Source: a virus. From it: a stretch of 29,379 nt of DNA. The stretch's first letter is position 1. Every line of letters starts with the position of its first letter. A model generated the notes under the pieces. That model was not told the origin of the DNA. It ran no database searches and was given only the letters and a program-made list of their open reading frames with translations. Where the stretch lies: positions 1-29,379 of IMG/VR virus record IMGVR_UViG_3300008105_000031; one strand, written 5' to 3'. The position numbers and the translations under genes were made by a program. Shown here one piece after another: positions 1-29,379 of this stretch.

Positions 1-124
1 ATGGGACGCTGGTCATCCCGCATGGCAGGAATTAGGTAAAATTGGTATGGGACTTGGCCTGAATTGGTACGGCGCGCCGGGGTCAAGGTTTGTTGAGTTT
101 CCCCACTTCCAGATGAAAGGTTAG
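1..124 (+). CDS. Endolysin C-terminus, M15-type peptidase (partial)
   Basis: The window opens inside this gene; codons run from base 2 to the TAG at 122-124, giving 40 residues. The end of the protein reads ...GLNWYGAPGSRFVEFPHFQ..., which matches the closing motif of M15-family (VanY / L-alanyl-D-glutamate peptidase) phage endolysins, where the His of PHFQ is a zinc ligand. Such enzymes cut the peptide stems of peptidoglycan to release virions. The holin gene starts 4 bases after the stop, which supports a lysis role. The N-terminus and the first zinc ligands lie outside the window, so catalytic completeness cannot be judged. Confidence 0.8.
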   Translation, partial: WDAGHPAWQELGKIGMGLGLNWYGAPGSRFVEFPHFQMKG

Positions 125-128
125 GACA

Positions 129-554
129 ATGGCTTTTGACCCCATCAGCGCGGCACTGGACATCGGCGGCAAACTGATTGACCGCCTGTGGCCGGATGCA
201 ACCCAACGCGACGCGGCGAAACTAAAGCTAGCCGAAATGCACCAAACCGGGGAATTAGCGCAACTTGCGGCTGAAACGGAACTCGCCAAAGGGCAGATCG
301 AAGTCAATCAAGCGGAGGCCGGAAGCAGCAGTTTGTTTGTCGCAGGATGGCGGCCATGGATAGGCTGGGTGTGCGGCGTTGCTTTTGCGTACCATTTTGT
401 GGTGCAGCCCATACTAGCGTTTATTCTGGCCGCTACAGGCCACCCGGTGACGTTGCCAACTTTCAATATGGACGCGCTTTACACGGTGCTATTGGGGATG
501 CTGGGATTAGGTTCAATGAGAACTTTTGAAAAGTATAAAGGCGTGGGGAGGTAG
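129..554 (+). CDS. Holin, three-TM 'gene transfer agent' type
   Basis: A 141-residue protein with an amphipathic N-terminal half (about residues 1-70, rich in Glu/Ala/Lys), then a hydrophobic half containing WRPWIGWVCGVAFAYHFVV and two further hydrophobic stretches to residue ~130. This is the layout of the 3TM holin family (PF11351) first noted in gene transfer agents, including the characteristic WRPW motif before the first membrane helix. It would form the inner-membrane lesion that lets the upstream endolysin reach the cell wall. A GGACA sequence precedes the ATG, and the endolysin stop is only 4 bases upstream, so the two are probably co-translated. Confidence 0.85.
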   Translation: MAFDPISAALDIGGKLIDRLWPDATQRDAAKLKLAEMHQTGELAQLAAETELAKGQIEVNQAEAGSSSLFVAGWRPWIGWVCGVAFAYHFVVQPILAFILAATGHPVTLPTFNMDALYTVLLGMLGLGSMRTFEKYKGVGR

Positions 555-571
555 CATAAAAACCAGCCAAG

Positions 572-766
572 CTAGAAGGGCGGCAGAAAGCCATATGTAC
601 CGGGACGAGTAGAATCTGATTTTCCGTCTGATTGTGAAAGAAAATGCCAGTAAACAACGTCAATTTCTTTTTCCAGCTTCTCAATCCATATCTGATTGCC
701 AACATCAAGACTAGAAGAGTATTTATTGTTAATATTTAAAAAGTATTGGTACTTAACATCTTGCAT
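572..766 (-). CDS. Hypothetical protein, last gene of the leftward operon
   Basis: A possible 64-residue protein starting MQDVKYQYFLNINNKY; I do not recognise it. Its ATG lies inside the end of the gene at 753-989 (14-base overlap), like other overlaps in this operon, but the Shine-Dalgarno match is poor. It ends 17 bases from the convergent holin gene, so it would be the last gene of the long leftward operon. No clear T-rich terminator hairpin is visible between the two converging genes. The call rests mainly on position and strand continuity. Confidence 0.4.
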   Translation of the reverse strand: MQDVKYQYFLNINNKYSSSLDVGNQIWIEKLEKEIDVVYWHFLSQSDGKSDSTRPGTYGFLPPF

Positions 767-989
767 TGTGCATTTTTTCTAAGCCGCTATATCCTTTTGC
801 GGTGCCAAGATGAAATAATCTTTTTTCTTTTGGACGGTTTAAAGAGCTGTGTTTAAGAAACTTAACAACTTCAAGGCATTCTATTAAATAATAAAAGTTT
901 TTTAAAGACTCTTCACGTTTTTCTATGTTGTGTATTTGCTGTGAAATTTTTTCATATGTTTTTTTAAGGTATGCAGGTGAGTTGCTCAT
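753..989 (-). CDS. Hypothetical helical protein
   Basis: A 78-residue Lys/Glu-rich protein, probably helical over residues 8-45 (LKKTYEKISQQIHNIEKREE). No family recognised. The start is well supported by AAAGGAA about 6 bases upstream of the ATG. The 38 bases upstream of this ATG resemble those upstream of the neighbouring gene at 1038-1286, with the same spacing (see the repeats). It is separated from that neighbour by about 48 bases, the longest gap in the leftward operon. Confidence 0.55.
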   Translation of the reverse strand: MSNSPAYLKKTYEKISQQIHNIEKREESLKNFYYLIECLEVVKFLKHSSLNRPKEKRLFHLGTAKGYSGLEKMHNARC

Positions 990-1008
990 ATTAATTCCTT
1001 TCGTTGTG

Positions 1009-1027
1009 AGGCAGAGGGGGTGATGTA
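1009..1027. repeat. Direct repeat copy B, upstream of gene 753-989
   Basis: AGGCAGAGGGGGTGATGTA here differs by one base from the copy at 1306-1324. In both places it sits exactly 20 bases from the ATG of the next leftward gene. The 19 bases between repeat and ATG also match at about 13 of 19 positions. This copy is intergenic, while the other copy lies inside the 3' end of a coding region, which suggests an old tandem duplication of a gene junction. Confidence 0.75.
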
Positions 1028-1037
1028 CTTAGAGTGA

Positions 1038-1286
1038 CTACCTTCCGCCCTTCTGTTCGGCATCAACGATACACAGTATGAGAATGATAAACGGAAGCAT
1101 GACAACCCCCATGCTAAAATAGTTCGCTCCCAGCAGTCCAAAGGCCCACAAAATAAGCGGGATAAGAATGCTTATTAAGAATCCTGTTATCTTAAGGAGA
1201 ATCACAAAAAACTCTTCATCCCTACAAGAAAACTCTTTTTCTGTTTCTCTTTGAATAAGATAATTCTCATGGTCATCTTCAGTCAT
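1038..1286 (-). CDS. Small membrane protein, two TM helices
   Basis: An 82-residue protein starting MTEDDHENYL. It has an acidic N-terminal 27 residues, then two hydrophobic segments (FFVILLKITGFLISILIPLIL and MGVVMLPFIILILCIV) and a short basic tail. I place the start at 1286 rather than 90 bases further up, because AAAGAAAG lies just upstream and this start gives an 8-base overlap with the previous gene (1279-1761), in keeping with the operon. No family recognised. An inner-membrane location is inferred. Functions such as superinfection exclusion or host membrane modification are possible but unsupported. Confidence 0.65.
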   Translation of the reverse strand: MTEDDHENYLIQRETEKEFSCRDEEFFVILLKITGFLISILIPLILWAFGLLGANYFSMGVVMLPFIILILCIVDAEQKGGR

Positions 1287-1761
1287 GTTTATTACTTTCT
1301 TTATAAGGCAGAGGGGGCGATGTATGGGGGTTAGCAATATACGCTGCCAATAATTCACTGTGCGCCTGTTTTTCAATCTTACATGGTTCGATACTGCTCA
1401 TAACTTCTGCGGCATCAATTGCTTTCCTTGACGCTCTCAAAACATCCCCTCGAGATGCTTCTATAATAGCATCCAAAACTGTTATAGCTGCTCTAGAATA
1501 AGGGTAATTCTTTTCTAGATTTCGGCAGGCGGCATCATATACCAAATAACAATCTTTTTGAGCTTCCCTAAATTCTTTATCGAAATATGAAGCCGGATAC
1601 GAAGCTATATCGGCTTTCTTTCTTACTACAGCAAGAAAATGCGGAATCTTTTTATCATCAGGATAAAGGCTTGTATATATGTGCAACACACGGCTGACAA
1701 TATCCAAGCCAAGCAATACTTTTTGCTTTTCTGAAAGGAGTGAAAAATCTTGGTTATTCAT
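1279..1761 (-). CDS. Hypothetical protein, 160 aa, helical
   Basis: Starts MNNQDFSLLSEKQKVLLGLD and is mainly helical-looking, with Ala-rich segments (REAQKDCYLVYDAACRNLEK and SRKAIDAAEVMSS) that could form short tandem helix hairpins. I do not recognise the family. The ATG overlaps the stop of the upstream gene as ATGA (1758-1761), so translation is probably coupled. The last ~15 codons contain copy A of a 19-base repeat found again before gene 753-989. Confidence 0.65.
   Translation of the reverse strand: MNNQDFSLLSEKQKVLLGLDIVSRVLHIYTSLYPDDKKIPHFLAVVRKKADIASYPASYFDKEFREAQKDCYLVYDAACRNLEKNYPYSRAAITVLDAIIEASRGDVLRASRKAIDAAEVMSSIEPCKIEKQAHSELLAAYIANPHTSPPLPYKESNKHD
1306..1324. repeat. Direct repeat copy A, in the 3' end of gene 1279-1761
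   Basis: AGGCAGAGGGGGCGATGTA, one mismatch from the copy at 1009-1027 and 297 bases away. It codes for part of the C-terminal tail of the 1279-1761 protein and precedes the ATG of gene 1038-1286 by 20 bases, the same spacing as the other copy. Confidence 0.75.
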
Positions 1762-2282
1762 TTCTCCACCTCTTTAAAAACCTTTGTGTGAGAATAAAAA
1801 CAGTATTGAACGAAATCCTGCGCTCTTGAAATTGCGTTTTTCATTTCTTGCCCGACAAATAGCAAATTTATTGAACCACTTTCTACAGCGGCCAGCAACG
1901 ATTTTGCCCTTTCTAAATAAAAGCTTTTGTCCCTGCAAATATCCGACGGCTCTAACGTATAAGATTTTGAGGTTGCTTGGCTTATCCTAGCAAAACGGTC
2001 TTGACCTTTCGCGGCGCAAAGCTTGCTGCAAAATTTGTATTTATTTTTTTCAGCTTTAAAAGCTGTGCCGCAATGAGCGCATATTTTGGGATATATCTTT
2101 GGTCTTTTAACAATGGTCATTTTTGGTTTCCCTGTTTGATTTTGACTGCTTGCAATGTTAGCACAATCGACCGTGCAGTATTGAGAATGCCTCCTAGGTG
2201 GGGTAAACACCGTGAAGCATATACCGCACTTGCGCGGGGCACGGGCGGCTAGAGTAAAGGGGTGGGTTATACATAACCCCAT
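1758..2282 (-). CDS. Protein with two identically spaced zinc ribbons
   Basis: A 174-residue protein with two Cys4 modules of the same spacing, C-x2-C-x13-C-x3-C: C19, C22, C36, C40 and C68, C71, C85, C89. The second module reads CAHCGTAFKAEKNKYKFCS. The C-terminal half (about 100-174) is helical, without a recognised domain. The modules probably bind zinc and may contact nucleic acid or protein; function is not known. The start at 2282 overlaps the upstream gene by 16 bases with a weak ribosome site. A second possible start at residue 55 has a better AGGGAAA site but would lose the first module. Confidence 0.7.
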   Translation of the reverse strand: MGLCITHPFTLAARAPRKCGICFTVFTPPRRHSQYCTVDCANIASSQNQTGKPKMTIVKRPKIYPKICAHCGTAFKAEKNKYKFCSKLCAAKGQDRFARISQATSKSYTLEPSDICRDKSFYLERAKSLLAAVESGSINLLFVGQEMKNAISRAQDFVQYCFYSHTKVFKEVEK

Positions 2283-2482
2283 TTCGTAAGTAGCTTATCT
2301 GTAATTTTTAAATAAGGATCACATTGAGACAGTGGCTTTAAATTGTTATATTGACCTGATATGTGACCAACGTATACCCAATTTCGATTAACAATATTAA
2401 GTTTTAACGGCATAAAAGCGACTCCATTTTCGTCTTTATGTTTTTCCCACCATTCTCGAATATTTGTTGGCTCATCGGTCAT
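2267..2482 (-). CDS. Hypothetical protein, 71 aa
   Basis: Starts MTDEPTNIREWWEKHKDENG. No family recognised and no membrane segment or metal site seen. The ATG overlaps the stop of the methyltransferase gene (2479-2913) as ATGA, so the two are probably translated together. It could be an accessory to the methyltransferase, but only its position suggests this. Confidence 0.6.
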   Translation of the reverse strand: MTDEPTNIREWWEKHKDENGVAFMPLKLNIVNRNWVYVGHISGQYNNLKPLSQCDPYLKITDKLLTKWGYV

Positions 2483-2913
2483 TTCTGCCCCTTCACTGCT
2501 TGCTCAAAAACCACCACCGCACTTGGAAACGGTGCGCTGTTTTTGGCGTTACCAAATTTAAGGCGGCCACGGATAAAAGTAATGTCACCTTTCATGGCAT
2601 AGTCATGCCACCAAGCGGTATCTGTGCGTGCGGGAACCAAGCACACGACGGTTGCATCACCGTCACGAGCTGACTCGTATGCCTTCTTCATCCACTTGAT
2701 TATCTCTTTCCCGTAGGGTGGATTCATCCAGACCGTGCCCGCCCATCGTTTGGATAAGCCATCTTTTTCTTTCGTATAGTAAAGGGGGCATTTTGCGTTC
2801 TCGTCCGTGGCGCAAACGTCTAAATCAAAGTTAAATTCTTTGTTCCATACATCAAAGAATGGTTGTGGTGTTTCCCACATATCAGTGGCGGAGCTGAAAT
2901 GTACGTCGTTCAT
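2479..2913 (-). CDS. Phage DNA N6-adenine methyltransferase (Dam type)
   Basis: A 144-residue protein that fits the short phage Dam-type family (PF05869). It has the opening DMWETPQPFFD (residues 11-21), the FDLDVCAT segment (29-36) that likely forms part of the S-adenosylmethionine pocket, and the catalytic motif NPPY (64-67), which marks amino-methyltransferases acting on adenine. It would methylate adenine in a short DNA site, typically to protect phage DNA from host restriction or to mark replicated DNA. The target sequence cannot be read from the gene. It is coupled by ATGA overlaps on both sides. A little shorter than many members, with no key motif missing. Confidence 0.88.
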   Translation of the reverse strand: MNDVHFSSATDMWETPQPFFDVWNKEFNFDLDVCATDENAKCPLYYTKEKDGLSKRWAGTVWMNPPYGKEIIKWMKKAYESARDGDATVVCLVPARTDTAWWHDYAMKGDITFIRGRLKFGNAKNSAPFPSAVVVFEQAVKGQK

Positions 2914-3287
2914 GACCGTTTCCCCACTGACGATTTAAGCTGTTCCTCACATTCCCTAAGCCGGATTTCTTCCTGCCCGGCTGGGACTTTATCCTTACAA
3001 GCATCAAACAGAGGCGGCCGTGGGTCTTTTGCTGGGTTAACCGCCGCAGTTTCAACCGGCGGATCGATAACAACGTACTGGTTTTGCCCAGCAAACTGCA
3101 CGGCTCGGACACCGATAAGTTCCGCTGTCGGCGAAACAAACCGTGTCCATGCCCAGTTGCCTGTATAAGCCCATAAGGTGACAATGGTTGCGGCCACAAT
3201 GACTGCCCCCGCTAAGCGGCTACCTGTCTTGAGCATCCACCACAAAGGCGATGAGCGTTGGCGGTTTAAGGCGACGGTGGTGGTCAT
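2910..3287 (-). CDS. Single-pass membrane protein, Cys-containing C-terminus
   Basis: A 125-residue protein with a short basic N-terminus, one hydrophobic segment at about residues 24-44 (LAGAVIVAATIVTLWAY), and a soluble remainder. The positive-inside pattern suggests the C-terminal domain faces the periplasm. It has two Cys near the end (ACKD and ECEE, about 20 residues apart) that could form a disulfide there. The topology and spacing recall small phage envelope proteins, but the family is not recognised. It lies four genes downstream of a lipoprotein gene's neighbours in the same operon, so an envelope complex is conceivable. Confidence 0.65.
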   Translation of the reverse strand: MTTTVALNRQRSSPLWWMLKTGSRLAGAVIVAATIVTLWAYTGNWAWTRFVSPTAELIGVRAVQFAGQNQYVVIDPPVETAAVNPAKDPRPPLFDACKDKVPAGQEEIRLRECEEQLKSSVGKRS

Positions 3288-3424
3288 AACTCTACTCCTA
3301 ATTTTACCCGCATTTCTTCCAGTTTTGCCCGAAGGTCGGCGGCTTGTTCAAGGGAATCAGCACATTGCCTTAAAAGTATTGATAAGACGTTAGCGTTATT
3401 GATTAATTCGTCTGCGGGGGTCAT
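3284..3424 (-). CDS. Small helical protein, paralogue of 7858-8061
   Basis: A 46-residue protein starting MTPADELINNANVLS and ending KLGVEL. The N-terminal pattern PAxxLIxNAN and the C-terminal KLGVE are shared with the 67-residue product of 7858-8061. The DNA at the 3' ends shares an exact 13-base stretch (ACTCTACTCCTAA, 3289-3301 and 7863-7875, plus-strand reading). The middle (CADSLEQAADLRAKLEEMR) looks like a short coiled coil. Both ends join neighbours by ATGA overlaps (3424/3421 and 3287/3284). Function unknown. Confidence 0.7.
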   Translation of the reverse strand: MTPADELINNANVLSILLRQCADSLEQAADLRAKLEEMRVKLGVEL

Positions 3425-3615
3425 GGCTTGCACCGTACTGGCTTGCCGTCTTGGTCATAGGACACGGCCATCCCTGAATCGGATTGGACATACTCCACAC
3501 CATTGCGTGAACACTTATAAGTCAACTCGCCTGTGTAGGCCGTCCATGTACGCTCAAGGCGTCCACATCCGGATAGAATCAGGCATAAAGTAGTTGCTAC
3601 AATAAAAGTTTTCAT
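3421..3615 (-). CDS. Small lipoprotein
   Basis: A 64-residue protein with a classic lipoprotein signal: Lys at position 2, a hydrophobic stretch (FIVATTLCLILS), and a lipobox LSGC with the lipidated Cys at residue 17. The mature part is about 48 residues and contains two further Cys (YKC and the final RCKP) that could form a disulfide. It should be anchored in the envelope. In an early operon such a protein is often involved in blocking superinfection, but that is inference; a spanin role is less likely because the lysis genes are on the other strand. ATGA overlaps on both sides. Confidence 0.75.
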   Translation of the reverse strand: MKTFIVATTLCLILSGCGRLERTWTAYTGELTYKCSRNGVEYVQSDSGMAVSYDQDGKPVRCKP

Positions 3616-4115
3616 GACTTTTCTCCTTCGTTGGTAATGGTCTCAAATATATTCTCAAGCCGCCCGACACACTTAGCAGTACTGAAGCCGTGCCCACCGT
3701 CCTCCAGCCCCGCGCCGACCCCGTAACCCGAAAAACCCGTCCACACGGTTCCGTTCGGCTCTATCATCCGAACATATTGGTAGTGGTTATCGGTTACTTC
3801 CCAGCGCATTTCAATCAGAACGCCGTCCACTTTGCGCGATAAAAACAATCCCGCTTTTTCGTCCCAGTAAAGATTTTCAACACGTTCTGATCCGCGAAAA
3901 ATAGTAATCATTGTTTGCTTGTATAGGCCAACAAATATTGGCCCAGAGCCAAGGATAACGTGGAAACATTCTTTCCTGCCGGGTGCTGTACTTGTAAATC
4001 CCGGCCACTGACCGGGCGTACTGCGAAGGCCCTCTGGTGAAAGTTCAACGTCGCTGCGAGAGTCCTCACGAACGCCGTTTTTATAGGCAAATCCGCCGTA
4101 GTCACTGTAAGCCAT
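3612..4115 (-). CDS. Conserved phage protein, 167 aa, function unknown
   Basis: Starts MAYSDYGGFAYKNGV and continues with a block of the form RSD-x-ELSPEG-LRSTPGQWPGF. I recognise this opening as a recurring pattern in phage early regions, but know no assigned function. The protein is beta-rich and aromatic (GLYKQTMITIFRG, MRWEVTDNHYQYVRM), and probably soluble and cytoplasmic. GGAGGAATTGAG precedes the ATG, and the previous gene stops 1 base before it. Downstream it overlaps the lipoprotein gene by ATGA. Confidence 0.7.
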   Translation of the reverse strand: MAYSDYGGFAYKNGVREDSRSDVELSPEGLRSTPGQWPGFTSTAPGRKECFHVILGSGPIFVGLYKQTMITIFRGSERVENLYWDEKAGLFLSRKVDGVLIEMRWEVTDNHYQYVRMIEPNGTVWTGFSGYGVGAGLEDGGHGFSTAKCVGRLENIFETITNEGEKS

Positions 4116-4116
4116 C

Positions 4117-4401
4117 TCAATTCCTCCCTTCGTTGGTGGCTTTCTTTAGAATTTTGCCGTTAAAAACCACGGGAACAATTTTAACGATCGTAAGACTTTT
4201 AAGAAACTTCACGGGTTTTTTTAATTCTTCTAAAAAGACACCTGCATTAACATCTTCACTAAAAACAATTACACCTCTGTCATCACATTTGTAAATATGA
4301 TGCTTTCGCCCATACTCATCTCGCAATTCATAATCTTCTGAATTATCAAGATACCGCTCATAAAGCTCTAAAAGTTTCATGCATGTTTGATTGTTCCGCA
4401 T
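4117..4401 (-). CDS. Hypothetical protein, 94 aa
   Basis: Starts MRNNQTCMKLLELYERYLDN and has a short helical N-terminus followed by a mixed alpha/beta part (HHIYKCDDRGVIVFSEDVN). I chose the start at 4401 because a strong AGGGGAGGA lies upstream of it and the preceding gene ends at 4403. An ATG 21 bases further up would overlap that gene and lack this spacing. No family recognised. The closing Lys-rich part (FLKSLTIVKIVPVVFNGKIL) is hydrophobic but too interrupted for a confident membrane helix. Confidence 0.6.
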   Translation of the reverse strand: MRNNQTCMKLLELYERYLDNSEDYELRDEYGRKHHIYKCDDRGVIVFSEDVNAGVFLEELKKPVKFLKSLTIVKIVPVVFNGKILKKATNEGRN

Positions 4402-4402
4402 C

Positions 4403-4996
4403 TCAAATCCTCCCCTCTTCATCAGCCGGGTGCTCCACCGTTGAGCTAGGGGACTGTAAAGTCGTTCTAAATTTGCCCATCGTCCAGCTTATAGGTTTTT
4501 TGCGCTCTCGTATAACCTTGTTTAATGTCTCAAATGCCTCCTCAAGTTTTGGGTCAATGTCGCTAAGATACAACTCTTGAGGGAGGATATCGGCCAAATA
4601 TTCATTAGGGTCGAGCTCTTCGGCAAACTGTGGCACACAAATCACAAGCCTTAGATCAGAAAGTTGAAGGTCATTATCTTCGCAATATTGTTCAACCTCC
4701 TCTTGGTCAAAAAAGTAATCATCATCATCAAAAAGCGTTAACGGCGTTGCACCATCCCATTCCTGAAAAGGCATGGCTTCATACTTAGCCAGTCTGTCCT
4801 TTTCTATGCATGTGTTGCACTTGGTGAAGCCTCTAGGCATTTCAGCGCCACACTCACATATTTGGTGTGTGCATCCGTCCCACCTTGCGAGATGCTCGTC
4901 ACTTCCATAAAAACGCCCTGTGCGACTGCGCCAGCCTGTAACTGTCACCAACTGTGCTGCTTCATCTGAAGCGTATAGAACTTTATCGGTTGTCAT
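4403..4996 (-). CDS. Phage protein with a zinc-finger-like Cys4 motif
   Basis: A 197-residue protein. The N-terminal part carries GWRSRTGRFYGSDEHLARWDG (residues 21-41), followed by a Cys4 cluster C47-x-C49-x10-C60-x2-C63. I recall this combination in hypothetical proteins of siphovirus and podovirus early regions. The middle is strongly acidic (LFDDDDYFFDQEE), a feature sometimes seen in DNA mimics, and the C-terminus is helical. Function unknown; zinc binding is inferred from the Cys spacing. The start overlaps the upstream gene by 14 bases. Confidence 0.7.
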   Translation of the reverse strand: MTTDKVLYASDEAAQLVTVTGWRSRTGRFYGSDEHLARWDGCTHQICECGAEMPRGFTKCNTCIEKDRLAKYEAMPFQEWDGATPLTLFDDDDYFFDQEEVEQYCEDNDLQLSDLRLVICVPQFAEELDPNEYLADILPQELYLSDIDPKLEEAFETLNKVIRERKKPISWTMGKFRTTLQSPSSTVEHPADEEGRI

Positions 4997-5234
4997 GAAT
5001 CATCCCCTCTTCATCATTGGCGTACAGTTTCTTAACCACGGGCGGGTTTAGGTACGCATCGGCGGCCTCAAACTCTGGTGTACTGGTGACAAAAAACGCA
5101 ACGTGCGGCGGACAGCTTTTGATTATTTTAATCAGGCGGCTCAAGTAAAACCGTGCCTTCTCTTTTTCTATGCGCTCGCGTTCCTGTTCGCGCAGCGAGA
5201 ACTCTAGCTTGGTTTCTGCGGTTTGGTGGTTCAT
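4983..5234 (-). CDS. Hypothetical protein, 83 aa, charged helix N-terminus
   Basis: Residues 8-30 form a highly charged probable helix (TKLEFSLREQERERIEKEK), followed by a mixed region with SCPPHVAFFVTSTPEFEAAD. Not recognised. The ATG overlaps the upstream stop (ATGA at 5231-5234), and the 3' end overlaps the zinc-finger gene by 14 bases, so it is embedded in the coupled operon. Confidence 0.6.
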   Translation of the reverse strand: MNHQTAETKLEFSLREQERERIEKEKARFYLSRLIKIIKSCPPHVAFFVTSTPEFEAADAYLNPPVVKKLYANDEEGMIHDNR

Positions 5235-5473
5235 GATACCTCTCCATTTTTGAATTTAGCCACGTTGAGGAACGTGTGCGCGTTCTGTGCCGAAAGAGTC
5301 CACAAGGGAGGCTCTAAAAGTCCGTCTCCATATAACTCAATAAGCAACGCCTCAATATGAAACAAAGCAGACGCAAACGCAGACTTTGCTATCTCGCACT
5401 CCATCGCCAGCTTGTTAATATCGCCCTTGCAATCAACTATTGCCTTGGCGGGGTTGGGTTCGTAGGGGGTCAT
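5231..5473 (-). CDS. Hypothetical protein, 80 aa
   Basis: Starts MTPYEPNPAKAIVDCKGDIN. It seems helical (LAMECEIAKSAFASALFHIE) and has no obvious metal site or membrane segment. Family unknown. Coupled at both ends by ATGA overlaps (5470-5473 and 5231-5234). It lies two genes downstream of the recombination pair, so a role around recombination or replication is possible, but only by position. Confidence 0.6.
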   Translation of the reverse strand: MTPYEPNPAKAIVDCKGDINKLAMECEIAKSAFASALFHIEALLIELYGDGLLEPPLWTLSAQNAHTFLNVAKFKNGEVS

Positions 5474-5637
5474 GGTCTTTGTTCCTGTAGGTTGCAGCGT
5501 TGGCAGTTTCGTACTTGTACAATCCGTACGTAAGCGAGTTTGAAAGTTATCGGGTCAAGCATTTCAATATTCATATCTCTCCATTTTCCCCAATCATGGA
5601 AATCTAAAAAGCATTTTATATGTTCCCATCTTGTCAT
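5470..5637 (-). CDS. Small Cys-pair protein, 55 aa
   Basis: Starts MTRWEHIKCFLDFHDWGKWR and ends with RNCQRCNLQEQRP, where a CxxC pair sits close to the C-terminus. One CxxC alone cannot complete a Cys4 zinc site unless the protein dimerises or Cys9/His residues join in. No family recognised. The gene fits exactly between two ATGA overlaps (5634-5637 and 5470-5473), and GAGGTG lies upstream of the ATG; this is good evidence that it is real despite its size. Confidence 0.65.
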   Translation of the reverse strand: MTRWEHIKCFLDFHDWGKWRDMNIEMLDPITFKLAYVRIVQVRNCQRCNLQEQRP

Positions 5638-6221
5638 TGCTGCACCTCTTCGCTGTTAACTATTGCTTCGTCATATGCTTTGGCCTTTGCTGACCACCCG
5701 GCATGAAAACCCCGCACAGTTTGTTTTACAGAAGGCTCTAGCGTCTCTAGCCACGTCCGGTATGCTACAACACCCTGCCCGGCTGCATTGTCACCAGCGG
5801 CCTTTACAACTTGGTCAACAACGTCTTCTACTAAAGGCAGTACTGTAAAAGGCTTCCGATTGGCTTTTGACGCTGTTAGAGCCAATGTGCGCGGGGCATC
5901 AAGGTGACTCATATGGCTAATGCGTATGCCGCCAACTTCTTTGCCGCCAAAGACAACCTTGGAATCACAATACAGCGTTACCTTTCTGCCGATATAGTTT
6001 GCGCTGTCTTTGCCCCAAAGCGCGACAAGAACGCGGCGCATTGAAAGGCACGGCTTCCACGGCTTCCCATTGTCGCCTTCAAAGCTAATCGAGGCTGATT
6101 GCTGCTCACCTGGGCTTAATTTAACCTTTGTGATGGTGATAGTAAGTTTCCGGTCGCCAATAAGGTCGTCCGCATTAAGCTGGTCGCTTTTTGGGACAAT
6201 GGTTTGTAGCATGTCACTCAT
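5634..6221 (-). CDS. Recombination-associated OB-like protein
   Basis: A 195-residue protein directly downstream of the YqaJ-type exonuclease, with a TAATG stop/start overlap and a GAGGAGATG ribosome site. The central segment, from RRVLVALWG to GRKVTLYCDSKVVFGG and GGIRISHMS (about residues 62-105), is a pattern I recall in phage proteins that accompany YqaJ or RecT. The strand-rich layout suggests an OB-like fold. A reasonable role is binding single-stranded DNA or helping strand annealing beside the exonuclease. That role is inferred from position and fold impression, not shown by a catalytic motif. Confidence 0.65.
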   Translation of the reverse strand: MSDMLQTIVPKSDQLNADDLIGDRKLTITITKVKLSPGEQQSASISFEGDNGKPWKPCLSMRRVLVALWGKDSANYIGRKVTLYCDSKVVFGGKEVGGIRISHMSHLDAPRTLALTASKANRKPFTVLPLVEDVVDQVVKAAGDNAAGQGVVAYRTWLETLEPSVKQTVRGFHAGWSAKAKAYDEAIVNSEEVQQ

Positions 6222-6901
6222 TAGATCATCTCCTCTATGACTCTGCGTTTTGAATAAGTAAGCCGCATATTGCTTTTTAACCGGGCGTTAAATTGCTCTA
6301 TTTTTTCAGAAACGGCTTGTTCAAAGCGTGTTGCGGCCTCAATAATTGCGCCCTGTATTTCAAGGTCTGGCTCTACTGGAAGTGCAAGCATGTGCATTCC
6401 CCCACAGTATGAAATAAAGTCGCACCATTTACGCTCTGAAACCAAAAGCCCTGTTTGAATTTGAACTTTAAACTCGTCTGGGACAACGCCTTCAACAATG
6501 GTTTGTAATTGAAATTTTTGCTTGCGTGATTTTCCCTCAATAAGACCTTCGGTTCCTACAAGGCCATCTGGGGAATAACCAATAGTAAAACCCCATTTGT
6601 TATTAGTAATAAAGCCAATATCGTGAAGATTTTTTCCATAATTATAATAATACTCTTCTTTGAAAAAAGCTTCGTCGTTTTGGCCTCTAATCATATCAAC
6701 GGTGATATATTCAGGTTCGATGTAGTTGGTGATGCGTTGTGCGGCTATTTCCAAAACAAGATCGCGAGACGTTTTGTTATCAGCAATTTTAAATGTAGAA
6801 GTCAAAATATCCTTCATCTTGCTTGCCGTTAGCACACCACAGCGCAATGCAAGCCATTCGTCCGAACCTTGGAAAACGTCGGCGTGGTAAGTGATGGTCA
6901 T
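6221..6901 (-). CDS. YqaJ-type phage recombination exonuclease
   Basis: A 226-residue protein of the YqaJ viral recombinase family (PF09588), related to lambda exonuclease. Visible motifs: QGSDEWLALRCGVLTASK (11-28), where the S/T-A-S motif ends the first helix pair; the PD-(D/E)XK core, with D112 in GYSPDG and E122-x-K124 in LIEGK; and QIQTGLL (147-153) with the downstream W-C-D pattern. It would resect double-stranded DNA ends 5' to 3' for annealing-type recombination, perhaps feeding concatemer formation. ATGA overlap with the upstream gene and TAATG with the OB-like partner suggest the two products are made together. Confidence 0.9.
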   Translation of the reverse strand: MTITYHADVFQGSDEWLALRCGVLTASKMKDILTSTFKIADNKTSRDLVLEIAAQRITNYIEPEYITVDMIRGQNDEAFFKEEYYYNYGKNLHDIGFITNNKWGFTIGYSPDGLVGTEGLIEGKSRKQKFQLQTIVEGVVPDEFKVQIQTGLLVSERKWCDFISYCGGMHMLALPVEPDLEIQGAIIEAATRFEQAVSEKIEQFNARLKSNMRLTYSKRRVIEEMI

Positions 6902-7053
6902 TTCAATGTTTCCTTAATATCTTCCATGGCTTTTTTGATCTCTTTAATTGCCTTAAGAAAAACTCTGTTCATGCTGTCTTGAGCTTGGAATGTCTCTCCA
7001 ATTTCTTGCAGCGCAAACGTTATTTCCTTTTTTAAATTTTCAATGTCACTCAT
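6898..7053 (-). CDS. Small coiled-coil protein, 51 aa
   Basis: A 51-residue protein starting MSDIENLKKEITFALQEIGE, with heptad-like hydrophobic spacing over most of its length and a Lys-rich end (KAIKEIKKAMEDIKETLK). A strong AAAGGAG lies 7-8 bases before the ATG, and its stop overlaps the exonuclease start as ATGA (6898-6901). It may be an accessory or dimerisation partner of the exonuclease, but no family is recognised. Confidence 0.7.
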   Translation of the reverse strand: MSDIENLKKEITFALQEIGETFQAQDSMNRVFLKAIKEIKKAMEDIKETLK

Positions 7054-7054
7054 T

Positions 7055-7168
7055 TTAACGTCTCCTTTGATGCGGCGCGTGGCCTAAGGTTTTAAGTGCA
7101 AATCTCCAAGCCATGCGCAGTGGAAAGCGCAACCGCCTGTAGTAGAAAAACTGGCGAAGGATAATCAC
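7055..7168 (-). CDS. Very small basic protein, GTG start
   Basis: A 37-residue product read from a GTG that overlaps the previous stop as GTGA (7165-7168). It starts (M)IILRQFFYYRRLRFPLR and contains about 10 Arg/Lys, with aromatic clusters. Very basic peptides of this kind occur in phage early operons, and the RFPLRMAWR-type pattern looks familiar, though without an assigned role. Its stop lies 1 base before the next gene's ATG and its last codons carry that gene's AAAGGAG. A longer reading from an upstream ATG would overlap the preceding gene widely and is less likely. Confidence 0.55.
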   Translation of the reverse strand: MIILRQFFYYRRLRFPLRMAWRFALKTLGHAPHQRRR

Positions 7169-7470
7169 AGTGGCCCCCCGCCTAACGCTGTAGGAAGTAT
7201 CTGCGGCAACCAACCGGATATTTCCAACCTGGCTATTGCGCTTCCGGCAATCATTGCCAAGGCAACGGCAAGCCAAATTTTTGAATTACTGTGCTTGCGT
7301 TCAAACACTTTGCCGTCGGCCATAAGATACTGCGAGTAAGCATGGAAACCTTCCCCGTCACGAGCTGCCTTAGCTTTCAGTGTCATCCTGTGCAACATCT
7401 CATCGGGCGTTAGCTGTGTGCCGTCGGCCTCTTTGTCCCAGCTAACAAAACGGCGGTTGTTTGTGTTCAT
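7165..7470 (-). CDS. Membrane-anchored protein, 101 aa
   Basis: I start at 7470 (MNTNNRRFVSWDKEADGTQ), because AAGGAGG lies ideally upstream and the ATG shares a base with the previous stop. The 75-base longer reading overlaps that gene without a ribosome site. The soluble N-terminal ~65 residues end in a basic patch (FERKHSNSK), followed by one hydrophobic helix (IWLAVALAMIAGSAIARL), so it probably sits in the inner membrane with its N-terminus inside. Unknown family. Confidence 0.7.
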   Translation of the reverse strand: MNTNNRRFVSWDKEADGTQLTPDEMLHRMTLKAKAARDGEGFHAYSQYLMADGKVFERKHSNSKIWLAVALAMIAGSAIARLEISGWLPQILPTALGGGPL

Positions 7471-7646
7471 CACACTTCCTCCTTGTTGATAATATCTAAA
7501 GCCTCTTGCGCTCTCGCGGCCATTTCTACGGCTAAGTCTTTCCAAGCATTTTTACTGGAAGAGTATCTGTCTAAGCCGTCAGCACAGTAATGATTCGCAA
7601 TTGCCCTTAATGCATCTAAGGCCGTTTCAAATTGTTCGTTGTTCAT
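7470..7646 (-). CDS. Hypothetical protein, 58 aa
   Basis: A 58-residue helical protein starting MNNEQFETALDALRAIANHY and ending ARAQEALDIINKEEV. The ATG overlaps the upstream stop as ATGA (7643-7646), and the last codons (AACAAGGAGGAAGTG) carry the strong ribosome site for the next gene, so the two are tightly linked. No family recognised. Confidence 0.7.
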   Translation of the reverse strand: MNNEQFETALDALRAIANHYCADGLDRYSSSKNAWKDLAVEMAARAQEALDIINKEEV

Positions 7647-7861
7647 GACTGCACCTCCCCATAAAAAAGGATATGGGAATCTTCCTTGCGTTGATTAGTG
7701 GTTATCAGGTCTAAGTTGCCCCGTAACCCAGAGCAGTCGCCCAGTAGCCCTGTGCAGTTGCCCCGCATTTCGGGGTTTGTGCCAAGAATTTTTACCCCAT
7801 CAACATAATGGTACAATTCTTGTGTGTAGAAAATTTTTAATGGTTTATTGTTGGTGCTCAT
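7643..7861 (-). CDS. Short protein with a GNCTGL/GDCSGL repeat
   Basis: A 72-residue protein. Residues 34-50 read GNCTGLLGDCSGLRGNL, i.e. a seven-residue unit of the form G-(N/D)-C-(S/T)-G-L-(L/R) repeated, followed by DL. Repeats of this GDxSGLxG type occur in phage and bacterial hypothetical proteins and suggest a tiny beta-solenoid; two Cys face the same position. The flanks are unremarkable (FYTQELYHYVDGVKILG before and HILFYGEV after). Coupled by ATGA at both ends. Function unknown; a longer homologue might show more units. Confidence 0.7.
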   Translation of the reverse strand: MSTNNKPLKIFYTQELYHYVDGVKILGTNPEMRGNCTGLLGDCSGLRGNLDLITTNQRKEDSHILFYGEVQS

Positions 7862-8061
7862 GACTCTACTCCTAACTTTTGGGCTATCCTTGATATTTTC
7901 CAGTTAAGGTTTTTTAATCTTAACTGTGCGTCTATTTTTTCATCGCCAGCAAGATCAAAGTTTTTAAGAAAAATACTTTGCAATTCTCGCTCCATAAACA
8001 AACCTTTTAGGGAAAGTGAAATACAGTTGGCGTTGTCGATAAGTTTCTGGGCGGGGTTCAT
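7858..8061 (-). CDS. Small helical protein, paralogue of 3284-3424
   Basis: A 67-residue protein starting MNPAQKLIDNANCISLSLK and ending QKLGVES. Its first 15 and last 6 residues match the 46-residue product of 3284-3424, with a longer middle here. An exact 13-base DNA match lies at the equivalent place near the 3' ends. ATGA overlaps at 8058-8061 and 7858-7861. Function unknown; the repeated appearance in one operon suggests duplication followed by loss or gain of the middle. Confidence 0.65.
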   Translation of the reverse strand: MNPAQKLIDNANCISLSLKGLFMERELQSIFLKNFDLAGDEKIDAQLRLKNLNWKISRIAQKLGVES

Positions 8062-8456
8062 GGCCGCACCTCGTCGTTAAACATATCTGGAACCACTCGG
8101 TCGTACCAATGACCATGCTTTGATGTATCAATCCCGGCTTTTGCCATTGCGGCTCGAAAAACAGAGCGCATCAATTCGGCAATTTCTTTATCTGTGCCTG
8201 TTCTAAATTTGGTATCAAGTAACGCCCATGATGCTGGGCTTTCTGAATCTCCGCGTAGTCGTTTAGCTTCAGAATGCAAAAAAATATCTTCATTAAAAAA
8301 ATAATCTTGCAAAGCATCTACGCGATTTTTTGTAGCCGTCAAATCTTCATAATCTAACCACATCTGGGCTTCTTTATCAAATCCCATTTCTTCCATTTCA
8401 GCAACGTGATCATCGTACTGGCGATCAAGAGCGTTTTCGTAGGCTTCTGGCGACAT
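8058..8456 (-). CDS. First gene of the leftward operon, hypothetical
   Basis: A 132-residue acidic protein starting MSPEAYENALDRQYDDHVAEM. The start at 8456 has GAGGAAGG upstream. A longer reading from 8513 would place its start inside the strong promoter at 8483-8510, so it is rejected. The sequence is helical, rich in Glu/Asp, with no metal site or membrane helix, and ends HGHWYDRVVPDMFNDEVRP. As the first early product transcribed leftward, it is a candidate host-takeover or anti-defence protein, by position only. Confidence 0.7.
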   Translation of the reverse strand: MSPEAYENALDRQYDDHVAEMEEMGFDKEAQMWLDYEDLTATKNRVDALQDYFFNEDIFLHSEAKRLRGDSESPASWALLDTKFRTGTDKEIAELMRSVFRAAMAKAGIDTSKHGHWYDRVVPDMFNDEVRP

Positions 8457-8482
8457 GGCGGTGTTTCCTTCCTCTTGCCCCC

Positions 8483-8510
8483 ATAATAGTGCCGCTATGG
8501 CTATTGTCAA
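8483..8510 (-). promoter_or_regulatory. Strong sigma70-like promoter for the leftward operon
   Basis: Read on the minus strand: a perfect -35 TTGACA (8510-8505), a 16-base spacer and -10 TATTAT (8488-8483). The predicted transcript start near 8476 leaves room for the GAGGAAGG ribosome site and the ATG at 8456. The nearest operator-like palindrome (8517-8535) begins 7 bases upstream of the -35 box, so a bound regulator could block or assist polymerase. Confidence 0.75.
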
Positions 8511-8516
8511 CAATTA

Positions 8517-8535
8517 TTTTACATAGGATGTAAAA
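8517..8535. promoter_or_regulatory. Operator-like palindrome 1
   Basis: TTTTACATAGGATGTAAAA is a perfect 8-base inverted repeat around a 3-base centre. It is the first of three related sites (core TTACAT-N3-ATGTAA) centred at 8526, 8547 and 8569, i.e. 21-22 bases or two helical turns apart, on one face of the DNA. Probable binding sites for the Cro-like protein encoded alongside. Confidence 0.75.
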
Positions 8536-8539
8536 AAAA

Positions 8540-8554
8540 TTACACCTTGTGTAA
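8540..8554. promoter_or_regulatory. Operator-like palindrome 2
   Basis: TTACACCTTGTGTAA is a perfect 6-base inverted repeat around a 3-base centre. It differs from site 1 at the symmetric inner position (C/G for T/A), as seen among operators of different affinity in lambda-like control regions. Confidence 0.75.
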
Positions 8555-8561
8555 ATATATT

Positions 8562-8576
8562 ATACATGGTATGTAA
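8562..8576. promoter_or_regulatory. Operator-like palindrome 3
   Basis: ATACATGGTATGTAA, with a perfect 5-base inverted repeat TACAT/ATGTA around GGT. It lies 20 bases before the start of the Cro-like gene and overlaps AT-rich sequence (TATTATACAT) that may serve as the -10 region of the rightward promoter. I could not settle on one rightward -35/-10 pair. Confidence 0.65.
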
Positions 8577-8596
8577 CACTTATAAAGTGAGGAAAT

Positions 8597-8788
8597 ATGA
8601 AATTAGCAGACTACCTAGAGAAAGAAGGCATCTCCCAATTAGAGTTTGCCGATCTTATTGGTTCAACATCAGCAACGGTGAGCAGAATAGTACACGGCGG
8701 CCAAAACCCGTCGTTAGCCTTGATGATTAAAATTAAAGAAGTCACCAAAGGTAAAGTAAAACCTAACGATTTTATTGAAAAGGAATGA
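8597..8788 (+). CDS. Cro-like helix-turn-helix regulator
   Basis: A 63-residue protein made almost only of a HTH_3/XRE domain: LADYLEKEGISQLEFADLIG, then STSATVSRIVHGGQNPSLAL, which is the helix-turn-helix (about residues 13-45). There is no C-terminal oligomerisation or cleavage domain, so it is the size of Cro rather than of a CI-type repressor. It probably binds the three palindromes just upstream and controls both divergent early operons. GTGAGGAAAT gives a good ribosome site. No CI-like partner gene is seen in the window, so the state of lysogeny control is open. Confidence 0.88.
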   Translation: MKLADYLEKEGISQLEFADLIGSTSATVSRIVHGGQNPSLALMIKIKEVTKGKVKPNDFIEKE

Positions 8789-8790
8789 CC

Positions 8791-9000
8791 ATGACACAGT
8801 GGCAGCCAATAGACACCGCGCCTAGGGAAACTTGGGTGCTTATTTTAACCAGTGATGGTATTTTTGAGGCAAGGCTTGATGGCAGGGGGCTTTGGGAAGC
8901 GCCTGATCCCGGTGGTGGGGGCACATGTATTGTTGGTTGCGACCCGACACAGTGGCAGCCTTTATTGCCACCCCCAGAACCAACCGAGCAAGGAGAATGA
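8791..9000 (+). CDS. DUF551-like small protein with WQP motifs
   Basis: A protein of 69 residues with TQWQPIDTAPRETWVLIL at the start and TQWQPLLPPPEP at the end. The pair of W-Q-P elements, IDTAP and the central GLWEAPDPGGGG are typical of DUF551-type proteins often found in phage early regions; function unknown. AAAAGGA is 6 bases upstream of the ATG at 8791. An ATG at 8785 in the same frame overlaps the regulator's stop but is too close to this site. Confidence 0.75.
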   Translation: MTQWQPIDTAPRETWVLILTSDGIFEARLDGRGLWEAPDPGGGGTCIVGCDPTQWQPLLPPPEPTEQGE

Positions 9001-9002
9001 CC

Positions 9003-9179
9003 ATGACCATCCCCAACAGCAAACTAACCAGCATTGTTGAGCGCGTCGAGCGTATCAATGAAGACGCGGAAATTCTCAAGCAAGACCTAAAAGAGGTTTT
9101 TGCAGAAGCAAAAGCGGACGGCGTAGATATTGTGGTGCTTAACCGGGTAGACAAAGCCCGCAAAGCCGGGGAGGAATAG
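9003..9179 (+). CDS. Truncated GapR-like (DUF2312) protein
   Basis: A 58-residue protein whose first ~40 residues, NSKLTSIVERVERINEDAEI followed by LKQDLKEVFAEAKADG, match the N-terminal helix of DUF2312/GapR (PF10073), an alphaproteobacterial nucleoid protein that clamps overtwisted DNA ahead of polymerases. Family members usually run 75-90 residues. Here the second helix is shortened and diverges (VDIVVLNRVDKARKAGEE), and the last helix is missing. AAGGAG sits 7 bases before the ATG at 9003. The loss of the C-terminal part could give a dominant-negative or purely dimeric form; this is inference. Confidence 0.8.
   Translation: MTIPNSKLTSIVERVERINEDAEILKQDLKEVFAEAKADGVDIVVLNRVDKARKAGEE
9162..9179 (+). 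repeat. 18-base repeat carrying stop codon and ribosome site, copy 1
   Basis: AAAGCCGGGGAGGAATAG encodes the end KAGEE-stop of the GapR-like gene and supplies GGGGAGGAA for the next gene at 9182. An identical copy with the same role lies at 9377-9394. Confidence 0.85.
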
Positions 9180-9181
9180 TT

Positions 9182-9394
9182 ATGGCATACTCGATTGATT
9201 TTATCTCACTAAATCAACAATCCTCACAGTTAAGAATCCACGCAAAATTTGGGGATTTGGGCGCGACTTGGGTGCACACTGAAATACCTAAGTCTTTTTA
9301 TGATGCGATACTGGAGCTTGCCGAGTTGGAAGTAAAGGCGCACGAGGCAAAAATGAAAATGGCCTTGCTGGCCGAAAAAGCCGGGGAGGAATAG
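9182..9394 (+). CDS. Hypothetical protein, 70 aa
   Basis: Starts MAYSIDFISLNQQSSQLRIH, with a beta-rich N-terminal half and a helical C-terminal half (DAILELAELEVKAHEAKMKM). Not recognised. Its last five codons and stop are identical at DNA level to those of the preceding GapR-like gene (KAGEE), so one gene end has probably been copied. GGGGAGGAA just upstream is a strong ribosome site. Confidence 0.65.
   Translation: MAYSIDFISLNQQSSQLRIHAKFGDLGATWVHTEIPKSFYDAILELAELEVKAHEAKMKMALLAEKAGEE
9377..9394 (+). repeat. 18-base repeat carrying stop codon and ribosome site, copy 2
   Basis: Identical to 9162-9179 and again at the end of a gene. Here the ribosome site GGGGAGGAA leads to the ATG of a 17-codon open frame at 9397, which overlaps the start of the DUF1064 gene. 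Confidence 0.85.
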
Positions 9395-9396
9395 CC

Positions 9397-9450
9397 ATGC
9401 CAAAAGGCTATTGGAGAATAAGTCATGACCGACCGCATGACCGCCGCTGA
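9397..9450 (+). CDS. Possible 17-aa leader peptide or gene remnant
   Basis: A short frame (MPKGYWRISHDRPHDRR) with an excellent ribosome site, GGGGAGGAATAGCC, before the ATG. It runs past the start of the next gene (9425) in another frame, so ribosomes finishing it would end near that gene's second ATG at 9437. It may be a coupling peptide. Its first residues also look like the opening of DUF1330 proteins (M-x-KGYW), so a decayed gene is an alternative; both readings are tentative. Confidence 0.3.
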   Translation: MPKGYWRISHDRPHDRR

Positions 9451-9829
9451 ATATCAGGCTCTTACAAAAACCAAGCCTAAGAAACGGTCAAAATACGGCA
9501 ACGTACGCACAGAGTACGGGGGCAGGACATACCACAGCAAGGCAGAGGCGGCCACAGCGGCGTTGCTAGACGGCCTACAGCGTGTTGGCAAAATTCGTAG
9601 CTGGCTACCACAACAACCCAGCTTCCCCATGCCCGGCGGCGGAAAATACACAGCGGACTTTCTGATTTTTGTTACGGATGACCATTATCACGTTCACGAT
9701 ACCAAAGGTTATGACACGGCGGAAAGCAAACTAAAGCGCAACTACGTCAAGGAAAAGTACGGTGTTTTTATTACCACAACAGACAGTGACCTGATTGAAG
9801 TGGTGGAACATTTGTACCTTTTAACTTGA
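9425..9829 (+). CDS. DUF1064 nuclease-like protein
   Basis: A 134-residue protein matching the DUF1064 family (PF06356) of phage proteins: KRSKYGNVRTEYGGRTYHSK then AEAATAALLDGLQRVGKI, and later GKYTADFLIFV with HVHDTKGYDT. The arrangement of a conserved Glu in SKAEA, the Asp of ADF and the D-x-K of HDTKG resembles a PD-(D/E)XK nuclease core, as in Holliday-junction or VRR-type enzymes, so DNA cleavage during replication or recombination is likely. Start at 9425 follows GGAG; 9437 is an alternative. It lies just before the structured leader and replication genes. Confidence 0.8.
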   Translation: MTDRMTAAEYQALTKTKPKKRSKYGNVRTEYGGRTYHSKAEAATAALLDGLQRVGKIRSWLPQQPSFPMPGGGKYTADFLIFVTDDHYHVHDTKGYDTAESKLKRNYVKEKYGVFITTTDSDLIEVVEHLYLLT

Positions 9830-9852
9830 TTTTAATCACCGCTTGGTATAGC
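9826..9852 (+). promoter_or_regulatory. Possible promoter with extended -10
   Basis: TTGATT (9826-9831, overlapping the DUF1064 stop), a 15-base spacer and TATAGC (9847-9852) preceded by TGG, an extended -10 element. A transcript from about 9860 would begin with the GGGGGCT run of the structured region that follows. The spacer is short, so the call is weak. Confidence 0.35.
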
Positions 9853-9861
9853 GTTTTATAG

Positions 9862-9952
9862 GGGGCTCGGCTTTGCAAGGCCGCATACCCAATCTTTCCT
9901 TCGTCGGACGGGTTAGCCCCTTACCTTTTAACAGACGAGGGAGAGACGAAGG
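9862..9952 (+). ncRNA. Structured 5' leader before the replication genes
   Basis: This gap holds several matching stems. GGGGCT (9862-9867) pairs with AGCCCC (9915-9920). Inside it is the hairpin CGGCTTTGCAAGGCCG (9868-9883, 6 pairs, one G-U), plus ACCC/GGGT (9887-9890 with 9910-9913). An alternative long-range pairing, CCTTCGTC (9898-9905) with GACGAAGG (9945-9952), would hide the ribosome site of the gene at 9958. TTTTAAC (9926-9932) with GTTAAAA (9952-9958) is a third option. The competing folds look like a translational switch, but no known riboswitch class is recognised. Confidence 0.45.
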
Positions 9953-9957
9953 TTAAA

Positions 9958-10239
9958 ATGATTGCTTACCCTAAGGATCAATCCTTAAAAGAGTGCGTTG
10001 GCTATGTTCTTCAGAAAATGGACAGGCGCGACGAAGATTTTGGAAAGCTTACTTTTGTTTATTGGAGGCTTTATTGCGATTCTAATCTATTTCGTGAAGA
10101 TGAGATAGAGTATGTAGATAAAATTATAGAACCGTATATGCGCGATTTAATTAGTCGCGGCCTTTTCCCGCCTAAGAAACCTTTTTCTTTGAAAAAAGAA
10201 GGCAATGTTATTTATCTTTACGAAAATAAGGATAAATAA
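9958..10239 (+). CDS. Hypothetical protein before the replication initiator
   Basis: A 93-residue protein starting MIAYPKDQSLKECVGYVLQK, helical, with charged and aromatic patches (KLTFVYWRLYCDSN) and a basic C-terminus. Not recognised. GAAGG lies 5 bases before the ATG and could be masked by the upstream stem. It lies 2 bases before the initiator gene in the same direction, so a replication role is plausible by position. Confidence 0.65.
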   Translation: MIAYPKDQSLKECVGYVLQKMDRRDEDFGKLTFVYWRLYCDSNLFREDEIEYVDKIIEPYMRDLISRGLFPPKKPFSLKKEGNVIYLYENKDK

Positions 10240-10241
10240 CA

Positions 10242-11165
10242 ATGAACATCCCTAAAGCTAACAGTAGCCGCAATGGTTTTATCAAACTTTGGTACGGATT
10301 GAACGATTGGGAATGGGCAGACGATCCCCACACTCTTGCCCTATGGATTCATCTACTGCTTGCCGCCAGTTGGCAGGACAAAGAGTGGAAAGGACACACC
10401 ATAAAACGCGGACAAATCGTGTTCGGACGCAAGCAGTGGGCTGAAAAGACTGGATTATCAGAACAGCAGATCAGAACTTGCCTCACTAAGCTAAAATCAA
10501 CCAGCAACATAACCATCACATCAACCAGCAAGTTCTCGTTGTTAACTATTGTAAACTATGAAAAATATCAATCCACAGAAAAAAATCAACCAGCAAATCA
10601 ACCAGCAAGTCAACCGGTCATCAACCAGCAAGTTAACCACATCTTAAGACTGGAAGACTGTGAAGAAGGAAAGACAAGTAAGTATACCCCCCTACCCCCC
10701 AAGGGGGGGGATGTGTCGGTTGCGGATTTCGATTCGGTTGTTGAAACCCCGGTGAAGAAAAAACCTCGAAAGCAAAAACCGCCAGAAGCCCCGTTGGTGA
10801 TTCCGGAGTTCATCCCGGAAACCGCTTTGAACGCTTTTTTTGCCAATCGTGCGAGCATGAAAAAACCCATGACAAATCATGCAAAAGAGCTTTTAATCAA
10901 TAAAATCACAGAATTATATCGTAAAGGCCATGACCCAACCAAGTTACTAGAAAGAGCAATTTTAAGCGGATGGCTTACAGTTTACGAATCAAATGACACC
11001 CTAACCGACGGAGTTAAAAATGAACCCTTTCAACAAAGTAATGGAAGAAATCACTCTCAATCGAAGCCAAGCTTCCAAAGCGCATGGGATGAGCAGCAAG
11101 CCATCAACATCGCCTACGTCCGCCAGCTTGGAGAGCAAGCCAGAGCCGAAAAAAACGGCATCTGA
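10242..11165 (+). CDS. Phage replication initiator (O-like, winged helix)
   Basis: A 307-residue protein. The N-terminal ~110 residues (NGFIKLWYGLNDWEWADDPH, then GRKQWAEKTGLSEQQIRTCL and LLTIVNYEKYQ) match the winged-helix N-terminal domain of phage replication proteins of the lambda O/DnaD-like type, which bind the origin. A Gln/Asn/Pro-rich linker (about residues 105-130) is encoded by the iterons, and a basic linker (KKKPRKQKPP) leads to a C-terminal helical domain (about 185-250) likely to contact the helicase loader. As in lambda, the origin appears to lie inside the initiator gene. Its last 146 bases are shared with the next gene in another frame. Confidence 0.8.
   Translation: MNIPKANSSRNGFIKLWYGLNDWEWADDPHTLALWIHLLLAASWQDKEWKGHTIKRGQIVFGRKQWAEKTGLSEQQIRTCLTKLKSTSNITITSTSKFSLLTIVNYEKYQSTEKNQPANQPASQPVINQQVNHILRLEDCEEGKTSKYTPLPPKGGDVSVADFDSVVETPVKKKPRKQKPPEAPLVIPEFIPETALNAFFANRASMKKPMTNHAKELLINKITELYRKGHDPTKLLERAILSGWLTVYESNDTLTDGVKNEPFQQSNGRNHSQSKPSFQSAWDEQQAINIAYVRQLGEQARAEKNGI
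10497..10631 (+). repeat. Iteron array, probable replication origin
   Basis: TCAACCAGCAA occurs exactly at 10497, 10521, 10586, 10598 and 10621, with a degenerate copy TCAACCGGTCA at 10610. The last four are spaced 12, 12 and 11 bases, about one helical turn. The exact copies are read in three different codon frames of the surrounding gene, so the repeat is conserved as DNA rather than as protein. An AT-rich stretch (10541-10585) lies between the two groups and contains CAATCCACA (10569-10577), close to a DnaA box. This fits an iteron-type origin bound by the protein encoded here. Confidence 0.75.
10695..10710. repeat. Homopolymer inverted repeat C6-AA-G8
   Basis: CCCCCCAAGGGGGGGG inside the initiator gene, 64 bases after the iterons, preceded by another C6 run (10687-10692). 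It can fold into a tight hairpin or stall polymerases, and the G8 tract is prone to slippage, which would shift the frame of the initiator. Role unknown. Confidence 0.55.
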
Positions 11166-11610
11166 ACAATGGGGTAAGGCTGCTATGGAAGAGCTTGGAA
11201 AGGTTATGGTTGTTTTCACTGAAATACAAAAAACTTACGGAAAAACAATTAACTTGCCAGCCTCAATATCGGGATTTAGGTTCGCGTTTGAGGGCAAATA
11301 CACCCCCGAACAGGTGCAGTACGCGCTGAAAGTCCACTTGCAAAACTCGCAGGAATTCCCAACCCCGGCGCACATCACGGCCATTTTGAACCCACCTAAG
11401 CCCCGTGTCAGCTATGCCGAGTACATCGCCGCCCTTGAGTGGCAGAAGCGCAATCAAGACTGGTCGCAGTTCTCCAGCGCAGCCGACACCATCCGGGATT
11501 ACAGGCTCGCTTCGCAGAACGACGAACATGCCTATGAGCGGCAACAGGAGGAGATTGCGCTGATAGCCAAAGCCGCCCCCTTGCTTTTGGAAGACAGCAG
11601 CGAAGACTAA
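11020..11610 (+). CDS. Probable replication accessory / helicase-loader-like protein
   Basis: A 196-residue protein with a Ser/Pro/Lys-rich N-terminus (to ~residue 48), then a helical domain including GFRFAFEGKYTPEQVQYALK, FPTPAHITAILNPPKPRVSY and AEYIAALEWQKRNQDW. I recall the PxPAxI...PPKPxxS-AEYxxA pattern in alphaproteobacterial phage proteins next to initiators; position matches lambda P-type helicase loaders, but no ATPase motif is present, so the role is inferred. GGAG 7 bases before the ATG supports the start, which makes a 146-base out-of-frame overlap with the initiator gene. Confidence 0.65.
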   Translation: MNPFNKVMEEITLNRSQASKAHGMSSKPSTSPTSASLESKPEPKKTASEQWGKAAMEELGKVMVVFTEIQKTYGKTINLPASISGFRFAFEGKYTPEQVQYALKVHLQNSQEFPTPAHITAILNPPKPRVSYAEYIAALEWQKRNQDWSQFSSAADTIRDYRLASQNDEHAYERQQEEIALIAKAAPLLLEDSSED

Positions 11611-11647
11611 TAACCAAGTTTTATCAACCACTAGAAAGGATTTAACC

Positions 11648-11917
11648 ATGTACGAACCACAAAACACTGATGAACACTTAGAAAAACTAAACAAGGTAAT
11701 GATGGAATGGCACAGAAAAGGCCATTTTGATAATATTCCCAATGAGATGTATTTGCTAAAGGTTATTGCAGACATCCGCCAGAAAACGAGGATAGGCGAC
11801 AAGGTGATGCTGGCGGATTTGGCTGATACGCTGGCCGGGCTTATCCAAAATGGGGAATCGGCAATTGAGACGAACAAGCAGCTTGTGAAGCGGTTGCAGC
11901 AGATGAAGGGGGGTTAG
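11648..11917 (+). CDS. Hypothetical helical protein, 89 aa
   Basis: Starts MYEPQNTDEHLEKLNKVMME and appears fully helical, ending in a basic coil (TNKQLVKRLQQMKGG). AAAGGA is well placed upstream of the ATG. No family recognised. Last clear gene of the rightward early operon before a short, possibly frameshifted frame. Confidence 0.65.
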   Translation: MYEPQNTDEHLEKLNKVMMEWHRKGHFDNIPNEMYLLKVIADIRQKTRIGDKVMLADLADTLAGLIQNGESAIETNKQLVKRLQQMKGG

Positions 11918-12137
11918 GTGACGGATTAGAATCGTCGCTAAGGCCATTGGGGAGATTGCCCGAAAAAAAGACATTTCCTGTTGGATTAATGCCGATCCAA
12001 AATATGGCGAAAAATATACGTTTAACTACACGATTTATCAAGAAATACCTGTTGTTAAAACATTCCATAATTGGAGCCTAACACTAGGCCTCAACCGCCT
12101 CATGCGGGAGATTAAGGCTTATCCGGTGGTGGGTTAG
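11918..12137 (+). pseudogene. Frameshifted or ATT-started small gene
   Basis: A coding-looking frame runs to the TAG at 12135-12137 (RIVAKAIGEIARKKDISCWI..., ending LNRLMREIKAYPVVG), but it has no ATG/GTG/TTG start after the in-frame stop at 11919. A GTG at 11918 begins M-T-D-stop in another frame. Dropping the single T at 11927 would join MTD directly to RIVAKAIGE. So the gene may carry an indel, use +1 frameshifting at GAT-TAG-A (as known for RF2 at its stop codon), or start at the rare ATT at 11925. The A-GGGGGG run upstream could act as a ribosome site. Confidence 0.5.
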
Positions 12138-12276
12138 CTGCGTTATACTCCGCCATGTACCGGACAATATCCGCAGCTACCCTAGCCGCTACACAGGGGG
12201 GAAGGATGTAACTGCGGCGGACGTAGCCTTTGGCTAATAGCTTGGCTTTGTAGCGTTGTTCTTTAGTTTGTGGCAT
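12112..12276 (-). CDS. Small basic protein, 54 aa
   Basis: A 54-residue minus-strand protein, MPQTKEQRYKAKLLAKGYVR then RSYILPPCVAARVAADIVRY, ending with a Pro-rich tail. The short strand (YVRRSYILPP) followed by a helix is loosely like a ribbon-helix-helix DNA-binding subunit, but this is only an impression. Its start lies inside the end of the 27-residue gene upstream (14-base overlap), and its 3' end overlaps the convergent frame by 26 bases. Last gene of the reverse cassette. Confidence 0.55.
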   Translation of the reverse strand: MPQTKEQRYKAKLLAKGYVRRSYILPPCVAARVAADIVRYMAEYNAANPPPDKP

Positions 12277-12346
12277 GGTACACCGTAGCTGCTAAAATCA
12301 GCGTGAAGTTGAGCAGGGAGGCTAAAATGTAAGTTGCAAGGCGCAT
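12263..12346 (-). CDS. 27-aa single-helix membrane protein
   Basis: A very small protein, MRLATYILASLLNFTLILAA plus seven residues, that is almost entirely one membrane helix. AAAGGA lies about 10 bases before the ATG, and the start overlaps the previous stop as TAATG (12344-12348). This close coupling to a membrane-anchored neighbour suggests a small membrane partner. No family can be assigned at this length. Confidence 0.55.
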   Translation of the reverse strand: MRLATYILASLLNFTLILAATVYHATN

Positions 12347-12627
12347 TAGATTGATCCTTTCCTTTTGAGTTCGTCGTTGACAACATTTCGGCAAAGAAAG
12401 CTTAAACGCTTTGCCCATCTTTCGTTTTCGGAGAAACTATCTTTTAATTGTTTATTTTCTAACTGGATAACGGCTTGGTCAATGTAGCTACGAAGGCTTA
12501 AAACTTCCATCTCTAACTGTAGTACTTGTTTTTGCAAGTCATCAACTGTGCTTGATGGGCCAAAAAGCCACCATAATAAAATTATGGCTATTAGTGCTAT
12601 TAGTGCTAAAAGTGCATATTCAAACAT
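12346..12627 (-). CDS. Membrane-anchored coiled-coil protein, 93 aa
   Basis: Starts MFEYALLALIALIAIILLWW, i.e. an N-terminal membrane helix, then a coiled coil (DDLQKQVLQLEMEVLSLRSY and on to ~residue 65) and a basic C-terminus. I start at 12627, where AAAGGA is well placed, rather than 78 bases further up. The topology resembles Rz-type spanins, but the gene is far from the lysis module and on the other strand, so a membrane-bound accessory or exclusion function is as likely. First of three tightly overlapping genes. Confidence 0.65.
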   Translation of the reverse strand: MFEYALLALIALIAIILLWWLFGPSSTVDDLQKQVLQLEMEVLSLRSYIDQAVIQLENKQLKDSFSENERWAKRLSFLCRNVVNDELKRKGSI

Positions 12628-12696
12628 GATGTTAGTCCTTTGTGGGTAGGTGATTAGTGACAATAATGGCAAGTAGTGATAATGATTTTTTATTGA

Positions 12697-12743
12697 CCCC
12701 GCCAAGGGAGCAAAATTTGCACCTCAAACAGGCGGGGCTTTTT
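12697..12743 (+). terminator. Probable rightward intrinsic terminator
   Basis: CCCCGCC (12697-12703) pairs with GGCGGGG (12731-12737), followed by CTTTTTA on the plus strand. The loop contains a further stem, GCAAA/TTTGC (12710-12720), extended by AGG/CCT. It would stop rightward early transcription before the late region. On the minus strand no T-run follows the stem, so it is not a clear terminator for gene 12742-13146. Confidence 0.6.
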
Positions 12744-13146
12744 ATGCGGTAAGAACAAATGGGCGATCCCATTGCCCAATGTTAACGTAAGCATACCAGC
12801 CCACATCATGATAATCGATCATAGGTTCGCTATTGTCGTGATTACCGTCCATCAAAATTGCAAATGCTTTTTGCAAAAACTCTAAAGGACGACCAGAAAA
12901 CCAAGGGTTGCTTTTTTCATTAACATAAGAAGCAGCTACTTGAATGTTTTTGTTACGTTCGCGGTGGTTGAATTTTTTAGCAATCTCGTTGTAATTGCCA
13001 ATAAAATCTAACGACGCGTTTTTAATATTCAAGTTAAGTACCGAATGATTTTCAATAGAAAGAGTTGCTTTAACGCCGTACTCTTTGAGTAAAGGAGCAA
13101 TCTTTGCTTGCATCTGTTTTTTGCGCTCTTGGCTTATGTAGGCCAT
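12742..13146 (-). CDS. Conserved phage/plasmid protein, 134 aa
   Basis: Starts MAYISQERKKQMQAKIAPLL, then KEYGVKATLSIENHSVLNLN, LDFIGNY, and ends YAYVNIGQWDRPFVLTA. I recall this overall pattern (MAYISQE-KK, LKKYG-K, LDFIGNY, NIG-WD-PY) in small proteins of phages and plasmids, with no function established to my knowledge. It has its own near-consensus promoter (13193-13221) with a palindrome in the spacer, so it is likely expressed independently of the early and late programmes, as expected of a moron-type gene. Confidence 0.7.
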   Translation of the reverse strand: MAYISQERKKQMQAKIAPLLKEYGVKATLSIENHSVLNLNIKNASLDFIGNYNEIAKKFNHRERNKNIQVAASYVNEKSNPWFSGRPLEFLQKAFAILMDGNHDNSEPMIDYHDVGWYAYVNIGQWDRPFVLTA

Positions 13147-13192
13147 GATGTTTATTTCTTCGTCTGTCGGCTTGATTGCCGTCTATGAAAAC

Positions 13193-13221
13193 AGTATAGC
13201 GGTGACTTAGTCACCTGTCAA
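13193..13221 (-). promoter_or_regulatory. Near-consensus promoter of the reverse cassette
   Basis: On the minus strand: TTGACA (13221-13216), exactly 17 bases, TATACT (13198-13193). This is almost the ideal sigma70 promoter. Its spacer contains the 15-base palindrome at 13201-13215, the arrangement of a repressor-controlled promoter such as those of TetR- or lambda-type systems. The transcript would start near 13186, about 40 bases before the ATG at 13146. Confidence 0.8.
13201..13215. promoter_or_regulatory. Palindromic operator in the promoter spacer
   Basis: GGTGACTTAGTCACC is a perfect 7-base inverted repeat around one base, filling 15 of the 17 spacer bases. It is unlike the TTACAT-type operators at 8517-8576, so a different regulator, from the phage outside this window or from the host or a resident prophage, is implied. 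Confidence 0.7.
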
Positions 13222-13295
13222 TAGGTTTTTTAAAAATATATTGTTGTGGGGAAACAATAGTTTGTGATTAAGTATAACAGATAAGCTACTAAGTG

Positions 13296-13324
13296 TTGCA
13301 GTTGTTTAAAAAACAAGCTATAAC
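13296..13324 (+). promoter_or_regulatory. Probable late promoter, leaderless start
   Basis: TTGCAG (13296-13301), 17 bases, TATAAC (13319-13324). The expected start of transcription, 7 bases after the -10 box, falls on the A of the ATG at 13331. The gene there has no Shine-Dalgarno sequence, which fits a leaderless message. An inverted repeat AGTTGTT/AACAACT (13300-13306 with 13322-13328) covers the spacer and the -10 region and could be a regulator site. Confidence 0.55.
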
Positions 13325-13330
13325 AACTAT

Positions 13331-13621
13331 ATGGCAAGAAGTGGAAACCCGAACCCAAAACCCGGTCCCGGAAGACCTCCGGGTTTACCGAATAAATCTA
13401 CTGCTAAAGCAAGAGAGGCGATTGCAGAGCTTGTGGACGGAAACGCACACAGATTGCTAGGCTGGCTCGAACGAGTCGCTGAAAAAGACCCGGCAGAAGC
13501 GTTTAAGCTGTTTCAAAGCGTGATTGAGTATCATATCCCAAAATTACAACGGACAGATACTACTTTGACCGGGCAAGACGGTGGCCCTGTTCAGCATTCC
13601 ATCAAAGTTACATTTGATTAA
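13331..13621 (+). CDS. Terminase small-subunit-like / DUF5681-type protein
   Basis: A 96-residue protein with a Pro/Gly-rich basic opening (GNPNPKPGPGRPPGLPNKST), then helices (AREAIAELVDGNAHRLLGWL and EKDPAEAFKLFQSVIEYHIP). The GRPxGxPNK start is typical of DNA-packaging small-subunit-like proteins (DUF5681 type), and the gene is the first of the packaging module, two genes before the large terminase. DNA recognition at packaging is the likely role. There is no Shine-Dalgarno sequence before the ATG; see the promoter entry. Confidence 0.65.
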   Translation: MARSGNPNPKPGPGRPPGLPNKSTAKAREAIAELVDGNAHRLLGWLERVAEKDPAEAFKLFQSVIEYHIPKLQRTDTTLTGQDGGPVQHSIKVTFD

Positions 13622-13622
13622 G

Positions 13623-13651
13623 TTGACAGCCGTGTTAAAAACAATTAAAAG
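13623..13651 (+). promoter_or_regulatory. Possible secondary promoter
   Basis: TTGACA (13623-13628), 17 bases, TAAAAG (13646-13651), in the 51-base gap between the first two packaging genes. The -35 box is perfect and the -10 box weak. It could boost late transcription. Confidence 0.35.
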
Positions 13652-13672
13652 GCAAAACATTAGGGGGAATTT

Positions 13673-14125
13673 ATGGCAAATTCTGTAACGGTTGCCGGGG
13701 AAATGTTCATAAGCGAGGGAAGCTCGACGTATTTGGAGCCGTATCAAGAAGATTTTTTGCTTATTTCTGAAATTAGCACCCCTGAAGAATGCCGCTCTGT
13801 CATTCAGCACGCTTTCCTCAATGATAGACTGAAAGGGCAGAACCCTAAATACCGCGCCTGGAACACCTGCCAGATTGTGGAAGTGAAGAAAAGCAAAGAA
13901 GCTCCAGCCGATGAAGAGTTCCAAAAGCTGATTCAGACGGCAGTATCTAATGCTTGCTTGCCGGAAAATCTTTCCGCGTATCGTTCTCTCACCGGAAAAA
14001 TGGAAGCCTTAAAACGTGCTGTGAAGAAAGTTTTAGAGCGCAAAGAGGAAGAGGAAGAAGCCGAGGAAGCCGCTGCATTGCTGGCTAAGGCGAAGAAATC
14101 CAAGAAATTTGCTCAAGCATCCTAG
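13673..14125 (+). CDS. Hypothetical protein before the large terminase
   Basis: A 150-residue protein starting MANSVTVAGEMFISEGSSTY, with a highly charged C-terminal helix (VLERKEEEEEAEEAAALLAK) and a basic tail KKSKKFAQAS. AGGGGGA is well placed before the ATG. Its stop abuts the terminase GTG. By position it could be a second packaging factor or an alternative small terminase, with the coiled coil for oligomerisation; no family is recognised. Confidence 0.6.
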   Translation: MANSVTVAGEMFISEGSSTYLEPYQEDFLLISEISTPEECRSVIQHAFLNDRLKGQNPKYRAWNTCQIVEVKKSKEAPADEEFQKLIQTAVSNACLPENLSAYRSLTGKMEALKRAVKKVLERKEEEEEAEEAAALLAKAKKSKKFAQAS

Positions 14126-15436
14126 GTGGAAACAAGGATAAACATTCCGAGGGCGTTTAAAGAGCTTTTCGACAATCAGTATCGTTATAAGGTTTATTAT
14201 GGGGGGCGCGGCGGCGCAAAGAGTCACAGCTTTGCACGTGCGCTCTTGATACTGGGGGCACAAAGCAAGCTACGCATCCTTGCCACCCGCGAGCTGCAAA
14301 AAAGCATTGAAACCTCGGTGCACAAACTGTTCAGCGATTTAATACAGCAGTACAATCTTGAAAGCTTCTGGCGCATTAAGAAGGCCACCATTGAAGCCCT
14401 GAACGGCACTGAAATTATGTTCAAGGGATTAAAGTACAATGCAACCGAGATTAAATCCACCGAAGGCGTGGACATCTGTTGGATTGAAGAAGCAGAAAAC
14501 ACAAGCGAGCATTCCTATGAAACACTATTGCCCACCATCCGGAAAAACGGTTCTCAAATATGGATTAGTTTTAACACCAAGAACGTCACCGACCCAACGT
14601 ATCAACGGTTTATTGTTAACAAGCCAGACAACGCCTTCGTCAAGAAAGTCTCATGGCGCGATAATCCGAACTTTAGTGAAACGCTTAACAACGAGCGCAT
14701 AAGGCTAGAACGTGATGATGCCATTGCCTATGCCCACGTTTGGGAGGGGGAGCCTGATACCCGGTACAGCGGCACAATTTACAGCGTGTACATTGAGCGT
14801 GCACGAGAGGCCGGACGTGTTACCGATGTTCCGTACAAGGCAGGTGTTCCCGTCATCACTGCGTGGGACTTAGGCAAGCAGCATGGCACTTGTATCTGGT
14901 TTGCCCAGATGGTGGGGCAGCAAGTACGGGTGTTTGACTACTACGAGGCATTTGGAGCAGATGCAGACATTGAAGAGCTGGCAAAAGTGCTCAACGGCAA
15001 GGGATACCTCTACGGGATGCATTACCTGCCCCACGATGGGGTTCACGAGCGGTTAGGTATGAAAGGCTCAATTAGTGAGCAACTACGCCTTTCTGGTCAT
15101 CCTAACAAGATTCTACCCATGTTGTCGGTTAAAGCCGGGATTGAAAAAGGCCGCTCACTACTCAAAGAAGCATGGATTGATTCCAAGGCGTGCTCAAATG
15201 GACTGCACGCAATGATGCACTATGCTTATGAGTATGACGAAAATAGATTGACGTTTAAGCCTAATCCTATGCAAAACTGGGCTACAGACGCAAGCGACGC
15301 ATGGCGGTATCTTGCACAGGCAATGGAATATAAGGTTCAACCGCAACAAGGATTGATTGCCAAGAAACAAGTTCTTTACAGCACACAGAATAAAATTATT
15401 ACCCCAACACGCCCCAAGCTGGGAAGCTTGCGATAA
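14126..15436 (+). CDS. terL: Terminase large subunit (terminase_3 / XtmB type)
   Basis: A 436-residue packaging motor and nuclease. ATPase: Walker A GGRGGAKS (26-33), Walker B-like VDICWIEE (115-122, catalytic Glu 121/122), and coupling motif WISFNTKN (146-153). Nuclease: first Asp in TAWDLGKQHGT (D248), HDG (D304) and the C-terminal DASDAW (D388, D391), which together would hold two metals in the RNase H-like fold. It cuts concatemers and pumps DNA into proheads through the portal encoded downstream. The start is GTG directly after the previous stop, with no clear Shine-Dalgarno, so it probably depends on coupled translation. Confidence 0.95.
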   Translation: METRINIPRAFKELFDNQYRYKVYYGGRGGAKSHSFARALLILGAQSKLRILATRELQKSIETSVHKLFSDLIQQYNLESFWRIKKATIEALNGTEIMFKGLKYNATEIKSTEGVDICWIEEAENTSEHSYETLLPTIRKNGSQIWISFNTKNVTDPTYQRFIVNKPDNAFVKKVSWRDNPNFSETLNNERIRLERDDAIAYAHVWEGEPDTRYSGTIYSVYIERAREAGRVTDVPYKAGVPVITAWDLGKQHGTCIWFAQMVGQQVRVFDYYEAFGADADIEELAKVLNGKGYLYGMHYLPHDGVHERLGMKGSISEQLRLSGHPNKILPMLSVKAGIEKGRSLLKEAWIDSKACSNGLHAMMHYAYEYDENRLTFKPNPMQNWATDASDAWRYLAQAMEYKVQPQQGLIAKKQVLYSTQNKIITPTRPKLGSLR

Positions 15437-15498
15437 TTTTAATCTATTCTAAAAATAAAATAGTTGTGATATAGCAATTCAAACTAAGGGGAAAGCAC

Positions 15499-15765
15499 AT
15501 GGCAAAAAATACCACGGCGGCATTAGGCGGTATTGGTACCAAGCTTTTTAGCAGCGGCGGTGGCCCATCTGTTGAGGAAGAGCAAAAACGCCTACGCGAG
15601 CAGCAAAAGCAAATTGCCCGGCAAGAATTAGATAAAGCCGCACAAGATCAAGCTAACCTTGAAAATGCAGCCGCAGCGGGGGCACAAAAAGTACGCCCTG
15701 TAACCCCGGCAATCACCGAAGACGACGAACAGCGGCGTAAATTCCTAAAGCGGGTAACTGCTTAA
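15499..15765 (+). CDS. Small virion-module protein, 88 aa
   Basis: Starts MAKNTTAALGGIGTKLFSSG, with a Gly-rich head, then a charged helix (EEEQKRLREQQKQIARQELD) and an Ala-rich stretch. It lies between terminase and portal, and its stop touches the portal ATG. Similar small Gln/Glu-rich proteins occupy this place in BPP-1-like podoviruses, with no known function. AAGGGGAAAG provides the ribosome site. Very low complexity, so homology searches may be misleading. Confidence 0.65.
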   Translation: MAKNTTAALGGIGTKLFSSGGGPSVEEEQKRLREQQKQIARQELDKAAQDQANLENAAAAGAQKVRPVTPAITEDDEQRRKFLKRVTA

Positions 15766-17445
15766 ATGGATTACACCAAGATCAAAAAAGAATTTGACGC
15801 TGCAAAGTCACGGCGTTCTAACTTTGATAATATGTATCAGGTGCTTGGCGAGTATATCGCCATGAACCGCCAGAACTTTACCGGACAGCCGTCAAACGGT
15901 GAATTTCTTGTTGATCGCATCTTTGATGCCACTGGAGCGGCGGCGGCTAAAATATCCTCGGCGGCATTGCTGGGGATGTTGTGGCCGGGTTCTGCGGGTA
16001 ATGTTTTTGACTTAGCCCCGGTAGATGAGGAAGACGAGGGCACAGAGAAATTCTTTACCGATTTAAATAAAATTTCTTACGCAGCCTTTGACGATCCACG
16101 AGCCAATCTTGCCGCATCCCTTGATGCGTATATGTACGATCAGATTGTTTTCGGTACTAGCGGTGTCGGCAGCGAAAACGGGGAAAAGTCGGATTTATTT
16201 TTTAGCCCTTATTCCGTTAAAGAGATTTACCCAATATCGGGCAAAGGCGGTGTTGTTATCGGGTTTAATGTTTTCTTTGAGTGGAGCGTTGAGCGGATTG
16301 TCGGTGAGTACGGGATAGAGAATTGCGGCAAACTCATTCAGGACGCTTACAAAGGCGGCAAAACCGATGAGATGTTCCCGGTTTTGTTTCACGTCAAGAA
16401 GCGCGACAAAAAAGAGGCCGAAAAAGGCCAGAAGTCTATGCCGTTCTATGGGTGTCATCTAAGCTATAAAGATTGCCATTTGCTTAAAGAAGATGGGTTC
16501 TGGGAGCTACCTATTGCTATCGGGCGTTGGTCAAAGCTCTCCTATGAAGATATGGGACGCAGCCCGGCAATGGATGCACTGCCAGACATTCGGGAAGCAA
16601 ATGCGTTGCGCGAAGCCCTGATTGTTGCCACCGAGAAAATCCTAGACATGCCCAAGGGCGTAATGAGCGATGGCGACTTTGGCGGTGGAAGCATAGATTT
16701 TAGTGCAGGTACAGTCAGTGTTTTTAACTCAAGCGGCAACATAACGGGCAACCCGGTATTTGACATTGGCAGCCCTCCTAATATCCCGTGGGCAGAAAAA
16801 CGCTTAGAGCAACTGCGCGAATCTATCTCACAGCATTTTAACATTGACCGATTGCTTGACCTAAACAACTCTACCGAAATGACGTTAGGCGAAGCCCAGA
16901 TACGAGATCAAGCAAAGGTTGCGTCATTGGCTGCGTTGTTCAATAGGCAGATACAAATATTGCAGCAAGTCATTGAACGCGGCGTATCGCTGTTGTTCAG
17001 AAAAGGCAAATTTGGTGTTGTCAAAGGCACCGAGGAAGAAGCCAGAATAATCAGAGAAGGCGGAACACCGAAATACTTACCGGACAGCATTGCAAAAAAA
17101 CTGGCCGAAGGTAAGGATATATACAAAATAAACTACAAGACACGGGCGGCTCTTGCTTACAGCGCCGAACAATACCGAGCCATGATTGAAGTTTTAACTA
17201 TTGCGGCAAATAACTTTCAGATTAACCCCGAACTTATGAAACGCATTAACACAAAAAAATTCCAAGATGAAATATGCAAAATCAGGGGCATTAGCTTCAT
17301 TCTGAAAACAGATGAAGAATTTGAAGCCGCACAAGCTGCCGAGCAGCAGCAGATGCAACAACAACAGGGTTTAGTCGCTGGAGAGCAACTGGCAACGATT
17401 GCAGAAAAAGCCGCCAATGCAGAAGCAAGGGTTAAAGGACAATGA
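15766..17445 (+). CDS. Portal protein, T7-type head-tail connector
   Basis: A 559-residue protein of the podovirus head-to-tail connecting family (PF12236, T7 gp8-like). Recognisable parts are NFDNMYQVLGEYIAMNRQNF near the start, the DATGAAAAKISSAALLGMLW segment, YSVKEIYPIS, the stalk region SYEDMGRSPAMDALPDIREA, and MTLGEAQIRDQAKV in the C-terminal third. Twelve copies would form the ring through which DNA passes. Low-complexity Gln at the end (QQQMQQQQGL). The start directly follows the previous stop (TAAATG) without a strong ribosome site. Confidence 0.92.
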   Translation: MDYTKIKKEFDAAKSRRSNFDNMYQVLGEYIAMNRQNFTGQPSNGEFLVDRIFDATGAAAAKISSAALLGMLWPGSAGNVFDLAPVDEEDEGTEKFFTDLNKISYAAFDDPRANLAASLDAYMYDQIVFGTSGVGSENGEKSDLFFSPYSVKEIYPISGKGGVVIGFNVFFEWSVERIVGEYGIENCGKLIQDAYKGGKTDEMFPVLFHVKKRDKKEAEKGQKSMPFYGCHLSYKDCHLLKEDGFWELPIAIGRWSKLSYEDMGRSPAMDALPDIREANALREALIVATEKILDMPKGVMSDGDFGGGSIDFSAGTVSVFNSSGNITGNPVFDIGSPPNIPWAEKRLEQLRESISQHFNIDRLLDLNNSTEMTLGEAQIRDQAKVASLAALFNRQIQILQQVIERGVSLLFRKGKFGVVKGTEEEARIIREGGTPKYLPDSIAKKLAEGKDIYKINYKTRAALAYSAEQYRAMIEVLTIAANNFQINPELMKRINTKKFQDEICKIRGISFILKTDEEFEAAQAAEQQQMQQQQGLVAGEQLATIAEKAANAEARVKGQ

Positions 17446-17738
17446 TAATTGTTACCGAGGAATCATTTAGAGAGGCAATCAACAGGGTTGCCGCCACCAC
17501 CGACGGACAGATTGTGCTTGCTTGTTTGTGCGAATATTCAGGGTTCAACAAAGATATTGCCGTCAATGACTCTATCGAGCAAACCTACGCAAACGCTGTC
17601 TTGCGCCGGGCATACCTGTACTTGCGCGGGTTTATACGCAATGAGTATTTGATTGATATAGAGTTTGGCTACCGTCGAGGAGCTGAAAAGAAGGCTGGCC
17701 TGAAGCCAGTTAATCCTAGCGAGAGGACAAGACCATGA
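17442..17738 (+). CDS. Bbp19-like small virion-module protein
   Basis: A 98-residue protein, EESFREAINRVAATTDGQIV then LACLCEYSGFN, then RRAYLYLRGFI. This pattern (F-x-x-A-F/I-...G-x-x-VL-x-x-L...R-x-Y-x-x-IR) matches the small Bbp19-type protein named from Bordetella phage BPP-1, which lies after the portal in many podoviruses. Role unknown, perhaps head assembly. The ATG overlaps the portal stop by 4 bases and AAAGGACA precedes it. Confidence 0.7.
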   Translation: MIIVTEESFREAINRVAATTDGQIVLACLCEYSGFNKDIAVNDSIEQTYANAVLRRAYLYLRGFIRNEYLIDIEFGYRRGAEKKAGLKPVNPSERTRP

Positions 17739-18553
17739 CCACTGAAACCACCGTGCAGCCCACAACTCCTGCGGCAGAGACACCGCCGCCACCGTCCTTT
17801 ACCGTGCCGGAAGAATACAAGGCACGAGGCTGGGTTGAGAAAATCAAGACACCGGATGACCTGTGGAAAACATTGGATAATGCCCAATCCTTGTTGGGGA
17901 AAAAGCCTGTTGGCTTACCAGCCGCCGATGCCCCCGATGAGGAATGGAACAAATATTATAACATCGCCCGGCCAGAGTCTGCCGACAAATACACATTCAG
18001 CGACGTGGAAGGCTTGCCAGAAGGTGCTAACCTTGACGAAGCCAAGAAACTAGCCCAACAGCTCATGTTTGATGCTGGGTTGCCCCAAAAGCAAGCCGAC
18101 CAACTATGGAAGGCGTACATTAAATCAGAGACTGATGCGGCCAAGCGCAATGAGCAGACGCTGAACCAAAAGTTTGACGAGCAGCTAAAAGCGCAGTTTG
18201 GAGACAAAGCCACCGCCGCCCAAGGTATTGCCGAGGATATGATTGTCAAACACGTTCCTGAAAATGTCCGTGCAAGCCTACAAAAAGCCGCCAACAACCC
18301 AGATGCGCTTGTCGGTATCATTGCAATGGCCAACAGTCTGCACGATGAGATAAACAAAATTAGAAAAGAATATGGGGCAGAAGGGAAATTGCCAGACGGA
18401 ACAAAAAGCGTTAACAATATCAGTATTGGTGACCTACACAAAGAGGCTGCTGCCTTGCGGATGTCACCAGAAGCAAGAGACCCATTCAATCCAAAATACA
18501 AAGAAACAATTAACAAGCTAAGAGAATTTGATAAAAAACTAGGACTTGCCTAA
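17735..18553 (+). CDS. Scaffolding protein
   Basis: A 272-residue acidic, helical protein before the capsid gene. The N-terminal tail is Thr/Pro-rich (TTPAAETPPPPSFTVPEEYK), followed by a KTPDDLWKTLDNAQSLLGKK segment and YYNIARPESADKYTF, both common to podovirus scaffold-like proteins, then coiled helices and a C-terminal NKLREFDKKLGLA that may bind capsid subunits. It would assist prohead assembly and then leave or be degraded. Overlaps the preceding gene by 4 bases; GAGAGGACA is the ribosome site. Confidence 0.8.
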   Translation: MTTETTVQPTTPAAETPPPPSFTVPEEYKARGWVEKIKTPDDLWKTLDNAQSLLGKKPVGLPAADAPDEEWNKYYNIARPESADKYTFSDVEGLPEGANLDEAKKLAQQLMFDAGLPQKQADQLWKAYIKSETDAAKRNEQTLNQKFDEQLKAQFGDKATAAQGIAEDMIVKHVPENVRASLQKAANNPDALVGIIAMANSLHDEINKIRKEYGAEGKLPDGTKSVNNISIGDLHKEAAALRMSPEARDPFNPKYKETINKLREFDKKLGLA

Positions 18554-18574
18554 CATTTAAAATGGAGAATTAAA

Positions 18575-18892
18575 ATGGCTTTAACTTTTATTGCAGCATC
18601 TCTTGCCGCTGCCGATGTATACAGCGACCCAGTATCAGCAACCCAAGGGCTTGTTCTATCGTTAACAGGCACCTTTGTTGCAACGGTCACATTGCAACGG
18701 CTGCAAGATAACACAACACTGGCCTCACCTACTTGGGTTGACGTAATAAACGCATCTGGGGCCATAACAACATTTACTACGGTAGGAGCCTATTCGATAA
18801 CTGTTCCTAACATAACGGGTGTTTATCGCTTTGGCATTAAACCATTAGGGTTTACGTCAGGAACTGTTGCCGGAGTTCTGGCCGCAAGATAA
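18575..18892 (+). CDS. Probable capsid decoration or structural protein
   Basis: A 105-residue, Thr/Val/Ala-rich beta protein with an Ig-like or jelly-roll impression (LVLSLTGTFVATVTLQRLQD, then GAYSITVPNITGVYRFGIKP). The LTGTFVATVTLQR and VTGVYRFGI patterns recur in small phage surface proteins. It lies between scaffold and major capsid genes, where decoration or cementing proteins are often found. GGAGAA is the ribosome site. The exact role is inferred. Confidence 0.6.
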   Translation: MALTFIAASLAAADVYSDPVSATQGLVLSLTGTFVATVTLQRLQDNTTLASPTWVDVINASGAITTFTTVGAYSITVPNITGVYRFGIKPLGFTSGTVAGVLAAR

Positions 18893-18895
18893 CTG

Positions 18896-18924
18896 TTTAC
18901 TTATCTGAAAATTTATACTATAAG
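18896..18924 (+). promoter_or_regulatory. Possible promoter before the capsid gene
   Basis: TTTACT (18896-18901), 17 bases, TATAAG (18919-18924), in the 151-base gap before the major capsid gene. The leader that follows can fold: GTGG/CCAC enclosing CGCTTTGCG (18935-18955) and the palindrome GGTTAATAACC (18959-18969). It may raise capsid expression; the -35 is imperfect. Confidence 0.4.
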
Positions 18925-19043
18925 CCGTTTTGTAGTGGACACCGCTTTGCGCCCACGAGGTTAATAACCCGCCCATATTGTTGGATACCGGGGACGATAG
19001 AAAATATTTCGTTCAACCATTCCAGCAATAATGAGGCATTCCA

Positions 19044-19919
19044 ATGACGACTATTGATCCAGCATTAGTAACGCAATTTAGCGAGATGGTGCATGTGGCC
19101 GCGCAGCAAAAAAGCGCACGCTATCGCCCGTACATTAAACCACTTATGATGACAGGCGACCTTTTGGCCTATGATGGCCTTGGTACCGTCGAGATGCGGG
19201 AACTGCAAGGGCGTTCTCCTAAAGTAGTGTTTGATGATATTGAACACACCCGCCGTAGGCTTAACCGGAAACGCTTTACCTGCGTTCTCCCTATCGATAA
19301 ATCTGATGTTCGCGGGATGCTTACTGACCCTAGGAACAATTACGCTAGTGCAGTTGCTAACGCTGCTCTTCGTCAATATGACCGAATTGTCCAGCAAGCT
19401 GCTTTTGCGGATATTGCGACAGGCCGAGATTTTACAACCACGCTTACATACGCCAACGACGGCGGCATCACTGTTGATGCAACCGCTGGCTTGACCTACG
19501 AAAAACTATTAGAAATCAAACAAAACTTCATTGACAACGACATTGAAGACAACGAGCGCATTGCCATTGGCATGACCGGGATTGAGCACACACGCTTGAT
19601 GCGGGAGAATGAGCTTACCTCTGGTGATTTTTCCAGAAACTTTGTTGTTGAAAAAGGCCGCATTACCCAAGCTCTTGGCATGGATATTGTTGTTTTTGCT
19701 GCGAACGCAACGCTTCCAATTATCCCTGTAGCCTCAAGCCAACGGCAATTAATTGCTATGGCACAAGACGGGATTGCGCTGGGTATCTCGCAAGAAATGA
19801 CGGTGAAAATCCAAGAACGTAACGATTTGCACGAAACAACCCAAGTGGTTGTTGAGTTGGAAATTGGCGCGGTTCGCACCGAGGGCAAAAAAGTCCAACG
19901 TGTAACGACTACGGCTTAA
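19044..19919 (+). CDS. Major capsid protein
   Basis: A 291-residue protein matching the podovirus capsid family (PF19821-type, HK97 fold): QFSEMVHVAAQQKSARYRPY at the N-terminus, then DGLGTVEMRELQGRSPKV, RRRLNRKRFTCVLPIDKSDV, LRQYDRIVQQAAFADI (the spine helix region), GMTGIEHTRLMRENELTSGD and a beta-rich end (ETTQVVVELEIGAVR). Many copies form the head shell. The gene has its own leader and follows a GAGG ribosome site. No protease gene is seen, so scaffold removal may not need a phage protease. Confidence 0.88.
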   Translation: MTTIDPALVTQFSEMVHVAAQQKSARYRPYIKPLMMTGDLLAYDGLGTVEMRELQGRSPKVVFDDIEHTRRRLNRKRFTCVLPIDKSDVRGMLTDPRNNYASAVANAALRQYDRIVQQAAFADIATGRDFTTTLTYANDGGITVDATAGLTYEKLLEIKQNFIDNDIEDNERIAIGMTGIEHTRLMRENELTSGDFSRNFVVEKGRITQALGMDIVVFAANATLPIIPVASSQRQLIAMAQDGIALGISQEMTVKIQERNDLHETTQVVVELEIGAVRTEGKKVQRVTTTA

Positions 19920-19933
19920 CGGAGGGATGAACC

Positions 19934-20386
19934 ATGTCTCTTAACATTTACAAAAGGCTTACAGCCCTTGAGAATAGACCTACTGTTCCTTCTGGTGCGA
20001 CTCTTACTCTCAATGCCGTACAGCACGCAGGACGGTTGATCCTTCTCAATACCGCTACCGGAGGAACATATATTCTCCCGGCGGCTACTGGGACGGGCAA
20101 CAATTACTGCTTTTTTTCATCTGTTAGCCAAACATCCGGGTCTATTATCATCCGTGTTGCCAACGCAACGGACGTGATGCAGGGATTGGCTGTAGTTGCA
20201 GCTACAGCTTATGGTGTGTTTCCAACAACCACAACGTCGGACACAATTACCTTTAACGCCACCACTCAAGGCGGCTTGCGCGGGTCATACGTTGAAATTG
20301 AAGACGTGGCTGCTGGCTTGTTCCGAGTTAAGGTTAACGCTGTTGGTTCTGGAACTGCGGTAACTGTCTTTAGTGCAACCGTTTAA
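19934..20386 (+). CDS. Beta-rich structural / decoration protein
   Basis: A 150-residue protein, YKRLTALENRPTVPSGATLT, followed by repeated beta motifs (GRLILLNTATGGTYILPAAT, and VANATDVMQGLAVVAA). The pattern 'tLtaaqhagrtillnta-G-tytLPaaTGtGn' recurs in small structural proteins of marine and soil podoviruses, usually next to the capsid gene. It is likely a head or fibre surface protein. GGAGG is well placed before the ATG. Confidence 0.65.
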   Translation: MSLNIYKRLTALENRPTVPSGATLTLNAVQHAGRLILLNTATGGTYILPAATGTGNNYCFFSSVSQTSGSIIIRVANATDVMQGLAVVAATAYGVFPTTTTSDTITFNATTQGGLRGSYVEIEDVAAGLFRVKVNAVGSGTAVTVFSATV

Positions 20387-20410
20387 CATTATTTCATAGG
20401 AGTAACTACC

Positions 20411-20902
20411 ATGCCCGTAGAAAATAAATACACAGATGCTAACCTTGTTGCGAACAAAAAAACCGAAGCCTACAAAGTGGGTTCTGGTTCGGAGCCGTTT
20501 ATTCTTGTTGGGACTGTTAGTGTAGCAGCCGCTGACGATGACGGAAGTATCTTCCGGGTTTTCGCCTCTGTGCCTTCCAACGCTATTCCTATCAGTCTTG
20601 AAGTGGTGAACACAGCAATTACTGGAGGCACTTCTTACGGCTTTGGTTTGTACCGTTCTAACCTTGGCTCGGTGGTAAACGCTACCGTGCTGGCTTCGGC
20701 TATTGATATGTCGTCCGCCCGTACCATTGCCACATCAAACAACGTCGGGCTATCGGCATTGACGCTTGGGGAACTTCGTACGCTGGCTTCTCTTTCTGGG
20801 GCCACTAACCCTGATGATTCTTACGACATCGCTCTTACCGCCACCACGGTAGGAACCGCTGCCGGAACCATCCGCGTTAGAGGCATTTTTGTTTTTAACT
20901 AA
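20411..20902 (+). CDS. Beta-rich structural protein
   Basis: A 163-residue protein, MPVENKYTDANLVANKKTEA then KVGSGSEPFILVGTVSVAAA, rich in Ala/Thr/Ser/Val, with many short strands and ending RGIFVFN. The pattern (GSIFRVFASVPSNAIPISLE) is seen in podovirus proteins next to the major capsid gene. It is a candidate head-surface or vertex protein; function is not established. AGGAG before the ATG. Confidence 0.6.
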   Translation: MPVENKYTDANLVANKKTEAYKVGSGSEPFILVGTVSVAAADDDGSIFRVFASVPSNAIPISLEVVNTAITGGTSYGFGLYRSNLGSVVNATVLASAIDMSSARTIATSNNVGLSALTLGELRTLASLSGATNPDDSYDIALTATTVGTAAGTIRVRGIFVFN

Positions 20903-20912
20903 ACTTCGCGCC

Positions 20913-20943
20913 CGGCCAGTAGGGGGTAGCTTCCTGCTGGCCG
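20913..20943 (+). other. Strong RNA hairpin between head and tail genes
   Basis: CGGCCAG (20913-20919) pairs with CTGGCCG (20937-20943), extended inward by AGG/CCT and G-U pairs. No T-run follows on either strand (AAAAGGG follows on plus), so it is not a standard intrinsic terminator. It may be a processing or expression-tuning stem between the head and tail parts of the late transcript. Confidence 0.5.
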
Positions 20944-20956
20944 AAAAGGGGGTTTA

Positions 20957-21592
20957 ATGGCGGTCACATCATCAACGGACATCTGCAACATGGCCTTGGA
21001 TTTACTCCAAGGCGGTTTTGTTTCGGATATATCTTCACCGCAGACAAGCACCGAGGAAAAATGCGCTCGGTGGTATGACGTTAACCGCCGGATGTTGCTT
21101 AGAATGCACCCGTGGAATTTTGCCATAAAAAGAGCAGAATTGAGCGCAAGTTCAACCGTTCCTCTATTTGGTGCCGCCGCCGCCTTTCCCGTCACCGCTG
21201 ATTTTATCAGGCTGCTGCGGGTAGTGAATGAAGACGATATGATTTACGCGGCATCAGATTATTTCTTTGAAAACAAAAGCATTATGCTGCGTTATTCCGA
21301 TGCTACCGTATGCCGCATAATTTACATTTCTGATGTAGAAAATGTTTTGGCTTTTGATGATATTTTTATTCAGCTTCTTGCCGTAGAGATTGCCCTGTCT
21401 CTTGCGTACTCGATCACGCAAAACAATTCCAACATTGAGCGGCTTAGTGCTATCCGCAAAACCTTGATCAAGAACGCGACGGGCATTGACGGCCAAGAGC
21501 ACCCGCCAGAAGTCAGGCGAGTTAGTGTTAACCGCAACGCACGACGTTCTCTAGGCGTGCGCGATACTACCCGGCACTATTTTAATGGTTAG
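20957..21592 (+). CDS. Tail tubular protein A-like (T7 gp11 type adaptor)
   Basis: A 211-residue protein with the family opening STDICNMALDLLQGGFVSDI and the KCARWYDVNRRMLLRMHPWN-FAIKR segment, typical of podovirus tail tubular A/adaptor proteins that ring the portal. Later AVEIALSLAYSITQNNSNIE and a basic C-terminus. The conserved HPWNFA motif is present (about residues 50-55). A dodecameric ring would join portal and nozzle. Its last 8 bases overlap the next gene's start. Confidence 0.85.
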   Translation: MAVTSSTDICNMALDLLQGGFVSDISSPQTSTEEKCARWYDVNRRMLLRMHPWNFAIKRAELSASSTVPLFGAAAAFPVTADFIRLLRVVNEDDMIYAASDYFFENKSIMLRYSDATVCRIIYISDVENVLAFDDIFIQLLAVEIALSLAYSITQNNSNIERLSAIRKTLIKNATGIDGQEHPPEVRRVSVNRNARRSLGVRDTTRHYFNG

Positions 21593-24155
21593 CGTCAACA
21601 CATCACAGCCGGATTTTTCCGCTGGGGAAATCGCGCCTAAATTCTACGGTAGGCACGATCTCCAAATAACCTACAAAGGGGCGCGGCGGGTAAGGAATTT
21701 TATTGTTGAAGCCGCTGGGGGTGTGTTCTTTAGACCTGGGTTTTACTACGCAGCCCAGACAAAAAACAATCAGCCCGCGTGGCTGTATAAATTCAGGTTT
21801 ATTGACAGTGCAAGTTTTACGCTGGAGTTTACGCAAAACGCTATCCGGTTCTACCGGAACAACGGTCAGGTACGCTTTGCGGCGCAAAACATTACCGGGA
21901 TTACGCAAGCAAACCCCGCCGTTGTCACCTACAGCGGCGCAGACACCTTTGCCAATGGCGACAGTGTATTGCTGGGCAATATTTCTGGAATGACCAACCT
22001 AAACGACAATGAGTATATCGTTGCTAACGTCAACGTCGGCGCAAACACGTTTGAGCTTGCAGGGGTTAACTCAACGGCATTCCCGGCCTATACGTCTGGG
22101 GGCGCTATTGAGAAGGTGATGGAGATCGTCACTACTTATGCAACCGCAGACCTTGAGGCGTTAAAGTTTGCCCAAGAAAAAAACGTGCTTTACATCACCC
22201 ACCCTTCATACCCGCCAAAAAAGCTAACGTACACCAGCCCCACAAGCTGGACGTTTGCCGACCACTCACCCATACGGAAAACACGGCAAAACGCACAGGT
22301 TATTAGCGCGGTGACATTGGCTAACCCGGCTGTGTTGACCTACACTGGGAGCGATTCTTTTACCAACGGAGCCACCGTTTTTATCAACAGTGCCACGGGC
22401 ATGACCGAAATAAACGAGCGGGAATTTACCATTGCCGCCGTCAACACGGGTGCAAACACGTTTGAGCTTGTCGGCTTAGATTCGTCTGGCTATGCAGCGT
22501 ACACGGGCGGGGGTATCGTCAGGAAAGTCTCGTCTGCGGCAGCACCATTCCTTTCCGCTGGGACTTACCCCGGCGCGGTGGGATTCTATGATCGGCGGCT
22601 TTTTTATGGGGGCAGCACGAATGAACCCAACACGCTTTTTGGTAGTAACGCTGGGAATCTAGACGATTTTACTTTGCAGATTGATTTGTCTCCCGGAGCG
22701 CAACCAGAAGCAAACGAAGGAATTGAGTATCAAATTTACGGCGCGGCAAAAATAGAATGGCTGGCCGGAACCGATAAATTCCTTACCATTGGCGCAACAA
22801 ACGACGTGCTTTTTGCAACAAGTGGTATTGATAATATTGTTACGCCTTCGAGTCTTGCAATCAAGCCAACCAACAGTTACGGCGTTGATGATGTTAATCC
22901 CATAGGCCGGGGTTCGCTTCTGTATTATTTGCAGGGCGATAAAAGCACTATGCGCTCATTTGAGTACAGCCTCGAACAAGATAGATACGTTCCCGTAAAT
23001 AGGAACGAAATTTCAGAGCATCTTACCTATGAGGGAATATCGCAGTTTGATTACGTTGAGGGCAGCAACGATATTCTATGGGCGGTACGGGAAGACGGCA
23101 AGTTAGTAGGGATGACGACCAGCAGCACGGAAAGCATAAGCGGCTGGCACCTTCATTCAACCGACGGCGATTTTAAAAGCGTGTGCAGCCAGACGCGGCT
23201 ACACGATGACGGGCAGCTATGGGCGTGTGTAAAAAGAACAGTCAACGGCGTTGATAGGTACAATGTTGAGTACATGGCCGATACCATCGTCTACCCGATG
23301 CGAGAGGACTTTTTTACCGAAAATGAGGCCGCCGATAAAGCCGCCTTTGCCAGAGCAACCTATGAAGCCCAGAAACAATACGTTTACCTTGATTCTGCGG
23401 TCACATACGACGGTTCTGTCTTTGCTACACAAGCAATAACACCGGGCGCGACCACTGGCACGGGAATAGTGTTCACCGCCGCTGGCAGCGTGTTTACAGC
23501 GGACATGGTGGGTTCAGAAATTATCCGCAAAAGCGTTACCGGGTACGAAACAGGGGTTGCCCTGATTACCGCTTATAGTAGCCCCACAAGCGTCACCTGC
23601 ACCATTGTAGAAGCGTTTAACAGTGTTACCGCTATTCCCGCTGGGGAATGGTACATCACAACTAATGCCGTTGGTGGCTTGATGCATCTTGAAGGCAGAA
23701 CTGTGTCGGTTGTTGCCGATGGCGGCCAGCACCCGCAAGTTGTTGTGACTGGCGGTGTGGTTACCTTGGAAAGGCAAGCGTCTGTTTTTCATATTGGCTT
23801 GCCCTACACGGGAGAAGTAGAAACAAACGAGCTTGAAGGCGGGGGCACAACAGGCGTGTCACAAACAAAGCCTAAATCTGTTTATGAAGTTGGTCTTAGG
23901 TTCTTAAATTCAATGTATGTGCGGTATGGGACAAGCCGTTACAGGTTAAACCAGATTGAAGCTCGCACCGCCAATATGCAAATGGATAGGCCGCCGCTTC
24001 CGTTTACGGGAGACATCAAAGTAAAATACGCCAACGAGACTGTTGATGCGCGAGATGGTACATGGTCAAAATCAAAACGAGTAATTTTTGTTCAAGATGT
24101 TCCGTTCCCGTGTTATATACAATTAGTTGTCCCGTATTTTACAGTGAGTAACTGA
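21585..24155 (+). CDS. Tail tubular protein B-like nozzle protein
   Basis: An 856-residue tail protein. Opening FSAGEIAPKFYGRHDLQITY and RRVRNFIVEAAGGVFFRPGF are hallmarks of the tail tubular B/nozzle family (T7 gp12-like). Two copies of a ~75-residue domain at about 103-177 and 239-314 share ANPAV(V/L)TY, NGD/NGA, GMT(N/E)(L/I)N and GANTFEL, matching the FCCH-type beta repeat found inserted in phage tail proteins. The rest is a beta-propeller-like region and a long C-terminal part. It would form the distal tail tube, with the inserted domains exposed and possibly contacting the cell surface. Confidence 0.85.
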   Translation: MVSVNTSQPDFSAGEIAPKFYGRHDLQITYKGARRVRNFIVEAAGGVFFRPGFYYAAQTKNNQPAWLYKFRFIDSASFTLEFTQNAIRFYRNNGQVRFAAQNITGITQANPAVVTYSGADTFANGDSVLLGNISGMTNLNDNEYIVANVNVGANTFELAGVNSTAFPAYTSGGAIEKVMEIVTTYATADLEALKFAQEKNVLYITHPSYPPKKLTYTSPTSWTFADHSPIRKTRQNAQVISAVTLANPAVLTYTGSDSFTNGATVFINSATGMTEINEREFTIAAVNTGANTFELVGLDSSGYAAYTGGGIVRKVSSAAAPFLSAGTYPGAVGFYDRRLFYGGSTNEPNTLFGSNAGNLDDFTLQIDLSPGAQPEANEGIEYQIYGAAKIEWLAGTDKFLTIGATNDVLFATSGIDNIVTPSSLAIKPTNSYGVDDVNPIGRGSLLYYLQGDKSTMRSFEYSLEQDRYVPVNRNEISEHLTYEGISQFDYVEGSNDILWAVREDGKLVGMTTSSTESISGWHLHSTDGDFKSVCSQTRLHDDGQLWACVKRTVNGVDRYNVEYMADTIVYPMREDFFTENEAADKAAFARATYEAQKQYVYLDSAVTYDGSVFATQAITPGATTGTGIVFTAAGSVFTADMVGSEIIRKSVTGYETGVALITAYSSPTSVTCTIVEAFNSVTAIPAGEWYITTNAVGGLMHLEGRTVSVVADGGQHPQVVVTGGVVTLERQASVFHIGLPYTGEVETNELEGGGTTGVSQTKPKSVYEVGLRFLNSMYVRYGTSRYRLNQIEARTANMQMDRPPLPFTGDIKVKYANETVDARDGTWSKSKRVIFVQDVPFPCYIQLVVPYFTVSN

Positions 24156-24541
24156 TGTTTATTCGCAACCACACCGAAGACGATTACCCGCTTTTTGTGC
24201 AATGGTGGGAATCATGGGGCTGGCAGCCTATTCCTTATATGTTCCTTCCCAAAAATAGTGTTGTGGTGTGTGACGACGAGGGCAACCCTGTCTGCGCTGT
24301 TTTCCTGTATCTAACCGACACCCCTATTATCTGGGCGGAAAACTATATTTCTTGCAAAAAATCAAAAGATAGAAAAATATGCATTGAAGAAATGACAAAA
24401 AGTATTGCTTCAAAAGCAAAGGAACTAGGCGGGGTAGCAGTGATGAGCACTTTAAAAAGTGCGGCAATGGGGCGACGGCTTGAGAAAGGCGGCTTTCAAA
24501 AGACCGATTCCAACATGACAAACTACATTTTAGGGGTTTAG
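24155..24541 (+). CDS. GNAT-like protein (podovirus virion region)
   Basis: A 128-residue protein, MFIRNHTEDDYPLFVQWWES, then PVCAVFLYLTDTPIIWAENY, and AMGRRLEKGGFQKTDSNMTN. The beta layout and the 'G-R-x-L-E-K-x-GF' ending look like a GNAT acetyltransferase. Proteins of this type sit at this spot in many podoviruses, near the place of T7 gp13 internal protein A. The usual acetyl-CoA Q/R-x-x-G-x-G/A loop is not clear here, so enzymatic activity is uncertain. The ATG overlaps the nozzle stop as TGATG. Confidence 0.65.
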   Translation: MFIRNHTEDDYPLFVQWWESWGWQPIPYMFLPKNSVVVCDDEGNPVCAVFLYLTDTPIIWAENYISCKKSKDRKICIEEMTKSIASKAKELGGVAVMSTLKSAAMGRRLEKGGFQKTDSNMTNYILGV

Positions 24542-24546
24542 GGGAT

Positions 24547-25005
24547 ATGGCAGCGGCAGCCGCACTCGCACTGGCAAGCTTAGCAGCAGTTTCTAGCATT
24601 GCTGGCGGCGTACAGGCCAATAAAGAAGCAAAAAAGCAAGCCGTCCAAAACGAGGCTATGGCCAATCTTGCGGCAGAAGAAGAAGCGCGGGCATCAAGCA
24701 AGGAGGCATTGGCTGTTGGCCGTGAAGCGGAATCGGTACGGCGCAGACAGATGGTGTCCTTTTTAAAGAGTGGCGTTGACCTTACGGGTTCGCCGTTAAT
24801 GGTCATGGAAGCTACGCGCAGGGCTGGGCTTAGCAACGTCGAGGAAACTTTACGTTCTGGTAGTTTATCGGCCTCTACCCGCCGCATTGAGGGCAGAATG
24901 CAAGCGGACGCTTTGAAAGCATCGGGGCGGCAAGCGTTTATACAAGGTATTGGCGGCGGGCTTTCTAACGCTGGCAACGCTGCAAGCATATATAGTAAAA
25001 TGTAG
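24547..25005 (+). CDS. Internal virion protein (T7 gp14-like)
   Basis: A 152-residue protein with an Ala-rich hydrophobic N-terminus (AAAAALALASLAAVSSIAGG), a long Ala/Glu/Lys helix, and a conserved core QMVSFLKSGVDLTGSPLMVM with Gly/Ala-rich end. These features match small internal virion proteins of podoviruses that are ejected first and form a channel in the outer membrane. TAGGGGAT is the ribosome site. It is followed 9 bases later by a larger ejection protein. Confidence 0.75.
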   Translation: MAAAAALALASLAAVSSIAGGVQANKEAKKQAVQNEAMANLAAEEEARASSKEALAVGREAESVRRRQMVSFLKSGVDLTGSPLMVMEATRRAGLSNVEETLRSGSLSASTRRIEGRMQADALKASGRQAFIQGIGGGLSNAGNAASIYSKM

Positions 25006-25014
25006 AGGGACTTT

Positions 25015-27267
25015 ATGCCTACAGTACCCGGCTACGACCAAGTGGTTATACGCAGAGCGGCAACACCGTCTTTTACGGACAGCGGAGCTATACAAAGAGC
25101 CGCATCAACAGGGCAACAAGCATCTGCGCTTTTTGAACAAGCAGCCAACGTCAGCCTAAACATCCAAAAAGAAAACGATAAAGTCACGCTAAACGATGCT
25201 CTGATCCAGCGTGAGCGTGAAAAGATTGATTCCATAGACGCTACCCAGAAGATGTTTCAGAATAACCCCGAAGGCTACGGGCAATTTTTTGAAAAAGAGC
25301 AGCAGAAGAAAGACGCGGAACGGCTTAAAACCCTGCCCCCGTCAGTGCAGGAAGCCTATAATCTTAGCGTTGCAGAGAGCAATGTGCGGGACTATGAGCG
25401 CAACCTAAACTGGGAAAACGGACGCAGAATTGAGTTAATTGGCTCAAAGATTAACCAGACGGGCAACACGCTGGCCGAACTTAGCTACACCTACGGGCAG
25501 CGCGGCGAGGATTTTAACGAGATTGCCAAAAACATTGACGCAACAATTATTTCTGGAACCGGGGTTCTGGCCGACGATAAGCTGCAAGACTTTGATAGCA
25601 AAATACGCACCGAGGCGGCGCAAAAATACATCTACGGGGCAATGGCCGTGGACGCGCAACGAGCACAACAGTTGCTAGCGTCGGGGCAGTTTTCAGCATA
25701 CTTCACGGGCGAAGAGTTGACAAAGCTGCAAAAAACCGTCTGGGAAAAAACGCCTGATATTAAAAAACTAAATGAGATTCAGCTAGACGGCAATCCCATT
25801 GAGAACGCCGACCGTTCGATTGATATTATCATGCGAAACGAAGGCGGATATACAAAAAAGGATGGGAAATCAGGGCACCCTGCAATATATGGCATTAATC
25901 GCGGCTCCTTTCCAAAAGAACACGACGAAGCAAAGCAAATAACGGAAACCCAAGGCAAAGCCGCTGGTGAGGCGTATGCCCGGCAGTTTTACAAAAGAGA
26001 GTTTTACGACAGGTACAAGATTGGCGAGTTGCCATTACCAGTGCAGGACATTGTTGCCGACGGCGTAGTAAATCACGGCACCACTTTTAGAAATAAACTC
26101 GTACAAGCAGCTAAGGACGGCTCTAGCCCGCAAGAACTAATTGAGATGCGGCGGCAGGAGTACGTGCGCCTTGCCAAAAATGACCCAGAAAAATATGAAG
26201 ACCAACTTGAAGGCTGGCAAAAGAGGCTTAATAACTTGCCCATTCAAGGCGGCGGCGGGTACTACGGCAATCTTTCCACTGGCGAAAAACTAAACCAGCA
26301 AGAGGTTGTGCTCAAAAACATTCTGGCCGACAAAGCAAAAGCCGCTATTGAAATAGGCGCAGGAACGCCCGGCGAGATAGTGGACGCGCAAGTACGGACT
26401 TTGGGCATTGATAAAGAAAACGCCAGTGTTTTAACAAACCCTCAAGCTGTAGGCTTTGGCGTGGCTCTTGCACAAGTTAACAACGCAGACGAAGCATTAA
26501 GCCAATTCAACAAACTATTTAACGAATATAAAGAATATACCCCCAATGCCATTCAAGACCTAAAAAGAAACAAAAGCATTACCCCTGCTATGGAAGCCGC
26601 AATGTCCCTAGCCCACGGCGGAAGACCTGAAAATAAAGAACACATCGAGCTGTTAATTAATGTGTCTCGTTCTGGTAAGACTGCTTTAAACGATCTGTAC
26701 CAGCAGGGTGGGTTTTTAAAATCCGAACTAGCCAGAAAAGTGAAAAACAAGACCGAGGACTTGCAAGCCGCTATCCTAAACGAAGGCAAATCCTTTGAGG
26801 ACGTGCAGGAAAAAATAGACGTTGTTGAATCGTTGTCTATGGCAAGAATGCTACAGCGCAAAACCTCATCTGAAAGCGATGCAGTGGAATTTGCCATGAA
26901 GCCTTTTAACGGCTCATACGAGGTGGCCGAGGTCAACGATGCAAAGTTTCGGGTGCCGACAGCTTATTCAGCCAGTCAAATTGAGAATAGCATTGAGACC
27001 TTTCTTAAAGAATCATTGCCCGAAATGGTCAACCAGCGGGACAAAGAAATTTATGAGCTGCAAGATATTGCCGCGCCGTTTTTGAATGAAAAAGAAACTG
27101 GCTACAAGTTCCGGTCAATAGACGGCAATGTTCTTGTGGATAAAGCTGGGAAGGAAATAGACATCTCGTTTGAGCAGCTTCTTAAAGGACAAGAAAACAA
27201 AAATAGAAAAGAAGAAGAAGACAAATATCAACGTTTTCTTGAAGAAAAACCGGAGCCACGCCTCTAA
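25015..27267 (+). CDS. Internal ejection protein with GH108 muramidase domain
   Basis: A 750-residue protein. A helical N-terminal part (1-260) precedes a lysozyme-like domain at about 265-405 of the GH108 type (PF05838): NEGGY (275-279) with the catalytic Glu 276, D283 and YGIN (292-295), then FYKREFYDRYKIGELPLPVQ, DGVVNHG and the closing GWQKRLNNL (400-408). The rest (410-750) is helical and charged. It is likely packaged inside the head and injected, opening the cell wall for DNA entry. The role matches T7 gp16's transglycosylase, but the enzyme fold is different. Confidence 0.85.
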   Translation: MPTVPGYDQVVIRRAATPSFTDSGAIQRAASTGQQASALFEQAANVSLNIQKENDKVTLNDALIQREREKIDSIDATQKMFQNNPEGYGQFFEKEQQKKDAERLKTLPPSVQEAYNLSVAESNVRDYERNLNWENGRRIELIGSKINQTGNTLAELSYTYGQRGEDFNEIAKNIDATIISGTGVLADDKLQDFDSKIRTEAAQKYIYGAMAVDAQRAQQLLASGQFSAYFTGEELTKLQKTVWEKTPDIKKLNEIQLDGNPIENADRSIDIIMRNEGGYTKKDGKSGHPAIYGINRGSFPKEHDEAKQITETQGKAAGEAYARQFYKREFYDRYKIGELPLPVQDIVADGVVNHGTTFRNKLVQAAKDGSSPQELIEMRRQEYVRLAKNDPEKYEDQLEGWQKRLNNLPIQGGGGYYGNLSTGEKLNQQEVVLKNILADKAKAAIEIGAGTPGEIVDAQVRTLGIDKENASVLTNPQAVGFGVALAQVNNADEALSQFNKLFNEYKEYTPNAIQDLKRNKSITPAMEAAMSLAHGGRPENKEHIELLINVSRSGKTALNDLYQQGGFLKSELARKVKNKTEDLQAAILNEGKSFEDVQEKIDVVESLSMARMLQRKTSSESDAVEFAMKPFNGSYEVAEVNDAKFRVPTAYSASQIENSIETFLKESLPEMVNQRDKEIYELQDIAAPFLNEKETGYKFRSIDGNVLVDKAGKEIDISFEQLLKGQENKNRKEEEDKYQRFLEEKPEPRL

Positions 27268-28943
27268 TGTACGGTTTTTGGAACACACCACAGCAGCAGC
27301 GCACAGACTTTGGCGAGTCGCAGGACACCCAGCTTTTTAAGCCGCGCACAAGCGCGGTTATTGCATCTGATGCTGGTGATGCTTATTACGGGGTGGGCAC
27401 ACTTGAAGCCGACCGGACACTACGCAGGGTTGAAGAAGCCAAACAAACAGGCGTTAAGATATCCGAAGAACAGTACAAGGCTAATCCTGATTTATACAGT
27501 GAGGGCATTCCTTGGACGGAGGGAATGACAGAGGAAAGCGCAAAGGAACTTAAAAAGTTTAACGATGCTGTTATTGCCCGGCGCAAAATTCGTGCCGAGG
27601 CATCTAATTTTCAAAGCATACTTGGCTTTGGCGCAGCGTTTGCCACGGGGATTGTGGAGCCTAAAAACTTTGCTGTCGGGGTGGCTGTGTCCGCTGGTAC
27701 TGCCGGGCTTGGCTCTATTGGTGCTTTAGGCAACACTGTGAGGCGCGCCTATCAACTACGGCGTTCGCTTAAGCTAGGCCAAAAGGTAGGGATTGGCGTT
27801 GGTGAGGGTATTGTCGCTGGAGCAGTGGTAGAGCCGGGCAACCAGAGCACGGCAAAAGGGCTTTTTCAGGAGTACACGCTGCAAGACAGTTTGTTTAATA
27901 TCGCCACGTCGGCAGCGTTTGGAGGGATTGTGCCAGCCGTTGGAGCGGCGGCATCAAAACTATCCCCCATCATGCAAAGCAAGCTACAACGGTTCCGCAG
28001 CAAGGCCACAGAGGTGGTGGCCGATGAGATCGACATGGCCTCTACGCAAAAGGCGTTGGGGCAGGCTGTGAACATTGAAGCAGTTGAAGCGCAGGCATCA
28101 TTGCGCTCAAACGTGGTGCACCTTAAAGACGAAGCTCTTGCAAACTTTATGGTAATTGCGCGAGATTTACCGCGCATGAATTTTTTAATTAAGAAAGGCA
28201 TTTCACGGCTGAAAACTGTTCCCCAAATAGCGGAAGAGTTAAACCCTCCTTTGTTTAAATTTGTAAAAGAAATTGAACAAAAATCTGATACTATACAGAG
28301 GTTTATAGATGAGCTTGGCGCAAAAAAACAAGCCGACGATCAAGAAAAAACTAAACAGATTGAAGAAATTGATATTAAAATTGCAAACCTACAACGCAAT
28401 ATGCGTAACCTTGGCAATAGACGGAAAGCCGAGAAGCAAGTGCTTGTTGATGAATTGATTAAAGACAAAGATGTTCTTGTCCAATCTATCAAGGACTTTC
28501 AAACACCTGATATTATCCGATTGCGTGAAGAGTTAGTAAAAAACGATTTGGCAATCAGAGATAAAGCAGTAGAAATAAGCGAAACATTAAAACAAGCCCG
28601 GCAAGAACACGCCTTGCAAAAAATTGCCATTCAAGAAATGGACGATATTAATTTAAACATAATTAAAAATCACAACAAAAACGCCTTTGACTACCGCAAC
28701 GACACCCTTATCAACTACGATGTTATCGAGCGCGGCCCTACAAAAAACCAGCTTGAGGCGGAAATAAAGCAATCGGACGAGGACTTGGACACAGCCGCCG
28801 ACGCAGAAATTAAATCCATGCGTGACCAAGGGATTATAACCGAAGAAGAGTTTGACGATTACCAAAACGCTGTGAGCACAATACCGGACAAGATGACATC
28901 TAAAGCAATGGATGTTATAAAAACATGCTTTACCAGAGGTTGA
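27267..28943 (+). CDS. Internal virion protein with coiled coil
   Basis: A 558-residue protein, MYGFWNTPQQQRTDFGESQD at the start, with a Gly/Ala-rich hydrophobic region (GFGAAFATGIVEPKNFAVGV, GIGVGEGIVAGAVVEPGNQS, and AAFGGIVPAVGAAASKL, about residues 115-235) that could insert in membranes. It is followed by a charged coiled coil (about 350-470) and an acidic end. The domain order resembles podovirus ejection proteins, part of a trans-envelope conduit. TAATG overlap with the previous gene. Confidence 0.7.
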   Translation: MYGFWNTPQQQRTDFGESQDTQLFKPRTSAVIASDAGDAYYGVGTLEADRTLRRVEEAKQTGVKISEEQYKANPDLYSEGIPWTEGMTEESAKELKKFNDAVIARRKIRAEASNFQSILGFGAAFATGIVEPKNFAVGVAVSAGTAGLGSIGALGNTVRRAYQLRRSLKLGQKVGIGVGEGIVAGAVVEPGNQSTAKGLFQEYTLQDSLFNIATSAAFGGIVPAVGAAASKLSPIMQSKLQRFRSKATEVVADEIDMASTQKALGQAVNIEAVEAQASLRSNVVHLKDEALANFMVIARDLPRMNFLIKKGISRLKTVPQIAEELNPPLFKFVKEIEQKSDTIQRFIDELGAKKQADDQEKTKQIEEIDIKIANLQRNMRNLGNRRKAEKQVLVDELIKDKDVLVQSIKDFQTPDIIRLREELVKNDLAIRDKAVEISETLKQARQEHALQKIAIQEMDDINLNIIKNHNKNAFDYRNDTLINYDVIERGPTKNQLEAEIKQSDEDLDTAADAEIKSMRDQGIITEEEFDDYQNAVSTIPDKMTSKAMDVIKTCFTRG

Positions 28944-28944
28944 A

Positions 28945-29379
28945 ATGAGAGATTGCATCAAACGCATTGTAGAGCAATCCGGTTTAACCGAGCCGCAGGC
29001 GCGGAAAATGGCAAAGGATGTTGACCAGAAGGCAAAACGTCGCTCAAAAGAAACCGGGCAAAGCTACGAGGATGCCGTTGACGAGGTTGTTGCTGAGAAC
29101 CTGCAAACCATTAAAGAAAACGCGGAGAGCATCAAGCGCAATTACGCCCGCAACGTTATTTTAAAAAAGAAGAATGAAACCTTTATTCAGGATATGCTTG
29201 ATAATAAAGAATTTAATCCGTCAATAACACTGGCTTTTCAAGCAATGTTTGAGGGCATAAACACTCCGTTACCCGGCGGGAAAAACTCGCTTGAGGTAAA
29301 CAAACACGCGGTTCGGGCAACGTACCTAAACGAGATTGTAGGAAACCTGTCAAAAGAAGGACTGCTAAACCTTTTTTCC
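28945..29379 (+). CDS. Large virion protein, N-terminus only
   Basis: An open frame starts one base after the previous stop (TGA-A-ATG) and runs to the window end without a stop (145 codons). It reads MRDCIKRIVEQSGLTEPQAR, then KMAKDVDQKAKRRSKETGQS, is helical and charged, and includes TFIQDMLDNKEFNPSITLAF and PLPGGKNSLEVNKHAVRATY. The final ejection protein in such modules is often over 1000 residues. The C-terminal part lies outside, so function cannot be assigned beyond the ejection module. Confidence 0.7.
   Translation, partial: MRDCIKRIVEQSGLTEPQARKMAKDVDQKAKRRSKETGQSYEDAVDEVVAENLQTIKENAESIKRNYARNVILKKKNETFIQDMLDNKEFNPSITLAFQAMFEGINTPLPGGKNSLEVNKHAVRATYLNEIVGNLSKEGLLNLFS

Follow-up and report, generated by a model that had tools for sequence, protein, structure and literature searches.

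An iteron array inside a phage initiator gene, probably read by the protein that the gene encodes

The window, a 29,379-bp stretch of viral DNA, carries a short repeat within the gene of a predicted replication initiator. These repeats are very probably the iterons of the phage's replication origin, lying inside the gene of the very initiator that binds them. The repeats are selected as DNA and the layout of the array is conserved among homologues. Covariation between two residues of the protein and two positions of the repeat is strong evidence that the initiator protein reads the repeats. Gene-embedded iterons are already known from lambda O and the P22-like phage L. It is likely, though with less confidence than the origin itself, that the window belongs to a large cross-phylum family of phage initiators with a readable code (residues 75 and 63) and a common 11-12-bp lattice that writes both wing and linker, so that the origin sequence is predictable from two residues. 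In that reading, whether position 3 of the iteron is A or G depends on residue 75 being Gln, Arg or Lys, and whether position 6 is C or A depends on residue 63 being Arg or not.

Results

The initiator gene (10242-11165, plus strand, as are all features below unless stated) encodes 307 amino acids: an N-terminal winged-helix DNA-binding domain, an iteron-encoded linker and an O-like C-terminal part. In profile searches, residues 11-133 match the DnaD-like helicase loader family phrog_2514 (E 1.9e-24) and residues 63-285 match the O-like phrog_678 (E 4.7e-19). The DNA-binding domain (codons 12-110, 10275-10571) was modelled by AlphaFold with a pLDDT of about 90 in the core, giving helices at 63-70 and 74-86, wing strands at 90-94 and 99-103, and a hairpin tip at S94-T95-S96-K97. 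A PDB sequence search with the domain returned nothing below E 0.09. By structure, staphylococcal plasmid RepA initiators are among the top matches and are the best over the full length (4pql, Z 9.1; 4pt7, 8.8; 5kbj, 8.4; 4pta, 8.0), aligned over residues 3-105 with 94 residues for the top match; CAP-type winged helices, aligned over fewer residues, score less than one Z unit lower. An overlapping downstream gene (11020-11610, 196 aa) is a candidate helicase loader by its position only, that of lambda P. It has no significant family match in profile searches, and its identification as a known loader was rejected, the sole match, to the annotated SMO_1P loader, being trivial (E 0.09). The gene that follows the initiator is a replicative helicase in several isolated relatives. 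Upstream, an inverted repeat with 18-bp arms (10203-10244) ends on the initiator start codon and buries the likely ribosome-binding site AAGGAU. Its RNA fold is -15.5 kcal/mol (z -4.6), with no shuffle equally stable, and it may throttle translation of the initiator.

Five exact copies of TCAACCAGCAA lie in the gene. The first (10497-10507) directly follows the recognition helix and encodes S86-T87-S88-N89; the second (10521-10531) encodes the wing tip S94-T95-S96-K97; both are in frame 0. The third and fourth (10586-10596 and 10598-10608) are in frame 2 and read NQPA, and the last (10621-10631), in frame 1, reads INQQ. Between them stands a degenerate copy, TCAACCGGTCA, with three mismatches (10610-10620, frame 2), and the frames therefore run 0, 0, 2, 2, (2), 1. 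The copies other than those at 10497 and 10521 encode the disordered linker NQPANQPASQPVINQQ. A very degenerate copy, ATAACCATCAC (10509-10519), encodes a wing strand and is in register on a 12-bp lattice, splitting the 24-bp step from 10497 to 10521 into 12+12. The unit is 11 bp and non-palindromic, and a search of the whole 29,379-bp record found no further exact copy.

The sequence-only reading had placed five exact copies and one degenerate copy in three codon frames, with spacings of 12, 12 and 11 bp. We find both, the spacing applying to the last four copies (10586, 10598, 10610, 10621). Its argument from the frames holds for the linker copies but not for the two upstream ones, which are both in one frame and fall within the codons for the conserved wing. 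Its conclusion that protein selection cannot explain the copies is nonetheless borne out. The array exceeds chance: among 20,000 synonymous versions of the gene drawn from the codon usage of the phage, none held five copies of any 11-mer (the maximum was four, once). In 20,000 permutations of the gene's own codons the maximum was three.

Other repeats were seen that are of a different kind or of no assigned role. A 21-bp tandem repeat at 7714-7763, inside a minus-strand ORF of unknown function (7643-7861), scores 65, equal to the linker iteron array. In locus L032 (8178-8212), three exact copies of TCAACCAGCAA at 12-bp pitch open an unrelated gene and read QPASQPAS, a coding repeat, so a doubled iteron alone is unsafe as a marker. 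The matches of L032 and L029 to the doubled iteron were rejected as relatives, both being unrelated coding repeats.

Homologues were sought with four alignments, which yielded 350 usable loci; 175 of these were less than 85% identical in the domain, and 173 were testable. The test asked for repeats stronger than in synonymous-codon permutations at p<=0.05. A significant in-gene array was present at the same place in 164 of the 173 nonredundant homologues (146 at p<=0.01) and absent in nine. Among 162 neighbouring ORFs put to the same test, four passed at p<=0.05 and three at p<=0.01. The same scan recovered the four annotated lambda iterons; with TP901-1 Rep, taken as a positive control, the repeats were not significant. 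Nor did it find a significant array in Shewanella 3/49, Anoxybacillus A403, Vibrio phage jenny or a Segatella plasmid gene. Plasmids yielded only three distant matches.

The layout is that of a lattice. Within clusters, copies across the family are spaced by 11 bp (393 times), 12 bp (303) or 10 bp (4) and never by 13 bp. With steps of 11 or 12 bp the copies cycle through the codon frames, and 140 of the 164 array-bearing genes use all three. One cluster lies in the codons of the wing and the other in the linker. Relative to the codon of Gln110, wing copies in homologues start at -72, -60 and -48, and the -60 place, that of the window's degenerate 10509 copy, is occupied in 92 of 161 homologues. 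The step between the clusters, counted from the final wing copy to the first one in the linker, is 54-57, 65-68 or 77-79 bp in 147 of the 156 genes whose step falls between 50 and 82 bp; if steps were spread uniformly, 52 genes would be expected.

When viral contigs were searched for exact matches to the doubled iteron, divergent initiators with the same layout also came up. In one homologue about 50% identical (L035), the copies follow at steps of 24, 65, 12, 12 and 11 bp, and TCAACCAACAA occupies the lattice place of the window's degenerate fifth iteron (10610). In another (L028) the gap is 66 bp, so that the same repeat DNA reads KSTSKSTSK instead of the window's NQPANQPA. Homologous linker copies occur in every frame across different genes. 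The alignment of homologues that the sequence-only reading had proposed as a check thus came out in its favour, the repeat DNA being kept with shifted frames. An array of the CAACAACAAATCA type at 11-bp pitch, in three frames (p 0.005), was also seen in the DnaD-like loader of Staphylococcus phage SA12 (L378, 901-1788), which suggests that phages of S. aureus carry gene-embedded arrays of this kind as well.

We then compared the consensus of the linker copies with the protein residues in 161 genes, the register being fixed by the wing lattice. At position 3 of the iteron, genes with Gln75 have A and not G (86:0) and those with Arg75 have G and not A (42:0; Fisher 9e-35); with Lys75 the base is G in 12 of 12, mostly as AGGGC. 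Position 6 is C in 93 of 96 genes with Arg63 and in 4 of 65 with other residues (Fisher 1.6e-35). A mutual-information map of 99 residues by 12 columns put the same two pairs on top, 75 with column 3 (APC z 14.9) and 63 with column 6 (12.7); the next pair, residue 74 with column 6, has a z of 6.0. Kinship alone does not explain this covariation, because the changes share branches on a tree built without the positions compared. Residue 75 changes 50 times and column 3 46 times, and 30 of the former changes fall on a branch that also carries one of the latter (hypergeometric P 1e-17); for residue 63, with 32 changes, and column 6, with 36, the number is 25 (P 1e-22). Close pairs that differ by Gln or Arg at 75 differ accordingly in their iterons. 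Gln-adenine and Arg-guanine are classical contacts between side chain and base. In the window, codon 63 (10428-10430, at the start of helix 2) is Arg and codon 75 (10464-10466, at the start of the recognition helix) is Gln; by covariation they pair with C6 and A3, and the iteron, tcAaCC, fits.

When the iterons were instead aligned on their A/C backbone, the code fitted less well (91:0 and 6:38 for residue 75; 81/15/4/64 for residue 63), since units rich in A and C can also be matched out of register. We therefore relied on the register given by the wing lattice and on a test that needs no register. Counted without register, AACC occurs in 48 of 58 genes with Q75 and R63, AACA in 35 of 37 with Q75 and another residue at 63, GACC in 29 of 32 with R75 and R63, GACA in 10 of 11 with R75 and another residue at 63, and GGC in all 13 with K75. 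The code is also obeyed outside the set from which it was derived: by Cellulophaga phi18:3 and Vibrio 1.135.O (K75, GGC), Solobacterium SMO_1P and Dulem virus 39 (R75, GACA), and Dulem virus 31 (Q75, AACA). The last of these (L382, PP511318) is classed in Microviridae, yet it has 35.8 kb and a dsDNA-phage replication module, and the classification looks wrong.

Two further features that the sequence-only reading had counted towards an origin fared less well. The spacer between the two clusters (10532-10585; 65 bp start to start, a spacing conserved in the family) is 74% AT against 55% for the gene and is a possible unwinding site. Its AT content is mostly dictated by the protein, the excess over what the encoded amino acids require being z 1.85 in the window and a mean z of 0.29 over 161 homologues, and AT enrichment of the spacer was rejected as an unwinding signal. 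Over the 60 bp that follow the array, AT content is 71% on average in the family and 58% in the window. The near-DnaA box CAATCCACA at 10569 has two mismatches; the window contains 80 matches of that quality, and the box was set aside as chance. The cumulative GC-skew minimum speaks against an origin at the array, since it lies near 8.5 kb and not 10.5 kb, though it coincides with a switch in gene orientation.

Around 9915-10729 of the window, three relatives (L009, L010 and L011) share the C-terminal half of the initiator and the neighbouring genes, and their N-terminal halves are unrelated. L010 is 94% identical to the window over 9411-9914 and 97% over 10730-11609. The segment between is unrelated and holds another DNA-binding domain with significant repeats of its own (ACGATCACCC, p 0.002). 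L011 is swapped over the same place, and its repeats are not significant (p 0.2). The DNA-binding half of the initiator is a replaceable cassette, and reader and site thus move as one, at least in L010.

Discussion

The window array consists of tandem direct repeats that are selected as DNA and lie between the DNA-binding domain and the C-terminal part, which is the anatomy of gene-embedded iteron origins. By that anatomy we file the site with origins of the lambda and P22 kind. That the encoded initiator recognises the repeats, as in such origins, is indicated indirectly, by the covariation of residues and bases. In Salmonella phage L gene 18 and relatives such as SE1, 11-bp repeats, TGTCCAACGGA, lie inside the initiator gene and are a proposed origin (PMC8022706). 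We recovered the SE1 array at 11-bp pitch with a helicase gene next to it, and SE1 Gp18 is distantly homologous to the family in its N-terminal domain (E 4e-6 to the homologue L124). However, the iteron sequence is another one, the repeats lie in the linker only, with none in wing codons, and no recognition code is described there. In the SE1 gene (L373, 829-1728), 11-bp repeats stand on both sides of a 44-bp step, equal to four 11-bp units.

Lambda gene O likewise has its iterons mid-gene, beside an AT-rich region, and its four annotated iterons are in frames 0, 2, 2 and 1. Lambda iterons are 19-bp imperfect inverted repeats (PMC7466680), spaced by 20-24 bp, whereas those of the window are 11-bp non-palindromic units at 11-12-bp pitch. 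The window protein has no detectable homology to lambda O (hhalign probability 0.1%, E 0.63) and no Pfam match to Phage_rep_O. The sequence-only reading had spoken of a lambda-like origin with its own sequence family; the embedded layout and the separate iteron sequence stand, and the likeness to lambda is one of analogy only.

PLE RepA and the plasmid RepA_N initiators have an iteron-binding N-terminal domain and a variable C-terminal domain, and RepA_N iterons are 8-9-bp semi-palindromic repeats (PMC7145576). These initiators (pSK41, pTZ2162, PLE RepA) bind iterons with a similar domain and give the best full-domain structural matches, closely followed by CAP-type winged helices, but their iterons differ from the 11-bp non-palindromic units of the window, and the window protein has no match to the Pfam RepA_N profile. 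Lactococcal TP901-1 Rep, the replisome organizer, is a DnaD-like helicase loader annotated as an experimentally shown replication protein. Its origin repeats are intragenic. It differs in its N-terminal domain and in repeats that fall short of significance in our scan.

An array read by its own protein could also be a regulatory site, bound to control transcription or copy number while the origin lies elsewhere. Covariation indicates recognition rather than replication, and many initiators also control their own expression. Yet 255-390 bp inside the gene is an unusual place for an operator, the domain families are those of initiators, helicase genes follow in several relatives, and in the precedents, lambda and phage L, the sites are origins or have been proposed as such (PMC7466680, PMC8022706). 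We consider such a regulatory role unlikely. Less probable still is that the array serves mainly as a recombination junction for exchanging initiator halves. L009, L010 and L011 do share a C-terminal half behind unrelated N-terminal halves, but the right-hand junction falls about 55-100 bp after the array and not inside it, the exchanged cassettes carry different repeats, and a junction leaves the recognition code unexplained.

It could finally be asked whether selection on the protein, or slippage, made a low-complexity Ser/Thr/Asn/Gln/Pro linker of which the DNA repeats are a by-product. The linker is indeed of low complexity, and the protein is poorly constrained where the repeats lie. Against this stand the synonymous nulls, the change of frame at 11-bp steps, the differing frames of homologues, and the fact that the array covaries with residues whose codons lie upstream of it. 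As a full explanation it is refuted by the nulls, the frame shifts and the covariation, and we give it almost no weight.

For iterons of an origin, we propose that one winged-helix domain would bind each 11-bp unit, with monomers head to tail. In the recognition helix, residue 75 at its start would read position 3. The helix before it would contribute residue 63, likewise at its start, which would read position 6, probably as the G opposite C6. At a pitch of 11-12 bp, neighbouring subunits would sit on almost the same side of the double helix, with one unit to each turn, and two clusters of subunits would flank the AT-rich segment. The assembled initiator would then melt an AT-rich stretch, not necessarily the spacer, where AT is not enriched beyond what the protein requires. 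The C-terminal part of the initiator would bring in a helicase or helicase loader. This model, from the stoichiometry of binding through the opening of the strands and the recruitment of the helicase to the firing of the origin, is inferred, and with it the origin activity of the array.

Until now, gene-embedded iterons were known from single phages, and initiator specificity at the level of residues was worked out one by one. Neither a residue-to-base code nor iterons that encode a wing nor a common lattice turned up for this family in the literature covered, which takes in few subscription journals. With origin and reader in one gene, each metagenomic contig holds a matched pair of protein and DNA, and 161 such pairs sufficed to read out two likely contacts. 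The low-complexity NQP, STN and TTNKN linkers would be explained as frame-shifted readings of an origin. Residues 75 and 63 would predict the origin sequence of uncultured phages, and they help to explain why replication modules are exchanged as units.
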